From the NCBI RefSeq assembly GCF_900112045.1, contig NZ_FOJW01000004.1:186001-250000 (forward strand): 64,000 nucleotides of DNA, in the 5' to 3' direction. How positions within the stretch are numbered: the first letter of the stretch is position 1; each line of letters opens with the position of its first letter. The notes under the pieces were generated by a model. It was not told the DNA's origin, did not search any database, and was given only the letters and a program-made list of their open reading frames with translations. This DNA comes from Lentibacillus halodurans. GTDB lineage: Bacteria; Bacillota; Bacilli; Bacillales; Amphibacillaceae. Made by a program: the position numbers and the translations under genes. Shown piece after piece: positions 1 to 64,000 of the stretch.

Positions 1-130
1 ATACTGGAACAGCTATTGTAAAAGATGTCAGAACTAAGGTGAGTGAAGATTTTAATTTTCCGCATGTAATCGCTATGATAACTTGTTTGATAATAGACAG
101 ACGATCAATGATTATGATTACCACGGAGAG

Positions 131-230
131 AATCAACAGAAGAGCGTGAAAATCTGCAGAAGAAAGAAAGAATCAACAGAAGAGAGCGAAAATCAACAGA
201 AGAGCATGAGAATTAGCAGGTCAGCTGAGT
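131..230. repeat. 20-bp tandem repeat, four good copies plus a decayed fifth
   Basis: Units begin at 131, 151, 171, 191 and 211, exactly 20 bp apart. The unit core is AATCAACAGAAGAG followed by six variable bases. Copies 1, 3 and 4 keep the core exactly, copy 2 has substitutions, and copy 5 is strongly diverged. No spacers of the length or uniqueness of a CRISPR array are present. Confidence 0.85.
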
Positions 231-371
231 CGTCAGCACATGCGGAGCCAACCCAAAATAAAGTGAAACGTCATTCAGCGGAGCTATTATGACGCACAGT
301 GTACTGGCGAATTTAGTCTGCCGAGCAGTATTCTTTCTGGAGTAGTGGTCTTGATGCCCGTTATATGCAGG

Positions 372-401
372 AAAAAGGGAGCAGCCATAGAATGCTGCTC
401 C
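372..401 (-). terminator. Rho-independent terminator of the yhaQ-yhaP transcript
   Basis: Read on the minus strand, GGAGCAGC (394-401) pairs perfectly with GCTGCTCC (378-385) around an 8-nt loop, followed by CTTTTT (372-377). It lies about 15 bp after the yhaP stop codon. Confidence 0.85.
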
Positions 402-416
402 ACCTTCCATGCTCCA

Positions 417-1667
417 TCATGCTCTGATCCATTTCCAAATCTCAGCCGGTGTGGCATTTTTCCCGTACATGAGGATGCCGGTCTTGAATATTTTTCCGGC
501 AAGCTTCATCAAAATCCAGATGCTTACAACCAGAATGCCCAGTGAAATGATGATTTCAGTCCATGGCCATTCCTCCATCACTGTCAGCCGCAACAGCAAT
601 ACACCCGGTGTTGTAAATGGTATATAGGTGCCGATCTGCGCGATCACTCCGCTTGGCTCGTTGAAGACCGGACTGAAAAATATAAACGGTAAAAACGGCA
701 GCATCATGACCATGCCCTGGAAGTTTCCGGCTGATGACATATCTGCCATCGTTGCGCCGACACCAACAAACAGTGCGGCAAACAGGAAGTACCCAAGGAT
801 GGCGATGACAACCAGCAGAATAGATTCAGGTACAAACAAGTATTCTAAAATCGGTTCATCCAATTTCCAGACGGCAATGGGTATGGCAAAAGCAAGAAAT
901 ACACCAGCCTGAATCATGCCAAGTCCAAAATACCCGATAATTTTCCCCTGCATCAATTCGCCGGGTGTTACTGATGATAAGATGATTTCGGCAATTTTAT
1001 CCTTTTTTTCATTAGAAGCACTCTGGAAAATATACATCCCGGAAACGACGATGGACAGCAGGACAATACCGGCAAAAGCCGCGGGAATTAGTCGTTGGAC
1101 TGGATCTTCGCCGAATAATCCACCGCTTTCAGAGGTTTCCGCTGATTCATCAGCCGCAGCCAATTCCTCAGATGTGGTTTCCTCGAACTGAATGGTCATG
1201 GAAACAGCTGCAAGTTCTTCATCCGATAATCCAAGCTGCTGCATTTGCAACGTTTTTACGGGATTGGACAATGTCTGCACTTGATTCATGAAGCCAGGCC
1301 CGACTTCCTCACTTGTGTATACCGGAATGACTCCATCATTCAAGGCACGTTTATCCAGGAATATATAAGCGGTATTATCACTGGATTCCAGCTCATTTTC
1401 CACATTTTCTTCACTCACGTCTGTCGTCTGCATTTCCCAGTCCAACTCAGACGCTTCCACGGTATCTTCTAGACTGTCAAAAATCCCGAGCTGATCCTGG
1501 ACAAAAACCTGTGTTGTTCCACCGCCATTGTCAGAATCACCAAAAAGACTTCCGAAAAAAATGAATCCTAAAAACAGAACAGGCGTTAAAAACAGTCCGA
1601 TTAAAAACGATTTATTTTTCATATTGCTTTTGATTTCCCATTTGGCAACTTTTAAGGCATTACGCAT
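417..1667 (-). CDS. yhaP: ABC-2 type transporter permease, YhaP/NatB family
   Basis: Membrane subunit of an ABC-2 exporter related to the NatAB sodium exporter and Bacillus subtilis YhaP, which is of nearly the same length. One membrane helix near the N-terminus (about residues 20-40) is followed by a large acidic extracytoplasmic loop (about 45-190). Five or six hydrophobic helices fill the C-terminal half (about 195-395). I take ATG at 1667 (416 residues): AGAAGG stands 8 nt upstream, while the upstream GTG at 1676 has no room for a ribosome site. The gene overlaps the end of yhaQ by 8 bp, which implies translational coupling with its ATPase. Family is clear; the substrate is not shown by sequence. 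Confidence 0.9.
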   Translation of the reverse strand: MRNALKVAKWEIKSNMKNKSFLIGLFLTPVLFLGFIFFGSLFGDSDNGGGTTQVFVQDQLGIFDSLEDTVEASELDWEMQTTDVSEENVENELESSDNTAYIFLDKRALNDGVIPVYTSEEVGPGFMNQVQTLSNPVKTLQMQQLGLSDEELAAVSMTIQFEETTSEELAAADESAETSESGGLFGEDPVQRLIPAAFAGIVLLSIVVSGMYIFQSASNEKKDKIAEIILSSVTPGELMQGKIIGYFGLGMIQAGVFLAFAIPIAVWKLDEPILEYLFVPESILLVVIAILGYFLFAALFVGVGATMADMSSAGNFQGMVMMLPFLPFIFFSPVFNEPSGVIAQIGTYIPFTTPGVLLLRLTVMEEWPWTEIIISLGILVVSIWILMKLAGKIFKTGILMYGKNATPAEIWKWIRA

Positions 1668-2586
1668 AGGCGGCACCTTCTTTCTGTGCTAAATTTTGAT
1701 CCGTTGCGATATCGATAAAAATTTCGTGCAATGATATGCGGTCAATCGATAATTCCTGAACAGACAGGCTCTCTGGCAAATGTTTCAACCAGCTGACTGG
1801 ATGCACATCTCTGGCCAAATAAAGGACAGATGTATCCTCATCTTGCTTGATCCGTTCAACATCCGGCAGATTTTCAAGCACATGCGGATCATTTTTACCA
1901 CGTATCGTGCATTTAAAATTGGCATATTTCTCTTTGACATCATCCATATCACCATAAATAACGCGTTTGCCGTTGTGCATCATGAACAGCCGATCACACA
2001 TTTCCTCCACCAGGTTCATCTGATGCGAGGATAACAGAATGGCTGTGCCGTTTTCTGCCAGGCTGCGTATTTCCGTTTTGAACAATTCCTGACTGACCGG
2101 GTCCAGGCCGGAAAAAGGCTCATCCAGAATCAGCAGTTCCGGTTCATGAATGATGGATGAAATGAACTGCACTTTTTGACCCATCCCTTTGGACAGCTCC
2201 TCAACTGAGCTGTTTTCCTGTCCTTCAAGGTCAAATTTTTTCAAATAACTGAGTGCACGCTCTCTGGCTTTTTTCAGCGGATAATCCTTGAGCTCGGCTA
2301 AGTAAAGCAGGATATCCATTACTTTCACGTTTTTATACAACCCGCGTTCTTCCGGCAAATAGCCGATTTTATGGCGTGGTATCTCGTTGTGTCCCCGGAA
2401 GGCGATTGATCCCTTGTCTGGGTACATGATCCCCATAATGTTGCGTATCGTCGTTGATTTCCCCGCACCATTCGGGCCCAGTATCGCCATAATTTCACCT
2501 TTCCGGACGTCAAATGAAATATCACGAATGGCTTGCTTATCTTTAAATGACTTTTCTAATGTTTCGACTGTAAGCATCGTTTCCAT
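1660..2586 (-). CDS. yhaQ: ABC transporter ATPase, YhaQ/NatA family
   Basis: Cytoplasmic ATPase partner of YhaP, 308 residues. Walker A GPNGAGKST lies near residue 38, a signature-like LSKGMGQKVQF near 135, Walker B LLILDEPFSGLD near 155, and the switch histidine in LLSSHQM. The C-terminal ~90 residues after the ATPase core are typical of NatA-type subunits (DUF4162-like). The ribosome site AGAGGTGA precedes ATG 2586. It starts 14 bp after the M23-family gene, so the three genes 3506-417 are probably one transcript. Confidence 0.93.
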   Translation of the reverse strand: METMLTVETLEKSFKDKQAIRDISFDVRKGEIMAILGPNGAGKSTTIRNIMGIMYPDKGSIAFRGHNEIPRHKIGYLPEERGLYKNVKVMDILLYLAELKDYPLKKARERALSYLKKFDLEGQENSSVEELSKGMGQKVQFISSIIHEPELLILDEPFSGLDPVSQELFKTEIRSLAENGTAILLSSHQMNLVEEMCDRLFMMHNGKRVIYGDMDDVKEKYANFKCTIRGKNDPHVLENLPDVERIKQDEDTSVLYLARDVHPVSWLKHLPESLSVQELSIDRISLHEIFIDIATDQNLAQKEGAAYA

Positions 2587-2600
2587 ATGTGTTCACCTCT

Positions 2601-3506
2601 CTAATTGGAACGAATCAAATCATTCCGTGTTAAAAACGCTTCATCAAATTCAATTGGTATACCAACACCATCTTTTTCTGCATGGATGTGCAGATGTGGC
2701 TCTGATGTGTTGCCGGAATTCCCGACAGCACCAATCTGTTTCCCTTCCTGAATCGCGTCGCCTTCATCAGCAGTGACACTGTCTTGCTGCATATGTGCGA
2801 TGTAGACAACTGCTTCTGTCCCTTCACAGTTGAGTCCGACATAGTTTCCGAATGCGTGATCAGCGTCCATCTCAGGTGGTGTCAAGTCCGGCAGCCCATC
2901 CTGCATTTCCACGACTTCCCCTGAGCACGGTGCGTAAAGGGTGTCCCCGTGAATCGCATATTGATCAAGGTCTTTCGGGTACAGCCCATTCGCCCGAAAG
3001 CCAAACGAATTTAAAGCAAGGATGTCAATGGCATATTGCTGCGGCTCATAGGCGTTATGATAATTGAGCTGTGTGGAACTGCCACCATGTCCGACATAAT
3101 AGGTGCCGTTCTGTAAAGGAAAAGCAAGATCCACTGCGTCATCATTCGTTGTATAGCCGCTGAAAACATTGAGATTGTACATTCCGAAGATCATGAACAA
3201 GACAATATAGAAGCCCCGTGAAATCTTTTGACGAGTATTCATTGGTGTTCGAAACGGCAGGTCTTTTGTCTTTTTCCAGGAAAAATAGATGGCTGGAATT
3301 AGTAATACGGGCCATAGGTATTTGAAATAATACCCCGTCCAGTCCCATCTGCCGGAAAGAAACATCCAAATGATAAATGTGATGGTAAATAATAGCATGA
3401 TCATCCAGTCAAGCTTGTTTTTTGATTTAGCCCTCCACAGTTCAAAGATAAAAAGGGCGGGTAAAACAAACTGGACGACCATCACCTGAAGAATAAGTAC
3501 AATCAA
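2601..3506 (-). CDS. Membrane-anchored M23 (LytM-type) metallopeptidase
   Basis: 301 residues. Three or four hydrophobic helices fill residues 1-130, followed by an extracytoplasmic M23 domain. Zinc-site candidates are the His and Asp of NYHNAYEPQQYAID and the HxH of SEPHLHIHAEKDG near residue 270. In the family such domains cut peptide cross-links of cell wall or act as inactive scaffolds; here the metal ligands look complete. The start is TTG at 3506, after GGGGAGG, and it overlaps the TGA of the broken ATPase gene upstream by 4 bp (TTGA). That junction suggests the gene was once translationally coupled to an ABC ATPase and now relies on a decayed leader. The specific role is unknown. Confidence 0.82.
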   Translation of the reverse strand: MIVLILQVMVVQFVLPALFIFELWRAKSKNKLDWMIMLLFTITFIIWMFLSGRWDWTGYYFKYLWPVLLIPAIYFSWKKTKDLPFRTPMNTRQKISRGFYIVLFMIFGMYNLNVFSGYTTNDDAVDLAFPLQNGTYYVGHGGSSTQLNYHNAYEPQQYAIDILALNSFGFRANGLYPKDLDQYAIHGDTLYAPCSGEVVEMQDGLPDLTPPEMDADHAFGNYVGLNCEGTEAVVYIAHMQQDSVTADEGDAIQEGKQIGAVGNSGNTSEPHLHIHAEKDGVGIPIEFDEAFLTRNDLIRSN

Positions 3507-4330
3507 ACAACCTCCCCTTCCATGATGGCTGCTTCAGCAGGTATGACAGAATTTCTTTCAGATCCAAAACCGCTTGGTGGGCGATGGAACAAATGGCTTT
3601 CACTGAAAAAAGCTTCTGTCTCATTAAGGTGATCAGATATGGTGGACTGGTATGCCCTTGCTATTTCGCCCGGTACCGCATCTTCAGGAAGGTCGGATGA
3701 CATCCAATATTTCCGGTACCGCTGCAGCAGCTTCTCTTTTTCAAATGTCCCGATTTGTTTCCCGTTATGTAATACGCATAAGTAGTCGGCAAGTTTCATA
3801 ATATCTGCAACTTGATGGCTTGTCATTACAATCGTGCGATCACCCTGATACCCTGATTCATCCAATCAGTTAAAAGATCCATGAGCACTCGCATGGATGG
3901 GACATCCATGAATGAGGTCGGTTTGTTCAGAATCAGAAGCGGCGCATTTCGCAGTATGGTCAAGGCCAGACTGATCTTTTGCTGCATACCGTTTGATAGT
4001 TTACCATACTTCTCGTTTAAGGGAAGATAGAACTTGCTGGTGATTTCCGCAAATTGTGCGCCGTCCCAGTCCGTACATCGGAACGATTTATTTTTCGCAG
4101 ATCCTCACCCGCATATGAATTATACCCGATTGATGATTGGGGCCCAATAGGCAACCTTGTTTTTCCAAGATTCGTCGTATGAATTAGCTGGCGTATCAAA
4201 AATGTCGATGATCCGTTGTCCAGGGCCGCCAAATGCATCATCAGTTTTAACAGCGTACTTTTCCCCGAACCATTCGTACCGATAAGTGCTGTTATCGTCG
4301 CCGGTCAACATGATGACGGGCGGGAGAACG
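3503..4330 (-). pseudogene. Decayed ABC transporter ATPase gene (YtrB-like)
   Basis: Pieces of one ABC ATPase lie in different frames. Walker A (IGTNGSGKSTLLKL, about 4285-4245), the signature block LSNGMQQKISLALTIL, a Walker B that reads LLILNKPTS instead of LLILDEPTS, and an intact C-terminal part (3503-3850) with the switch histidine in MTSHQVADI. An 8-bp tandem duplication, ACCCTGAT at 3842-3849 and 3850-3857, breaks the frame between Walker B and the H-loop; removing one copy restores a continuous reading through TDWMNQGDRTIVMTSHQ. A second frameshift lies between Walker A and the signature. Both catalytic Walker B acids are replaced (D to N, E to K, G-to-A type changes). YtrB kinship is judged from the C-terminal sequence and is less certain than the pseudogene call. 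Confidence 0.85.
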
Positions 4331-4791
4331 CACATATTTACGTTTGTTTTATTAATCTGAAAATCTTGTGGTTTGAATCAGGCGGCATGAAAAACGAATA
4401 CAAGGGCCGGTGCGACATAACGATTGTCGAGAAACTCATTAAACGACATACCCATAGCTAAACTAAAGATTAAAATTGATATTGGAATATTTCATATGAA
4501 TGCTTTCATTTCAAAGGTTGCCAGCCGGGGAGATAACCCGGCTGTACAAGGCTGGTGGGCTGCCTTTCTTGTAGTAGTTGCACCGCCGAATACGGGTTTG
4601 GTCAATATCATCGTCATTTGTTGCGGCACAAACGTAAAGACCGTGAGCTGTGTCCGCTTAAATACAAAAAGCTGACCTTTCGATTCATTTTGGGAGATCA
4701 GCTTTGTTCGTGTATCAGCGAATTATCGAAATTTATCGGCTTAAAAGATTCATCTCAATTGTTTAATATGACACTTGCCTTTTCAATAATT
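4331..4791 (-). pseudogene. Probable remnant of a membrane-protein gene upstream of the broken ATPase
   Basis: On the minus strand about 4490-4387 encode a hydrophobic stretch (IPISILIFSLAMG, then VAPALVFVFHAA) ending at a stop, with an in-frame TGA a few codons upstream of it. It looks like a piece of an ABC permease or other membrane gene decaying together with the ATPase. I do not recognise the family. Two inverted repeats lie here: AGCCGGG/CCCGGCT (4523-4529/4537-4543), and AAAGCTGA with TCAGCTTT around a long loop (about 4668-4703). No intact gene is seen. Confidence 0.45.
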
Positions 4792-5169
4792 CTATCTCGA
4801 AACATAATCAGCCAGCACACGCTGTACTTTATAAATATTCAATTGCTTGTTGAATGTCTTCTGTATGGGTTCTACACTTCCGGATATCCAAATTTTCAAC
4901 TCAGCTTCTAAATCAAATGTGCCTGCAGTCTCAACGGAAAAATGGGTGATGCCTTTATACGGAATCGAATGATATGATATCTTTTTTCCAGTAACGCCCT
5001 GCTTATCGACGAAAATCAGCCGTCTGTTTGTAAATACCATCAAATCACGGATAAGCTTGTAGGCATGTTCCACATTTTCAGATGGTGATAATAGTTCACT
5101 GAGTTCTTTTTCCACTTCTTGTGCACTGGCTTCTGACGCATTCCCCATCATGCCATCAAAAATACCCAC
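4792..5169 (-). CDS. Bacterial PH-domain protein (bPH_1/DUF1696, YozO/YvbH-type)
   Basis: 125-residue cytoplasmic protein made of one bacterial pleckstrin-homology-like domain, with the family hallmarks VFTNRRLIFVDKQG and a following KKISYHSIPYKGI strand pair. Members form ring oligomers; their cellular role is poorly known. I place the start at GTG 5169 (GIFDGMMGNASE), the usual family beginning, with GGAG about 9 nt upstream. TTG at 5184 would add five residues and overlap the ribosome site. It is a single gene, divergent from sodC. Confidence 0.85.
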   Translation of the reverse strand: MGIFDGMMGNASEASAQEVEKELSELLSPSENVEHAYKLIRDLMVFTNRRLIFVDKQGVTGKKISYHSIPYKGITHFSVETAGTFDLEAELKIWISGSVEPIQKTFNKQLNIYKVQRVLADYVSR

Positions 5170-5293
5170 GTCATCACTCTCCAATAATTATTTTCTTTAT
5201 GGTATCAAACGCGTCAATGAATGTATAAGTTTTCCAATACTGCACAGACTAAAACAAGAAAATATATCCATCAATCGAAAGGAGAATGCCCGA

Positions 5294-5887
5294 ATGAGAA
5301 AGTGGATACTATTCTCCGGGCTGGTATTGTCCATGTTATTGAGTGCCTGTACAGATACAGAAGATGACATGGAAGAAACCCGGGACCATGGTTCCGAGAG
5401 TGGTATCGAAACCATGAGCAATTTGAGTGAAGACACGGACAAACTGGAGATAACGATGTATAATAAGGATAAGGAAAAGGTCGGTACAGCTACGTTCAGA
5501 TCGGTTTACACCGGCTTGAATGTTACACTGGATGCCTCTAATCTTCCGCCTGGTACACACGGGTTCCATATTCATGAAAATGGAATCTGTGAGGCGCCGG
5601 ACTTTGAATCAGCAGGCAGTCATTATAATTCGACCGATGCAAAACATGGTTTTGATCATTCGGAAGGTCCGCATGCTGGGGACTTACCCAATATTGAAGT
5701 TGACCAGGACGGAAACGTTGTTGCCGATGTAACAGCTGACATGGTGACACTGAAGAAGGGTCAAGAAAACTCATTGCTGAAACAAGGCGGAACAGCACTG
5801 GTGATTCATTCAGAAGCGGATGACTATAAATCACAGCCGTCAGGGGATGCTGGTAATCGGATTGCATGTGGCGTTATCAGTGAATAG
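5294..5887 (+). CDS. sodC: Cu/Zn superoxide dismutase-like lipoprotein
   Basis: 197 residues. Lipoprotein signal peptide with lipobox LSAC (Cys near residue 19), an acidic linker, then a Cu/Zn-SOD beta-barrel. Metal ligands are visible: GFHIHENG supplies two His, followed by HYN, KHGFDHSEGPHAGDLPN with the zinc-site His and Asp, and LVIHSEADDY. The cysteine pair ENGIC and IACGVI matches the structural disulphide. B. subtilis YojM has the same layout but has lost a copper ligand; here the ligand set looks complete, so activity is plausible. The enzyme would face the cell surface and remove superoxide. Start ATG 5294 follows AAAGGAG; longer readings begin without a ribosome site. Confidence 0.92.
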   Translation: MRKWILFSGLVLSMLLSACTDTEDDMEETRDHGSESGIETMSNLSEDTDKLEITMYNKDKEKVGTATFRSVYTGLNVTLDASNLPPGTHGFHIHENGICEAPDFESAGSHYNSTDAKHGFDHSEGPHAGDLPNIEVDQDGNVVADVTADMVTLKKGQENSLLKQGGTALVIHSEADDYKSQPSGDAGNRIACGVISE

Positions 5888-5902
5888 ATTGGTTGGGGCT
5901 GC

Positions 5903-5968
5903 AAAAGACCCGGGTGACTGCCCGGGCTTTACGTTTTGCTGAAAAATGCCATTCTTAAGGCATTTTTT
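5903..5968 (+). terminator. Two successive hairpins ending sodC
   Basis: The first hairpin is AAAGACCCGGG with CCCGGGCTTT (5905-5930). The second, AAAAATGCC with GGCATTTTT (5942-5950/5959-5967), ends in a T-run and is a classic bidirectional terminator. Confidence 0.8.
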
Positions 5969-6122
5969 GTTACCTTCGTTTCAACCTTCATTGAAGCACC
6001 AGTCCAAAATTCCTCACTTGTTCCCATTCCATATTCTGCTTAACTCATGTATACTATATTTCGAGAGTCTAAGTAACGTTTAGTATCATACTTCTTTGTT
6101 GGAAAAAGGGGGCAGAAATACA

Positions 6123-7316
6123 ATGACGACCGGACTGCAAACACAAACACTACCTGCCCGCGATAAAATCTGGACAAAGGATTTTATATTTATCTGCATG
6201 GCTAATTTCTTTATTTTTCTTGGCTTTCAAATGACACTGCCGACATTGCCGCTGTTCGTGGAAAAGCTCGGCGGGAGTGATCAGCAAATTGGCCTCATCG
6301 TTGGCATATTTACATTTTCAGCGTTGCTGTTTAGACCGTATGCGGGACATGCCCTGGAATCTAAAGGTCGCGCCTTTGTTTATATGACTGGTTTGGCGAT
6401 TTTTGTGCTGTCAGTCGGTTCATACGCATTCGTTTCTGCTATCGCTTTACTATTTATGATGCGAGTAGTACAGGGAATTGGCTGGGGCTTATCAACAACA
6501 GCTACAGGTACAATCGCAACAGATCTCATTCCGCCCAAACGCCGTGGTGAGGGGATGGGCTACTTTGGTCTGTCCGGAAATCTGGCACTCGCATTCGGCC
6601 CTTCACTGGGGCTGACACTGGCTGGACGTATTTCATTTGCATCCTTGTTCCTGATATGTGCCGTACTGGGGCTGACAGCTTTTATCTTGTCTTCACGCAT
6701 TCGCTATAAAAAAGTGGAGAAACTGGAACATCAATCAACGACTGTTAAATTTGATATATTTGAAAAAAACGCTATACAGCCGTCTATTTTATTGTTTTTT
6801 GTCACCGTCACGTTCGGGGGGATCGCTTCTTTCCTGCCGCTTTACGCCGAAGAAAGCAACATAGCCGGTATTGAGTTTTACTTTCTTGTTTATGCTGTGT
6901 TTCTGATGATTTCCCGGACGTTTTCCGGCAAAATTTATGACCGGAAAGGACATCTGTATGTTTTTCCGCCGGGCACTGCCCTGATTTTTTGTGCCATGCT
7001 GCTGCTATCATGGCTGCCAAGTACGGTAGTTATGCTGATTGCAGCTGCACTATACGGACTCGGTTTCGGCTCTGTCCAGCCGGCGCTTCAGGCCTGGGCC
7101 GTTAACAATGCACCCGAAAATCGGAAAGGGATGGCCAATGCCACATTTTTCTCCTGCTTCGATATGGGAGTTGGCATCGGAGCCATGTCATTCGGGGCGA
7201 TTGCTTCAATGATGGGCTATCACATGATTTATTTGACAGCGGCAGGATCGGTGTTGTTTTCCATTATTCTGTATCTTTATTTATATGTGAAAGCAAGAGC
7301 CCAAGCAGCTGGTTGA
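6123..7316 (+). CDS. Major facilitator superfamily efflux transporter
   Basis: 397 residues with 12 predicted membrane helices and the drug/H+ antiporter layout. N-half helices start near residue 20. A motif-A-like loop after helix 2 is weak (FRPYAGHALESKGRAF), and a second one, YDRKGHLYVF, follows helix 8. GPSLG resembles motif C of exporters. I start at ATG 6123 after AAAAAGGGGG; TTG 6096 lacks a ribosome site. It is monocistronic with a hairpin over its stop codon. It resembles YwoG/YfkF-type Bacillus MFS proteins; the substrate cannot be inferred. Confidence 0.87.
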   Translation: MTTGLQTQTLPARDKIWTKDFIFICMANFFIFLGFQMTLPTLPLFVEKLGGSDQQIGLIVGIFTFSALLFRPYAGHALESKGRAFVYMTGLAIFVLSVGSYAFVSAIALLFMMRVVQGIGWGLSTTATGTIATDLIPPKRRGEGMGYFGLSGNLALAFGPSLGLTLAGRISFASLFLICAVLGLTAFILSSRIRYKKVEKLEHQSTTVKFDIFEKNAIQPSILLFFVTVTFGGIASFLPLYAEESNIAGIEFYFLVYAVFLMISRTFSGKIYDRKGHLYVFPPGTALIFCAMLLLSWLPSTVVMLIAAALYGLGFGSVQPALQAWAVNNAPENRKGMANATFFSCFDMGVGIGAMSFGAIASMMGYHMIYLTAAGSVLFSIILYLYLYVKARAQAAG

Positions 7317-7328
7317 TGCTGCTTGGGC
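7299..7328. terminator. Hairpin spanning the MFS stop codon, between convergent genes
   Basis: GCCCAAGCAGC (7299-7309) and GCTGCTTGGGC (7318-7328) form a perfect 11-bp stem with an 8-nt loop. The stop codon of the MFS gene (7314-7316) lies inside the loop. No T-run follows, so it may act as a weak terminator or as a 3'-end stabiliser for either strand. Confidence 0.6.
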
Positions 7329-7393
7329 ATGACATTGGGGTGGTTCTGGTACGGATATCCGGATTCTTTCATAATAAGGATAACGAAGGATTG

Positions 7394-9235
7394 CTAAGCC
7401 TCTTTCGGCAATACAATCCGTTTATACATCTTTACTGTAATCCAAAAATACAGACCATAGATAACAAGGAAAATGCTGATTGGCATCCATATTTTTGTAT
7501 ACGGTTCGATGATAATGAACGAAAACATTTGCATCCCGATCAGGACATGGACAAGACCGACGAGTGCTGGAAACAGGAACAGCAGAAATAATTCTCGATA
7601 AATGGATTTAACGAGCAGCGATTTTCGGACGCCGATTTTGCGAAGCATGCTGTAGCGATGGGTGTCGGTCGTTGCTGTTGACAGCAGTTTGAACATTAGG
7701 ACACTTGCCATCATCATAAGAAATGCAACACCAAGGAAGATTCCCATGAAAATGGTGCCGCTGGATATGGCCTTGAACCCAACGTAATTACCGTATTTAC
7801 CCGGAATGGTCTCAGCACCCTCTCCACGATAGTTTTCCGCCAATTCCTGCTGATTCTCACTGATTGTTTCAAACTGTGAAAGATGCGCCGTAAAGTTATC
7901 AACCTGCAACAATTCAACGGATGTCTCGTCTGCGGATATGTCATGATAGTTTCCTTTGTCAACAACATAAATACTTTTTCCGCCAAACATCGACGAGCTG
8001 GCATTCATCTCCATGGATAATGCGGTGGACCAGGCATCAGGCAACTCTTCAAATTTGTATTTCGCTTCAGGGAGTGATTCTGAAATGCGTGTCCCCTCCG
8101 GAATCTCCATCGATGTTGGATCCACTTGTTTAATCATCGGTGGATTTTCCAGCAAGTCTTCCTTTAGAAAATAAACCCCCTGATCATTCACTTTATAATG
8201 GTAGGTGTTTTGTTCCGTGATATTCATGTTCGCAAGTGCGGTTTCGTCCTCTTCCGTTGGTTGGTGAATAGCTGCGTCATTGGCATAAAAGGCTGATGCC
8301 TGAAGTTCAACATTATGGTAAAATGAAATACCGGCTGTCATCGCCCCAAGTCCCATTGCAATCAACATGGCAACTGTTCCAAGCACTTTCGTCAGATTCA
8401 GCATTCGGAATCGCAGCTGGCCAAGTGTGAACGAATTAAGTCCTTTTTCATTCAGGGAGCGATTGCCTTTCAATTTTTTCACGAACCAAGGCAGGAATGA
8501 TATAAACATTAAATAGGTTCCAGGTACAATGGTGATCGCTGCTAATATCAGCCCATAGTGTTCCAGCTGCCCCATGTTGATCATGGCGTAATACCCGACA
8601 CCTATTAAAATGACCGCCAATACCACACCGATGAAAGTCTTTTTTCCTTTCACTTTGACATGATCCTGCTTTTGCTCAGCGTGGAGCAGGTTCAGGACAC
8701 TTTTGCGGGCTATTTTCCCTGCATTTACGATCGATGTCAGGAAGAATAACACAACATAAAAAATAATTGTTGTGATCATGGAAGGTGGATATAGTGCTTC
8801 AAATCCTTCACCTGAGAAGTCCAGCTGCCACATGAACAGTTCGGCAATTCCTTTTGCTAGTCCGACGCCGACAGTTAAACCGATCATCAAAGATACAATA
8901 CCTATAAAAAAGGTCTCGAAGAACATGAGCTGGGTAACTTTATGTTTTTTGGCCCCGAGCGTCATGTACATGCCCATCTCTTTTTGCCGAAGTGTGAGTA
9001 TAAAGGATGTGGCATAAAAAATATAAAATACAGTGATTGCGCCCAGTATGAATGTGCCAACGTGGAATACGAACACGATAGCACTGATCATTGAGTTGGA
9101 CTCGATAAAGGCCTGGTTTTGGGCAAGTGTTTCAAACATATAAAAAATGGCAATTGAAATGGTCAGCCCGAACAACAGCACCAAATAGTCTTTAAACATC
9201 TTCCGCATGCTGGATAGTGATAATTTCAGTAACAT
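7394..9235 (-). CDS. Bce-type ABC transporter permease (FtsX fold)
   Basis: 613 residues, the typical BceB/YxdM/PsdB size. Seven helices in residues 17-307, a large extracytoplasmic domain (about 310-505), then three helices to the C-terminus: the ten-helix Bce arrangement. Family members, with their ATPase, free lipid II-cycle intermediates from bacitracin or lantibiotic-type antibiotics and signal drug load to a partner histidine kinase. ATG 9235 follows AGGGAGAG. It is third in a cluster with the ATPase (9453-10220) and a small membrane protein (9267-9437). No two-component system is found in the window. Confidence 0.9.
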   Translation of the reverse strand: MLLKLSLSSMRKMFKDYLVLLFGLTISIAIFYMFETLAQNQAFIESNSMISAIVFVFHVGTFILGAITVFYIFYATSFILTLRQKEMGMYMTLGAKKHKVTQLMFFETFFIGIVSLMIGLTVGVGLAKGIAELFMWQLDFSGEGFEALYPPSMITTIIFYVVLFFLTSIVNAGKIARKSVLNLLHAEQKQDHVKVKGKKTFIGVVLAVILIGVGYYAMINMGQLEHYGLILAAITIVPGTYLMFISFLPWFVKKLKGNRSLNEKGLNSFTLGQLRFRMLNLTKVLGTVAMLIAMGLGAMTAGISFYHNVELQASAFYANDAAIHQPTEEDETALANMNITEQNTYHYKVNDQGVYFLKEDLLENPPMIKQVDPTSMEIPEGTRISESLPEAKYKFEELPDAWSTALSMEMNASSSMFGGKSIYVVDKGNYHDISADETSVELLQVDNFTAHLSQFETISENQQELAENYRGEGAETIPGKYGNYVGFKAISSGTIFMGIFLGVAFLMMMASVLMFKLLSTATTDTHRYSMLRKIGVRKSLLVKSIYRELFLLFLFPALVGLVHVLIGMQMFSFIIIEPYTKIWMPISIFLVIYGLYFWITVKMYKRIVLPKEA

Positions 9236-9266
9236 GTCATGGTCTCTCCCTTTATAAAATCCCTTC

Positions 9267-9437
9267 TTAATTGCTGATTGCCAAATATGGTATATACGTC
9301 ACCATGTAAATAACAAACAGAATAACTGGCATTTTCCAAGCCATATTTTGATAACCCTTTTTTACTAGCTCAACAATAAATAATGCAACGGAACTGAACA
9401 AAGCAACCATTGATATGATAAAAAGTACTTGTTCCAA
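9267..9437 (-). CDS. 56-residue two-helix membrane protein inside the Bce operon
   Basis: Short gene with a strong ribosome site: AGGAGG, seven bases, then TTG 9437. Predicted helices are about residues 4-23 (VLFIISMVALFSSVALFIV) and 37-54 (MPVILFVIYMVTYIPYLA), joined by a basic loop (KKGYQNMAWK). It lies 15 bp downstream of the ATPase gene and 31 bp upstream of the permease gene, all on the same strand, so co-expression is very likely. I recognise no family. It could be a transporter accessory subunit or a peptide modulating the permease. The reading frame, ribosome site and spacing are visible; the role is inference. Confidence 0.75.
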   Translation of the reverse strand: MEQVLFIISMVALFSSVALFIVELVKKGYQNMAWKMPVILFVIYMVTYIPYLAISN

Positions 9438-9452
9438 TTGAAAACCTCCTTT

Positions 9453-10220
9453 CTATTCCACCTCATCCGGTGATGTGAACTCTGACAGTGCGTCTAGTAT
9501 GGTCTGGTGAAATTCATTCCGGCTCCCTTTGCGGAAAATCTCCTTATACAATTCACCGTCCTGAATGAACAGGATTCGGTCGCAATAACTTGCACTAAGC
9601 GGGTCATGGGTGACAAGCATAATCGAAACATGATGGTTTTTATGAAGATGGACCATAGCTTCCATTAAGCTTTTGGCACTTTTGGAATCAAGCGCACCAG
9701 TTGGTTCATCGGCCAGAATAATGGCGGGTTCGTGAACAAGTGCACGTGCTGCGGCTGCCCGTTGTTTTTGTCCGCCGGATATGGTCGCCGGATATTTTTC
9801 CAGAATGTTTGTAATGCCCAGTTTTGCTGCCACCTCCTGTACAGAAGGTTTGATTTTTCGTGATGGAACACCCTGCAGTGACAGCGGCAATGCAATATTT
9901 TCATAGACTGTCAAGTTTTCAAGCAGATTAAAGTCTTGAAAAATAAACCCGAGCTGTTCTGATCTGAAGTCTGCCAACTGTCCTTGTTTCATGTGCGTAA
10001 TGTCGGTACCGGCGATTTGGATTGCTCCGCCTGTTGGTTTATCCAGTGTCGACACGACATTTAAAAGTGTTGTCTTGCCGGCACCGGATGGCCCCATCAC
10101 GCCTACAAACTCACCCTCCTGAATATTAAAAGAGACACCGTTCAGCGCACGATACTGGTTCTCATTCCGTTTGCCGAAAACTTTTTGCACGTCCTTTACA
10201 TTTACAACTGTTGTACCCAT
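9453..10220 (-). CDS. Bce-type ABC transporter ATPase
   Basis: 255 residues, like BceA/YxdL/PsdA of B. subtilis. Walker A GPSGAGKTT near residue 43, Q-loop FIFQDFNLLE, signature ISGGQKQRAAAARAL near 148, Walker B IILADEPTGALDSKS and switch His in LVTHD. It energises the permease encoded at 7394-9235. Start ATG 10220 has AGGAGG upstream. First gene of the three-gene cluster. Confidence 0.93.
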   Translation of the reverse strand: MGTTVVNVKDVQKVFGKRNENQYRALNGVSFNIQEGEFVGVMGPSGAGKTTLLNVVSTLDKPTGGAIQIAGTDITHMKQGQLADFRSEQLGFIFQDFNLLENLTVYENIALPLSLQGVPSRKIKPSVQEVAAKLGITNILEKYPATISGGQKQRAAAARALVHEPAIILADEPTGALDSKSAKSLMEAMVHLHKNHHVSIMLVTHDPLSASYCDRILFIQDGELYKEIFRKGSRNEFHQTILDALSEFTSPDEVE

Positions 10221-10365
10221 GTTTATATCCTCCTGTTTTAAATCTATTGCCAGTTTATCCGTATTGAAGGGGACTTACCATGCATTTTCCTTTCAGTAAT
10301 CTTACAATTTTGAAAGGCTGGATTCCGGTCAGGCTCTTTTATATTACAATCGTATTCTGTACTTG

Positions 10366-10412
10366 AAAGGTGGCACTTTTTTAAGAAATTTTTTATTTGT
10401 AATGCCACCTTT
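10366..10412. terminator. Inverted repeat upstream of the Bce cluster
   Basis: AAAGGTGGCA (10366-10375) and TGCCACCTTT (10403-10412) pair perfectly over 10 bp around an A/T-rich 27-nt loop. On the plus strand GCTTTTTT follows. It stands between divergent transcription units with no gene ending into it, so it may instead be a regulatory palindrome. About 230 bp here (10221-10455) contain no gene. Confidence 0.4.
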
Positions 10413-10455
10413 TGCTTTTTTCATTCGATTGTAGGAGTGAAAGGAGGTGATCGGC

Positions 10456-10680
10456 ATGGCTGACGAACAACAAGTAAGCTCGCTTTTTAACGCTGATTTT
10501 GAACGACGGGGGCAATATGATGACAGGGGAGACATTTATGAATCGAAAAGCTTCAACAATATAAAACCGGATGCAGCTGCAGATCAGCTATATGTCATCG
10601 CAACGGTTATCGCGGGACTGCAGGAACGGCCGCTTCATACGAACGAACCACATGATGGCTCGGAAATCTTGCAGGTATAG
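10456..10680 (+). CDS. DUF1659 family small protein
   Basis: 74 residues. The C-terminal two thirds (KSFNNIKPDAAADQLYVIATVIAGLQ) match the DUF1659 pattern, in which a short N-terminal hairpin is followed by ADQLY and a helix ending before a short tail. The family is common in Bacillaceae, usually next to DUF2922 and YvrJ-type genes; its function is unknown. ATG 10456 has an ideal AAAGGAGGTGAT site. A yvrJ-like gene follows at 10848; no DUF2922 gene is seen between them. Confidence 0.8.
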   Translation: MADEQQVSSLFNADFERRGQYDDRGDIYESKSFNNIKPDAAADQLYVIATVIAGLQERPLHTNEPHDGSEILQV

Positions 10681-10847
10681 AATTGGTGGAATCTATTAGG
10701 AAGGCGGAAAATTGATAAGAAAGAGTGCACTGATTTTATAGGAAGCCGATTAGGTTCTTAATACATGCATGAACTCAAACGCGAGCAAGAAGCACTTAAT
10801 GGTGAGATCACGTATCAGCAAAATCCAAACCAAAGGAGGTCATATCA

Positions 10848-10982
10848 GTGGAAGATTGGGTATCTTTTGTGACGGAGGTTGGCTTTCCGATCATGGTGAC
10901 ATTTTACTTGCTGCACAGGATCGAAGGTAAACTGAACGATCTGATTGAATCCATCCACGCACTCCCGGATAAAATGAAATAA
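10848..10982 (+). CDS. yvrJ: YvrJ family small membrane protein
   Basis: 44 residues with a single N-terminal helix (VSFVTEVGFPIMVTFYLL) followed by HRIEGKLNDLIESI, the usual YvrJ pattern. It starts with GTG 10848 after AAAGGAGG. Probable small membrane protein, function unknown, commonly found beside DUF1659. The 167 bp between the two genes hold no recognisable coding sequence. Confidence 0.8.
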   Translation: MEDWVSFVTEVGFPIMVTFYLLHRIEGKLNDLIESIHALPDKMK

Positions 10983-10992
10983 TACTTTCAAT

Positions 10993-11027
10993 GGAAAACT
11001 TCGGCTGTTACCGGAGTTTTCCGTTTT
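10993..11027 (+). terminator. Terminator after yvrJ
   Basis: GGAAAACT (10993-11000) pairs with AGTTTTCC (11015-11022), extended inside by CGG/CCG, and is followed by GTTTT. The next 200 bp up to 11227 contain no gene. Confidence 0.8.
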
Positions 11028-11227
11028 AAAGCGTTGTGATCAACATACGATAAAGGAAGAAGTATCATTAAACATTTATTGGCAGGGTAAACTGCCAAAT
11101 AATTGCCGAAACCATGTTTACAATCCATACGGTTCTCCCATCCTATTAATAGGCTTCAGTTTAAATGTTCGTCTCATCATAGTAAAATAATAGATAAAGA
11201 GATGGCAGAAAGTAGGGTAAATGCGTT

Positions 11228-14200
11228 TTGAAAAACATTCATGATATCGAGATACAAAAAATGTTTTCAGCCGCCGTCTACCAGCGCGGCTTACAATATT
11301 ATAACCATAACCTCGTCAGCAACCTGGTATACGACCGTAATTTTAAAATCTGGTCTGCTGTTGTACATGGATCTGATGAATATTTCGTGGAGATTAATAC
11401 AGCTGAAATGGAGAACGGCTCGTTTGACGTGTCCTGCAATTGCCCGGCATTTGACACTTTCGGACCGTGTAAACACATTGCGGCGGTTCTGATCGAAATC
11501 AGCAACAGCCAAATGAATAACCCGCTCAAAAAGTCAAAGGATTACTCGACGACCGACTGGCTGATGAACTCGATTGCATCATTAGCCACATACCAGCCTG
11601 CATCCGAAATCTCACTAAAAAAAGTACCGCTTCATGTGGAATATCATTGCAGGTGGAATGATGAATACAATCTGCTTCTGGAGTTGAAAGTCGGTGAAAA
11701 TCGCCCCCTCGTCGTCAAGAAACTACAGGACTTCCTGGAGAATGTTTTTCTGGGCAATGAGCATTACTTTACGAAAACATTTACATTTAATCCGGAGATT
11801 CATTATTTTCATGAGCAGGATATCCAAATTTTTAAGTTGCTGTATGACATATTGAACAATGAAAAGGTATATACTGACAGGGAAATCTACCAGTTTATGA
11901 GTTCACCTGAACGCTCAGTTGTTATTCCGCCGTTAATGGCGAAACAGCTGATCCATATGCTTTCTGAGCGTGACTTTACTGTTAAAACTGAACTGGGGAA
12001 TTTTCAGGATATAACAATTGTCGAGGGAGACCTCCCGTTTCATTTTGATTTGTCCAAAACTGAAAACGGTGAGTTGTCGCTCTTGATGGGCGATATACGT
12101 GCCACCACGTATTTTGAACACTATGATCTGCTATTTTCACAGGGGACATTCTATTATCCTGCTCCTGAGCAGATACCGGTTATTGCCCAGGTCATGACCG
12201 CCGGAAGACAAAGTGAACGGCTGCCGATTACGAGTGAACAGGCAGATGATTTCATTTCCCAGGTCATTCCTTCATTGGAAAAAATCGGTGACGTCAATAT
12301 GGCGGAAAATGTGGCCGACGAAATCATTCAACTGCCGCTTCAGGCCAAATTGTACCTTGAATTGCAGGATGATTGGATTATTGGCAAGCTCAGCTATCAC
12401 TACGGGAATCATGAAATCGATCCATTTAACGGCCGTGAACAGGATCAGAATGACGTCATCGTCATCCGTGATGTGGAAAAGGAACAGCAGATCATGCACC
12501 TGATTGAGCATGCCAACTTTCATTACAATGGGAAAGCATTATATATTGAAAACAATGAGGACACATTATATGACTTTCTATTCAAGGTGCTGCCAGTGTT
12601 GGATAAATATCTTGAGCTGTACATGACAGCGGACATCCGCAAATTCTTCGTTGATAGTCAGCCTTTACCGAATACAAGTGTACAGCTGGAATCATCGTCC
12701 AATTTGCTGGACATTGGTTTCAATATTGATGGTATTGATGATGCAGAAGTCAAACAAGTCCTGGATGCTGTTATGGAAAAAAAGCGTTACTATCGTATGG
12801 AGGATGGTGCATTCCTGTCTTTGGAAGGAGAGGAGTTCGCTTCGATGAAACAGCTTTTTAATGAGCTGGATGTCGAGCGGGCTGATTTGCAGGATGGGAA
12901 TATGCAAATACCTCTTTACCGTGGTGCACAGCTGGATGAATTAATAGACACGAACAAGCAATACGATTCGGCCTTCCGAAAGCTGCTATATCAATTGAAG
13001 TCACCGGAGGAACAGGTATATCCCCTTCCGGAAAATCTGCAGGCAACACTCAGAAATTATCAGCTGACAGGGTATCAATGGTTCAAGTCACTGAGCCATT
13101 ACCACCTTGGCGGAATTCTCGCAGATGACATGGGGCTTGGCAAAACGGTACAGAGTATTGCCTATCTTCTTTCCGATCCTGGTGATACGCCGCATTTGAT
13201 TGTCGCACCATCATCGGTTTTATATAATTGGAAAAATGAATTCGAAAAATTTGCCCCTGATTTACAAGTGGCTGTGTTAACGGGATCCCCGGCAGAACGG
13301 AAAAACATGATCGGATCATATGAGAATAAGGATGTTTGGATCACGTCCTATGCAACATTGCGTCAGGACATCGAACTGTATGAGGAGAAGGAATTCCGGA
13401 CACTGATCCTCGATGAGGCACAGTACATTAAAAACTATGCAACGAAAACATCACAGGCAATACGGCAGTTGAAAGCAAGCAGGCGCTTTGCTTTAAGCGG
13501 TACCCCGATTGAAAACTCGATTGATGAACTTTGGTCCATTTTTCAGGTAATTTTACCGGGGCTGATGCCGAATCAGCGCAAGTTTAAACAGCTGTCCCAT
13601 GATAAGATTGCATCGATGACCAAACCGTTTATTTTACGGCGGGTCAAGCAAGATGTCCTGAAAGAACTGCCCGAAAAAATCGAATCCGTACACGTATCGG
13701 AACTGACCAAAGACCAAAAAGATTTATATGTCGGGTATTGGCGCCAGCTGCAGCAGGAAGCGGCACAGTCCATGAAAGAGGGCGGTTTTCAGCAGAATCG
13801 AATGAAGATTTTGGCCGGATTAACACGCCTGCGTCAGATTTGCTGCCATCCGTCGGTGTTTGTGGAAAATTACGAAGGCGAATCAGGCAAATTGAATCAG
13901 CTGATGGACACCGTGAAAAACGCGGTGACCAATGGCAAACGGATGCTGATCTTCTCGCAGTTTACCAGCATGCATGAAATCATTATGGAAAAGCTGCAGG
14001 ATGAAAGTATTGACTATTTCTACCTGCATGGCCAGACTGAATCTGAAGAACGTGTACAAATGAGTGAACGGTTTAATAACGGGGAAAAAAGTGTCTTTCT
14101 TGTTTCCTTAAAAGCAGGCGGCACCGGCTTGAATTTGACCGGGGCAGATACTGTCATTCTGTATGATTTATGGTGGAACCCAGCAGTTGAGGATCAGGCA

Positions 14201-14395
14201 ACAGGGCGTGCGCACCGGTTTGGGCAGAAAAAAGTCGTTCAAGTGATTCGCCTGATAACGGAAGGTACCATTGAGGAAAAAATATACGAACTGCAGCAGA
14301 AAAAACGTGAGCTGATCGATCAGGTCATCCAGCCAGGTGAGACGATGCTGTCGAGCCTGAGTGAGGAAGATGTCCGAGAGCTCCTTAATATATAG
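11228..14395 (+). CDS. SNF2-family helicase with SWIM zinc finger
   Basis: 1055 residues. An N-terminal SWIM zinc motif (C70-x-C72-x8-C81-x-H83, in SCNCPAFDTFGPCKHIA) is followed by a long middle region without recognised motifs (about 100-590) and an SF2 Snf2 core. Motif I is DDMGLGKT (near 633), motif II DEAQ (near 729), then SGTPIENS, and the C-terminal lobe has FSQFTSMHE and the arginine-rich GRAHRFGQ. Related Bacillus proteins include YwqA and YqhH. These enzymes move on double-stranded DNA or displace bound proteins; the target here is unknown. TTG 11228 follows AGGG by about 10 nt; no ATG gives a better start without cutting conserved sequence. Confidence 0.92.
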   Translation: MKNIHDIEIQKMFSAAVYQRGLQYYNHNLVSNLVYDRNFKIWSAVVHGSDEYFVEINTAEMENGSFDVSCNCPAFDTFGPCKHIAAVLIEISNSQMNNPLKKSKDYSTTDWLMNSIASLATYQPASEISLKKVPLHVEYHCRWNDEYNLLLELKVGENRPLVVKKLQDFLENVFLGNEHYFTKTFTFNPEIHYFHEQDIQIFKLLYDILNNEKVYTDREIYQFMSSPERSVVIPPLMAKQLIHMLSERDFTVKTELGNFQDITIVEGDLPFHFDLSKTENGELSLLMGDIRATTYFEHYDLLFSQGTFYYPAPEQIPVIAQVMTAGRQSERLPITSEQADDFISQVIPSLEKIGDVNMAENVADEIIQLPLQAKLYLELQDDWIIGKLSYHYGNHEIDPFNGREQDQNDVIVIRDVEKEQQIMHLIEHANFHYNGKALYIENNEDTLYDFLFKVLPVLDKYLELYMTADIRKFFVDSQPLPNTSVQLESSSNLLDIGFNIDGIDDAEVKQVLDAVMEKKRYYRMEDGAFLSLEGEEFASMKQLFNELDVERADLQDGNMQIPLYRGAQLDELIDTNKQYDSAFRKLLYQLKSPEEQVYPLPENLQATLRNYQLTGYQWFKSLSHYHLGGILADDMGLGKTVQSIAYLLSDPGDTPHLIVAPSSVLYNWKNEFEKFAPDLQVAVLTGSPAERKNMIGSYENKDVWITSYATLRQDIELYEEKEFRTLILDEAQYIKNYATKTSQAIRQLKASRRFALSGTPIENSIDELWSIFQVILPGLMPNQRKFKQLSHDKIASMTKPFILRRVKQDVLKELPEKIESVHVSELTKDQKDLYVGYWRQLQQEAAQSMKEGGFQQNRMKILAGLTRLRQICCHPSVFVENYEGESGKLNQLMDTVKNAVTNGKRMLIFSQFTSMHEIIMEKLQDESIDYFYLHGQTESEERVQMSERFNNGEKSVFLVSLKAGGTGLNLTGADTVILYDLWWNPAVEDQATGRAHRFGQKKVVQVIRLITEGTIEEKIYELQQKKRELIDQVIQPGETMLSSLSEEDVRELLNI

Positions 14396-14459
14396 CAGCG
14401 GGATGTGTTTTACAGAATTGCAAGTAAGTTATATACTGGAATAAACAGAACTGAAAGGG

Positions 14460-14621
14460 ATGGTTAAAACGATTTATTTTTTCAAAGGGATTACAAAGTT
14501 TTTTGTATCCAATTTTGCTGTTATTTTAGCAATCGTGCTGCTTCCAGTATTCCTGATAACCGACTCTGTTTCGATTTTCGATGATATTATGAATTACTTA
14601 TTCAACAATAACAGATCATGA
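14460..14621 (+). CDS. Possible 53-residue single-helix membrane peptide
   Basis: ATG 14460 opens 53 codons with a basic N-terminus (MVKTIYFFKGITK) and one strong helix (FAVILAIVLLPVFLI). It ends just before a perfect terminator. AAAGGG touches the ATG directly, so the ribosome spacing is poor and initiation is uncertain. No family recognised. Confidence 0.45.
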   Translation: MVKTIYFFKGITKFFVSNFAVILAIVLLPVFLITDSVSIFDDIMNYLFNNNRS

Positions 14622-14625
14622 AAGC

Positions 14626-14659
14626 ACAAAGACCGGATATCTAAAAATCCGGTCTTTGT
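14626..14659. terminator. Bidirectional terminator between convergent genes
   Basis: ACAAAGACCGGAT (14626-14638) and ATCCGGTCTTTGT (14647-14659) make a perfect 13-bp stem with an 8-nt loop. It serves the plus-strand genes before it and the regulator gene ending at 14665. Confidence 0.9.
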
Positions 14660-14664
14660 ACTGC

Positions 14665-15957
14665 CTACTGATTCAGCTTAAATAGTTTTCGCGGACGTCC
14701 CTTTACATATGGTTTTTCTTCCCCGATCGCTTTTATCACATTTCCCGAGATCAGTTTTTTAATGGTACGTTCAGCACTGCGCTTTGTGACCCCGTAATAT
14801 TTTGCGATATCATTGGATGAAAATGGTTCATTGTTTCGCACTTCAATGAAACCGATAAAATTATAGGATAATTCGTTATTTAATTTTGCTTCATGAATCA
14901 GTGAACGGTATAATGCGGATGGATTAAACTCCTTTTTTATACCGAGCGGACCGATCATGTCACGGCGCTCATTTACGATGAAACATGTGCCATCGTCTCT
15001 CCTGCCACATGCATGCAGTGCGAGTTTTGCATTATCCTCGGCCTGTTTGGCTGTCAGTCCAAGTCCGAAGCCGATATCAACAGGTGTTTCCAGTTGATTT
15101 TCCATATCCTTTAACAGCGGAAAATCCCGAAAATGGTTGGTGATGTGATCCAGCATGCTGCGTGTTCCAAACAAAACAAACTGGTTATGGCTGTCGGATA
15201 AGAGGGATGCATGCGTTTTCCGGGAATAATTCAATAAAATCTGGTGCAGTTTCAGCCACAGTTCTTCGTTATAGGGATCACTTTTTTCTGATTGGATGGT
15301 TTCAAAGTTTTTAATACGGACATAGCCGGAAACAATTTGAGCGCTTTGTGACTGATTAATGGTAGCGATCGATTTGGCTTTTTCAATCGCATGTGTGAGA
15401 TTCAGTTTTGGTATCTGCATACGGCTTACTGGTACACCCCGCATCTTCAGGATTTGTTCGATTTCGTGAATGGAAGTCAGGACGTAATCAACTTTTTCCC
15501 TCCTCCAGAGCGTTTCGTGATAGGTGGCGATTTGCTCGATATTAACGGTATGATCGTTTCCATAACTGTATGTATAAATGTCGTCATCACTGATACCCAT
15601 TTCATGGAGAACCTCTTCCACATACCTGCTGTCGAAAACATCAATTGAGAGGCGGTCTATTGACTGATTGTGATCGTTTTTCACGTGATAGAAAGAACTC
15701 AAGATCATGTATGCATCAAAATCCACCTGGACAGAAGGCAGTCTTTTCTTATCGATTTTTTCTTTTGCATATAAATAGGACAGTGGACCTGTAAATAGAT
15801 AAATATCACACATTACCGCTTTTTCAACTAATTCCGCTGTTTCTCTTGCTTCCGTATAGGTAAAGGAAAATATTTCGATATCTTCCTGCTCTATAACGCA
15901 GCTGTAAAGCCGATTCATGATATCTTCCTGGCCAAATACTGCAATTTTGACTTTCAC
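14665..15957 (-). CDS. Transcriptional regulator: sensor region, GGDEF-like domain, C-terminal winged helix
   Basis: 430 residues. The N-terminal ~200 residues resemble a periplasmic-binding-like or PrpR-type sensory fold. A central region resembles the GGDEF/GTP-cyclohydrolase-III fold (YVRIKNFETIQ, then VDIGFGLGLTAKQAEDNAKLAL) but has no GGDEF catalytic motif. The last ~70 residues are a winged helix (SSNDIAKYYGVTKRSAERTIKKLI) ending in GRPRKLFKL. GTG 15957 follows GGGAGGAG; the longer ATG reading has no ribosome site. It is divergent from the TRAP operon and carries a palindrome at its own start site, so it probably controls both. Domain assignments beyond the winged helix are tentative. 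Confidence 0.78.
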   Translation of the reverse strand: MKVKIAVFGQEDIMNRLYSCVIEQEDIEIFSFTYTEARETAELVEKAVMCDIYLFTGPLSYLYAKEKIDKKRLPSVQVDFDAYMILSSFYHVKNDHNQSIDRLSIDVFDSRYVEEVLHEMGISDDDIYTYSYGNDHTVNIEQIATYHETLWRREKVDYVLTSIHEIEQILKMRGVPVSRMQIPKLNLTHAIEKAKSIATINQSQSAQIVSGYVRIKNFETIQSEKSDPYNEELWLKLHQILLNYSRKTHASLLSDSHNQFVLFGTRSMLDHITNHFRDFPLLKDMENQLETPVDIGFGLGLTAKQAEDNAKLALHACGRRDDGTCFIVNERRDMIGPLGIKKEFNPSALYRSLIHEAKLNNELSYNFIGFIEVRNNEPFSSNDIAKYYGVTKRSAERTIKKLISGNVIKAIGEEKPYVKGRPRKLFKLNQ

Positions 15958-16003
15958 GTTTACTCCTCCCTGTCCTGAGGTTATGTTAAATGTCATAATC
16001 GAC

Positions 16004-16057
16004 TTAACGACATAATTCGTTAATAGTTATAGTACGGAATTTTCATAATATTGTCAA
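16004..16057 (-). promoter_or_regulatory. Promoter of the regulator gene with overlapping palindromic operator
   Basis: On the minus strand TTGACA (16052-16057), a 17-bp spacer and TACTAT (16029-16034) form a sigma-A promoter. Immediately downstream TTAACGA-CATAAT-TCGTTAA (16004-16023) is a perfect 7-bp inverted repeat that would cover the transcription start. That suggests autorepression by the wHTH protein, which is inference. A further TTATG/CATAA repeat lies at 15981-15998. Confidence 0.65.
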
Positions 16058-16150
16058 GAAGGAAATTGAGGAATCGTGTAATATTTGAAAATAAGGTTAT
16101 AATCCTGCCTTTGTACCTTATAAAATAGTATTATCTTAATCTTATAAAAC

Positions 16151-16180
16151 TTGACATACCGGCTGAAAACGGTTTAAATT
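16151..16180 (+). promoter_or_regulatory. Sigma-A promoter of the TRAP operon
   Basis: Consensus TTGACA (16151-16156) and TTAAAT/TAAATT (16174-16180) are spaced by 17-18 bp, about 40 bp before the ATG of the binding-protein gene. Confidence 0.65.
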
Positions 16181-16217
16181 AAATATAGCTTTTAATAAAG
16201 TAAAGGGGGAAAATTAC

Positions 16218-17258
16218 ATGAAGACTCTGAAACTTACTGGGTTATTGCTTATCATCATGCTGTTTGCGCTTGCTGGATGCGGCAGTGCACAGGACGATGA
16301 TGGAGATGCCGATGAAGGCGGCAGTGATAGCGGCGGAGGAGATGAAGCATCAGGAGAAGAGGTTCGTGTAACCATTGGAACGGGTGGTACAAGTGGTACA
16401 TATTACCCGTTGGGCGTGGCAATGGCACAACAAATTTTCGCTGATGCGGAAGGTGTATCACAGGCGCGTGCCGTATCAACAGGGGCCTCTGTTACAAATG
16501 CACAGGAAATGGCTTCCGGTGACTATCAATTGGCCCTCATTCAGAATGATATTGCCTATTATGCCGTCAATGGTGAAACACTTGCAGATTTTGAGGAAAG
16601 CACAGTGGATAACATGGCTGGTATGACGTCACTGTATCCTGAAGACATTCAGATTGTCACGACGGCAGACAGTGATATTAATTCACTTGAAGATCTGGAA
16701 GGCAAGAACGTAGCTGTCGGTGACCAGGGGAGTGGTGCTGAAGCGAATGCAAAACAGATTTTGGAAGCAGGCGGGATCACGTATGATGATTTGACTGCGG
16801 AGTTTATGGGCTTTGGTGACGCTTCTCAGGGGCTGCAAAACGGTACGATTGACGCAGCATTTATTACCGCAGGTGCTCCTACAAGCGCGATTCAGGAATT
16901 GGGCGCAAGCAAAGATGTCAAAGTACTGTCCATTTCCGAAGAGGTCATCAATAATCTGACTTCCGAATACTCATATTATACAGAACGCACGATCCCAGCT
17001 GAAACTTATGCTGATTACGGTCAGGAAGGGGATATTCAGACAGTAGCTGTCATGGCTATTCTTGTCGTGGATTCGGAGCTTCCGGAAGATGCTGTATATA
17101 ACATGACAAAAGCAATGTTTGAAAACCGTGAAGAACTAGAATCTGCACATGACCGTGGTGCAGATATCACGCTTGAAACAGCAACAGAAGGTATGTCAAT
17201 TGATCTTCATCCGGGTGCAGCCAAATACTATGAAGAGGAAGGTATTTCTGTCGAGTAA
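16218..17258 (+). CDS. TAXI-family TRAP transporter solute-binding lipoprotein
   Basis: 346 residues. Lipoprotein signal with lipobox LAGC, an acidic glycine-rich linker (residues 24-50), then a TAXI binding protein: TIGTGGTSGTYYPLG at the start of the mature domain, SVTNAQEMASGDYQLALIQND, and DQGSGAEANAKQIL. It captures a small, probably acidic or amino-acid-like, solute outside the membrane for the sodium-driven permease at 17830-20007. Its TAA overlaps the ATG of the DUF1850 gene by one base. AAGGGGGA precedes ATG 16218. Confidence 0.92.
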   Translation: MKTLKLTGLLLIIMLFALAGCGSAQDDDGDADEGGSDSGGGDEASGEEVRVTIGTGGTSGTYYPLGVAMAQQIFADAEGVSQARAVSTGASVTNAQEMASGDYQLALIQNDIAYYAVNGETLADFEESTVDNMAGMTSLYPEDIQIVTTADSDINSLEDLEGKNVAVGDQGSGAEANAKQILEAGGITYDDLTAEFMGFGDASQGLQNGTIDAAFITAGAPTSAIQELGASKDVKVLSISEEVINNLTSEYSYYTERTIPAETYADYGQEGDIQTVAVMAILVVDSELPEDAVYNMTKAMFENREELESAHDRGADITLETATEGMSIDLHPGAAKYYEEEGISVE

Positions 17259-17794
17259 TGATAGAATCCCCTAATAGATGGCATAGCCTGTCTAAGTGCA
17301 GGCTTGCCTTACTCTTCGTGATTTTGATAACGGTAATCGGCATTTATTTGCTCATGTCAAATGTTTACGTCATTTACGCAACAGCGGATAATGGCGATAT
17401 ATTGATAGCAGAGCGGGTAAATGCCGATACAACTTTTTCATCACGTTATCTCCACTCAGTTGCCAAATGTCCGGTCATCGAGAAATATGAAGTGAACAAT
17501 AACGATAAGATGGTACTGATGGAAAGCTGGAATTGCAGCTTTGGCGCCGGAATTGAAACAGAGCCGCCGCCTGGTGCTGCAGACCACATGGAGGATGGCT
17601 TTTACGTGATTGATGACATTGACAAACCGCTTCAGGAAATCCTTTTCCACCCTGTCCGTATCGCAGAGCAAACCTTAACGATAGATGGCAAATCGTGGGA
17701 TATATCACGTGAACCTTTTGTCGGCAGAACATTTACACTGGTCATTAAACAGGAAAAATGGCCGGCCTATTTATGGAAAAAGCTTTTTGAATAA
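17258..17794 (+). CDS. DUF1850 protein of the TAXI-TRAP operon
   Basis: 178 residues with one N-terminal membrane anchor (about residues 15-37) and an extracytoplasmic DUF1850 domain (FSSRYLHSVAKCPVIEKYEV and EPFVGRTFTLVIK). DUF1850 genes are regularly found between TAXI binding protein and fused TRAP permease, which suggests an accessory role in transport. The exact function is not known. The start ATG shares an A with the preceding stop codon. Confidence 0.87.
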   Translation: MIESPNRWHSLSKCRLALLFVILITVIGIYLLMSNVYVIYATADNGDILIAERVNADTTFSSRYLHSVAKCPVIEKYEVNNNDKMVLMESWNCSFGAGIETEPPPGAADHMEDGFYVIDDIDKPLQEILFHPVRIAEQTLTIDGKSWDISREPFVGRTFTLVIKQEKWPAYLWKKLFE

Positions 17795-17829
17795 CTTTCA
17801 TCATGGTAAACAGGAAGGGGGGAGGCTTT

Positions 17830-20007
17830 ATGGCCAATTCAAATTTAGATACAGAAGTAAGTCAGGAAGAAATGAATAAGCAATTGGACGAGCTGGAAGG
17901 CAGTGATCGGACGTTATTTGGCTGGATGGCGATCATCGTATTAATTGTGGCTGTCAGTTTTTCGCTGTTTCATTTGTATACGGCCGGCATTGATATGCTG
18001 CCGCGTATGCAGCAGAATGCGGTGCATCTGGCGTTTGCATTAACCCTCATATTTTTGATCTTCCCATATAAAAAGAACCTCGGACAAAAGCGAATTCCCT
18101 GGTATGATATGGTGTTGGCAATTCTTGGAGCATCAATCGGCATTTATATTTTAGTCATTTCCGAGGAACTGGTCGGCAAGGTTGGTAATCCTAATACGAT
18201 GGACACCATCATGTCCTTCATTGCACTTCTTCTGGTTCTGGAAGCAACGAGACGTGTCGTGGGCAAACCACTTGTCATCCTGGCGACGGTTTTCATGCTG
18301 TATGCGTGGCTGGGTGACATGTATTTGCCGGAATTCCTTGGTTCAAAAGCCATTTTGCCGGACGTACTGAACCACTTTGGCTTTACATGGAAAGAAATAG
18401 CCGAATTTATGTACTTGTCCAATGAGGGGATTTTTGGTACACCGATTACGGTTTCTGCGCAATATGTGTTTATTTTTATTTTATTTGGTGCGTTTTTGGA
18501 AGTGACCGGTGCCGGGAAGATGTTTATTGATCTTGCCATGTCTTTGGTTGGTTCATTTAAAGGCGGGCCAGCTAAGGCTGCGGTTGTTTCTTCAGGTATG
18601 ATGGGGTCCATCTCGGGAAGTTCTGTGGCGAATGCTGTGACAACCGGGACGTTCACCATTCCATTGATGAAAAAAACCGGATTCAGGCCAAAAGTTGCTG
18701 GCGGAATTGAGGTTGCAGCTTCGTCCAGCGGTCAGCTGCTCCCGCCTGTTATGGGTGCTGCCGCATTTATCATGGCCGATTTTACGGGTATTCCGTATCT
18801 GGATATCGTCAAATCAGCTGCCATTCCGGCATTGCTCAGTTATACAGCGATATTATTCATGGTTCATCTCGAAGCTAGTAAATACAATTTACTGGGGATA
18901 CCGAGAAAGGATCTTGTCTCCCCGTTAAAGATTTTTGCGGGCAGAGGTTATTTGCTGCTGCCGATTATCGCCATCATTGTTTTGCTTGTCATGCGGCTGA
19001 CACCGATCCTTGCTTCATTCATGGCGATTGTCGGGGCGATTACGATCGCATTATTTTCCTATCGCATGCAAAAAAACTTTGGTGCCGGTTTTCTCGTTTC
19101 ATTGTTGTTCACAGGAGCGGCATATGCGGCGCACTTATTGTTTGGCTTGAATCAATATGTCACATTCGTTTCAATTGGAAGCTTGCTGTTTGCGCTGATC
19201 TGGTATGCAATGGGCAAAAAAGTGAAAGGTGAAAAACAGGTCAAGTTCGGCTTCATTGAATTTTTAACTGCACTGGAACTCGGTGCCAAAAATGCGTTGA
19301 GTGTTGTGGCGGCTTGTGCCAGTGCCGGAATTCTGACGGGTGTTGTAACGATGACAGGATTGGGTCCTATTTTATCCGGACTGATTCTTGATTTGGCAAA
19401 TAACCAGATATTCCTGGTGCTGCTGTTCACGATGGTTGCCTGTATCATTATGGGACTCGGGTTGCCGACAACTGCAACCTATATCGTGCTGGCTGCTGTG
19501 ATGGCACCGGCGTTGATTCAGCTGGACATTCCGGTGTTGGCGGCACATTTATTCGTATTTTATTATGGCATTTTGGCTGATGATACACCACCAATTAACC
19601 TGCCTGCATATGCAACGTCAGGAATTGCCAAATCAGATCCGGTGAAAACCGGTGTGCAGGGATTCAAATTTGATATGGGTGCTTTGCTCCTGCCGTATGC
19701 GTTTGTTCTCAATCCGATTTTGATTTTGCAGGATGAAACGGCTACATGGCTGCAAATCATGCTAAGTGTAGCGACAGCCTTTATTGGCATTATTGCCTGG
19801 TCAACGTTTATCCAGAGTTATCTGTTTACCAAATTTGGCTGGATTGAACGGATTCTGGCTGTAGCAGCAGCTGTTGTCCTGCTTAATCATTCGCTAATGA
19901 CAGATTTGATCGGAGTCGGTTTATTTGCAGCGATTATTGTCTATCAATGGTGGAAAAGGAACAGAGAAGATGATTCGCGTGCAGGAACCGCAGAGGGAAA
20001 CGTATAA
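17830..20007 (+). CDS. TRAP transporter fused permease (4TM/12TM)
   Basis: 725 residues: a DctQ-like small subunit (about residues 35-150) fused to a DctM-like large subunit, giving roughly 16 or more membrane helices. Family hallmarks are GGPAKAAVVSSGMMGSISGS, the repeat-2 match GLGLPTTATYIVLA, and ADDTPPINL. It should take up the solute presented by the TAXI protein using a Na+ gradient, which fits a halotolerant host. ATG 17830 has GGGGGGAGG at the right distance; the upstream ATG 17803 covers the ribosome site. Confidence 0.93.
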   Translation: MANSNLDTEVSQEEMNKQLDELEGSDRTLFGWMAIIVLIVAVSFSLFHLYTAGIDMLPRMQQNAVHLAFALTLIFLIFPYKKNLGQKRIPWYDMVLAILGASIGIYILVISEELVGKVGNPNTMDTIMSFIALLLVLEATRRVVGKPLVILATVFMLYAWLGDMYLPEFLGSKAILPDVLNHFGFTWKEIAEFMYLSNEGIFGTPITVSAQYVFIFILFGAFLEVTGAGKMFIDLAMSLVGSFKGGPAKAAVVSSGMMGSISGSSVANAVTTGTFTIPLMKKTGFRPKVAGGIEVAASSSGQLLPPVMGAAAFIMADFTGIPYLDIVKSAAIPALLSYTAILFMVHLEASKYNLLGIPRKDLVSPLKIFAGRGYLLLPIIAIIVLLVMRLTPILASFMAIVGAITIALFSYRMQKNFGAGFLVSLLFTGAAYAAHLLFGLNQYVTFVSIGSLLFALIWYAMGKKVKGEKQVKFGFIEFLTALELGAKNALSVVAACASAGILTGVVTMTGLGPILSGLILDLANNQIFLVLLFTMVACIIMGLGLPTTATYIVLAAVMAPALIQLDIPVLAAHLFVFYYGILADDTPPINLPAYATSGIAKSDPVKTGVQGFKFDMGALLLPYAFVLNPILILQDETATWLQIMLSVATAFIGIIAWSTFIQSYLFTKFGWIERILAVAAAVVLLNHSLMTDLIGVGLFAAIIVYQWWKRNREDDSRAGTAEGNV

Positions 20008-20015
20008 GTATTAGA

Positions 20016-20055
20016 GGGATATTTTGCAGTGCATGGCTGCAGAATATCCCTTTTT
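20016..20055 (+). terminator. Terminator of the TRAP operon
   Basis: GGGATATT (20016-20023) pairs with AATATCCC (20043-20050), extended inside by TGCAG/CTGCA, and is followed by TTTTT. Confidence 0.9.
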
Positions 20056-20164
20056 ATTTGGAACGGCCCATTTGTAAAGGCTTTTGCCGCCTGAATCTCG
20101 TCGTGACCTGGGTAAAGCGTTCTAATATATGGTATGCTTGATGTAAAATGTATGGGGGAGGCAT

Positions 20165-21220
20165 GTGATCGTGAATGTATTGATGAATAAGCTTGGCGTA
20201 GATATACCGATTATTCAGGCCGGGATGGCAGGGGGGATTACAACGCCGGAAATGGTGGCAGCCGTTTCGGAGTCAGGTGCACTTGGTACAATTGGTGCGG
20301 GTTATATGAGTGATGCTGTGTTAAAAAAGGATATACATGAAATCAAGCAGCTGACCGACAAACCATTTGCCGTCAACCTGTTTGCTATGAATTTGGAGGC
20401 TTTTTCTGATTGTATTGGGCCGATGCAGCAAATGCTTGATCAGTTTCGGGATGAATTGGGAATGGAACATGGGGAACGCTCGGTTAAAGTCCATGATTAT
20501 TTACAGGAAAAAATAAATGTCATTCTCGAGGAAAATATCTCGATTGTCAGTACGGCGTTTGGTGTGCTTTCATCTGTTTTAATTGAACGGCTGAAAAAGA
20601 ATGATGTCACACTTATTGGTATGGCTACGAATCTTGAAGAGGCGAAACAGTTGGAAGACGCCGGGTACGATGCTGTTATCGCTCAAGGTATTGAAGCAGG
20701 TGGTCATCGCGGGACATTTAATGTGGAAAAGTTCCCGAATGGTTGTGATACAGGTCTGCACGTATTGGCGCAGGAATTGCTTGCTCATGTTGGCTTGCCG
20801 GTGATAGCAGCAGGTGGCATTCATAACAAGTCTCAGATGGATGCGTTGCTGGCATTGGGTGTATCAGCAGTTCAGCTTGGTACCCGATTTTTGATGGCGG
20901 AGGAAGCCGGAACAAATGCCGCTTACCGCCGCGCACTCATAAAAGCCAGCACTCAGGATACGGTCATCACAAAAGCATTTTCCGGCCGACCGGCACGCGC
21001 AATCCGCAACCGGTTTGTGGAAGAGGTGGAGGCAAGCGGCATTGCACCATTGCCATTTCCTGTCCAAAACCAAATGACCAAAGATATCCGCTTCGCCGGG
21101 AAGGAATATGCTATGCCTAATATGCAGTCACTGTGGGCAGGCCAGGGTGTCGGTTCGATTGAAGAGGAAGAAAGCGCTGCGGCGATTGTGCGGTCACTTA
21201 TGGGGGAAGATCAAGTTTGA
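20165..21220 (+). CDS. Nitronate monooxygenase / FabK-like flavoprotein
   Basis: 351 residues, TIM-barrel of the 2-nitropropane dioxygenase family. FMN-site features are PIIQAGMAGG at the N-terminus, EAGGHRG near residue 180 with the conserved His, AAGGIHNKSQMDALLALG and VQLGTRFL. It would oxidise alkyl nitronates to carbonyl compounds; some relatives are enoyl-ACP reductases, and sequence alone does not separate them. GTG 20165 follows GGGGGAGG by 4 bases; GTG at 20171 is equally possible. Monocistronic. Confidence 0.87.
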   Translation: MIVNVLMNKLGVDIPIIQAGMAGGITTPEMVAAVSESGALGTIGAGYMSDAVLKKDIHEIKQLTDKPFAVNLFAMNLEAFSDCIGPMQQMLDQFRDELGMEHGERSVKVHDYLQEKINVILEENISIVSTAFGVLSSVLIERLKKNDVTLIGMATNLEEAKQLEDAGYDAVIAQGIEAGGHRGTFNVEKFPNGCDTGLHVLAQELLAHVGLPVIAAGGIHNKSQMDALLALGVSAVQLGTRFLMAEEAGTNAAYRRALIKASTQDTVITKAFSGRPARAIRNRFVEEVEASGIAPLPFPVQNQMTKDIRFAGKEYAMPNMQSLWAGQGVGSIEEEESAAAIVRSLMGEDQV

Positions 21221-21249
21221 CGAGGGGATGAGTCACCCCGATAAACCCA

Positions 21250-21304
21250 AATCGCCGATAAATTGATGAGAATCGCCGATAAAAATTCAAAAACCGCTGA
21301 TAAC
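21250..21304. repeat. Three 21-bp-spaced copies of AATCGCCGATAAA
   Basis: Copies begin at 21250, 21271 (both exact) and 21292 (AACCGCTGATAAC, diverged). The 21-bp spacing equals two DNA turns. The array lies between convergent genes. A degenerate TCGCCGC follows at 21310. Confidence 0.8.
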
Positions 21305-21392
21305 AATCCTCGCCGCAACACCACTTCAGGACGGACTGACCCAATCAAAAAGAAATCAGTCAAGAAACCGATTTCTTCCTGTGAGATAATTG

Positions 21393-23012
21393 TCAATCTT
21401 GTATATGATAATGCGCTTTCACCTGTTCGCGCAGCTGTCGTTTTAAAAATTTACCGACAGATGTTTTTGGGATATCTTTAAAGAACAGTACATCATCAGG
21501 CAGCCACCATTTGGCAAATTGCGGCCGAATGAATGACAGCAGATCGTCTTTATCGATTTTATCGGCATATCCTTCGTGCAGTACAACACACGCAACCGGA
21601 CGTTCCTGCCACTCAGCATCGGGTATCGCCACAACACTTGCTTCAAAAACGGCATCATGTGCCATGATAGCGTTTTCAATTTCAACCGAGGAAATCCATT
21701 CACCGCCGCTTTTGATTAAATCTTTAGTACGGTCAACGATTCGAATGTTGCCTTCCTCATCAACTGTCACCACGTCACCGGTATGAAACCAGCTATCATG
21801 GAATGCCTGCTCTGTCCGCTCATCTTCGTAGTATTCACTGGCAATCCACGGACCGCGCAGGAGAAGCTCACCCATTTCCACGCCGTTCCAGGCAACTTCT
21901 CCTGTATCCCCCATTACCTTCATTTCAAGCCCGGGTACAAGTGCACCTTGTTTAGCACGCTCATGCAATTGTTCATCTTTACCCAAATTCTGCTGATAAC
22001 TTTTCAGCCTTGAATATGTGACAAGCGGGGTTGTTTCAGTTGCCCCGTAAGCATGGGCGAACGGGATACCCAATTTGTGTTCAAATGCCTGAATCAATCC
22101 TTTTGGTGCAGCAGAACCGCCGCATAGAACCGCACGAAGACTTGACGTATCATAGTCGCCTTGCTCGAGTTCACGCAGCAGTCCAAGCCAGATTGTCGGA
22201 ACCCCTGCAGTAATGGTTACTTTAAATTTTTCGATGAATTCCGCCAACCGCTTCGGTGTAAAACGTGGTCCGGGCATAACTTGTGTGGAGCCAAACCAGG
22301 TACAGGCAAATGGTGTTCCCCAGGCATTGACATGGAATTGCGGTACGACAGGCATTGAAACATCTGATTCAGATATAGCAGCTGTGTCGGCAAGTCCCAG
22401 TGCATAACTGTGCAGAACAATTCCGCGATGTGAATAGACAACGCCTTTAGGATTGCCGGTCGTTGCGGATGTGTAGCACATGCCGGCGGGGTCATTTTCA
22501 TCAATATTTTTTTCAAAAGGGTGTTCAGGGTCCCCGGTTTGAAGCAGTTTTTCGTATGAATAGAGCGGGTTCAGATTTGACGCGGGGAGTTCGTCTTTGT
22601 CGGACATGACGACAAATGCTTCAACCGTCTGCAGTTTGTCCCGCACTTTTTCAATCAGTGGTAAAATATCTTCGTCAACAAACAGGATTTTATCTTCGGC
22701 GTGGTTAATGATGTAGATGATATGTTCAGGTGCTAATCGGATATTGATTGTGTGCAGTACAGCCCCCATCCCCGGTGCGGCAAAATAAATTTCAAGATGC
22801 CTGTGATGATTCCAGGCTAGTGTGCCAACCCGGTCACCCTTCTGCACCCCAAGCTGGCCAAGTGCGTTCATCAGCCGTCGTGTACGCTCGCCGATAGCAG
22901 CGTACGTCAGATGGTGCAGCTTGTCGTGTGTTTGCGAGATTACCTCCTTTTTGGCAAAAAATTTTTCCGCATGTTCAAGCATCGAGCCAATGGTAAGCGG
23001 TGTTTGCATCAT
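21393..23012 (-). CDS. Acyl-CoA synthetase (AMP-forming fatty-acid CoA ligase)
   Basis: 539 residues of the ANL superfamily. Phosphate loop YTSATTGNPKGVVYSHRG near residue 185, adenine motif YGATETTP, the hinge block HTGDVVTVDEEGN...DRTKDLIKSGGEWIS, and the catalytic lysine in KTSVGKFLKRQL near the C-terminus. It activates medium- or long-chain fatty acids to acyl-CoA in the cytoplasm. ATG 23012 follows AAAGGAG by 9 nt; the ATG three codons earlier abuts the ribosome site. No beta-oxidation neighbours, so the chain-length preference is open. Confidence 0.92.
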   Translation of the reverse strand: MMQTPLTIGSMLEHAEKFFAKKEVISQTHDKLHHLTYAAIGERTRRLMNALGQLGVQKGDRVGTLAWNHHRHLEIYFAAPGMGAVLHTINIRLAPEHIIYIINHAEDKILFVDEDILPLIEKVRDKLQTVEAFVVMSDKDELPASNLNPLYSYEKLLQTGDPEHPFEKNIDENDPAGMCYTSATTGNPKGVVYSHRGIVLHSYALGLADTAAISESDVSMPVVPQFHVNAWGTPFACTWFGSTQVMPGPRFTPKRLAEFIEKFKVTITAGVPTIWLGLLRELEQGDYDTSSLRAVLCGGSAAPKGLIQAFEHKLGIPFAHAYGATETTPLVTYSRLKSYQQNLGKDEQLHERAKQGALVPGLEMKVMGDTGEVAWNGVEMGELLLRGPWIASEYYEDERTEQAFHDSWFHTGDVVTVDEEGNIRIVDRTKDLIKSGGEWISSVEIENAIMAHDAVFEASVVAIPDAEWQERPVACVVLHEGYADKIDKDDLLSFIRPQFAKWWLPDDVLFFKDIPKTSVGKFLKRQLREQVKAHYHIQD

Positions 23013-23202
23013 ACGAATCATCTCCTTTATTCAATTGAAAAGCTTGATTCTATCATACCATATTATTTAGATTATTAGAAAAATTATAGAAATGAGTGCT
23101 GAAACGGAAGAATAAAACAATCCATGCTACAATAATAGGGAGACTACAGGAAAAATTCCCGCAGCGTTTTTATCCGATTATTGACGGAAAGGCGAAAGAT
23201 AA

Positions 23203-24546
23203 ATGAAAAAACAGCATGATTTTACACAAGGAAATATTCTTAAGCATTTAATCATATTTTCCGGGCCATTGATGCTGACGAATCTGCTGCAGACATCATA
23301 CCAGTTTGCAGATAGTCTTTGGGTCGGCAATTTACTCGGGGCAAATGCACTTGGGGCTGTAGCGATTTCAAGTACAATCATTTTTACGATTCTTTCCTTT
23401 GTGCTTGGATTGAATAATGCTGCCCTGACAATTTTATCCCAACAAAAAGGAAAAGATCATGAAGCGGGATTAAAGCGGTATTTGAATGCTTTTGTCGTGA
23501 TTTTAACCGTCATTGCCCTGGTATTGAGTGTGATCGGTTACACACTGTCAGAGCAGCTGCTGAGACTGCTGGGCACACCGGAAAACATGCTGAGTGAAGC
23601 AGAAATGTACTTACAAATCAATTTTCTCGGTATTCTGTTTCTGTTCGGCTATAACTTTATCGCAACCGTTCTGCGAGCACTTGGGGACAGCAGGACACCG
23701 CTCCGATTTGTAATGATTGCGGTACTCTTGAACATAATCCTGAATCCGCTGTTCATTGCTGGTTTGGATCTCGGCATTAACGGAGCTGCGTTTGCAACGA
23801 TTGTGGCACAGGGCAGCGCATTTCTGTATGGGATCATTTATGTGCTTTCCAAAAAACTCGCTCCATTCAGTATCCCTGCACCACCTTCAAGGCAAGAGAT
23901 CGGTCTGATACTGAACCTTGGAATTCCGTCCGGTTTACAGATGGCAGTCATTTCCGCAGGCTCTGCAGCGATTATGAGTGTCATCACCGTCTTTGGCAGT
24001 GATGTTGTCGCCGGTTATGGGGCAGCCCAGCGTCTGGACAGTATTTTAATGCTGCCGGCCCATGCATTGGGAACATCCGTTAATAGCATGGCCGGGCAAA
24101 ATATTGGGAACCGGGATTGGCCGCGGGTGAAACAAATCGCCAAATACGGCGTGCTTTATAACTTTTCGATTATGCTGCTGGTTGGGGTTGCTGTCGTATT
24201 ACTTGCGGAGCATGGTATCCAGCTTTTTATTGAAGATGAGGAAGCAGTGGCTTTCGGGACAAAATATTTGCAGATTATTGCGCTGTTCTATCCATTTCTG
24301 GGGATTAATTTTATTTTGAACGGAATCGTCCGGGCGGCAGGAGCCATGTATCAAGTGCTGGTCCTGAATATTGTCTCCTTCTGGGTGCTGCGTTTCCCGT
24401 TGACCTATCTCTTTTCCGGCTGGTTTGGCGATACTGGAGTAGCACTTGGCATGGGCACAAGCTTTCTGCTCAGCAGTTTCGCAGCATTTATGTATTACCG
24501 GTTTGGAAAATGGCGTGAAAAAGAGCTGTTTGCTAAGGATCGATAG
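23203..24546 (+). CDS. MATE family efflux pump
   Basis: 447 residues, about 12 helices as two MatE repeats (first near 20-175, second near 240-400). QTSYQFADSLWVGNLLGANALGA is the typical first-repeat segment. Exports cationic drugs or metabolites by Na+ or H+ antiport; MepA-like by eye. Ribosome site GAAAGGCGA precedes ATG 23203. Confidence 0.9.
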   Translation: MKKQHDFTQGNILKHLIIFSGPLMLTNLLQTSYQFADSLWVGNLLGANALGAVAISSTIIFTILSFVLGLNNAALTILSQQKGKDHEAGLKRYLNAFVVILTVIALVLSVIGYTLSEQLLRLLGTPENMLSEAEMYLQINFLGILFLFGYNFIATVLRALGDSRTPLRFVMIAVLLNIILNPLFIAGLDLGINGAAFATIVAQGSAFLYGIIYVLSKKLAPFSIPAPPSRQEIGLILNLGIPSGLQMAVISAGSAAIMSVITVFGSDVVAGYGAAQRLDSILMLPAHALGTSVNSMAGQNIGNRDWPRVKQIAKYGVLYNFSIMLLVGVAVVLLAEHGIQLFIEDEEAVAFGTKYLQIIALFYPFLGINFILNGIVRAAGAMYQVLVLNIVSFWVLRFPLTYLFSGWFGDTGVALGMGTSFLLSSFAAFMYYRFGKWREKELFAKDR

Positions 24547-24558
24547 GAGTAGGAATCT

Positions 24559-24699
24559 ATGAAACTAGTTTTTTGCCTGCTGTTTGCCGGCATGATAACG
24601 GAAGCGTCCGTACTGGTTGTAAGGGGAGATAGAACTGTCATGGGACGCCATCGTGCGATGGAGCCTGGATTGAGCGCAGCCACTTCAAAATTCGCGTGA
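24559..24699 (+). CDS. Possible 46-residue secreted or membrane peptide
   Basis: ATG 24559, 10 nt after AGGAG, opens 46 codons with a hydrophobic start (KLVFCLLFAGMITEASVLVV) and a basic tail. It fills the gap between the MATE and lysozyme genes, on the same strand. No family recognised; it may be chance. Confidence 0.35.
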   Translation: MKLVFCLLFAGMITEASVLVVRGDRTVMGRHRAMEPGLSAATSKFA

Positions 24700-24723
24700 A
24701 CAAATAAAAGATAGAGGGATACG

Positions 24724-25347
24724 ATGAAGCGAAAAATGAAACAAGCCATCAAGCAAACAGTCATGATAGCAGCCGTTTTATGTGGTGTGCTGATTGTCAT
24801 TTCTGCTGTATCGCTAATGGGGCATGATAAAGGAACTAGTCAGTGGCAATCGATTGTCAGTGACCAGGTGCTGGATTATCAGCCGCTCGTGGAAAAATAT
24901 GCAGCACAATATGGTGTTACGGAACATGTGGATGTGCTGCTGGCGATGATGATGCAGGAATCAGGCGGACGGGGGAATGACCCTATGCAATCGTCCGAAA
25001 GCTATTGCGGGTCTCGCGGCTGCATTGATGATCCCGAACATTCCATTGAACAGGGCGTACATTACTTTTCCGGAGCACTGGAGGAAGCTGACGGCGATGT
25101 CAAATTGGCGATACAATCATACAATTTCGGCAAAGGTTTTATTGATTACATTCAAACGAATTCGGGAACATATACCCAAGAGGCGGCCATCAATTTTTCA
25201 CAAGAAATGTATGCTGCATCTGACGATCAATCGAAATATCGATGCCCACGCGAGGAAGCTAAAGAAATTGATGCATGCTACGGCGATATCTACTATGTCC
25301 GCGATGTCATGTCATATACGGAAGCCGTAGCTAGTATCATGCAGTGA
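24724..25347 (+). CDS. Membrane-anchored lysozyme-like muramidase
   Basis: 207 residues. One N-terminal anchor (about residues 12-32), then the lysozyme-like domain seen at the N-terminal side of CwlT/YddH: YQPLVEKYAAQYG, the catalytic glutamate in LLAMMMQESGGRG, then SIEQGVHYFSGAL and AIQSYNFGKGFIDYI. It would cut the glycan strand of peptidoglycan outside the membrane. In CwlT this domain is fused to an NlpC/P60 peptidase; here it stands alone and no conjugation genes are nearby. Confidence 0.85.
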   Translation: MKRKMKQAIKQTVMIAAVLCGVLIVISAVSLMGHDKGTSQWQSIVSDQVLDYQPLVEKYAAQYGVTEHVDVLLAMMMQESGGRGNDPMQSSESYCGSRGCIDDPEHSIEQGVHYFSGALEEADGDVKLAIQSYNFGKGFIDYIQTNSGTYTQEAAINFSQEMYAASDDQSKYRCPREEAKEIDACYGDIYYVRDVMSYTEAVASIMQ

Positions 25348-25395
25348 TAAAATGATATCCTTAATGTGAAGCCAAAAAATGGGAGGGGAATCGTG

Positions 25396-25773
25396 ATGAG
25401 AAACGAAATCTATACGGAAAAGGCACCGGCTGCAATCGGACCGTACTCACAGGCGATTCAGGCAGGTGATTTTATCTATGTATCAGGACAAATCGGGCTT
25501 AGTCCGGAAACGGGAAATGTTGCTGAAGGGATTGAAGAACAGACAAAACAAGTGATGAGAAATTTAAAGTCAATATTGAAGCAAGCCGAAACAGATTTTT
25601 CACAGGTGGTAAAATTCACCATTTACCTAGCGTCGATGGATGATTTTACTACCGTTAACGATATCTATGGCAGTTATTTGACAAAGCCATATCCGGCAAG
25701 GGCTACGGTTGAAGTCAGCAAATTGCCGAAAGACGTTTTAATTGAAATGGACGCGGTTGTGTATACCAAATAA
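25396..25773 (+). CDS. ridA: RidA family enamine/imine deaminase
   Basis: 125 residues, full length for YjgF/YER057c/UK114. [20 protein letters not shown] at the start and [21 protein letters not shown] with the conserved Arg and Glu at the end. It hydrolyses reactive 2-aminoacrylate-type imines released by PLP enzymes. ATG 25396 is 7 nt after GGGAGGGG. The dehydrogenase gene follows by 16 bp and is probably co-transcribed. Confidence 0.95.
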
Positions 25774-25789
25774 AGGAGGAGGCGTGATG

Positions 25790-26959
25790 ATGGAAAATTT
25801 CACATACTACAATCCAGTCAAACTGATCTTTGGGAGAGGACAGCTGGATAAACTGCCCGAAGAAGTGTCCCAATACGGGAAGAAGGTGCTGCTCGTTTAC
25901 GGCGGTGGCAGTATTAAACGGAATGGCATTTATGATCATGTCATGGAAAAGCTTCATGAAATCAACGCGGAGGTGCATGAACTTCCTGGTGTTGAACCGA
26001 ACCCGCGCGTTTCGACAGTCCGAAAAGGGATTGATATTTGCAAACGTGAAGGTGTTGAATGTTTGCTTGCTGTTGGCGGCGGCAGCACGATTGATGCAAC
26101 GAAAGCAATTGCTGCAGGTGCGACGACAGAAACCGACATCTGGGATATTGTGACAAAGAAAGAACAAGCAACAGATGTACTTCCATTCGGAACGGTATTA
26201 ACGATTTCAGCGACCGGATCGGAAATGAATAGCGGTTCGGTGATCACGAATTGGGAAACACATGAAAAACATGGCTGGGGATCACCATACACATATCCGA
26301 AATTTTCAATATTGGATCCAGCACATACATTTTCGCTCCCGCGTGAACAAACGGTCTATGGTATGGTCGACATGATGTCACATGTTCTGGAACATTACTT
26401 TCACCAGACAAAGAATACACCTGTACAGGATCGCTTTTGCGAATCGATTTTACGTACGGTTATCGAAACAGCGCCGAAATTGCTTGATGATCCAGAGAAC
26501 TATGAATACCGTGAAACGATTATGCTGAGCGGCACATTGGCATTGAATGATATGCTGAATATGGGCTATCGCGGTGACTGGGCTACTCATAACTTGGAAC
26601 ATGCTGTCTCGGCTGTCCATGATATTCCGCATGGCGGCGGACTTGCGATTATTTTCCCGAACTGGATGAAGCACGTGCTGGATGAAAATAATGCAGACCG
26701 ATTCAAACAACTGGCCGAGCGTGTCTTTGATATTGATACAGCTGGCAAAAGTGATTATGATGCTGCGCTGGAAGGAATTGAAAAACTGCGTGATTTCTGG
26801 ACTTCCATTGGTGCACCTGCCACACTTGGTGACTATCATATTGATGGCGGCACCATTGAGGAGATGGCTGATAAAACTGTGATTGCCCGTCCTGAGTATG
26901 GAAACTTCAAGAAATTGTCGAGACAGGATTCGGTTGACATTTTAAAGGCCAGCCTTTAA
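25790..26959 (+). CDS. yugJ: Iron-containing (type III) alcohol dehydrogenase
   Basis: 389 residues. Very like B. subtilis YugJ, including the start [22 protein letters not shown](P)-binding [13 protein letters not shown] and the metal-site histidines in [23 protein letters not shown]. It belongs to the butanol dehydrogenase branch and reduces aldehydes or oxidises alcohols. The start is ATG 25790, 7 nt after AAAGGAGGAGG; ATG 25787 adds one Met. A self-complementary TAAAGGC/GCCTTTA sits at the stop codon. Confidence 0.94.
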
Positions 26960-27181
26960 TAACCAAGTTCCGACAAAATATTTCCCGGGCAATAATGAAC
27001 GGTGAAATTGTCGGAAAGCAATTTTATTTTAAAAGGTTAGATGCGTAAAAGTTGTTGTTTTGCATGAAGCGTGCAGAGGGAAGTAATCTGTTCTGACGAA
27101 AAGATTTGGGACGGAGTGAAAGGAAAGTAAGCATCTGGACCCGAAATCAAAGATAACAGACCATAAAAGAAGAACTGGCGA
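26960..27181. other. Intergenic region with a long-loop inverted repeat
   Basis: TTCCGACAA (26968-26976) and TTGTCGGAA (27008-27016) are complementary with about 31 nt between them, and a T-rich stretch follows. No gene is seen between yugJ and the yuzB terminator. Confidence 0.5.
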
Positions 27182-27211
27182 TTATTGATAAACGGCCAGT
27201 TCTTCTTTTAT
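27163..27211. terminator. Terminator overlapping the 3' end of yuzB, stop codon in loop
   Basis: ATAAAAGAAGAACTGGC (27163-27179) and GCCAGTTCTTCTTTTAT (27195-27211) form a perfect 17-bp stem. On the minus strand the first arm lies in the last codons of yuzB and the TAA (27182-27184) falls in the loop. T-runs on both strands make it bidirectional, also serving yugJ. Confidence 0.85.
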
Positions 27212-27427
27212 GGCTTCACGTATTTGATCTAAACATTCGTCAGGCGTGTTGCCAAAAACGCGGCGGTTGTTAACAAGGGCATATGGTTTCACCCTGCACA
27301 GGCCACAAAATGACAAGCATTCATTCATTAGCACGGCTACCTCAGGAAATTCATGTTCAATAATTCCTTCTATATCTAAAGAAGTGATCGCATTTCCGTC
27401 ACAGACCTCAACAATGACTACGCCCAT
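27182..27427 (-). CDS. yuzB: DUF1450 family protein (YuzB)
   Basis: 81 residues. The conserved cysteine cluster NECLSFCGLCRVKPYALVN and the start GVVIVEVCDGN are the YuzB/DUF1450 pattern, a small thioredoxin/ferredoxin-like fold of unknown function. ATG 27427 is chosen by family alignment; the ribosome site upstream is weak (AGAAAGATTG), and a GTG three codons earlier is possible. Confidence 0.87.
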   Translation of the reverse strand: MGVVIVEVCDGNAITSLDIEGIIEHEFPEVAVLMNECLSFCGLCRVKPYALVNNRRVFGNTPDECLDQIREAIKEELAVYQ

Positions 27428-27691
27428 AGCTATCACAATCTTTCTAAGTTAGTATCATGCATTCCTATTTTGTAACATATTCAAGATAACATATCAAATC
27501 GGCTGGTGTGTAAAAAATGGTTGGGCGGCAGAAACATCTGCGCGAGAGCAACAACTTCAGCGGGAACAGTGTAACATCGAAGAACAGGATAAAAATTGGC
27601 AGAACATCCGACACTCTATCCCGAGCCCAGAGGCAGTATTCAGCAGCAGCCATAAAAAACAGCAGCCGGGATACAGCTGCTGTTTGCTTAT

Positions 27692-28939
27692 TCAGGATGA
27701 TAACGGGTGGGTCTGCTTCCGCCTTTTTCCGGCATATTCATGTTTATACCATGCAGCCAGCATGATAACACCGCTTATAATTAGCAAAGAGCTGGTAACG
27801 AAAAATACGGCGGAAAAGCCAAATAATCCTGCAAGCATGCCACCTAATGCCGGTCCGATAATGTTTCCCAAAAACCGTAAACTTGTATTGTAACCGAGCA
27901 CTTCTCCCTGCATCGATAATGGTGCTTCCTGCCTGATGTAGGCGATTCGTACGGGGATAATCCCTCCAATTGAAATACCGAGTAAGAATCGCAAAATCAC
28001 CAGCTGCCAAATATTCGTGACAAATGCCCCCGGAAAGTAAACAATACCTGCCATGAATAATAGGAAAATCAATATTTTAATGTATCCGATCCGGTCTCCC
28101 AATCGTCCCCAGCGTCTTGTCATCAGCAAGTTCCCCAGGCCTGCAGCTGAAAATGCCATCCCGGAAAAGAATGCAATACTGGCAGGGCCATGAATCTCAG
28201 CAACATATAATGACAGGATAGGCTGTATGCTGAAGTGGGCGATCTGTACGAGTGTGGAAATCAGCATGACAACGAGCAGCACAGGATTACCGGCAATGTG
28301 CAAAAGGACTTCCTTGCTCGTATAGGATTGTTGTCCTTCTGCGCTTTCAGTACTTTTGATCAAAATTTCGCGAACACCAAACAACACAATAAATCCGGAC
28401 AGGAAAATGGTAATCGAAATCCATTTAAAAGTGGACGCATAACCGAATGAATCAGCCAAGGCTCCACCGAGCAATGGCCCCATTAATGACCCCGTGATAC
28501 TGCCGGTCTGCAGCGTTCCTAACACTCGACCGGCAATTTCTTTTGGTGTTTGTGTCGAGATCAGTGCCTGCGACATCGGAATAAAACCGGTGAAGATTCC
28601 CATAAATAAACGCAGTAAAAAAAGCTCCCAGACTGAATCGGCGAATCCCATCAAAAAGACTGATAACCCCAACCCCATGGAAGACAGGATCAATATGTTT
28701 TTTCGTCCATATTTATCACCAATGCGGCCCCAGACAGGTGAGAAAATGAATGCCGTGACAAACGTAATGGCAAAAATCCATCCTGACCAATTTTGCACAT
28801 ACGAACCAGAAAAGTTTCCGAATTCTTCTATATATAATGAAATAAATGGAAGCACCATCGTAATACTTCCGGCAATAAAGAAATTCGCAAACCACATGAT
28901 GACTAAATTCCGTTTGACATTCGGATTTTCCTCAGAAAT
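27692..28939 (-). CDS. MFS multidrug transporter, probably using an ATT start codon
   Basis: 12-helix MFS exporter of the MdtG/YqjV kind, with motif A GRIGDKYGRKNIL after helix 2, RWGRLGDRIGYIK after helix 8, and an RVLGTLQTGSITGSLMGPLLGG motif-C region. The first ATG (28897) lacks a ribosome site and would start inside the normal N-terminus. Upstream in frame is SEENPNVKRNLVI, which fits the family beginning, preceded by AAGGAAGGG. The only start-like codons at proper distance are ATC (28942) and ATT (28939), and a stop lies just before. I place the start at ATT 28939 (415 residues). The drug is not predictable. Confidence 0.8.
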   Translation of the reverse strand: MSEENPNVKRNLVIMWFANFFIAGSITMVLPFISLYIEEFGNFSGSYVQNWSGWIFAITFVTAFIFSPVWGRIGDKYGRKNILILSSMGLGLSVFLMGFADSVWELFLLRLFMGIFTGFIPMSQALISTQTPKEIAGRVLGTLQTGSITGSLMGPLLGGALADSFGYASTFKWISITIFLSGFIVLFGVREILIKSTESAEGQQSYTSKEVLLHIAGNPVLLVVMLISTLVQIAHFSIQPILSLYVAEIHGPASIAFFSGMAFSAAGLGNLLMTRRWGRLGDRIGYIKILIFLLFMAGIVYFPGAFVTNIWQLVILRFLLGISIGGIIPVRIAYIRQEAPLSMQGEVLGYNTSLRFLGNIIGPALGGMLAGLFGFSAVFFVTSSLLIISGVIMLAAWYKHEYAGKRRKQTHPLSS

Positions 28940-29157
28940 GATAGGTCCCTTCCTTCTAAATTATTTCGCCACACTAAATATAATGGAACACGAAATAAAT
29001 TTAAAGTTTAATGCTCACCACATTTTTTGGAATGGATGGATATCGTAACATAGAAAAAAATCTATTCAAAGAAAGCATAAAACGGTATAATGAATCTTAA
29101 TATAAGTAAATGATGCAGATTGGACAAGCAAATTTTCTGTAAAGGAGTTTAATCAAT

Positions 29158-30057
29158 ATGAAACGTTATCTAAAACCAACTGTCACTTTTTTGATCATGG
29201 CAGTCATGGTCTTTAGCTTTACCGCCCCGGTACACGCAGCAAATGATGGCATTAACGAAAAAATGGGTGTTCCGATTGTTGTATATGGTGATACCTTATC
29301 CGATTCCCAGAAAGAAGAGGTCAGGGAACTGCTTGAGGTAACTGATCCAGAAGCTGTAGAAGAATACGCTGTAACTGGTGAGGATATTGCAAACTATATT
29401 GATGGTGATCCGAACTCGAGAATGTTTTCATCTGCCAAAATCACCCGTGAAGAAGAGGGCACCGGATTAACGATTAACATTGTCACGCCCGATAATATTA
29501 CGCAGGTAACCAACGAAATGTATGCCAATGCGCTCTTGACCGCCGGTGTGGAAAATGCAACCGTTGATGTGGTATCGCCGGTCCAAGTCAGTGGTCATTC
29601 CGCGCTTACCGGTATTTATAAAGCTTATGATGCTGAAGGAGAAGAGCTTGATAAAGAGCGAATGGAACTGGCAAATGATGAACTTGATGTGGCAACAGAT
29701 CTGGCAGATAAAGAAGGGTTAAATCAGGAAAAAGTCAGTGAACTGCTGACAGAAATTAAGCAGGCAATAGCGGATCAAAATCCTGCTACCAAGGAAGAAA
29801 TCGAACAGATCGTCGAAGAACAACTGAATAATCTGGATATATCACTGAGTGAAGAAGACCGGCAAATGCTCACCGATTTATTTAATAGAATGCGTGATCT
29901 GGATATAAATTTTGATAATGTTAAAAATCAGCTTGATGAGATCGCTTCCAAAGTTCAGGATTTGATAAATGATGAGGGATTCTGGAACCGCGTTGAGGCA
30001 TTTTTCAGTAACTTGGCCAGAATGATCGGGAATTTCTTTGAGGGGATATTTAATTGA
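29158..30057 (+). CDS. ypuA: Secreted DUF1002 protein (YpuA)
   Basis: 299 residues, near the size of B. subtilis YpuA. A cleavable signal peptide ends around AVHAAN (residue 28). The DUF1002 domain contains IPIV-like VPIVVYGDTLSDSQKEEVRE, and HSALTGIYKAYDAEG is the typical middle motif. The rest is acidic helix-rich sequence with a hydrophobic amphipathic end (FFSNLARMIGNFFEGIF). Exported protein of unknown function. Promoter -10 TATAAT lies at 29086-29091, ribosome site AAAGGAG before ATG 29158. Confidence 0.9.
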   Translation: MKRYLKPTVTFLIMAVMVFSFTAPVHAANDGINEKMGVPIVVYGDTLSDSQKEEVRELLEVTDPEAVEEYAVTGEDIANYIDGDPNSRMFSSAKITREEEGTGLTINIVTPDNITQVTNEMYANALLTAGVENATVDVVSPVQVSGHSALTGIYKAYDAEGEELDKERMELANDELDVATDLADKEGLNQEKVSELLTEIKQAIADQNPATKEEIEQIVEEQLNNLDISLSEEDRQMLTDLFNRMRDLDINFDNVKNQLDEIASKVQDLINDEGFWNRVEAFFSNLARMIGNFFEGIFN

Positions 30058-30222
30058 CTGGTGTTTTTTGCAAAAACAATCCTTCAAAGTTAAATGGTTG
30101 TAAAAAAATTTTTATATAATTAACAATAGACTTAATAGCTAAATCTCTTTTATATCAAGCGTTTACAAATAATTTGAAACACGAAATATTTAAATTGTGA
30201 AATAAATTATTTAAAAAACATG

Positions 30223-30251
30223 ATGAAATTTCTTAAAATCAATAGTATAAT
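30223..30251 (+). promoter_or_regulatory. Likely promoter of the first peptide-transport operon
   Basis: A perfect -10 TATAAT (30246-30251) stands 17 bp after ATGAAA (30223-30228, 4 of 6 matches to TTGACA). It is about 75 bp before the ATG of the binding-protein gene. Confidence 0.5.
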
Positions 30252-30327
30252 AAACCCACAGATAATTCAAAAACAGTTAGAATTGTCTGTTAAAAGAAAG
30301 ATAGGTAAAAAAGGGGAGGTCAAACGA

Positions 30328-32007
30328 ATGAATTGGAAGAAGTGGTCATTACTTCTTGCACTCGTATTTGCTATGGGAATATTCCTTGCCGCATGCGGCG
30401 GAGATGACAGCAGCGGTGAAGGAGAAGACGCGAGTGACGATACAGGACAATCAAATGAAGGGGAAGACAGTGGCGAGCCCGCACTGGCTGAGGATCAGTC
30501 TTTGACGGTAAATATTAAAACCGAGCCGCCTTCATTGCATCCGGGCAAAGCGACTGATACGACTTCAAATGCAGTACTTACCCAAGTTTTTGAGGGGCTG
30601 ACAAGGGTTGATCAGGATGGTGAGCCACAGCCAGCTATGGCGAGTGATATCGAAGTTTCAGATGACGGACTGACTTATACATTCACAATCCGTGACGGTG
30701 TTGAATGGTCAAACGGGGATCCGATAACAGCACAGGATTTTGCAGATTCATGGAAATGGGTACTGAACCCTGACAGTCCTGACACGGATTATGCCTACCA
30801 GATGTATCCAATCAAAGGTGCTGAAGCTGCTAAAACTGGTGAAGGATCTTTGGATGACGTAGGGATCACAGTAGAAGATGAGAAAACGTTGGTTGTTGAA
30901 CTGGAGAACCCAACGCCGTATTTCCTTGAATTGACAGCATTCTATACGTATTTTCCGTTTAACCAGGATGTGGCCGAAAGCAATGACGAGTGGGCTGCAG
31001 ACGCTGGAGAGGATTATGTGACAAATGGTCCGTTCTTATTAGAAGAATGGGCACATAAAGATCAAGTCGTTCTGAAGAAAAACCCTGACTACTGGGATGC
31101 CGAAAACGTACATTTAGAAACAATTACCATGGAAATGGTTGATGACGAAAATACTGCAAAAAATATGTATGACCAAGGTGAACTGGACTGGATTGGAGAC
31201 CCAACTGATTCGGTTCCATTGGCAGCCATTCCACAAATGAAACAGGATGGAACCTTGAACATATCGCCAATGGCGGGAACGTACTATTATTCATTTAATA
31301 CAGAGGAAGAACCGTTTACGAACGCGAATATCCGTAAAGCATTCGCACTGTCGCTAAACCGTGAAGCCATTGTACAAAACATTACAAAAGGTGAACAACG
31401 GCCAGGAATGGCACTTGTTCCATCCGCTATTTGGGAAGAAAATGAAGAAGGCTACTTTGAAGACGGCGATACTGAAAAAGCCAAAGAATATCTTGAAACG
31501 GGTCTGGAAGAGATGGGACTCGACGAATTGCCAACAATTCAACTTTCCTATAACACTGATGAAGGACACGCTGCAATCGCACAGGCTGCTCAGGATATGT
31601 GGAAAGAGAACCTTGGTGTCGATGTTGAACTGAACAATGAAGAATGGAACGTCTATCTTGATTCCATGAGTGAAGGCAACTATCAGGTTGGCCGTATGGG
31701 TTGGTTAGGAGACTTCCTGGATCCGATCAACTTCCTGGAAATCTTTGAAACGGTTGGTGGAAATAACTACACAAACTGGGAAGACGAAGAGTATGCCAGC
31801 CTGCTTGAACAATCCAGAAGTGAAGAGGATGAAGCTGCACGTAAAGAACTACTGCGTGAAGCTGAGCAAATCTTCATGGATGCCATGCCGATTGCGCCAG
31901 TTTACTTCTATTCAAACGTATATGCCCATAAAGATTATGTGAAGAATGTAACAGTCGGTAATTTGGGTACTATCCAATACAAATGGGGCTACATTGAAGA
32001 GCATTAA
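30328..32007 (+). CDS. oppA: Oligopeptide ABC transporter binding lipoprotein (first system)
   Basis: 559 residues. Lipobox LAAC, acidic serine/glycine-rich linker, then SBP family 5: VFEGLTRVDQDGEPQPAMA, YTFTIRDGVEWSNGDPITAQDF, and NIRKAFALSLNREAIV. Binds peptides at the cell surface and hands them to OppBC. ATG 30328 follows AAGGGGAGG; longer readings start in the leader. First gene of an A-B-C-D-F cluster but separated from oppB by 350 bp containing hairpins and a terminator, so it should be expressed in excess over the membrane parts. Confidence 0.95.
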   Translation: MNWKKWSLLLALVFAMGIFLAACGGDDSSGEGEDASDDTGQSNEGEDSGEPALAEDQSLTVNIKTEPPSLHPGKATDTTSNAVLTQVFEGLTRVDQDGEPQPAMASDIEVSDDGLTYTFTIRDGVEWSNGDPITAQDFADSWKWVLNPDSPDTDYAYQMYPIKGAEAAKTGEGSLDDVGITVEDEKTLVVELENPTPYFLELTAFYTYFPFNQDVAESNDEWAADAGEDYVTNGPFLLEEWAHKDQVVLKKNPDYWDAENVHLETITMEMVDDENTAKNMYDQGELDWIGDPTDSVPLAAIPQMKQDGTLNISPMAGTYYYSFNTEEEPFTNANIRKAFALSLNREAIVQNITKGEQRPGMALVPSAIWEENEEGYFEDGDTEKAKEYLETGLEEMGLDELPTIQLSYNTDEGHAAIAQAAQDMWKENLGVDVELNNEEWNVYLDSMSEGNYQVGRMGWLGDFLDPINFLEIFETVGGNNYTNWEDEEYASLLEQSRSEEDEAARKELLREAEQIFMDAMPIAPVYFYSNVYAHKDYVKNVTVGNLGTIQYKWGYIEEH

Positions 32008-32240
32008 AATTAATAAACCGCATATAAGGTATATAGATTGCTATATACCTTATTGCGGGATTTAAATTCATCAGGAATAATATAGAGCGGCTTACACATC
32101 ACGAATTTAAACGCCTTTGTATATCTTTGAACTTAAAAGCTTACGGTGATCAACCGTTCACTATTTCTTTCAAACTATCATTAGTTTGATGGAGATAGTG
32201 AACTGTTAAGGGGTGATTAAATTCACCCCTCTTTTTACTG
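32008..32240 (+). terminator. Three-hairpin region with terminator between oppA and oppB
   Basis: Hairpin 1 pairs 32018-32036 with 32041-32058 (about 18 bp with one bulge, 4-nt loop). Hairpin 2 pairs GTTCACTAT (32156-32164) with ATAGTGAAC (32195-32203), with an inner TCAAACTA/TAGTTTGA stem (32170-32177/32182-32189). Hairpin 3, AGGGGTGA/TCACCCCT (32209-32216/32223-32230) plus CTTTTTA, is a typical terminator. The layout allows partial read-through into oppB. Confidence 0.8.
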
Positions 32241-32355
32241 TGAGAAAACATAATACTTTTAAGATTTAGAGAATCAAGATAATTCCATGCAAAAAATGGA
32301 CAAGCCCCGAATAAACGTTTTATATCAAATGAAGGAAAGGTGGAGGTGTTTAGGT

Positions 32356-33291
32356 TTGGCAAAGTATTTGTTAAAACGGATAGGGTTTATTATTGTATCG
32401 TTATTCTTTATCGTTACCATTACGTTTCTATTAATGCAAGCTGCACCAGGCGGACCATTCACATCTGAACGACAGCTGCCGCCTGAAATTGAACAACAAT
32501 TAAATGAACAATACGGATTAGATGACCCGTTGCATGTCCAATATGTTGATTATTTAACAGACATCTCAACATGGGACTTTGGTCCATCATTTAAATATCC
32601 TGCACAATCAGTTAATGACATTATCAATCGAAGTTTCCCTTACTCGCTTGTATTAGGTGCAGAAGCTATTTTTATTGCACTATCGATTGGGGTATTGCTG
32701 GGTGTGTTTGCGGCATTGAAACACAATAAATTTGGCGATTATACGGCAATGGTGATAGCTGTTCTTGGTATATCGGTACCAAACTTCATTATGGCCGCGG
32801 TTCTGCAATATGTATTTGCCATGCAGATGGATGCACTGCCGGTGGCTCGATTTGATTCATTTGCACACACCATACTTCCGGCGGTCGCGCTCGCAACTAC
32901 ACCGCTTGCGTTCATCGCCCGTTTAATGCGCTCCAGCATGCTGGAAGTACTAGGCTCAGATTATATCAAAACTGCTAAATCCAAAGGACTAAGTGATCGC
33001 GTTGTAACGTACAAACATGCATTGCGGAATGCGATCATGCCGGTTGTATCCTACCTGGGGCCATTAGTAGTAGCTATTTTAACCGGAAGTTTTGTGATTG
33101 AAAAAATCTTTGCAATACCAGGGTTAGGGAATGAATTTGTTCAAAGCATAACAAACCGTGATTATACCGTTATTATGGGTACAACCGTATTCTTCAGTGT
33201 ACTTTTGTTAATTTCTATTTTGATCGTCGACTTGATTTACGGATTAATTGACCCTCGGATAAAGGTTGCCAGCAAAGGGGGCAGTAAATAA
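32356..33291 (+). CDS. oppB: Oligopeptide ABC transporter permease OppB (first system)
   Basis: 311 residues, six helices, with the binding-protein-dependent permease EAA loop ([28 protein letters not shown]). Forms the channel with OppC. TTG 32356, 8 nt after GGAGG, is chosen because the encoded [17 protein letters not shown] is the usual beginning; ATG readings upstream cover the ribosome site. Its TAA overlaps the oppC ATG (TAATG). Confidence 0.92.
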
Positions 33292-34211
33292 TGGCACAGT
33301 TAAATTTAAAAAAGTCTGATTTTGAACCAATTGAATATAATGAAGCGGAAGCAGAGAAAATTGCCAGAGAAAGCACTTCCTTTTGGAAAGATGCATGGCG
33401 CCGTTTCAAAAAAAATAAATTAGCACTGTTTGGTGTTGCCGTCATCGTCTTTCTTGGAATCATGTCGTTTATTGGCGGTCCCATATCCGGTTATAACTAT
33501 TTTTCCAACGATCTGATTAATGCGAATCAGCCCCCGTCTGCTGATCATTGGTTTGGCACAGACCAGCTGGGAAGAGATGTTTTCGCAAGAACATGGTATG
33601 GCGCGAAAATTTCCTTATTTATCGGTCTGGCTGCCGCGTTTCTTGACCTGATTATTGGCGTCATTTGGGGTGCTACTGCCGGGTTCTTCGGCGGGAAAGT
33701 TGATGAATATATGATGCGTATTGCTGATATTTTATATGGCGTACCATATTTGTTGGTCGTTATCTTGTTAATGGTTGTCATGCCACAAGGATTATGGACA
33801 ATGATTCTGGCCATGACCATCACAGGCTGGATCAATATGGCCAGGATTGTACGGGGGCAGGTTATGCAGCTTCGGACTGAGGAATATGTTATGGCGGCCC
33901 AATCACTTGGTGCAGGGAAAGGCAGGCTGTTATTCAAGCATCTGATCCCGAATACGATGGGGCCAATACTCGTTACATTAACATTAACCATTCCTAACGC
34001 AATCTTTACGGAAGCGTTCTTAAGTTATTTAGGACTGGGCGTACCAGCTCCGCTAGCTAGTTGGGGTACGATGTCTGACGCAGCACTGCCATACCTGCAA
34101 TACCAGCCTTATCAGTTGTTCTTCCCATCATTCTTCATCGTTCTAACGATGCTTGCCTTTAACGTTATTGGTGATGGAATGCGGGATGCACTGGATCCGA
34201 AAGAACGCTAA
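33291..34211 (+). CDS. oppC: Oligopeptide ABC transporter permease OppC (first system)
   Basis: 306 residues: cytoplasmic N-terminal ~40 residues, the family segment HWFGTDQLGRDVFARTWYGAKISL, six helices, and EAA loop EEYVMAAQSLGAGKGRLLFKHLIPN. Partner of OppB. Start overlaps the oppB stop by one base, so the two are translationally coupled and likely made in equal amounts. Confidence 0.93.
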   Translation: MAQLNLKKSDFEPIEYNEAEAEKIARESTSFWKDAWRRFKKNKLALFGVAVIVFLGIMSFIGGPISGYNYFSNDLINANQPPSADHWFGTDQLGRDVFARTWYGAKISLFIGLAAAFLDLIIGVIWGATAGFFGGKVDEYMMRIADILYGVPYLLVVILLMVVMPQGLWTMILAMTITGWINMARIVRGQVMQLRTEEYVMAAQSLGAGKGRLLFKHLIPNTMGPILVTLTLTIPNAIFTEAFLSYLGLGVPAPLASWGTMSDAALPYLQYQPYQLFFPSFFIVLTMLAFNVIGDGMRDALDPKER

Positions 34212-34229
34212 TAATGGGAGGATATAAAC

Positions 34230-35258
34230 ATGAAAAAAGTATTGGAAGTCAATAATCTTTCCGTTTCGTTTGATACGTTTGGCGGCGATGTGAAAGCCGT
34301 ACGTGGTGTAAATTTTGAACTAAGCGAAAAAGAAACACTGGCCATTGTCGGTGAATCAGGGTCGGGAAAAAGTGTTACAGCTCAATCACTGATGCGCTTA
34401 ATTGAGACGCCGCCAGGAAAATTCGAGGACGGATCGATTAAATTCGATGGTGAAGATATTATTCAGAAATCGGATAAACAGATGGAGAATATACGTGGTA
34501 AAGATATTAGTATGATTTTCCAGGATCCGATGACATCATTAAACCCTACGATGACAGTAGGAAAGCAGATTGCTGAAAGCTTGATTAAGCACCAGAATAT
34601 GTCAAAAAAAGAAGCGCACAATCGTGGGATTGAATTGTTGAAACTTGTTGGCATTCCGAATCCCGAGACGAGAATTAATCAATACCCGCACCAATACTCG
34701 GGCGGAATGCGCCAGCGTGCCATGATCGCGATTGCACTTGCTTGTAATCCAAAGATTCTGATTGCGGATGAACCCACAACAGCATTGGATGTAACGATTC
34801 AGGCACAAATACTTGATTTAATGCGCGGTTTAAAAGAACAGACCGGTACCGCCATTATTCTGATTACGCACGATTTGGGTGTCGTGGCGAATGCTGCTGA
34901 CCGTGTAGCTGTCATGTATGGCGGGAAAGTCGTTGAGACGGGTTCTGCAGATGAAATCTTTTATAATGCACGCCATCCGTACACATGGGGGCTGCTTGGG
35001 TCCATGCCGAAACTCGAGAACAGTGATGAAGAGCTGCATGCCATTCCTGGCTCGCCGCCAGATTTATTGGATCCGCCAAAAGGTTGTCCTTTTGCAGCAC
35101 GCTGTCCATACGCCATGAAAGTTTGCGAAAACCATATGCCGGACTATACGGAATTATCCGATACACAAAAAACGGCTTGCTGGCTACTGGATGAACGTGC
35201 ACCAAAAGTAGAACCACCCGAATCTGCAATTGTAGGAGGTTCGAAAGCAAATGATTGA
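34230..35258 (+). CDS. oppD: Oligopeptide ABC transporter ATPase OppD (first system)
   Basis: 342 residues. Walker A GESGSGKS, signature [15 protein letters not shown], Walker [13 protein letters not shown], switch His ITHD. The C-terminal cysteine-rich tail ([15 protein letters not shown]) is the oligopeptide-type 4Fe-4S-like motif. Works as a heterodimer with OppF. GGGAGGA precedes ATG 34230. Confidence 0.95.
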
Positions 35259-36267
35259 TCAAAGGGAAAAATTACTAGAGATCAAAGATTTGAAGAAACA
35301 TTTTCCAATGGCCGGTAAAACTGTACTCAAAGCGGTGGATGGTATCACATTTGATATCTATAAAGGTGAAACATTCGGGCTTGTCGGAGAATCCGGCTGC
35401 GGCAAATCGACTGCAGGACGGACTATCATGCGACTCTATGAAGCTACTGAAGGGGAAGTAGACTATCAGGGTGAAAATGTCCATGGGAAGAAGTCAGCCA
35501 AAGAATTAAAAAAATTCAATCGCAGTATGCAAATGATATTCCAAGATCCGTATGCTTCGTTGAATCCTAGAATGACTGTAAAAGATATTATTGCTGAAGG
35601 AATTGACATTCATGGTTTAGCAAAATCGAAACAAGAACGGTTAAATCTTGTTAACCAATTGCTGGAAACGGTTGGTCTTAATCAGGAACACGGTAACCGT
35701 TATCCTCATGAATTCAGTGGTGGTCAGAGGCAGCGGATTGGAATCGCCCGAGCGTTGGCGGTGAATCCGGAATTTATTGTTGCTGATGAGGCCATTTCTG
35801 CCTTGGACGTTTCCATTCAGGCGCAGGTAGTTAACCTGATGAGAGAGTTACAGGAAGAACGTGGATTGACATACCTGTTTATTGCGCACGACCTTTCCAT
35901 GGTAAAGCATATCAGTGACAGGGTCGGGGTTATGTATTTGGGTAATATGGCAGAAGTGGCTACAAGTGATGATTTGTATCATGAGCCATTACATCCTTAT
36001 ACACAGGCACTGTTGAGTGCAATCCCGATTTCTGATCCGGAAGTGGAACGCTCCAGGGAACGGATTATTATTGAAGGTGATGTTCCCAGCCCGATCAATC
36101 CACCTAGTGGGTGCCGGTTCCGGACAAGATGCCCGCTGGCAATGGATGTGTGTGCCAAAGTAGAACCTGAGTGGCAGGAATATACGAAAGATCATTGGGT
36201 TGCCTGTCATTTATACAATGATAAATATAATGAGGAGCATAAGGCAAGACAAGCAGTGAAGAATTAA
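35251..36267 (+). CDS. oppF: Oligopeptide ABC transporter ATPase OppF (first system)
   Basis: 338 residues. Walker A GESGCGKST, signature FSGGQRQRIGIARAL, Walker B FIVADEAISALD (DEA instead of DEP), and CRFRTRCPLAMDVC near the C-terminus. Second ATPase of the importer. It overlaps oppD by 8 bp and has TAGGAGG inside the oppD end. Confidence 0.95.
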   Translation: MIDQREKLLEIKDLKKHFPMAGKTVLKAVDGITFDIYKGETFGLVGESGCGKSTAGRTIMRLYEATEGEVDYQGENVHGKKSAKELKKFNRSMQMIFQDPYASLNPRMTVKDIIAEGIDIHGLAKSKQERLNLVNQLLETVGLNQEHGNRYPHEFSGGQRQRIGIARALAVNPEFIVADEAISALDVSIQAQVVNLMRELQEERGLTYLFIAHDLSMVKHISDRVGVMYLGNMAEVATSDDLYHEPLHPYTQALLSAIPISDPEVERSRERIIIEGDVPSPINPPSGCRFRTRCPLAMDVCAKVEPEWQEYTKDHWVACHLYNDKYNEEHKARQAVKN

Positions 36268-36310
36268 AATAAAGTCACCCGTTTATTGACAATAGGATGA
36301 TGATGTTAGG

Positions 36311-36352
36311 AAAAAGGACTCGTTTGAGGTATATATCCCGCGAGTCCTTTTT
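36311..36352 (+). terminator. Terminator between the two peptide-transport operons
   Basis: AAAAAGGACTCG (36311-36322) pairs with CGAGTCCTTTTT (36341-36352). The following 200 bp are A/T-rich leader for the second operon and contain no gene. Confidence 0.88.
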
Positions 36353-36561
36353 GTTATTTATATTTTAGTAACGCATGAATATCGACAATTTAAATATAAT
36401 TTAAAAAAATAGAAGAAAGGAATAGAGGGACTTGTTAAATATCTGAAAATAATATATAATTTAACAAAATCCAAGCGTATTTCAGGTTTATTACATACGA
36501 CATATAAACTTATTTTTTTAAATTTTCGGTATTATAAAATGATATTTGAGGGGGAATCATT

Positions 36562-37596
36562 TTGCCGCAAGAACAGCATGATCAAAACGTACTCGACATA
36601 AACAATTTACATACAGGATTTTTAATAGATGGTGAGTTACATCATGCAGTCGTCGATGTGAATTTAAGTGTAAAGCCAAAGGAAGTAGTCTGTGTTGTTG
36701 GTGAATCAGGTTGTGGCAAGAGTGTCATGTCTTTATCCATTATGAATTTATTGCCTAAGATTAACTCTAAAATATCAAAAGGGGAAATTATATTTAATGG
36801 TGAAGATTTAACCCAAAAAACAGATGAAGAGATGAATAAAGTTCGTGGCAAGGATATATCCATGATTTTCCAGGAGCCAATGACAGCATTAAACCCCGTC
36901 TTTACAGTGGGATCCCAACTCCAGGAAGTTTTGTTTAACCACACTGATATGTCAAAACAAGAAGCACGTGAAAGAGGGATTGATCTATTAAAACAAGTTG
37001 GCATACCGAGACCGGAAAAGATCATTGATGAATACCCACATCAATTATCCGGTGGTATGCGGCAACGAATCATGATAGCGATCTCTATAGCCTTGAATCC
37101 TAAACTGCTCATTGCAGATGAGCCAACCACAGCCTTAGATGTTACAGTTCAAGCACAAATATTGGAATTAATGAAGGCCATTCAGGAGAAAGAAGATATG
37201 GCCATCATGCTTATCACGCACGATTTAGGCGTAGTAGCTGAAATGGCTGATAAAGTTATCGTAATGTATGCGGGAAAAATAGTTGAAACAGCAAATGTAG
37301 TCGATTTATTTACCGAACCCAAACACCCATATACAAAATCCATGATTAGCAGTATTCCAAGGATGGATGAACAGAAAAACAAATTGAATACCATTGATGG
37401 GATTGTTCCATCGTTAAAAAATATGCCCCATGTTGGCTGCCGTTTTGCCGATCGTTGTCCAAAGGCATTTGATGATTGTACAAAGATCACCCCACAGCTG
37501 GCAAAGGTTTCCGATGACCATGAAGCAAGGTGCCTCCTTTATGATGCATGTTATCCAGACACAAGCTCAATAGAAAAGGAGGAAGTCAATCAATGA
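36562..37596 (+). CDS. Oligopeptide ABC transporter ATPase OppD (second system)
   Basis: 344 residues. Walker A GESGCGKS, signature LSGGMRQRIMIAISI, Walker [13 protein letters not shown], cysteine tail GCRFADRCPKAFDDC. First gene of a D-F-A-B-C cluster. TTG start at 36562 follows GAGGGGG; a TATTAT box lies just upstream. Paralogous to the gene at 34230 but clearly diverged, so it is not a recent duplicate. Confidence 0.94.
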   Translation: MPQEQHDQNVLDINNLHTGFLIDGELHHAVVDVNLSVKPKEVVCVVGESGCGKSVMSLSIMNLLPKINSKISKGEIIFNGEDLTQKTDEEMNKVRGKDISMIFQEPMTALNPVFTVGSQLQEVLFNHTDMSKQEARERGIDLLKQVGIPRPEKIIDEYPHQLSGGMRQRIMIAISIALNPKLLIADEPTTALDVTVQAQILELMKAIQEKEDMAIMLITHDLGVVAEMADKVIVMYAGKIVETANVVDLFTEPKHPYTKSMISSIPRMDEQKNKLNTIDGIVPSLKNMPHVGCRFADRCPKAFDDCTKITPQLAKVSDDHEARCLLYDACYPDTSSIEKEEVNQ

Positions 37597-38612
37597 GTCA
37601 GCATACTGTAACAGTAAACCTGGAAAGAGAAAGACAGAATAAAGAAACCTTATTGGAGATCAAAAATTTAAAGAAATACTACCCTGTTACTGCCGGATTT
37701 TTTAAACGAAAAATCGGTGATATCAAGGCTGTAGATGATATATCGTTAACCCTGAAAAAAGGGGAAACATTCGGATTAGTTGGAGAATCCGGCTGCGGAA
37801 AATCAACAGCTGGAAGAACCATTTTACGTTTAACAGATGCGACCGAGGGACAGATCATTTTTGATGGCAGAGATATAACCAATCTATCCGGAGAAAAGCT
37901 GCGTGACATACGCAAAAATTTTCAAATGGTGTTTCAGGATCCATATGCATCACTCAATTCAAAAATGATGGTTGGACATATCATTGATGAACCAATCCGA
38001 AACTACACAAAGCAATCACATAAACAGCTGGAGGCAGAGGTGAAGGAACTGTTAAACCGAGTTGGCCTGCGTGAAGAGGATTATTATAAATATCCGCATG
38101 AGTTTTCAGGCGGGCAAAGGCAGCGAATTGGGATTGCCCGTGCATTGGCTTTAAATCCGAAATTAATCGTTGCAGATGAGCCTGTCAGTGCACTTGATGT
38201 GTCCATACAATCACAAGTACTCAATTTATTGCAGGAATTGCAGGATGAATTTGATCTGACTTATTTGTTTATTGCACACGATTTAAGTGTCGTGAAACAT
38301 ATGAGTGATCGCATTGGTGTCATGTATCTCGGCCGTATGGTAGAGGTAAGTGATAAAGAGGATATTTATAAAGAGCCATTGCATCCTTATACACAAGCAT
38401 TAACGTCTGCTATACCTGATCCAAATCCGCTGAATAAAAAAGAAAGAATTATTTTGGAAGGGGATGTTCCGAGTCCACAAAATCCGCCTTCCGGATGTGT
38501 TTTTCATACAAGGTGTCCGATGGCGATGCCTAAGTGTAAAGAAGTTGTGCCACAATTGAAGGAGGTGAGGCCGAATCGCCAGGTCGCTTGTCTTTTATAT
38601 GATGAGAAATAA
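37593..38612 (+). CDS. Oligopeptide ABC transporter ATPase OppF (second system)
   Basis: 339 residues. Walker A GESGCGKST, signature FSGGQRQRIGIARAL, Walker B LIVADEPVSALD, tail GCVFHTRCPMAMPKC. A longer N-terminus than the first OppF, with the AGFFKRKIGDIKAVDD insertion common in Opp/App-type F subunits. ATG 37593 overlaps the preceding TGA (ATGA) and has AAAAGGAGGAA upstream. Confidence 0.94.
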   Translation: MSQHTVTVNLERERQNKETLLEIKNLKKYYPVTAGFFKRKIGDIKAVDDISLTLKKGETFGLVGESGCGKSTAGRTILRLTDATEGQIIFDGRDITNLSGEKLRDIRKNFQMVFQDPYASLNSKMMVGHIIDEPIRNYTKQSHKQLEAEVKELLNRVGLREEDYYKYPHEFSGGQRQRIGIARALALNPKLIVADEPVSALDVSIQSQVLNLLQELQDEFDLTYLFIAHDLSVVKHMSDRIGVMYLGRMVEVSDKEDIYKEPLHPYTQALTSAIPDPNPLNKKERIILEGDVPSPQNPPSGCVFHTRCPMAMPKCKEVVPQLKEVRPNRQVACLLYDEK

Positions 38613-38630
38613 CTTAAAGGGGGAAGAAGT

Positions 38631-40373
38631 GTGAATAAGAAATTCTGGTTTTTATTATTGCTACTGATGTCATTGTTTTTCGTATTGGCAGCATGCTCTG
38701 ATAGTGCATCAGATGCTGAAGGTGAAGAAGATGGGGCAGGTGAAACAGAGGGAACGGATGATTCAGGCGGTGATGGAGAAGGAGATAGTATCAACGAGAA
38801 CGGAACGATTACGTATGCCATTGACCAGGCACCTGAAGGGCTGTTTATTGATGGATTTGCAGGCAGTGCGATCGATTCACAAGTTAACGATTTCATTCAT
38901 GAGGACATGGTGACAACCAATGAAAACCTTGAATATATACCACATCTGGCTGAATGGGAAACAGAAGATAATCAGGAATATACATTCACCCTTGAAGAAG
39001 GTGTCAAGTGGCACAACGGAGAAGAACTGACCATGGAAGACTGGCAGTTTGCTATTGAAGTTTTGGCTCATCCTGACTATGAAGGCCCGCGTTACAACTA
39101 TGTACAGGACATTGAAGGAGCTGAGGAATATCGGGCAGGCGAGGCGGATTCTGTCTCCGGCTTTGAAATCGTCGATGATTATACAGCAGTCATTACATTT
39201 AATGAACCAAAAGTCAATAACCTGGAAAACTTATGGACGACGCCAATGCCAAAAGCAGAGCTAGAGGATGTTCCGGTTGCCGATATGATGGAAGCACCGG
39301 AAGTACGTGAGAATCCTGTAGGTCTTGGCCCGTTCAAAGTCAAAGAAGTTGTTCAAGGGGAGTATATAACACTTGAACGATTTGATGATTACTGGCAGGG
39401 AACCCCAAAACTGGCTGAAGTCACTATCCGTGTCATTGATCCTTCGTTAGTGCAAGGCGCGCTGCAAAATGAAGAAATTGATATTATGGAAGTTAATCCA
39501 GAAGATGTAGAAGATCTGGAACAGTTGGATAACGTTCGTGTTGAAGAACAGGAAGGCTTGGGCTATTCCTACGTTGGTTTCCGATTTGGCAGCTATGATT
39601 ATGACAATCGGACAGCAGTCGATGACTATGATAAGTATGACAGCAAAGAGCTTCGTAAGGCCATGTTCTATGCCATTGACCGCGAAGCACTAGTTGATAC
39701 GTATCTCGCCGGCAAGGCGACAATCGTCAATACGCCAGTCCCGTCGGTACATTGGATTGCTGCGGATGAGTCCGAGTTAATTCAATATGATTATGATCCT
39801 GAAAAAGCGGAAGAACTGTTAGAAGAAGCGGGATATGTTGATGTCAATGATGATGGCTATCGTGAGGACCCGAATGGTGATGAATTTGTGGTGACCTTCA
39901 GTCACTATGCCGGTTCAGCTGCATTTGAAGGACGCTCACAAGCTCTGATGCAAGCCTGGGAGGATGTCGGTCTGAAAACAGAACTCGCAACAGGACAATT
40001 AATCGAATTTAACACATACAACGAAATGAAAGAGAATGATGATGAAAATATTGAAGTATTCTTCGGCGCATGGAGTGTTGGTACAGACCCTGATCCGTCA
40101 GGCTTATGGCACAGCGAAGCTGAATGGAACTATGGACGCTGGTTAAATGAGGAGTCAGATGAACTGCTTGACGAAGGCCTGAGTGAAGCATCCTTTGATC
40201 AGGACCACCGGGCGGAAGTTTACGTTGAATGGCAAAAACTATTCAACGAAGAACTCCCAGCACTCCCACTTTGGGAAAATCTTGACTTGTACGGTATCAA
40301 CAACAAACTGGAAGGTGTAACGATTGATGCTGTCGGTGTGCGTGATCACCATGAATGGTATGTAACTGAATAA
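38631..40373 (+). CDS. Peptide ABC transporter binding lipoprotein (second system)
   Basis: 580 residues. Lipobox LAAC, a long acidic linker (to about residue 50), then SBP family 5 with YTFTLEEGVKWHNGEELTMEDW and ELRKAMFYAIDREALVDTYL. It is of the AppA/OppA-like size class. GTG 38631 follows AAAGGGGGAAG. It sits between the ATPases and permeases of its operon. Confidence 0.93.
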   Translation: MNKKFWFLLLLLMSLFFVLAACSDSASDAEGEEDGAGETEGTDDSGGDGEGDSINENGTITYAIDQAPEGLFIDGFAGSAIDSQVNDFIHEDMVTTNENLEYIPHLAEWETEDNQEYTFTLEEGVKWHNGEELTMEDWQFAIEVLAHPDYEGPRYNYVQDIEGAEEYRAGEADSVSGFEIVDDYTAVITFNEPKVNNLENLWTTPMPKAELEDVPVADMMEAPEVRENPVGLGPFKVKEVVQGEYITLERFDDYWQGTPKLAEVTIRVIDPSLVQGALQNEEIDIMEVNPEDVEDLEQLDNVRVEEQEGLGYSYVGFRFGSYDYDNRTAVDDYDKYDSKELRKAMFYAIDREALVDTYLAGKATIVNTPVPSVHWIAADESELIQYDYDPEKAEELLEEAGYVDVNDDGYREDPNGDEFVVTFSHYAGSAAFEGRSQALMQAWEDVGLKTELATGQLIEFNTYNEMKENDDENIEVFFGAWSVGTDPDPSGLWHSEAEWNYGRWLNEESDELLDEGLSEASFDQDHRAEVYVEWQKLFNEELPALPLWENLDLYGINNKLEGVTIDAVGVRDHHEWYVTE

Positions 40374-40429
40374 TCAATCATGTTGCAAGGAAACCCGTAT
40401 AATCTGACTGAGGATAAGGAGAAATGAAG

Positions 40430-41392
40430 ATGTTAGCCTACACAATACGCAGACTTCTATCAATGATTCCTTTGCTTATCCTTATCTCCGTCGTTGTATT
40501 TTCCCTGGCAAAGCTAATGCCAGGGGACCCCTTCACGGGGGAAATTGATCCAAATAATACCAACACAGAATATATTGAGGAGATGAGAGAGGAGCTTGGG
40601 TATAATGATCCGATACTGGTTCAGTACCAAAGATGGGTTACCAATGTGCTGCAAGGAGATTTCGGGAAATCAACAACGTATAAAAAACCGGTAACAGAGG
40701 TTATTGCCGAACGCTTGCCCAACACAATCTTTTTAGCCATTTCGGCACTTATTATTACATATATCTTAGCTTTTACGATGGGAATGTACTCCGGGAGAAG
40801 ACCGTATACGCTGGGTGATAATTTTATTGCGACCTTTAATTATACAGGGATTGCTATACCGCAGTATATTGTCGCGATTGTTGCGATTTACTTTTTTGCC
40901 TTTCAGCTCGGATGGTTTCCATCTGGTGGTTCAATCACTCCAGGATTGGAGCAGGGATCCATGGCGTTTTGGACTGACCGAATTTACCATGTTATTTTAC
41001 CAGCAATAACACTTGGATTATTTTCAACTGCTTCCTACACACAATTTTTACGGAATGATATTGTACAAAATAGTAAACAAGACTATGTGCGAAGTGCTAG
41101 AGCAAGAGGGACAAAGGAATCTGTTATTTACAACAAGCATATTCTAAGAAACTCTGTTATACCTCTTGTAACATTCTTTGGATTTGACCTGGCAACACTA
41201 ATTGGAGGGGCTATTATTACCGAAACAATATTTACTTATCCGGGAATTGGCATGCTATTTATCGACTCGGTAACGACAAGAGATTACCCTGTTGTCATGA
41301 CTTTAACATTAGTATTTTCATTCTTAACGTTAGCGGGTAATTTAATAGCTGATCTATTGTATGGTGTTGTGGATCCAAGAATACGTTATTAA
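40430..41392 (+). CDS. Peptide ABC transporter permease, OppB-type (second system)
   Basis: 320 residues, six helices. MLAYTIRRLLSMIPLLILIS start and EAA loop QDYVRSARARGTKESVIYNKHILRNSVIP. Forms the channel with the next gene product. ATG 40430 is 8 nt after AAGGAG; ATG 40424 is too close. Confidence 0.93.
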   Translation: MLAYTIRRLLSMIPLLILISVVVFSLAKLMPGDPFTGEIDPNNTNTEYIEEMREELGYNDPILVQYQRWVTNVLQGDFGKSTTYKKPVTEVIAERLPNTIFLAISALIITYILAFTMGMYSGRRPYTLGDNFIATFNYTGIAIPQYIVAIVAIYFFAFQLGWFPSGGSITPGLEQGSMAFWTDRIYHVILPAITLGLFSTASYTQFLRNDIVQNSKQDYVRSARARGTKESVIYNKHILRNSVIPLVTFFGFDLATLIGGAIITETIFTYPGIGMLFIDSVTTRDYPVVMTLTLVFSFLTLAGNLIADLLYGVVDPRIRY

Positions 41393-41404
41393 GGGGGGTT
41401 GTAA

Positions 41405-42319
41405 ATGGAACCAGCAACGAAGACATCTTCGGCAAATGCGCCCAGGAAACCAAAATTTGACTCAACATGGACGATAGCACGCAAGAAATTTATGAAGCGA
41501 AAATTAGCAATGGTCAGTCTTGGATTTCTTATTTTTATTATTACCGTATCATTTTTAGCACCATATATTACGGATACTGACGTAACAAGAATTAATATGT
41601 CCGAAATTAATAAAGAACCGTCCAGTGAACATTGGTTTGGCACAGATCGAAATGGACGGGATGTATTTGTAAGAACCCTTTATGGCGGGAGAGTTTCTTT
41701 AACAATTGGACTATTATCCATGGTCTCGGTAACATTAATCGGTTCGATAATTGGATCTATAGCAGGCTATTATGGTGGCTGGGTTGACAACCTTCTTATG
41801 CGGTTTACGGACTTTATACTAACACTTCCATTTTATGTTTTTGTTATTGTATTAAATGCTATCCTGATTGGGTTTGACAGGGTGGCCGGTATGTGGAGTT
41901 TAATTATTGTTTTCAGCTTACTTGGATGGGGCGGTGTTGCAAGGATCGTTCGGAGTAAGATTCTTGCAGAAAAGGAAAATGAATATGTTTTAGCCGCATC
42001 ATCTATTGGGAGCAGACCATCAAAAGTCATTATGAAGCATTTGTTTCCGAATGTGATGACAACCGTTATTGTACAAGCTACCCTGTTACTTGCAACCTAT
42101 ATTGTAGCAGAGGCAGGGCTTAGTTTTATTGGAGTTGGCGTACCACCTGATACACCGAGTTGGGGCAACATGTTAATGGAAGCCAGACAAACGGATGTTT
42201 TGCAGGATAAACCATGGATATGGGTGCCGCCTGCTGTATGTATAACATTAACTATACTATCCATTAACTTTGTCGGGGAAGGGCTAAAAGATGCACTGGA
42301 TCCGAAAACAACGAAATAG
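41405..42319 (+). CDS. Peptide ABC transporter permease, OppC-type (second system)
   Basis: 304 residues with HWFGTDRNGRDVFVRTLYGG, six helices and EAA loop NEYVLAASSIGSRPSKVIMKHLFPN. Last gene of the second peptide importer; followed by a strong terminator. AAGGGGGGT precedes ATG 41405. Confidence 0.93.
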   Translation: MEPATKTSSANAPRKPKFDSTWTIARKKFMKRKLAMVSLGFLIFIITVSFLAPYITDTDVTRINMSEINKEPSSEHWFGTDRNGRDVFVRTLYGGRVSLTIGLLSMVSVTLIGSIIGSIAGYYGGWVDNLLMRFTDFILTLPFYVFVIVLNAILIGFDRVAGMWSLIIVFSLLGWGGVARIVRSKILAEKENEYVLAASSIGSRPSKVIMKHLFPNVMTTVIVQATLLLATYIVAEAGLSFIGVGVPPDTPSWGNMLMEARQTDVLQDKPWIWVPPAVCITLTILSINFVGEGLKDALDPKTTK

Positions 42320-42353
42320 AACGATCATCCCTAATTGATTTCGAGGGTACCGT

Positions 42354-42388
42354 ATGAGATCTTAATTTGCTTAAGATCTCATCTTTTT
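42354..42388 (+). terminator. Terminator of the second peptide-transport operon
   Basis: ATGAGATCTTAA (42354-42365) and TTAAGATCTCAT (42371-42382) form a perfect 12-bp stem with a 5-nt loop and a CTTTTTT tail. The ~200 bp after it hold no gene. Confidence 0.92.
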
Positions 42389-42610
42389 TATACTGTTCTC
42401 TAAAAAGTTTGTTGCTTTAGGAATAAGTCGGCAAAACGTTTTAGAAGCACTGAGCGGTATAGGGGTCGGTACATTTATTGCGTAATTTTGACTTAACCTA
42501 TCAATAAAAAGAGAAGTTCGTTATTAACCTATTACATAAACAGTCATATCCGGGACTTTCGAATTAAATCTATAAAACTTGTAATATTTCTATGGTAGTT
42601 TGGCAATCCT

Positions 42611-42666
42611 TGTAACAGACTCTTAATTGTCTTGTAACTGCACTGCCTCTACCCTTATGGTATGAT
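42611..42666 (+). promoter_or_regulatory. Possible WalR-type box and promoter of the yocH-like gene
   Basis: TGTAAC occurs at 42611-42616 and 42633-42638, with a degenerate CTTAAT at 42622-42627: three half-sites each 11 bp apart. WalR (YycF) binds TGTWAH-N5-TGTWAH direct repeats and activates yocH in B. subtilis. A -10 TATGAT (42661-42666) has no good -35, as expected for an activated promoter. The regulator assignment is inference. Confidence 0.5.
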
Positions 42667-42698
42667 GAGCAATGCAGAATTTAAAGGAGGGACTACCT

Positions 42699-43478
42699 AT
42701 GAAGAAAATGGTAGCTTCAATTGCTACTGGTGTCATAATTGCTGGCGCTTCAGTGACCACTGCTTCTGCAGCAGAATATACAGTTGAAAAAGGAGACAGT
42801 CTCTGGGAGATTGCGCAAGAAAATAACACAACTGTAGACGAATTAGTTGACATAAATGAACTTGAAAATACGATTATTCAACCGGATCAAACACTTAATC
42901 TTCATGACACATATCAGGTTCAGAAAGGTGATACATTAATCGGTATCAGCGAGGAGTATGATGTGTCAGTCGATGATCTGAAAAAGTGGAATGACCTGGA
43001 TTCGGATCTCATCGTAATTGGACAAGAACTTGAAATAAAAGGTGTTAATGTTGAACAGCAGGACGAGCCTGTTACAGCAACCGTATCGGAAAGTTCATCC
43101 GGTGAATCAAATGAGACGGAACAGACATCAAATAACACCAATGATGCCAATCAGGAACAATCATCCCAGGATAATCCTGATGGCAAAACAATAACTGTAA
43201 CGGCAACAGCATACACGGCTGACTGCAATGGATGCTCAGGCATCACGTCTACTGGTGTTGATCTGAATGACAATCCGAATGCAAAAGTCATTGCAGTAGA
43301 TCCAAATGTTATCCCATTAGGCTCAGAGGTGTATGTTGAAGGCTATGGTTATGCAACTGCAGCAGATGTCGGTGGAGCTATTAACGGTAACAAGATTGAC
43401 ATCCACGTCCCAACAAAAGATGAAGCAAATGATTGGGGCGTCCGTACGGTTGACGTAACAATCGTTAATGAATCATAA
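42699..43478 (+). CDS. yocH: Secreted LysM-3D cell-wall protein (YocH-like)
   Basis: 259 residues. Signal peptide ending near ASAAEY (residue 25), two LysM repeats (about 26-70 YTVEKGDSLWEIAQENN and 76-120 YQVQKGDTLIGISEEYD), a Ser/Asn/Gln-rich acidic linker, and a C-terminal 3D domain (VTATAYTADCNGCSG to DIHVPTKDEANDWG) with its three conserved aspartates. YocH is a muralytic enzyme of the WalRK regulon; the same role in wall turnover is likely. ATG 42699 follows AAAGGAGGG. Confidence 0.92.
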   Translation: MKKMVASIATGVIIAGASVTTASAAEYTVEKGDSLWEIAQENNTTVDELVDINELENTIIQPDQTLNLHDTYQVQKGDTLIGISEEYDVSVDDLKKWNDLDSDLIVIGQELEIKGVNVEQQDEPVTATVSESSSGESNETEQTSNNTNDANQEQSSQDNPDGKTITVTATAYTADCNGCSGITSTGVDLNDNPNAKVIAVDPNVIPLGSEVYVEGYGYATAADVGGAINGNKIDIHVPTKDEANDWGVRTVDVTIVNES

Positions 43479-43490
43479 GTCAGCAATATG

Positions 43491-43527
43491 AAAGAGGGAG
43501 CATCCTAAATGAATGCTTCCTCTTTTT
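43491..43527. terminator. Terminator between yocH and a small convergent gene
   Basis: AAAGAGGGAGCAT (43491-43503) pairs with ATGCTTCCTCTTT (43513-43525) with one G-T pair, then TT. Confidence 0.85.
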
Positions 43528-43657
43528 AATTTAATATAACAGCATTACGATCCTCTTTATCCACAATATCTTCTGTATCTTCGTATGTTTGCGTGTAACC
43601 AACAATACTGAAAGTGACAATCAAAACAAAAAATAATGCCATCAATACTTGTTTCAT
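43526..43657 (-). CDS. 43-residue single-helix membrane protein
   Basis: ATG 43657 follows AGAGAGGAAACAA. The peptide has one strong N-terminal helix (VLMALFFVLIVTFSIVG) and a short strongly acidic tail (YTQTYEDTEDIVDKEDR), so the tail would be outside if it inserts N-in. It is convergent with yocH and shares its terminator. No family recognised; ribosome site and composition make it likely real. Confidence 0.65.
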   Translation of the reverse strand: MKQVLMALFFVLIVTFSIVGYTQTYEDTEDIVDKEDRNAVILN

Positions 43658-43867
43658 CGTTTGTTTCCTCTCTTTCATGAGCTATATTAAGTATAATAAA
43701 ATAGAACGGGATAAACCATCGATTTTCATTACAAAATGACAGGTAAATCTTACAAAAATGAAATATTTATGGAAGAACTGGGCTCTTGGTTTGTATGCAA
43801 ATACCAAAAAATCATGTCTTGTGTTAAACTCGATAGTGGAATATGTTAGTTTAATGAATGAGAGATG

Positions 43868-43882
43868 ATTAAAGCGCTTACA
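43868..43882 (+). promoter_or_regulatory. cre-like (CcpA) site upstream of kbl
   Basis: ATTAAAGCGCTTACA matches the cre consensus WTGNAANCGNWNNCW at all defined positions but one (T for G at position 3). It lies 20 bp before the kbl start codon, in the probable leader, where CcpA binding would block transcription when preferred sugars are present. Confidence 0.6.
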
Positions 43883-43901
43883 TAATAAGGAGGAAATAGG
43901 A

Positions 43902-45092
43902 ATGACAAGTAAGGCATTGCAATCTTTTCTGGAAGAGAATATTACCGATTTAAAAGAACGCGGGCTTTACAATGAGATTGATCCCGTACAGGGTGCAAAC
44001 GGTCCGATTATTAACATTGATGGAAAAGAGCTGGTTAATCTTTCGTCGAATAATTATTTGGGACTTGCAACCGACGACCGTCTGAAGGAAGTTGCCAAAG
44101 ACGCGGTTGATTCACACGGTGTTGGTGCGGGTGCTGTCCGTACCATCAACGGAACGCTGGATCTGCATCTTGAGCTTGAGAAAAAACTGGCGGCATTCAA
44201 AGGGACAGAAGCGGTCATCTCTTATCAGTCTGGTTTCAACTGCAATATGGCTGCCATTTCAGCCGTGATGGATAAAAACGATGCCATTCTTTCTGATGAA
44301 TTGAACCATGCATCAATTATTGATGGCTGTCGTTTGTCCAAGGCAAAGATTATTCGCTTCAGTCACTCAGATATGGACGACTTGCGGGCAAAAGCAAAAG
44401 AAGCGGTCGAATCCGGGCAGTACAATAAAGTGATGGTGATTACCGATGGCGTCTTTTCCATGGATGGAGATGTTGCCAAACTGCCGGAGATTGTGGAAGT
44501 TGCTGAGGAATTTGATTTGATCACCTATGTTGACGATGCCCACGGTTCAGGTGTATTGGGTAAAGGAGCCGGTACGGTTAAACATTTCGGGCTTCAGGAT
44601 AAAGTTGATTTTCAAATGGGCACTCTATCCAAAGCGATCGGTGTAATCGGGGGATATGTTGCTGGAAAAGGAGAACTCATCGACTGGCTGAAAGTTCGCT
44701 CCCGTCCGTTCCTTTTTTCAACAGCTGTTTCACCAGCTGATGCAGTGGCAAGCACAAAAGCGGTTGACCTTTTAATGGAATCGACCGATTTAAATGAAAA
44801 ACTGTGGGAGAACAGCCAATATTTGAAAGATGGCCTCAAAAAGCTCGGCTTCGATATCGGCGACAGCGAAACGCCAATTACACCGTGTATTCTGGGTGAC
44901 GAAAAAGATACTCAAGACTTTAGCAAACGTCTTTATGAAGAAGGCGTTTATGCAAAATCAATTGTTTTCCCAACCGTACCGAGAGGAACAGGACGCGTAC
45001 GCAATATGCCGACAGCAGCCCATACAAAGGAAATGCTTGATAATGCGCTTTTTGCATATGAAAAAATCGGTAAGGAATTAGGACTTATTTAG
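43902..45092 (+). CDS. kbl: Glycine C-acetyltransferase (2-amino-3-ketobutyrate CoA ligase)
   Basis: 396 residues, alpha-oxoamine synthase family. N-terminal [43 protein letters not shown] and the PLP lysine in [12 protein letters not shown]. It cleaves 2-amino-3-ketobutyrate with CoA to glycine and acetyl-CoA. The threonine dehydrogenase gene follows by 140 bp, which sets it apart from KBL-like biotin (BioF) enzymes. AAGGAGGAAA precedes ATG 43902. Confidence 0.95.
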
Positions 45093-45232
45093 GTTGAGAT
45101 CAGATAGAGCTTTATTTCACAATTTGTCCAAATCAGATATAGGTAAAAATCATGAATGAATCGGTTAGCCAGCCGCTTCAATCACTTCATGACATGACAT
45201 CATTACGGAAGGACTAGCTGGAGGAAAAGAAC

Positions 45233-46165
45233 ATGAAAAAAATTCTGGTTACAGGTGCTATGGGTCAAATCGGCTCGGAGCTTGTCAGTACATTACGGGA
45301 ACATTACGGAACATCCAATGTCATTGGCTCCGATCTTTGGCAAAAAGATGAGGAGGAAGGTCCGTTTGAAATTGTTGATGTAACGGACGAAAAAGCGATA
45401 TATGACGCGGCTAAGAAACATAACGTGGATACGATCATGCATTTAGCTGCTTTGTTGTCAGCCAAAGCAGAAGCTGTCCCGCAAATAGCATGGGATTTGA
45501 ACATGGGCGGCCTGATGAATGCTCTTGAAGTAGCCAGGGAACTTGAATTGCAATTTTTTACGCCGAGCTCCATCGGCGCATTTGGACCGGCAACGCCAAA
45601 AAAGAATACACCACAGGAAACGGTTATGCGTCCGACGACGATGTATGGTGTCAACAAAGTGGCCGGTGAATTACTGTGCGATTACTATTTTTACCGCTAT
45701 GGGGTGGATACACGAGGTGTCCGCTATCCCGGCCTGATTTCGTATGTGACACCACCAGGCGGGGGAACGACTGATTATGCTGTGGAGATTTATTATGAAG
45801 CAGTTAAGTCGAAAAAGTATACCTCTTATATTGCTGCGGAAACATACATGGACATGATGTACATGCCGGATGCATTGAATTCAATCATCAAGCTGTTGGA
45901 GGCTGATCCTGATAAATTGGTACACCGCAATGCCTATAATATTTCAGCTATATCAGCAGCACCAGAGGACTTTGCAAAGGCGATAAGGAAACATATTCCG
46001 GAATTTGAGCTGACTTATAATGTTGATCCTGTCCGACAGAAAATTGCCGAAAGCTGGCCGGATAATTTGGATTCATCCGCAGCAGAACAAGAGTGGGGAT
46101 TCAAGGCGGAATATGATATTGATAGGATGACAGCCGAAATGTTGCCAAAACTTCGGACGAAATAG
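45233..46165 (+). CDS. tdh: L-threonine 3-dehydrogenase (extended SDR type)
   Basis: 310 residues. Rossmann TGAMGQIGSELV, LLSAKAEAVPQIAWDLN, PSSIGAFGP, and the catalytic Tyr-Lys in TMYGVNKVAGE; YPGLISY and PGGGTTDYAVEIY are signature pieces of the UDP-galactose-epimerase-like threonine dehydrogenases. It oxidises threonine to 2-amino-3-ketobutyrate, the substrate of Kbl encoded just upstream. GGAGGAAAAGAAC precedes ATG 45233. Confidence 0.94.
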   Translation: MKKILVTGAMGQIGSELVSTLREHYGTSNVIGSDLWQKDEEEGPFEIVDVTDEKAIYDAAKKHNVDTIMHLAALLSAKAEAVPQIAWDLNMGGLMNALEVARELELQFFTPSSIGAFGPATPKKNTPQETVMRPTTMYGVNKVAGELLCDYYFYRYGVDTRGVRYPGLISYVTPPGGGTTDYAVEIYYEAVKSKKYTSYIAAETYMDMMYMPDALNSIIKLLEADPDKLVHRNAYNISAISAAPEDFAKAIRKHIPEFELTYNVDPVRQKIAESWPDNLDSSAAEQEWGFKAEYDIDRMTAEMLPKLRTK

Positions 46166-46170
46166 GATGT

Positions 46171-46208
46171 AAAAAACGTTCCCTGTATTAGGTCAGGGAA
46201 CGTTTTTT
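46171..46208 (+). terminator. Terminator after tdh
   Basis: AAAAAACGTTCCCTG (46171-46185) and CAGGGAACGTTTTTT (46194-46208): perfect 15-bp stem, 8-nt loop, T-run. Confidence 0.93.
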
Positions 46209-46244
46209 TACTGAATTTCGGATGTTAAATAGAACGGTGGATCA

Positions 46245-46324
46245 TTAGATCGAGCGGTGCTTCAACTCTAGCGAGGATAGCCCCAACTTGAGCGAGAACA
46301 GCTTCAACTCGAGCGACAGCACTG
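46245..46324. repeat. 21-bp tandem degenerate repeat (CGAGCG core)
   Basis: Units start at 46245, 46266, 46287 and 46308, each 21 bp. They share TAGCGAG/TGAGCGAG/CGAGCGA near the start and CTTCAA or CCCCAA at the end. Related to the degenerate array at 54940-55035. No gene. Confidence 0.78.
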
Positions 46325-46380
46325 TTCAGATATGCGAGTTACATACAAATTCCAAAGGGCCATTCTACAGGCAGGTCAAA

Positions 46381-48003
46381 TTAGCCCGCATACATGGCCT
46401 CAACCTTCTCCTGCAGGGCCTTATCCGCAATATATTCGTCATAGCTCATTTCTTTATCAACAATACCATTCGGTGTGATCTCAATCAGCCGGTTGGCAAT
46501 CGTTTGAATAAACTCATGATCATGTGATGTAAACAGAATAGATCCTTTAAACTTCTTAAGCCCGTTGTTCAGCGATGTGATGGACTCTAAATCCAGATGG
46601 TTCGTCGGTTCATCAAGAATCAGCACATTGGCACCTGACAGCATCATTTTTGACAGCATGCAGCGGACACGCTCACCACCGGACAGGACACTTGCTTGTT
46701 TCAAGGCCTGATCACCCGAGAACAGCATCCGCCCAAGGAACCCGCGCAAGAATGTCTCGGTTTCATCTTCCGGGGAATATTGCCGGAGCCAGTCGACCAG
46801 CGGTAGATCATTTTCCTCGAAATAGGCTGAATTGTCCCGTGGAAAATACGATTGTGAAGTTGTTACACCCCACTTGTACGTACCGGCATCTGGTTCCATG
46901 TTGCCCATCAAAATCTCAAACAAGGTTGTTTTAGCTAAATCGTCTTTACCAACGAACGCTACCTTATCATCCTTGTTTACGGTGAAGCTGACATTATCAA
47001 GCACTTTCTTTCCATTAATCGTTTTGGTCAGACCTTCAACAAACAGCAGATCATTGCCGATTTCCCGATCAGGTGTAAAGTTAATATACGGGTATTTTCT
47101 CGATGATGGCTTGATATCATCCAGTGTAATGCTGTCGAGCAATTTTTTTCGTGATGTTGCCTGACGCGATTTTGAAGCGTTGGCACTGAATCGCTCGATA
47201 AACGATTTCAGTTCCTTAATTTTTTCTTCCTTTTTCTTATTTTCTTCCTGAGCCATTTTTTTAGCCAGCTGGCTGGATTCATACCAGAAATCGTAGTTGC
47301 CGACGTAGATTTCAATTTTCCCGTAGTCAACATCTGCAATGTGTGTGCATACCTTATTTAAAAAGTGGCGGTCATGAGAAACAACGATCACTGTGTTTTC
47401 AAAGTTGATCAGAAATTCTTCCAGCCACTGAATGGCGTGAATGTCCAAACCATTTGTCGGTTCGTCCAGAAGTAAAATATCCGGATTTCCAAAGAGTGCT
47501 TGTGCAAGCAATACTTTAACTTTCTGGTCTTCGGGCAATTCCGCCATTTTTGCTGAATGAAGGGACGTATCAATACCAAGTCCTTTTAACAGAACGGCTG
47601 CGTCGGACTCTGCTTCCCAGCCGTTCATTTCAGCAAATTCACCCTCAAGTTCAGCAGCGCGGATGCCGTCTTCTTCGGAAAAATCTGGCTTCATGTATAT
47701 CGCATCTTTTTCCTGCTTGACTTCATATAACCGTTCATGGCCCATCAGGACAGTTTCCAGCACATCATATTCTTCAAAGGCAAAGTGCTCCTGCTTTAAC
47801 ACAGCCATACGCTCGCCCGAAGATAACGAAACATTACCGGATTGCGGTTCCACTTCACCTGAAAGGATTTTCAAAAACGTGGATTTGCCGGCACCATTCG
47901 CCCCAATGACACCGTAACAGTTGCCAGGTGTAAATTTTAGATTCACATCCTCGAACAATTTATGATCCCCATATCGCAGACTTACATTATTAACCGTTAT
48001 CAT
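46381..48003 (-). CDS. ykpA: ABC-F family ATPase (YkpA type)
   Basis: 540 residues, the same length as B. subtilis YkpA. Two ABC domains without membrane segments: Walker A GANGAGKST (near 36) and a divergent second GKDDLAKTT (near 355) lacking the usual GxxGxGKS; signatures LPEDQKVKVLLAQAL and LSGGERVRCMLSKMM; linker rich in Lys/Glu (about 240-275). ABC-F proteins act on the ribosome in translation. No resistance context. ATG 48003 follows TTGGAGGACG. Confidence 0.93.
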   Translation of the reverse strand: MITVNNVSLRYGDHKLFEDVNLKFTPGNCYGVIGANGAGKSTFLKILSGEVEPQSGNVSLSSGERMAVLKQEHFAFEEYDVLETVLMGHERLYEVKQEKDAIYMKPDFSEEDGIRAAELEGEFAEMNGWEAESDAAVLLKGLGIDTSLHSAKMAELPEDQKVKVLLAQALFGNPDILLLDEPTNGLDIHAIQWLEEFLINFENTVIVVSHDRHFLNKVCTHIADVDYGKIEIYVGNYDFWYESSQLAKKMAQEENKKKEEKIKELKSFIERFSANASKSRQATSRKKLLDSITLDDIKPSSRKYPYINFTPDREIGNDLLFVEGLTKTINGKKVLDNVSFTVNKDDKVAFVGKDDLAKTTLFEILMGNMEPDAGTYKWGVTTSQSYFPRDNSAYFEENDLPLVDWLRQYSPEDETETFLRGFLGRMLFSGDQALKQASVLSGGERVRCMLSKMMLSGANVLILDEPTNHLDLESITSLNNGLKKFKGSILFTSHDHEFIQTIANRLIEITPNGIVDKEMSYDEYIADKALQEKVEAMYAG

Positions 48004-48192
48004 CCGTCAACGTCCTCCAATAATCATAATCACCGTTAGCTTAAGGGATTTGAGACATTTCGTCAATGTTTACGGCTCCTGAAAATGTTGAAAAAGAGCT
48101 ATATTTTTTGATGAACTTATGCAATAATGAATAAAGCCAAATATTTTCACAGTAAACAATCTGAAAAGGCATCATGTTGGAGGGGAAGGTTC

Positions 48193-48807
48193 ATGAAAGG
48201 GAAAACCGTTTATTTTCTCTTCACGGATACGGGTACATATCTGACCCGGGTGATTAATTTTGTGACAAAACAGCCGTTAAATCATGTTTCTATTGCATTT
48301 GATCCCGCACTGCAGGAAGTCTACAGTTTTGGGAGAAAAAGACCGCGGAATCCGTTTATTGGCGGGTTTGTCAAAGAGGATATTTACAGTGATTTTTTCA
48401 GGAATTCAGATTGTGCGATATACGCATTCGAGCTTACGGAAGAAGAATGCAGCAATGTAAAAAAACGGATTGCGGAAATCGAACTGCGTAAGCACAATTA
48501 TAAATATAATTTTTTAGGTTTGCTTGGCGTGCTCATAAGAATTGAGCTGAACAGGGAAAATGCTTTATTTTGTTCACAGTTCGTTGCGACAGTACTAAGC
48601 GATGTCAAAGCAATCCGTTTCCACAAGCCAAACTGTTTTATAACCCCGGCAGATATCCGCAACCATGAAGGGATGCAATTGATCTATCAGGGGACGCTGG
48701 AAGATTACCAGTGTGCCATGTCCCGCAAGTTCGAGCAAATGGGAATGAAGAAACAATCCTTGTTCTTTTCAATATCCAAAAAAGTAAAACAACTTGTCAT
48801 CAAATGA
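48193..48807 (+). CDS. Permuted NlpC/P60-like papain-fold protein
   Basis: 204 residues. HVSIAF near residue 35 gives the histidine and ALFCSQFVATVL near 135 the cysteine of a circularly permuted NlpC/P60-type (YiiX/YycO-like) fold, in the His-before-Cys order. Such proteins can be amidases or acyltransferases of peptides or lipids. No signal peptide. ATG 48193 follows GGAGGGG; the longer reading has none. The WYL regulator gene follows by 55 bp. Confidence 0.8.
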   Translation: MKGKTVYFLFTDTGTYLTRVINFVTKQPLNHVSIAFDPALQEVYSFGRKRPRNPFIGGFVKEDIYSDFFRNSDCAIYAFELTEEECSNVKKRIAEIELRKHNYKYNFLGLLGVLIRIELNRENALFCSQFVATVLSDVKAIRFHKPNCFITPADIRNHEGMQLIYQGTLEDYQCAMSRKFEQMGMKKQSLFFSISKKVKQLVIK

Positions 48808-48862
48808 GAAGAAACTGTATAGTTAGAGGCAGAGGTTCTTGTTACATAAGGGGGAAACGTAA

Positions 48863-49846
48863 ATGGAACGGGGCAGCAATTACCGCCTGCTGCAATTGCG
48901 GGAAATCTTATTTAATGAAACGGATGAGTATCATGATCTGGGCGTCGATCAATTGATTGAAAAACTACGGGCAGTAACTGGTGATGCTACATTTGATAAG
49001 CGGACAATCAAGCGGGATCTGGAGACGCTTGATGAGATGGACTTTGAAATTGTCCGGAATCAGGGGCGATACGGAAAAATCAAATATAGCCATCAGAGTC
49101 GGCTATTTGAAACCTACCAGTTAAGGCTGATTATCGATGCGATTTTATCGGCGCGTTTCATTACAAAAAATGAAAAGGAAAAGCTGATTAAAAAGGTGAA
49201 ACATATGACAAGCGGTCATATTGCCAAGACACTGCCGGAACCCATTTTGTTCAGTCAATCAGCCAATATAGACTACGAACTGGTTAAACTGAATATTGAT
49301 GCGGTGCACCGGGCTATTTCGGAGGGAAAAGTCCTTACGTACCAGTACGGGAAATTCAATGTCAAAAAGGAATTTGTGCGACACCGGGATGGCAGCTACT
49401 ACTATGTGGAACCATACGCACTGATCTGGCAAAATGATTACTACTATTTGATCGGTGTTTTTCAGGATACGAATGAAATACGGCATTACCGGCTTGACCG
49501 CATCCGCAATATCAGTGTCAGCAGCGAGTCATTTAAAAAGCGGGCGTTCAATTTGCAGGAATATGTGGATCAGAGTTTTCATATGTTTGCCGGTGAGGAA
49601 ATGCGGGTGAAAATCCGCTTTCACAATAGTTTGGTCAATGTTGTGCTGGACAGGTTCGGACAGGAGGCGGATATCAGGGAGCTGGATGATGACCACTTTG
49701 TGCTGTCAACGAAAGCTAAGCTATCGGACGGGCTTGTTAACTGGATCCTGACATGGGGCAACCGTTCCAAAGTGCTGTCACCGGACCATTTGGCAGAACG
49801 GATCAAAAAGCAAATCCGGCAAATGATGGAAGTGTATGAGGATTAG
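48863..49846 (+). CDS. HTH-WYL domain transcriptional regulator
   Basis: 327 residues. An N-terminal winged helix (about 5-60, RTIKRDLETLDEMDFEI) is followed by a WYL domain (about 140-220) with YYVEPYALIWQNDYYYLIG and HYRLDRIRNI. A WCX-like C-terminal part follows (about 235-320). WYL proteins sense nucleic acid or nucleotide ligands and often regulate DNA-stress genes. AAGGGGGAAACG precedes ATG 48863. Its target is not evident; the upstream hydrolase may share its transcript. Confidence 0.9.
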   Translation: MERGSNYRLLQLREILFNETDEYHDLGVDQLIEKLRAVTGDATFDKRTIKRDLETLDEMDFEIVRNQGRYGKIKYSHQSRLFETYQLRLIIDAILSARFITKNEKEKLIKKVKHMTSGHIAKTLPEPILFSQSANIDYELVKLNIDAVHRAISEGKVLTYQYGKFNVKKEFVRHRDGSYYYVEPYALIWQNDYYYLIGVFQDTNEIRHYRLDRIRNISVSSESFKKRAFNLQEYVDQSFHMFAGEEMRVKIRFHNSLVNVVLDRFGQEADIRELDDDHFVLSTKAKLSDGLVNWILTWGNRSKVLSPDHLAERIKKQIRQMMEVYED

Positions 49847-49868
49847 ACTCGTGTAACTTCCGAAACAT

Positions 49869-49896
49869 AAAAGGAATCGGTACTAGGTCGATTTCC
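49869..49896 (-). terminator. Terminator after ypmS
   Basis: On the minus strand GGAAATCG (49889-49896) pairs with CGATTCC (49873-49879), then TTTT. The stem has one bulge, so it is moderate in strength. Confidence 0.55.
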
Positions 49897-49898
49897 AT

Positions 49899-50522
49899 CT
49901 AATCCGTCATCTCAATCCCCAGCGATTCGTACGGTACTTCGATATTGAATGCCAGGTTATTGGCTTCGAGATCTATATGTGCCACACTAACACGGAAGTT
50001 ACTTCTGATGTTCATATCGGTAACTGCTACATAAATTTCCTCATTTGCCGGATCTACCGTGACCCATTCCGGCATTGGCAAGTACTTTTTCAAATATGCC
50101 ATAATTTTTTTGTTCGGGAGTGCGAGCTGCCCGATAGAAATCGATTTTTGCTCCAGAATCACATCGCCATTTTCCTGTACAAGCGGTTCTAAATGGACAG
50201 ACACCGGCACAGTTGATGAAAAAACGGGAAGTTCCCCAACCAGTTCGACATCCTCATCCAGTGAAACACTGTACTGATGGCTGCTTCCCTTTAAAAGGTT
50301 ATCAATATAGGCATTTACCAATTCATTTAAATTCTGTTTGGTGGTACGGACCGTAAATTCCGAGCTGCGCTGTGTATTTTCCACTGATGGCTCAGGCGGT
50401 GCTGTTTCCTGTACAGGCCAGAAAACGAATACCGTAATGGTTAGAAGGACAAGCGCATTTACGCCTGCCAGCCAGAAAAACAGCTGCTTCCACTTATTTT
50501 TTTGTTTTTGATGTTTCGGCAC
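49899..50522 (-). CDS. ypmS: YpmS family protein (DUF2140)
   Basis: 207 residues. One N-terminal membrane helix (about 12-33) and an extracytoplasmic DUF2140 domain: LNELVNAYIDNLL, then VDPANEEIYVAVTDM. Function unknown. GTG 50522 follows AGGAGG, which overlaps the ypmR stop codon. It pairs with ypmR as in B. subtilis. Confidence 0.88.
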   Translation of the reverse strand: MPKHQKQKNKWKQLFFWLAGVNALVLLTITVFVFWPVQETAPPEPSVENTQRSSEFTVRTTKQNLNELVNAYIDNLLKGSSHQYSVSLDEDVELVGELPVFSSTVPVSVHLEPLVQENGDVILEQKSISIGQLALPNKKIMAYLKKYLPMPEWVTVDPANEEIYVAVTDMNIRSNFRVSVAHIDLEANNLAFNIEVPYESLGIEMTD

Positions 50523-50534
50523 AGCGCCTACCTC

Positions 50535-51437
50535 CTATTGATCTGTTAAAAATTCCAGCACCCGTCTGGTAAATTGCTGATATCCCTGATGATTCGGATG
50601 GAAATTATCGTCTGCGAATAAATCTTTATCCGTATCTTCAAACAAATCAGCAACGGGTATAAATGTCGTATCATGATACTGTTCCGTTACATTTCGGCTC
50701 GTTTCATTCCAGCTATTCACGATCATTTCAAGTTCTTCAATGTCCCCGAAATAGTTTACAAAAGGATTGTAAATACCGATTAGATAAATATCCGTATTTG
50801 GATTCAAAACATTTATTTTATCAAAAATCTGATGCAGACGGTCTTCATAAGCCCGCTTAGCCGTTGTGAAATCTTCTATTTGCAAGCTGGTGAAATTTTC
50901 TTTGACTACTTGCATAATATCATTTGCACCAATCGTGATCAGGACGATATTAGATTGTTCAATGGATTGTTCTATTTCTTGTTTATTTAGCCGTTCGAGA
51001 AGCTGGTCAGAACGATTACCGCGTTTACCGTATTGATCAAATGATACTAATTGAATACTTTCATTAATGGTTTTATCAAGTATGCCAACATAACCGCCAT
51101 CCACTACATTATCCCCGACACCTTGTGTTAGCGAATCACCAATTGCCGTAATGTGTGTATCCCGACTCATGAAAAAGTTCACTGTACGGCTTACTGCTTG
51201 CTGGAATAATTCCTGCAATTGGCTGACGGATTCTTCTGTGGCTTCTTCAGTTGAAACATCTTCATCATCCGCTGTATCCGTTTTATTGGAAGAGGTTTCC
51301 GTATTTTTGGTTTGGTCCTGTTGAGTCACTTGATTGTTCGATTCTTGGCTCGGTGTTTCCTGCTGCTGGACAATCAGAAAGAAAGTGATGCCTGCAAGCA
51401 GTATCCCCAAAATGATGAGCATGTATCGTCTGTTCAT
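50535..51437 (-). CDS. ypmR: Membrane-anchored GDSL/SGNH hydrolase (YpmR)
   Basis: 300 residues. N-terminal anchor (about 4-22), Gln/Ser/Thr/Glu-rich linker, then an SGNH esterase: block I AIGDSLTQGVGD (catalytic Ser), block III ITIGANDIMQV (oxyanion Asn), and block V FADDNFHPNHQGYQQF (catalytic Asp/His). Acts outside the membrane as a lipase or deacetylase; the substrate is unknown. ATG 51437 lies 7 nt after AGGTGTG. Forms an operon with ypmS. Confidence 0.9.
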   Translation of the reverse strand: MNRRYMLIILGILLAGITFFLIVQQQETPSQESNNQVTQQDQTKNTETSSNKTDTADDEDVSTEEATEESVSQLQELFQQAVSRTVNFFMSRDTHITAIGDSLTQGVGDNVVDGGYVGILDKTINESIQLVSFDQYGKRGNRSDQLLERLNKQEIEQSIEQSNIVLITIGANDIMQVVKENFTSLQIEDFTTAKRAYEDRLHQIFDKINVLNPNTDIYLIGIYNPFVNYFGDIEELEMIVNSWNETSRNVTEQYHDTTFIPVADLFEDTDKDLFADDNFHPNHQGYQQFTRRVLEFLTDQ

Positions 51438-51680
51438 GATTTTCACACCTGTGGTCAATTTTTTCTGGGAGTAGAGAAACTTTCGATACCGAAATCAGCT
51501 ATTTGCCGATTTTCACCAGCTTGGCCTCTATCCTCAGGAAAGTGAGGCAGTATAAGATGTAACACGTTCCATCGTAAATATGCAGCGAATGGTTTTGCAA
51601 GTATTAGCTTTTCCTGTACATTCTCATTATATCATGATTGTGCTTGACTAATCCCCGATATTCATCATGTAAAAACTTAA

Positions 51681-51706
51681 AAATTCGCCTCCCTGGAGAC
51701 GAATTT
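51681..51706. terminator. Terminator of metY
   Basis: AAATTCGCCTCC (51681-51692) pairs with GGAGACGAATTT (51695-51706), with one internal mismatch; T/A-rich tails occur on both sides. On the minus strand it follows the metY stop by 30 bp. Confidence 0.75.
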
Positions 51707-51735
51707 TTAAAAATTGGTATTTTTTATTTCAGTTT

Positions 51736-53505
51736 TTATCCTTGCGGTATTTGTACGGTCTCTTGCCGGGCGGAGTTCCCACGGATGCGAACGGCTTCCT
51801 GGTACGCATATTTACCAGTAATAACGGTAATCCCTGCTTCCTGTGCGTTTTCAAGCATCTGATCTGCTGCAACAGGGCTTTGTGCCCAAAAAATTTTGCC
51901 TTCCTTATTGTTTAGTTGCTCGATGGTTTTTGGTGGAAGTGCTTGCTCATTAGTCAAAATGGCATCTACGGTGACTGGCACATCATTTAACTGGTCAAAC
52001 GATTGATGATTTAAAACGACTTCTTCAGATGCGGCGATTGGAACGATTTGAAAGCCCAGCTGCTGCAGTTGTTTAACATGGTCGTAAAAGGATTGGTCCG
52101 AGTTATCCAGTCCGAATACAGCAATGACTTTTTGACGAATTTCTCCATTGGTACGGTCAAAAGGAGAAGCGAGCAGCCAATGAATGGCATCTTCTTCTGT
52201 TGACTGAATGGTTGGGGCTTCACCGGTTGCTTTGGCAATCGCCTGATCCAGATCAGCTAGCGTATCTTTGGTAGATTCAAGCCCGATTGAAAGACGGACC
52301 AATTCTTCTGTCACACCACTCTTTTCCAGATCTTCTGCACTCAATTGCTGATGGGTTGTCGAAGCCGGATGAATAATGAGTGACTTTGCATCCCCAACAT
52401 TGGCGACATGTGACCATAGCGTAATGTTGTCGATTAATTGTCTGCCTGCTTCACTACCACCTTTAATGCCAAACGTAATGATGGATCCATAGCCGTTTTG
52501 TAAATATTTGTTGGCTAACGGATGAGAAGGATGTTCTGTCAATCCCGGATAGTTGACCCACTCGACTGCAGGATGTTTATCCAGATAATCCGCGACCACT
52601 GCAGCATTTTGGCTGTGCCGTTCGATTCTCAAATGCAGTGTTTCAAGTCCCTGAAGCAATAAAAACGCATTTTGCGGACTCAAGCAGGCGCCGATGTCTC
52701 TCAGGAGCTGGACACGGAATTTTGTGGCAAAAGCTGCAGGACCAACGTCAATATAGCGCAGTCCACCGTAGCTTTCATCCGGTTCGGTGAATCCCTGGAA
52801 TTTCCCATTGCCCCAATTGAATCGTCCGCCGTCAACGACAACCCCGGCAATGGCTGTTCCATGGCCGCCGATCCATTTGGTGGCTGAATGTACCACGATG
52901 TCAGCACCCCATGTCAGTGGCTTGGTGACATATGGTGTTGCGAACGTATTATCTATGATTAGCGGGATGTCATGATCATGTGCAATTCGGGCAACGGTTT
53001 CGACATCAAAAACGTTCAAGCTTGGATTGGTGATAATTTCACCGAAAATCGCTTTCGTCCTTTCGGTGATGGCGTTTTGAATGCTTTCGGGATCTGTTCC
53101 ATCAACGAATGTCACATCAATTCCGTACTTTGGCAATGTATTGGCAAATAAATTGTACGTTCCCCCGTACAGATTGCTGTCAGCGACAATCTCATCGCCG
53201 CTGCCGGCAATATTTAAAATGGATAGTGTGATGGCTGCCATGCCTGATGAGGTTGCGACGGCTGCAACACCGTCTTCCAGTAAGGCAATCCGAGTCTCAA
53301 AAGCATCAATGGTTGGGTTCATGATACGGCTGTAGATATTGCCCGGTTCCGCCAATCCAAAAAGATTTTGGGCATGTTCAGTGTTCTCAAATACATAGGA
53401 AGTTGTCTGATAGATCGGAACCGCACGTGAACCTGTCGTCGGGTCCGGTTTCTGTCCCCCGTGAAGCAGTTGTGTTTCCTGGCTCGGCAAATGAAAATCG
53501 GTCAT
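51736..53505 (-). CDS. metY: O-acetylhomoserine sulfhydrylase fused to a CoA-binding-like domain
   Basis: 589 residues, against about 430 for usual MetY. Residues 1-430 are a complete Cys/Met-metabolism PLP enzyme: [30 protein letters not shown], the PLP lysine in [11 protein letters not shown] (near 207), RLSIGLEST. It makes homocysteine from O-acetylhomoserine and sulfide. Residues ~457-575 look like a Rossmann-type CoA-binding domain (YccU-like): [36 protein letters not shown], and [19 protein letters not shown]. The frame runs through without a break, so this is a true fusion; the extra part may sense acyl-CoA. Control is by the SAM riboswitch upstream. Confidence 0.92.
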
Positions 53506-53721
53506 AAAAATTCCTCCTTATGGTTTTGAAAAATATTCTATCTTGCTTTGTGAGAATGAGCCTAATGCCGCTATCGGAAAGCATAGCCCGTGGATGGAAT
53601 AAGGGTCGAAGTTACAATCGGCTATCTACCTAATTCCGCACACAATCCGGCATCTGACCTCGGAAAAAAAGAAGAATCCCCTCGAGTTTTCCTGTGTTCT
53701 GGAGGAAGAGGAGAGAAAATG

Positions 53722-53752
53722 AAAAACCCCCTTCATAAGAGAAGAGGGTTTT
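53722..53752 (-). terminator. Expression-platform terminator of the SAM riboswitch
   Basis: On the minus strand AAAACCCTCTTC (53741-53752) pairs with GAAGGGGGTTTTT (53722-53734) with one mismatch, ending in T5. It forms when the S-box binds SAM. Confidence 0.85.
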
Positions 53753-53888
53753 CTATGTAACCGATCCTCCTCTTATCTTCCAGATCTCTCTTGACCTGTA
53801 GGATTTAGCACCTTTCAAGACTTTTCAGTTTGCCTTGATGGTTGCCGGGCTTCACAGGGCCTATTCCCTCCACCGCTCTTGATAAGAG
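53753..53888 (-). promoter_or_regulatory. SAM-I (S-box) riboswitch controlling metY
   Basis: On the minus strand the aptamer opens with CTCTTATCAAGAGCGGTGGA (53888-53869), followed by GGGAATAGGCCCTGTGAAGC and CCGGCAACC, the S-box core. P1 is CTCTTATC with GATAAGAG-type pairing near 53770 (AGATAAGAGGAGG). High SAM should stabilise the terminator at 53722-53752 and turn metY off. Confidence 0.93.
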
Positions 53889-53914
53889 ATTTAATTTTAC
53901 TTAATTTAATGAAT

Positions 53915-53944
53915 ATTATATACATGATTTGGCATATTCGTCAA
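53915..53944 (-). promoter_or_regulatory. Promoter of the metY riboswitch transcript
   Basis: On the minus strand TTGACG (53939-53944), an 18-bp spacer and a perfect TATAAT (53915-53920), about 27 bp before the aptamer. It sits directly after the rarD stop codon. Confidence 0.75.
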
Positions 53945-53952
53945 GCGCTTTT

Positions 53953-54855
53953 TTAATTTTTTTTACGGCGTTGTGCCGGCCTGGGTTGCGCGGATGCCAT
54001 GTAAATAATGAGTGCTGTCCAGATTAGAACAAATGACATCAGGTGTGCACTGGAGAACGTTTCTTCATAGACGAACACACCGAGAATCAGCATGATGGTC
54101 GGTGCGATGTATTGTAAAAAGCCTACCATCGATAATGGAATCTGCTTGGCACCGCTGGCAAACAGAAGAAGCGGGACAGCAGTGGCGACTCCAGCTCCAA
54201 TTAATAATAGCCCGGTACCGGACAGCATGACATCTGCCGCTATGGAACTGTCAGAAACAGCGAGCAGATAAATCAATGCGATCGGCGTTACAATCATAGT
54301 TTCGATGGTCAGCCCGAATATGGAACTGATATCGACTGTTTTTTTCAGCAACCCATAAATGCCAAAAGTGAATGCCAGCAATAATGATACCCATGGAAAC
54401 ACACCATAGCTGATGGTGAGATTGATGACACCAATTCCAGCCAGAATAAATGATAATAGCTGTCGCCTTGTCAGTGTTTCTTTTAACACTATCATTCCCA
54501 GCAAAATACTGACAAGTGGATTAATGTAATAGCCAAGGCTTGACTGGATGACATAATCATTGTTGACTGCCCAGATGAAGGTGAGCCAGTTTAGGCTGAT
54601 GGCGATAGACGCAAGCGTAATACCGATAAACTTTTTCTTGTCTCTTATAATGGCTTTGCATTCCTGGATGAAAGCCTTCCATTTCTGGATGGCCAGTACG
54701 ATTACGATCATAAGGACGAAAGACCACAGAATACGGTGGGCGAGTATTTCACCAGGAGGCGTATCATCAAGCAGCTTCCAATAAATCGGCAAAAAGCCCC
54801 ATAATAAATAAGCACTTGCGGCATACAAAATTCCTGATTTGGTTTCTTGATTCAT
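53953..54855 (-). CDS. rarD: RarD family EamA transporter
   Basis: 300 residues, ten helices in two EamA repeats. The RarD start is evident: GILYAASAYLLWGFLPIYWK, then AHRILWSF, and QSSLGYYINPLVSILLGM in the middle. Inner-membrane permease of the drug/metabolite superfamily; substrate unknown. AAGGGGGC precedes ATG 54855. It lies between a methionine-synthesis gene and a methionine-degradation gene, but no functional link is shown. Confidence 0.9.
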   Translation of the reverse strand: MNQETKSGILYAASAYLLWGFLPIYWKLLDDTPPGEILAHRILWSFVLMIVIVLAIQKWKAFIQECKAIIRDKKKFIGITLASIAISLNWLTFIWAVNNDYVIQSSLGYYINPLVSILLGMIVLKETLTRRQLLSFILAGIGVINLTISYGVFPWVSLLLAFTFGIYGLLKKTVDISSIFGLTIETMIVTPIALIYLLAVSDSSIAADVMLSGTGLLLIGAGVATAVPLLLFASGAKQIPLSMVGFLQYIAPTIMLILGVFVYEETFSSAHLMSFVLIWTALIIYMASAQPRPAQRRKKN

Positions 54856-54939
54856 TCTGAAAGCCCCCTTTTTATATGGTTGTAGTAAATCCGATATTTT
54901 CCGAAACGTGTGAGTTGCTGTGTATTTAATGGGTTTTGG

Positions 54940-55035
54940 TCAGCAAATCGAGCGAGCACACCCCGAAGAGAACGAGCCCCGTATTTAAATCCACCCACGC
55001 TCGGCCCACATCGCACGATCAGCGGCTGAATCGCG
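54940..55035. repeat. Degenerate ~21-bp-period repeat, upstream of rarD
   Basis: Motifs such as ATCGAGCGAGCAC, GAACGAGCCCC, CACGCTCGGCCCA, ATCGCACGATCAG and ATCGCGCAGC recur about every 20-22 bp. Much more decayed than the array at 46245-46324, with which it shares the CGAGCG core. The rest of 54856-55160 holds no gene. Confidence 0.5.
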
Positions 55036-55160
55036 CAGCTCCCACCAAAAAAGCACGATATCAACCCTAATTCAAAACAAATACCCACCTTCATTGATGT
55101 AAATATCCTAATTTTAGAATCAATTTTATAAAAAAGCAATCAGCCTGAATCATCATTTTA

Positions 55161-55175
55161 TAGAAAACGCTTTCA
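55161..55175 (+). promoter_or_regulatory. cre-like (CcpA) site upstream of the methionine gamma-lyase gene
   Basis: TAGAAAACGCTTTCA fits WTGNAANCGNWNNCW except for A at the second position. It lies about 70 bp before the gene, near the expected promoter (TATAAA at about 55204-55209), a position for catabolite repression. Confidence 0.6.
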
Positions 55176-55244
55176 AAAAGCGGTCAAATACAATAAGATA
55201 GTAGTATAAAAGTTTAAGAGAATCATTTGAAGGGGGCTTTTGTA

Positions 55245-56429
55245 ATGATGAAGTATCATAAGCAGTCTGAAACGTCGGTTATTCATGATGGCTATGACTC
55301 TGATGATATGCTGGGAAGTCTTGCTCTACCACTGTTTCAGACATCTACCTTTACATTTGAAACCGCAGAGCAGGGAGAGCGCCGGTTTGCCGGTGAGGAA
55401 AATGGCTATATGTATTCGAGGCTGGGTAATCCAACCGTCACAGTACTGGAGGAAAAAATGGCTGCCTTGGAAAAAGGGGAGCGCGGACTGGCTTTTGCAT
55501 CCGGAATGGCGGCGGTTTCAGCGATACTGGTGGCCTTGACCAAAGCAAATGATCATATATTATGTTCTTCAGGCTTATATGGCTGTACATTCGGTTTACT
55601 AAATATGATGAAAGAAAAATACAATATTACACATGACTTTTCGGTGATGGGAACAAAAGATGAACTGCGCGCATTAATCAGGCCAGAAACTGCCTGTATT
55701 TACGTTGAAACACCAATCAACCCGACGATGAAGCTGATTGATCTGGAAATGGTTGCTGAAGTAGCGCACGAACGTGACATCCCTATCGTGGTCGATAACA
55801 CATTTGCATCCCCGCATTTGCAGCGTCCGCTTGAGATTGGCTGTGATGTGGTCATTCACAGTGCGACAAAATACATCGGCGGGCATGGGGATGTCATTGC
55901 CGGAGTTGCTGTCGGGAATAAGGAATTTTTGGATAACGTGCAAATGACAACACAAAAAGATATGGGCGGCGTTATGTCCCCGTTTGATGCGTGGCTTTTG
56001 ATCAGAGGACTGAAAACCTTACCGATTCGGGTTGACCGCCACTGTCATAATGCGGAAAAAATTCATTGGAAATTGCGCAGCCATCCCAAAGTAGCCCGTG
56101 TTTTTTATCCGGATGATTCACGTCATCCTGATTATCATATCCGGCAAAAGCAAATGAAACGCGGCGGTGGAATCATTTCTTTTGAAATCAATGGAACAAA
56201 ACCAGATGCCCAGCAAATGCTGAATAACCTGAACTTTATTAAAATCGCTGTCAGCCTCGGTGATGCTGAAACACTCATTCAGCACCCGGCAACCATGACA
56301 CATGCGGTCGTTCCGGAAGTATCCAGGCAGGAAATGGGAATCAGTGATCAGCTTATCCGATTATCAGTAGGGCTTGAAGCATGGGATGATATCTGGGCGG
56401 ATCTTGAACAGGCGCTGGACCAGCTGTAA
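55245..56429 (+). CDS. megL: Methionine gamma-lyase
   Basis: 394 residues of the Cys/Met-metabolism PLP family. Features: YSRLGNPTVTVLEEKMA, SSGLYGCTF with the cysteine typical of methionine gamma-lyase (Cys116 in Pseudomonas), DNTFASPHLQRPL, PLP lysine in HSATKYIGGHGD, and SLGDAETLIQHPATMTHA. It splits methionine to methanethiol, 2-oxobutyrate and ammonia. Cystathionine gamma-lyase is the alternative; the YGCTF and GHGD motifs favour methionine. ATG 55245 is 8 nt after AAGGGGG; the upstream TTG 55227 overlaps that site. No SAM riboswitch here. Confidence 0.88.
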   Translation: MMKYHKQSETSVIHDGYDSDDMLGSLALPLFQTSTFTFETAEQGERRFAGEENGYMYSRLGNPTVTVLEEKMAALEKGERGLAFASGMAAVSAILVALTKANDHILCSSGLYGCTFGLLNMMKEKYNITHDFSVMGTKDELRALIRPETACIYVETPINPTMKLIDLEMVAEVAHERDIPIVVDNTFASPHLQRPLEIGCDVVIHSATKYIGGHGDVIAGVAVGNKEFLDNVQMTTQKDMGGVMSPFDAWLLIRGLKTLPIRVDRHCHNAEKIHWKLRSHPKVARVFYPDDSRHPDYHIRQKQMKRGGGIISFEINGTKPDAQQMLNNLNFIKIAVSLGDAETLIQHPATMTHAVVPEVSRQEMGISDQLIRLSVGLEAWDDIWADLEQALDQL

Positions 56430-56869
56430 TCCTGTATGGTGTTCGCATCTTATCATCTATAGAACCGCTCAAAGCAGCAAGCGTTTCGTTCTGTTCACCA
56501 ATGTCACGGTTGTTTATCCTATGGCTCATGTATACTGACTGCAGTATCATCGTCATACGTTTTGATCGCTTTTATAACGCTGTCTGAAATGTCATCACGT
56601 GAAGTCCAGCGGGAATGAACATTTACCAAGACAAAACCCAATAGACACGTCTGTACACATCGTTTCTCGATACAGGCGTGTTTTATTCTCTGATATAACG
56701 GGCATTGCTTTCATATGCTATAAACGCTATGATTTGTTTGCATGTTTACCTGTATTAAGTCCAAAATATCAGGAGGTTTTCAAGATCCCTTTATGCATAG
56801 ACTAACGTATATGGAAAAATTATGCTATATTAATCGTAGCGGCATTTGGAGTAAAGAGAGGTTTTGTTC
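56430..56869. other. Gene-free stretch with a terminator
   Basis: No supported gene between the lyase and cls. ACACGTCTGTA (56645-56655) and TACAGGCGTGT (56671-56681), with one G-T pair, plus TTTATT make a terminator-like hairpin on the plus strand; it is 216 bp after the lyase stop. Short open frames here lack ribosome sites. Confidence 0.6.
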
Positions 56870-58312
56870 GTGGGATTTACATCGATATTTTTAGGTATCA
56901 TTATTGTTTTGAATATTGCACTGGCATTAACCATTATCTTTCTGGAGCGGAAAGATGCATCTGCAACATGGGCCTGGCTGATGGTCTTGCTTTTTATACC
57001 GATTGCCGGATTCATATTATATTTGGTTTTTGGAAGACGGATCAGCGGTGAACGCATTTTCACCTGGGATGCGAAATCCAAATTAGGGGTTAAATTTGCA
57101 GTACAGGAACAATTGCGCGCCCTTGAACATGATAACTTTCAATATAAAAATAAGGATTTGGCAGAATACAAGGATCTCTACTATTTGCACCTGAGTAACG
57201 ATGATGCGATTTTGACGCAGGATAACAGTGTGGACATTTTCACAGATGGCAAGGAAAAGTTTGATGCACTCTTACAGGATATGGAGAAGGCGACAGATCA
57301 TATTCACTTGTTATATTATATTCTGCGTCATGACCAGCTCGGTAAACGAACTGCGGATGTTTTAATGAGAAAGGCGAAACAGGGTGTCGAAGTCCGAATT
57401 TTATATGACGATATGGGGTCAAGAAAAATCAGTAAAAAATTTCTCCACCGAATGCGAAAAGCCGGTGTTGAAATTGAAGCATTTTTTCCGTCCAAGATCC
57501 CGAAAGTCAATTTTAAAATCAATTACCGCAATCACCGTAAATTGGCAATTATTGACAGCAAAATAGGCTATATCGGTGGCTTTAATATTGGTGACGAATA
57601 TCTTGGCTATAATAAAAAATTCGGTTACTGGCGTGATACCCATTTACGTATTTGCGGCAATGCGGTGGCCAATATGCAAACCCGGTTTATTTTGGACTGG
57701 AATCAGGCATCACGGCACGATATTGTGTATGATGAGCGTTATTACGCTTATGAAAAAAGCGGTGATGTCGGGGTGCAAATTGTATCCAGCGGACCGGATT
57801 CTGACTGGGAGCAAATCAAAAACGGCTATATTAAAATGATTATGTCTGCTAAAAAATATGTGTACATCCAGACGCCATATTTTATTCCGGACGATAGTCT
57901 CCAGGATATATTGCGGATCGCTGCTCTGTCGGGAATTGATGTCAAAATCATGATCCCGAATAAGCCGGACCACCCATTTGTCTATTGGGCAACGCTGTCG
58001 TATATTGGTGACTTACTGAATGCCGGGGCAGAAGTCTATATTTATCAAAAAGGATTTCTGCATGCGAAAACAATTACTGTCGATGGAAAAATTTCCTCTG
58101 TTGGGACAGCCAACATTGATGTACGCAGTTTTCGCCTGAATTTTGAAGTGAATGCATTTCTGTATGACCAGGGATTGTCGGAAAGATTAGTGGATGCTTT
58201 TTGTAAAGATATCAAAGACTCAACACAGATGACTAAAAAATTATATCGTAAACGTTCATTGGGTGTAAGGTTTAAAGAGTCGATTTCAAGATTGCTCTCT
58301 CCTATACTCTAG
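56870..58312 (+). CDS. cls: Cardiolipin synthase
   Basis: 480 residues: two N-terminal membrane helices (about 5-60), then two phospholipase-D HKD motifs, NHRKLAIIDSKIGYIGGFN (near 215) and HAKTITVDGKISSVGTAN (near 400). It joins two phosphatidylglycerol molecules to cardiolipin and glycerol, a lipid raised under salt stress in related bacteria. GTG 56870 lies 8 nt after AGAGAGG; TTG 56864 is too close. Confidence 0.94.
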   Translation: MGFTSIFLGIIIVLNIALALTIIFLERKDASATWAWLMVLLFIPIAGFILYLVFGRRISGERIFTWDAKSKLGVKFAVQEQLRALEHDNFQYKNKDLAEYKDLYYLHLSNDDAILTQDNSVDIFTDGKEKFDALLQDMEKATDHIHLLYYILRHDQLGKRTADVLMRKAKQGVEVRILYDDMGSRKISKKFLHRMRKAGVEIEAFFPSKIPKVNFKINYRNHRKLAIIDSKIGYIGGFNIGDEYLGYNKKFGYWRDTHLRICGNAVANMQTRFILDWNQASRHDIVYDERYYAYEKSGDVGVQIVSSGPDSDWEQIKNGYIKMIMSAKKYVYIQTPYFIPDDSLQDILRIAALSGIDVKIMIPNKPDHPFVYWATLSYIGDLLNAGAEVYIYQKGFLHAKTITVDGKISSVGTANIDVRSFRLNFEVNAFLYDQGLSERLVDAFCKDIKDSTQMTKKLYRKRSLGVRFKESISRLLSPIL

Positions 58313-58372
58313 TAGTAAAGCAGGCAATAATGAGGAAAATAATAGCAAAAATTGTGAAACGGAGGAACTGAT

Positions 58373-58900
58373 ATGGATAAGAAACCTTGCAGAGATTCAT
58401 TAGCTGTTAAAACATCGCATGTACTGCCCCCGGATACGAATAACCATGGGACACTCTTCGGAGGCAAGCTAATGGCACATATTGATGATGTCGCTGCGAT
58501 TGCAGCTGTCAGACACTCGAGAAAACCGGTTGTAACGGCTTCAACGGATTCGGTTGATTTTCTTGCACCGGTCAAAGAAGGTGATTCCGTCTGCGTTGAG
58601 GCATTTGTAACATGGACACACCATACATCAATGGAAGTATTTATCAAGGCAGTAACGGAGAATTTGCTGACTGGCGGCCGTAAAGTGTGTTCGACTGCCT
58701 TTTTGACATTTGTCGCTGTCGATGACAATGGGAAGCCGACCCCTGTTCCCCAGGTTTATCCTGTTTCAGCTCAGGAAAAGCAATTGCATGAATCGGCTCC
58801 CGAACGTGCAGAGCAGCGAAAAAAACGCCGGGAACACTCCAAAGAAGTAGCCACAACGTTTGGTACCGATTATCCGTGGAACCATAAACGTCAGGGGTGA
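58373..58900 (+). CDS. Acyl-CoA thioesterase (hotdog fold, YkhA-like)
   Basis: 175 residues. The acyl-CoA hydrolase hotdog motif NNHGTLFGGKLMAHIDDVAAIAA near residue 23, then STDSVDFLAPVKEGD and WTHHTSMEVFIKA. Cytoplasmic hydrolysis of acyl-CoA. The charged, helical C-terminus (QLHESAPERAEQRKKRRE) is common in this branch. AACGGAGGAACTGAT precedes ATG 58373. Confidence 0.92.
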   Translation: MDKKPCRDSLAVKTSHVLPPDTNNHGTLFGGKLMAHIDDVAAIAAVRHSRKPVVTASTDSVDFLAPVKEGDSVCVEAFVTWTHHTSMEVFIKAVTENLLTGGRKVCSTAFLTFVAVDDNGKPTPVPQVYPVSAQEKQLHESAPERAEQRKKRREHSKEVATTFGTDYPWNHKRQG

Positions 58901-59061
58901 ATGTATTCTGCCTGAACCAGGGCAGAACCTGTTGCATTTCACCCGGGAAAAAGTTTGTAATATAAGTGAAATCTCATTCAGTGGGTTGCTATCGCCCCGC
59001 TTACAAAAAGGAACAAGCTTGGAGTCAGGTGTAATGATCACAATGACGCAGTATTGACAAA

Positions 59062-59247
59062 ATGGCTTCACAGACACGAATGTATTATGAAAACTCACGT
59101 GGGGGGATAGTACCTGCCATTTCACTGGATAGGATTTATGCAGCGAATGCTGAAGACCCGGCAAACTGGCTAAAGGGTTCTGAAGAGAAAAAACATAGGA
59201 AAAGAGCCCTTAAACAGGCTCAGTTTCGTTGGTTCAAATCCAGTTAA
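59062..59247 (+). CDS. Possible 61-residue hypothetical protein
   Basis: ATG 59062 opens 61 codons with a mixed, protein-like composition (YYENSRGGIVPAISLDRIYA, basic C-terminus KKHRKRALKQAQFRW). There is no evident ribosome site. I do not recognise it. Confidence 0.4.
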   Translation: MASQTRMYYENSRGGIVPAISLDRIYAANAEDPANWLKGSEEKKHRKRALKQAQFRWFKSS

Positions 59248-59268
59248 AGGTTTCTCCCGGAGGTTCAG

Positions 59269-59601
59269 TTATCTGGCATTTGTTTTTTCTGTATTTTCAA
59301 ATGGCATCCATTCATTTGCCCAATTTTGAATTTCTTGAATAACCGGCTTCAGGGCTTTTCCTTTCTTTGACAAGGAATACTCAATGCGTACTGGAAATTC
59401 GGAGTATATATTGCGTTCAACAATGCCTTCTTTCTCTAGCATTTTCAGTCGATCAGAGAGCAATCGTCCACTTATTGGCAAATCTGATTCCATTTCGGAA
59501 AAACGTTTGGCGCCGTCAAGCAGCTCAAACAATATCAAACCAACCCAGCGTTTGCTGATAATTTCCATTGCACCTTCAAAACGCGGACATAACTCAGTCA
59601 T
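59269..59601 (-). CDS. HxlR-family (MarR-like) regulator with one N-terminal cysteine
   Basis: 110 residues: winged helix of the HxlR family (ISKRWVGLILFELLDGAKRFSEME, LSDRLKMLEKEGIVERNIYSEFPVRIEYSLSKKG as separate parts). The single Cys5 in MTELCPRF matches the redox-sensing N-terminal cysteine of YodB/CatR of B. subtilis, which control quinone and azo-compound detoxification; the C-terminal YodB cysteines are absent. ATG 59601 follows GAGAGGTGAT; longer readings lack a site. It is divergent from ampS, the closest candidate target besides itself. Confidence 0.9.
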   Translation of the reverse strand: MTELCPRFEGAMEIISKRWVGLILFELLDGAKRFSEMESDLPISGRLLSDRLKMLEKEGIVERNIYSEFPVRIEYSLSKKGKALKPVIQEIQNWANEWMPFENTEKTNAR

Positions 59602-59780
59602 CAAGATCACCTCTCTCTGATAAATGGTCATATGATTACGAAAAGTAACTTGATACAATCTTAACACACAGCGGCTTTTGGGTAAAATCCAATTGTGCTA
59701 GCGATTATGTTATATGATTTGGTGATTTTTTTCATTTATGAAATAATAGCAGGTACAATCAACTATTTGGAGGTAACCGT

Positions 59781-61031
59781 ATGGCAGATCAAAAAACGAA
59801 GGAAAAATACGCTGAACTGGCGTTGCGGACAGGTGTCAATCTGCAAAACAATCAGGCGCTCATGATCAATGCGCCAATTGAAGGAGCGGATTTTACCAGA
59901 ATCGTTGCCCGGAAAGCATATGAAATGGGAGCAAAGGACGTACATATCAATTGGACAGATGATGAATTGACCTTATTGAAATATGAAAATGCGCCAGATG
60001 ACGTTATTGGAACGTATCCGGAATGGAAAGTTAAGCTTCATGATATGTATGCGGAAGACGGAGCTGCTGTCCTGTCAATCCGGTCAACAAATCCGGATTT
60101 GTTAAAGGATATTGATTCATCCCGGGTCGCGATGGCGAATAAAGCAGCAGCACAAGCGATGAAAAATTTCCGCCAATATACGATGAATGACCGGATCACC
60201 TGGTCGATCATATCAATTCCGACCGGTGACTGGGCACAGAAAATTTTCCCGGATAAATCAAGAGAGGACGCGGTTGAACGCCTGTGGGATGCCATTGTCA
60301 ACATCGTTCGTGTTGATCAGGAGGCCCCGATGGCAGCATGGGAAGAACACAACAAAACATTGGAAACAGCCCGTGAAATTTTAAATCGGAAGAAGTATAA
60401 AAAACTTGTGTTTAAAGCACCGGGTACCGATCTCGAAATTGAGCTTCCGGACGGTCATATCTGGAAAGGCGGTTCAGCGGTTTCAGAACAAGGCACAACA
60501 TTCAATCCGAATATACCGACAGAGGAGGTTTTCTCCTTACCGCATAAATATGGTGTGAACGGAACTGTTTCCAGTACAAAGCCGCTCAATTATGGCGGTA
60601 GTTTGATTGATCAATTCAGCCTGATATTTAAAGATGGCAATGTGGTTGATTATCAAGCTGAGCAGGGTGAAGAGACACTGAAACATCTGCTGAACACAGA
60701 TGAAGGCGCACGCCATCTGGGTGAGGTCGCACTTGTTCCGCATGAATCACCGGTATCCCAGTCAGGGCTGATTTTCTACAATACACTTTATGACGAAAAT
60801 GCATCCTGCCACATCGCCTTGGGTAAAGCATACCCAACCAATCTTGAAGGCGGGGCGAATATGGATGATGAAACACTTGACCAGCATGGGGTCAATGATA
60901 GTTTGACTCATGTCGATTTTATGATCGGATCGGAAAAGCTGGACATTGACGGCGTCCTGGAAGATGGCACAACAGAACCTGTATTCCGCAAAGGCACATG
61001 GGCATTGAATGTGAAAGGGAATGATGGCTGA
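59781..61031 (+). CDS. ampS: M29 family aminopeptidase (AmpS/PepS)
   Basis: 416 residues, full length for the M29 thermophilic aminopeptidases. Metal-site features: the Glu in NIPTEEVFSLPHKYGVNG, GEVALVPHESPVS, and the His/Asp region HIALGKAYPTNLEGG...HVDFMIGSEKLDIDG. It frees N-terminal amino acids from peptides in the cytoplasm, which suits the two peptide importers in this window. TTTGGAGG precedes ATG 59781. Confidence 0.93.
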   Translation: MADQKTKEKYAELALRTGVNLQNNQALMINAPIEGADFTRIVARKAYEMGAKDVHINWTDDELTLLKYENAPDDVIGTYPEWKVKLHDMYAEDGAAVLSIRSTNPDLLKDIDSSRVAMANKAAAQAMKNFRQYTMNDRITWSIISIPTGDWAQKIFPDKSREDAVERLWDAIVNIVRVDQEAPMAAWEEHNKTLETAREILNRKKYKKLVFKAPGTDLEIELPDGHIWKGGSAVSEQGTTFNPNIPTEEVFSLPHKYGVNGTVSSTKPLNYGGSLIDQFSLIFKDGNVVDYQAEQGEETLKHLLNTDEGARHLGEVALVPHESPVSQSGLIFYNTLYDENASCHIALGKAYPTNLEGGANMDDETLDQHGVNDSLTHVDFMIGSEKLDIDGVLEDGTTEPVFRKGTWALNVKGNDG

Positions 61032-61155
61032 GCTGAAACATTCGACACCTGCCCCGAAGAAACAAAATCCATTTTGAAAGACTGACCAGTATTGCCTTTA
61101 TAATGGCAAACGTTATTTACATGAGTGGGTATTTTTCAGTATTAAACATAACAAG

Positions 61156-61464
61156 AGGCTGGGACAAAAGAACGTCTATAAAACAAAAATTCGAATTAAC
61201 AAAGCAAGGTATACCCGGCTGCGGAAATCTACTTGGTGCTCGTCGTGTTGAATGAGATTTCGGAGAAGCAGTACTCCTCGCAGCTCGCTGTACTCGGTGG
61301 ATGTTTCGCTCGTCGCTTTCGAGGGCGGCTGGTGAGCCTCCGCGTGCATTCGCAATGCGGGGTCTCACTTATGCCTTTTCTCGCTGGAGTCTACGTATAT
61401 TTCCTCCGCTAAAACGGAGTATTGGTCGTCTTTTAAGTCCCTTACTTTAGTTATGTCCCAGCCT
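61156..61464. repeat. 309-bp intergenic element with 11-bp inverted ends
   Basis: Begins AGGCTGGGACA (61156-61166) and ends with its exact complement TGTCCCAGCCT (61454-61464). The interior is GC-richer than flanking DNA and full of short inverted repeats (GCGTGCATTCGCAATGCGG, TCCGCTAAAACGGA). Elements of this look recur between genes in Bacillaceae. It encodes no protein I believe in. It lies between the convergent genes ampS and recQ. Confidence 0.75.
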
Positions 61465-61474
61465 ATATTTCAAA

Positions 61475-63622
61475 TCACATCAACCCATTCTTCACCAAAA
61501 CAGCTTTAATCGTCGTATAATCATAGCCATCCGGCAGTGATGCTTTCAACGGTTTGAGCTTGGGTTCATCTAATTTATCCCGTGCAGCTAAAATAGTTGC
61601 CTCTTCATCCTGGTTAAAAAATATTTTCCATGCAATCGGGTATCCATCTTTAAATGCTTTGAAAAGATGATCCTCAATGGTTTGCGGTGTCAGCTCACGC
61701 ATGAGTGCAATATCTTTAATCGACTTTCCGGACTGAAACATCGTATAACTGACGACGTGGCTTGGACGTTCATCGGCTTGTTTTTCATTTTTAGGAGCAG
61801 CCGTGCCACCAGCTATTTTAACCGGTCTGGCAGCATCTGGATTGTTAGTGCGCCATTCCCGCACAACTGCAAGAAAAGCCTCACCGTATTGTTCGTATTT
61901 CTTTTCGCCAACACCTTTTATAGCCAGCATGTCTTCTTCCGTCTCCGGAAAATAACGGCTGAATTCTTTTAACGTCGCATCTGAAAACAGAACATATGGA
62001 GGCACGCCTTGTTCATCCGCTTTCTTTTTCCGCAGTTCCCGCAATGAAGCAAATAAACTTTCCTGGTAATCTGTTGTTTCATTGGCAGGAATCGGCGACG
62101 TGTACATCCAGACAGTCTGCTTGCCTTTCAGCACCTCGACTGAGTTTTGGTTTAGCTTTAGTGTTGGGAACTTACCATCTTGTGTTGCCAGCAGTTGTTC
62201 AGCAATTAAAAATTGAATGCGTTCGGTGATTTCCTTTTCCGTATAAGCAGATAGGATGCCATAGGTGGAAATAGTGTGCAGCCGAAAGTTACGTAATCGA
62301 TTATCCTTCGATCCTTTCAGCACTTTTGCGGTCATGCTAACGCCAAATCGTTCGCCCATTCGTTTGACACAGGACAGAATCATTTGCGCCTCTTCGGTTA
62401 TGTCAACACGTTCCTGCAGATGCTGGCAGTTGCTGCAGCGTCCGCATATCTCCTGACTATTATACGGGTCATTAAAATAGTCAAGAATATAGGACGTCAG
62501 GCAGCCATGGGTATGGCAATAGTTGATCATGGCCTGCAGTTTCCGGTATTCGTGTTGTTTTGCCTCATCATTCATCAGTGATTGTTCAATTAGAAATTTT
62601 TGCAGCTGGACATCCTGCGGGGAAAACAGCAGGATGCAATCACTATGCTCACCGTCACGGCCAGCTCTGCCTGCTTCCTGATAATACGCCTCAATCGTCA
62701 TCGGCATGGCATAATGAATAATAAACCGTACATTGCTTTTATCGATACCCATGCCAAATGCGTTCGTGGCAATCATAACGGTCTTCTCGTCATGGATGAA
62801 TGACGCCTGGGCCTGTTTGCGTTCATCTTCAGTAAGTCCGGCATGGTATTTAGCAACAGGGAGACCACGTTTTGTTAGTTGTTCATACAGTGTATCAGCC
62901 TGTTTCCTCGTTGCTGTATAAATAATGCCTGATTCATCTTTATGTTCGCTCATAAACGAGCGGATGTAGGTAGATTTATCTTTTCCTTTTACTACATGAA
63001 ATGATAAGTTTTCCCGTTCAAAGCCCGTCTTAACAATATAGTCATTTTCGATATGTAACAGTGATTGGATATCGGTCATGACTTCAGTGGTGGCTGTTGC
63101 TGTAAGAGCAACGATGACCGGGATATCCGGGAGCTCTCTCAGATTGGGGATGATGGAGCGGTAGCTTGGCCTGAAGTCATGACCCCACTGGGAAATACAG
63201 TGTGCTTCATCAAACGCCACCAGCGCAATTTGAATCCGCTTCATGACTGAAACGAATAAAGATGACTCAAAACGCTCCGGTGCGACATAAACAAATTTAT
63301 AGCTGCCCGCTTCAATCTCTTCAAGGCGTGATTGTTGTTCACCCGCTGTCAATGCACTGTTTATGTATGTGGCTGGGATTCCCAACGCCTGCAGTGAATC
63401 CACCTGATCTTTCATGAGTGAAATGAGCGGTGAAATGATGATGGCAGTTCCGTTCAGTGCCATGCCCGGAATTTGATAGCATAATGACTTTCCCCCGCCC
63501 GTTGGCATTACTGCCAGTGTGTTATGCTTATCCTTAATGTTGTCAATTGTTTGTTTTTGACCGGCCCGGAATGTATCATATCCAAAATAGGTTTGCAGGA
63601 TGTGTTCAGCTTGTTCTATCAT
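61475..63622 (-). CDS. recQ: RecQ-family ATP-dependent DNA helicase
   Basis: 715 residues, longer than E. coli RecQ (about 610). Walker A MPTGGGKSLCYQ (near 42), DEAH box (near 141), motif VI QEAGRAGRDG (near 330), the RecQ zinc cluster EICGRCSNC with preceding YCHTHGCLTSYIL, an HRDC domain (about 520-595) and a C-terminal helix-turn-helix (HTH_40-like, about 630-715: FQSGKSIKDIALMRELTPQT). Unwinds DNA 3'-5' in recombination repair. ATG 63622 follows AAAGGGGAA. Confidence 0.94.
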   Translation of the reverse strand: MIEQAEHILQTYFGYDTFRAGQKQTIDNIKDKHNTLAVMPTGGGKSLCYQIPGMALNGTAIIISPLISLMKDQVDSLQALGIPATYINSALTAGEQQSRLEEIEAGSYKFVYVAPERFESSLFVSVMKRIQIALVAFDEAHCISQWGHDFRPSYRSIIPNLRELPDIPVIVALTATATTEVMTDIQSLLHIENDYIVKTGFERENLSFHVVKGKDKSTYIRSFMSEHKDESGIIYTATRKQADTLYEQLTKRGLPVAKYHAGLTEDERKQAQASFIHDEKTVMIATNAFGMGIDKSNVRFIIHYAMPMTIEAYYQEAGRAGRDGEHSDCILLFSPQDVQLQKFLIEQSLMNDEAKQHEYRKLQAMINYCHTHGCLTSYILDYFNDPYNSQEICGRCSNCQHLQERVDITEEAQMILSCVKRMGERFGVSMTAKVLKGSKDNRLRNFRLHTISTYGILSAYTEKEITERIQFLIAEQLLATQDGKFPTLKLNQNSVEVLKGKQTVWMYTSPIPANETTDYQESLFASLRELRKKKADEQGVPPYVLFSDATLKEFSRYFPETEEDMLAIKGVGEKKYEQYGEAFLAVVREWRTNNPDAARPVKIAGGTAAPKNEKQADERPSHVVSYTMFQSGKSIKDIALMRELTPQTIEDHLFKAFKDGYPIAWKIFFNQDEEATILAARDKLDEPKLKPLKASLPDGYDYTTIKAVLVKNGLM

Positions 63623-63773
63623 AGTTCCGATTCCCCTTTAATCTTTCATTATCTTAACATAACATTTGCGGTACCAACCAGAAGAAAAACTTGGCTGAAG
63701 CTCATTTTCAAGAGTCCAAACTTAGAGATATATTGGTGAAATCGGTAACTTCCCTACCGTTTCTCATCCTATA

Positions 63774-63802
63774 AAAAAAGAGCCGAGAATCTCAGCTCTT
63801 TA
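63774..63802 (-). terminator. Terminator of brnQ, overlapping its stop codon
   Basis: On the minus strand AAAGAGCTGAG and CTCGGCTCTTT pair around ATT with one G-T pair, then TTTT. The TAA of brnQ (63800-63802) is the first base group of the stem. Confidence 0.85.
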
Positions 63803-64000
63803 ACGGGAATAAGATGCTGCCGGCCGTCCTTTTAGAAAATAACCTGCGAGGCCGCCAACAATTGCCGGGACAAGCCATCCCAGTCCAATTGAGAAAAAGG
63901 GTAAATGTTCCATGACGGATGTGACGGCTGGCATGTCAATCCCGAACTCCGCCAGTCCATCATACAGGGCAACAGCAGCCGTCATCAGGATAGCACCCCG
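63800..64000 (-). CDS. brnQ: Branched-chain amino acid carrier BrnQ, C-terminal part only
   Basis: The last 66 residues of a gene that begins beyond the window. The sequence (LPFFSIGLGWLVPAIVGGLAGY) is the usual final helix of LIV-II carriers, which import leucine, isoleucine and valine with Na+ or H+. Ends in a short basic tail. Identification rests on this one helix and its flank. Confidence 0.75.
   Translation of the reverse strand, partial: RGAILMTAAVALYDGLAEFGIDMPAVTSVMEHLPFFSIGLGWLVPAIVGGLAGYFLKGRPAASYSR

Follow-up and report, generated by a model that had tools for sequence, protein, structure and literature searches.

A metY gene of Lentibacillus halodurans raises the question of what an additional C-terminal domain contributes to an O-acetylhomoserine sulfhydrylase. 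The preliminary description of the locus had suggested that this domain could tie homocysteine synthesis to the acyl-CoA pool. The gene lies on the minus strand of a 64,000-nucleotide stretch of genomic DNA (hereafter the window), in which a single uninterrupted 589-aa ORF fills exactly positions 51736–53505; the plus strand of this interval contains many stops in the translated frame. According to profile searches and alignment, the protein comprises a PLP-enzyme core (aa 10–423; 52237–53478), a linker (aa 424–458; 52132–52236), a predicted Rossmann domain homologous to CoA_binding_2 (PF13380; aa 459–562; 51820–52131) and a C-terminal end (aa 563–589; 51739–51819), all on the minus strand. 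The linker has the consensus WLLxSPFDRxxGxxRxK, and the C-terminal end carries a motif, YxEAxRxRG, that is common to the type-B fusions described below. With PF01053 followed by PF13380 in one frame, the fusion that the preliminary description had recognized is real.

The core was assigned by two models. PF01053 covers aa 10–423 with 467 bits (cut-off 27; E = 3.5e-140), and TIGR01326, which represents the MetY subfamily, scored 648.1 bits against a cut-off of 495.1 over model positions 2–417 of 418. The region aa 10–426 aligns with MetY relatives in the PDB, 7kb0 and 8sf5 among them. Lys210, in the S-A-T-K motif of the segment SATKW, is invariant across 27 aligned fused proteins and is presumably the PLP-binding lysine. 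Overall, the core is predicted to be a MetY-type O-acetylhomoserine sulfhydrylase. Its score against the homocysteine synthase model PRK08248 (NF006096 equivalog) was 679.5 bits, below the cut-off of 726, and we therefore kept it out of that equivalog.

The identity of the extra domain was addressed by profile, sequence and structure comparisons. PF13380 matched aa 459–562 of the full-length protein with 42.2 bits (cut-off 22.8; E = 1.3e-10) and the isolated tail with 44.6 bits (2.3e-11). A phmmer search with the tail alone recovered two solved proteins of the CoA-binding family, PH1109 (2d59; 2.2e-5) and 2duw (4.2e-5). An AlphaFold2 model of the tail had a pLDDT of 84.6 and a pTM of 0.79; its 23-row alignment included canonical relatives, and the modelled fold is therefore partly borrowed from them. 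The best Foldseek matches of this model were the CoA-binding-family structures 2d59, 3qa9, 2d5a, 2duw and 1iuk, with TM-scores by target of 0.68–0.75. A model of the full-length protein was weaker (pLDDT 76.7, pTM 0.67), and the α/β elements of the tail were visible in it too. Together, these matches and models point to a domain homologous to the YccU/CoA_binding_2 family, with the Rossmann-like fold of that family predicted for it, as had been proposed from the letters alone. Each of 14 control genomes had at least one match to the family, which exceeded the cut-off in 11 of them, and the genome that contains the window also encodes a CoA_binding_2 protein that is canonical and stands alone (133 bits). 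To our knowledge, stand-alone YccU-type proteins have no agreed function.

The fusion is widespread among close relatives. Fused MetY was found in all 12 genomes of the genus examined and, in the family, at least 145 of 159 genomes encode MetY with one of two tails, which we call type A (worn domain, as in the window) and type B (intact domain). Two of these 145 have a cut or interrupted frame: G022, counted as type B with a frame of merely 151 aa, and G057, counted as type A with an interrupted one. Among the matches listed, type A occurs in 112 and type B in 47 of the 159 genomes, 14 genomes carry both and 14 neither, and the genus of the window has type A in 12/12 and type B in 0/12 genomes. 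When 398 genomes were drawn from the phylum, a tail match at 1e-12 was obtained in 128, mostly to stand-alone proteins. Where a frame of at least 595 aa with a tail identity of at least 50% was called a fusion, fusions were present in only six of these genomes besides the window's own, and the fusion is thus concentrated in the window's family.

This distribution bears on a trivial explanation, namely that an error in sequencing, or a wrongly placed stop, merged two adjacent genes. Separate neighbouring genes do exist in other phyla; otherwise we found nothing in favour of such an artefact. The same single frame recurs in independent genomes, 12/12 within the genus and most of those in the family, which refutes it and leaves it with a negligible probability. 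The caution in the preliminary description, that the fusion might be an error signature of one genome, is hereby removed.

For 43 genomes of the family, the fused tail match was weak, cut, unclear or absent; 35 of these contain MetY at 1e-120. Thirty MetY loci were fetched from them and 28 encode a tail of 115–152 aa, which does not support a general loss of the tail where the tail search was weak or empty. One of the other two loci (L249, G005:C23) encodes an unfused MetY that is 72% identical to the window core in a 463-aa frame, and a second MetY copy of G029 is likewise unfused (69%, 466 aa); these two may be cases of tail loss. Among the matches listed, G020 and G021 have only unfused MetYs (60–61%, 468–475 aa). 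At the second of the two loci without a tail (L225, G057:C5), a type-A metY is read as broken by an in-frame stop.

To compare the tails, we used a signature of 15 positions within GLS, RPS, PVNP, VFR, WLQEG and NRC, picked from one type-B protein. We take these residues to contact CoA, judging by their conservation in the family. The signature was complete, 15 of 15, in 24/24 type-B fusions, a score that is partly built in because the positions were picked from type B; the other sets are independent of that choice. Five other fusions, from Thermomicrobium roseum and from Bacillota outside the family, have 14–15 of the residues, 14 separate proteins whose genes adjoin metY have 11–15 (L215 was left out of this set), and the stand-alone relative in the window genome has 13. 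Type-A tails scored far lower: 0–6 (median 2) for 61 of them and 3–5 (median 4) for eight more, from genomes that also encode type B. The window tail, with 4 of 15, lacks most of the YccU-type signature, while retaining the Rossmann Gly and Trp. Across all 69 type-A tails, a set without the tail-less L225 and L249, the Arg after the first loop, the last Pro of PVNP and the Phe of VFR are found in 0/69 and the Arg of VFR in 1/69. The same contrast was seen when 41 type-A and 24 type-B proteins were aligned, after duplicates and anything no longer than 540 aa had been discarded: B holds most canonical residues constant, whereas A has lost them.

The two types also differ in how well the tail as a whole is conserved. 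PF13380 was recognized at E ≤ 0.01 in 37/69 type-A versus 19/19 type-B tails; tail lengths are 115–161 aa (median 146) in A and 161–168 aa in B; and columns conserved to at least 70% number 22 of 149 in A versus 121 of 167 in B. The best-kept parts of type-A tails are the linker, with SPFxR...RxKxI, and a C-terminal Arg; S19, P20, F21, R23, R29 and K31 of the tail are invariant or at least 90% conserved among the 69 sequences, making the linker the best-conserved segment. For the aligned 41 A and 24 B proteins, non-synonymous changes in the tail ran at 4.4–5.3 times the core rate in A and at 0.8–1.2 times in B, by identity bin. Among the 12 closest pairs, the dN/dS of the type-A tail was 0.07–0.23 in 10 and saturated in two, with core values of 0.02–0.04 in the 11 pairs that could be computed; many dS values exceed 1, and these rate ratios are therefore rough. 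The type-A tail is under purifying selection and changes faster than the core. From this pattern we infer that the domain is needed as a folded, attached unit but no longer has a conserved pocket.

These data bear directly on the proposal that MetY in the window is regulated by the acyl-CoA pool through binding of CoA or acetyl-CoA to its tail. The proposal draws on the PF13380 match above the cut-off, on the canonical relatives fused to or encoded beside metY, and on the origin of the substrate: the MetX/MetY pathway is described with O-acetylhomoserine made from acetyl-CoA (PMC10416483). Set against it are the loss of 11 of the 15 signature residues from the window tail, the near-absence from type A of the two Arg, the Pro and the Phe listed above, and a tail that accumulates non-synonymous changes four to five times faster than the core. 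Because the signature is mostly lost in the window protein and in type A, CoA or acyl-CoA sensing is unlikely there; we regard it as quite improbable for the window tail, in which CoA binding has most likely been lost, as judged from the signature. The link to the acyl-CoA pool is thus plausible for type B and unlikely for the very protein on which it had been proposed.

A second possibility is that the type-A tail was re-purposed for another small ligand or a partner protein, its fast change reflecting new binding and not decay. The partner might, for example, be a sulfide donor or a MetA-type acyltransferase. Retention of the tail at 28 of the 30 loci checked, a tail dN/dS far below 1, and the conserved linker and C-terminal motif all fit such a role. 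So does the gene content of the window genome, which encodes a MetA-family acyltransferase (PF04204, 458 bits) and gave no match to MetX at 1e-10; with one query, this empty answer is weak by itself. With MetA present and no MetX match, type A and type B may have different partners. The scant conservation across type A, at 22/149 versus 121/167 columns, argues against a new, shared binding function, and we consider re-purposing unlikely.

Beyond the family, the same two proteins meet repeatedly. A scan of named genomes for canonical tails yielded 594 hits. Among the best 80 of these 594 there were six fusions (Gracilibacillus kekensis, Fictibacillus sp., Amphibacillus jilinensis, a Bacillota MAG, Terribacillus saccharophilus and Evansella halocellulosilytica) and eight separate CoA-binding genes directly beside metY, on contigs labelled Rhodothermus, Chloroflexota, Gammaproteobacteria, Actinophytocola, Pseudomonadota, Rickettsia typhi, Comamonadaceae and Planobispora. 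Gene order is reversed in three of these eight pairs, one further locus had been flagged falsely, and for 65 of the best 80 of 594 metY was not found within the locus. One Bacillota genome (L105) has metY and the CoA-binding gene as neighbours. In a 60-genome draw from the class of Actinophytocola oryzae, 10 genomes matched at 11 places; of the 10 places viewed (nine fetched, plus L158), metY directly precedes the CoA-binding gene in seven and was not found at three. Overall, several phyla pair MetY with the CoA_binding_2 family, either by fusion or as neighbouring genes.

Some candidates and labels from this survey call for comment. A match on a plasmid of Vibrio sp. HDW18 (95% query cover, 41% identity) was rejected as a fusion: MetY there ends at 422 aa, and the remainder of the match crosses stops into an unrelated LysR-type gene. 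L144, flagged as adjacent, has just a 35%-identical relative 3 kb away, and the locus was not counted. The CoA-binding gene beside metY in the MAG labelled Rickettsia typhi (L172) is close to that of the Comamonadaceae MAG, and the entry labelled Gammaproteobacteria (L147) groups with actinomycetes and a Chloroflexota MAG; the organism labels of both MAGs are doubtful.

A quick maximum-likelihood tree of 61 cores, which has several long branches and is unsure in its deep part, placed type A in one clade (support 100) and A + B together in one clade (100), while B as a single clade was weakly supported (57). A separate group (99) unites the fusions of T. roseum and of two Bacillota genomes from a different family; a further two fusions from Bacillota fall at yet another place (85). 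With the fusions scattered in this way, a single fusion event or several are possible.

The genes around metY distinguish the two types further. We compared 40 neighbourhoods from 32 genomes, including the window's, comprising 19 type-B and 21 type-A loci; proteins were clustered at 35% identity and the neighbour families were named from one type-B representative locus. An AMP-forming acyl-CoA ligase is encoded at 17/19 B versus 0/21 A loci, SsuABC-type (sulfonate-type) importer genes at 14/19 versus 0/21, metX at 11/19 versus 7/21, and homoserine dehydrogenase at 8/19 versus 3/21. The type-B ligase best matched acetate--CoA ligase PRK04319 (790 bits, cut-off 729), and the binding protein of the importer belongs to the SsuA family (259 bits, cut-off 163.5). 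The window genome contains a 57% relative of the type-B ligase.

Such clusters could mean that the ancestral, type-B domain is no sensor and delivers an acyl-CoA-linked organosulfur compound to MetY, in concert with the co-encoded importer and ligase. Besides the frequency of these two neighbours, SsuABC-type genes beside an actinomycete metY/CoA-binding pair (L213), as in type-B clusters, and SsuB- and SsuC-like neighbours of another (L158) are in keeping with it. In T. roseum, moreover, the fused metY lies between acyl-CoA ligase and enoyl-CoA hydratase genes (L036:4108-8675). To us, this arrangement is reminiscent of methylthiopropionate breakdown. However, no C–S cleaving enzyme was identified among the other gene clusters common to B loci, and the ligase tested fits an acetate--CoA ligase best, as would be expected of acetate recycling. 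Organosulfur delivery therefore seems improbable to us.

Both types appear to be controlled at the RNA level. In the window, the metY leader contains a SAM (S-box) riboswitch aptamer at 53770–53888 on the minus strand (Rfam RF00162, 85.1 bits, gathering score 44.4). Pattern scans placed a sigma-70-like promoter upstream of it (TTGACG-18-TATAAT, 11/12; 53915–53944, minus strand), one of five promoter-like sites against a shuffle mean of 4.2, and terminator-like hairpins just after the aptamer (53722–53753) and past the metY stop (51676–51711), both on the minus strand and among three in 2.6 kb against a shuffle mean of 2.6. The first hairpin is likely the riboswitch attenuator, and the second, with the leader signals, suggests that metY is a one-gene S-box transcription unit. 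An RNA scan of 24 of the 40 neighbourhood loci, plus the window, detected an S-box directly before metY in 12/12 A and 12/12 B loci, and the riboswitch was discarded as a mark separating the types. Two type-B loci carry tandem SAM riboswitch aptamers before metY (L054:7641-7934 and L064:7664-7957), possibly a double gate.

The immediate surroundings of metY in the window contain further genes of interest. Downstream, at 49899–51458 on the minus strand, are genes for a GDSL-type lipase and a DUF2140 protein, whose place is kept in many relatives and which a terminator-like hairpin separates from metY. A gene at 55245–56426 on the plus strand encodes methionine gamma-lyase (670 bits against PRK06767, cut-off 617), so that an enzyme of methionine breakdown is encoded close to the homocysteine synthase. 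In several related loci, a relative 35–37% identical to the MetY core is encoded near metY.

Our preferred explanation, which we hold to be probable, starts from a fused, type-B-like ancestor with a CoA role, from which the SAM-riboswitch-controlled MetY of the window would have inherited its C-terminal domain. Type B is taken as ancestral because its canonical residues are shared with the fusions outside the family and with the unfused partners. The type-B domain is a probable binder of CoA or acyl-CoA; that it senses them is a reasonable idea in light of the intact signature. MetX would consume acetyl-CoA in forming O-acetylhomoserine, MetY would free acetate, and the ligase of the cluster would re-make acetyl-CoA, so that the domain could let the CoA/acetyl-CoA state gate the entry of sulfur. 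The fused gene would then have been duplicated and the type-A branch would have lost the CoA signature, the domain being kept in frame as a fast-changing folded appendage on a conserved linker. The window protein would thus carry a worn sensor, with control left to the SAM riboswitch and the tail presently serving the folding, assembly or stability of the enzyme.

A broader proposal is more tentative. MetY and CoA_binding_2 may constitute a widespread, unrecognized module in which CoA or acyl-CoA gates inorganic sulfur into methionine, with a 'CoA-blind' pseudo-sensor isoform arising later in Bacillaceae-type genomes; we consider this possible rather than probable. The same reserve applies to the extent of the module, which would be fused in Bacillota and Thermomicrobium and adjacent in Actinomycetota, Chloroflexota, Rhodothermota and contigs labelled Pseudomonadota. 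If the proposal is true, at least 14 genomes hold both isoforms, and the genus of the window only the CoA-blind one. The repeated pairing with MetY would offer YccU-type proteins a concrete and cheaply testable job, the CoA control of homocysteine synthesis, and types A and B, both behind SAM riboswitches, would be a natural control pair for testing it. An article on the sulfhydrylases and SAM riboswitches of Geobacter (PMC2700814) contains the term CoA-binding 0 times. In the open-licence literature, we found no description of the MetY–CoA_binding_2 pairing. The architecture is presumably listed in domain databases.

Compared with known systems, the window protein resembles MetY/homocysteine synthases (TIGR01326, PF01053) in its full-length core and in its SAM-riboswitch control, and differs in length: among the 60 best of 100 matches, PDB chains so named have 412–464 aa and no extra domain. 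It resembles stand-alone YccU-type CoA_binding_2 proteins (2d59/2d5a, 2duw, 1iuk and 1y81) in the fold predicted by the model and in a weak but significant sequence match; unlike them, the window domain is fused behind a PLP enzyme and has mostly lost the signature. The CoA-binding subdomain of ADP-forming acyl-CoA synthetases and PatZ (4xyl, 2csu and 9isq) is a more distant relative by structure and profile. That subdomain sits in a multi-domain synthetase or acetyltransferase, whereas the sole other domain found in the window protein is a PLP enzyme.
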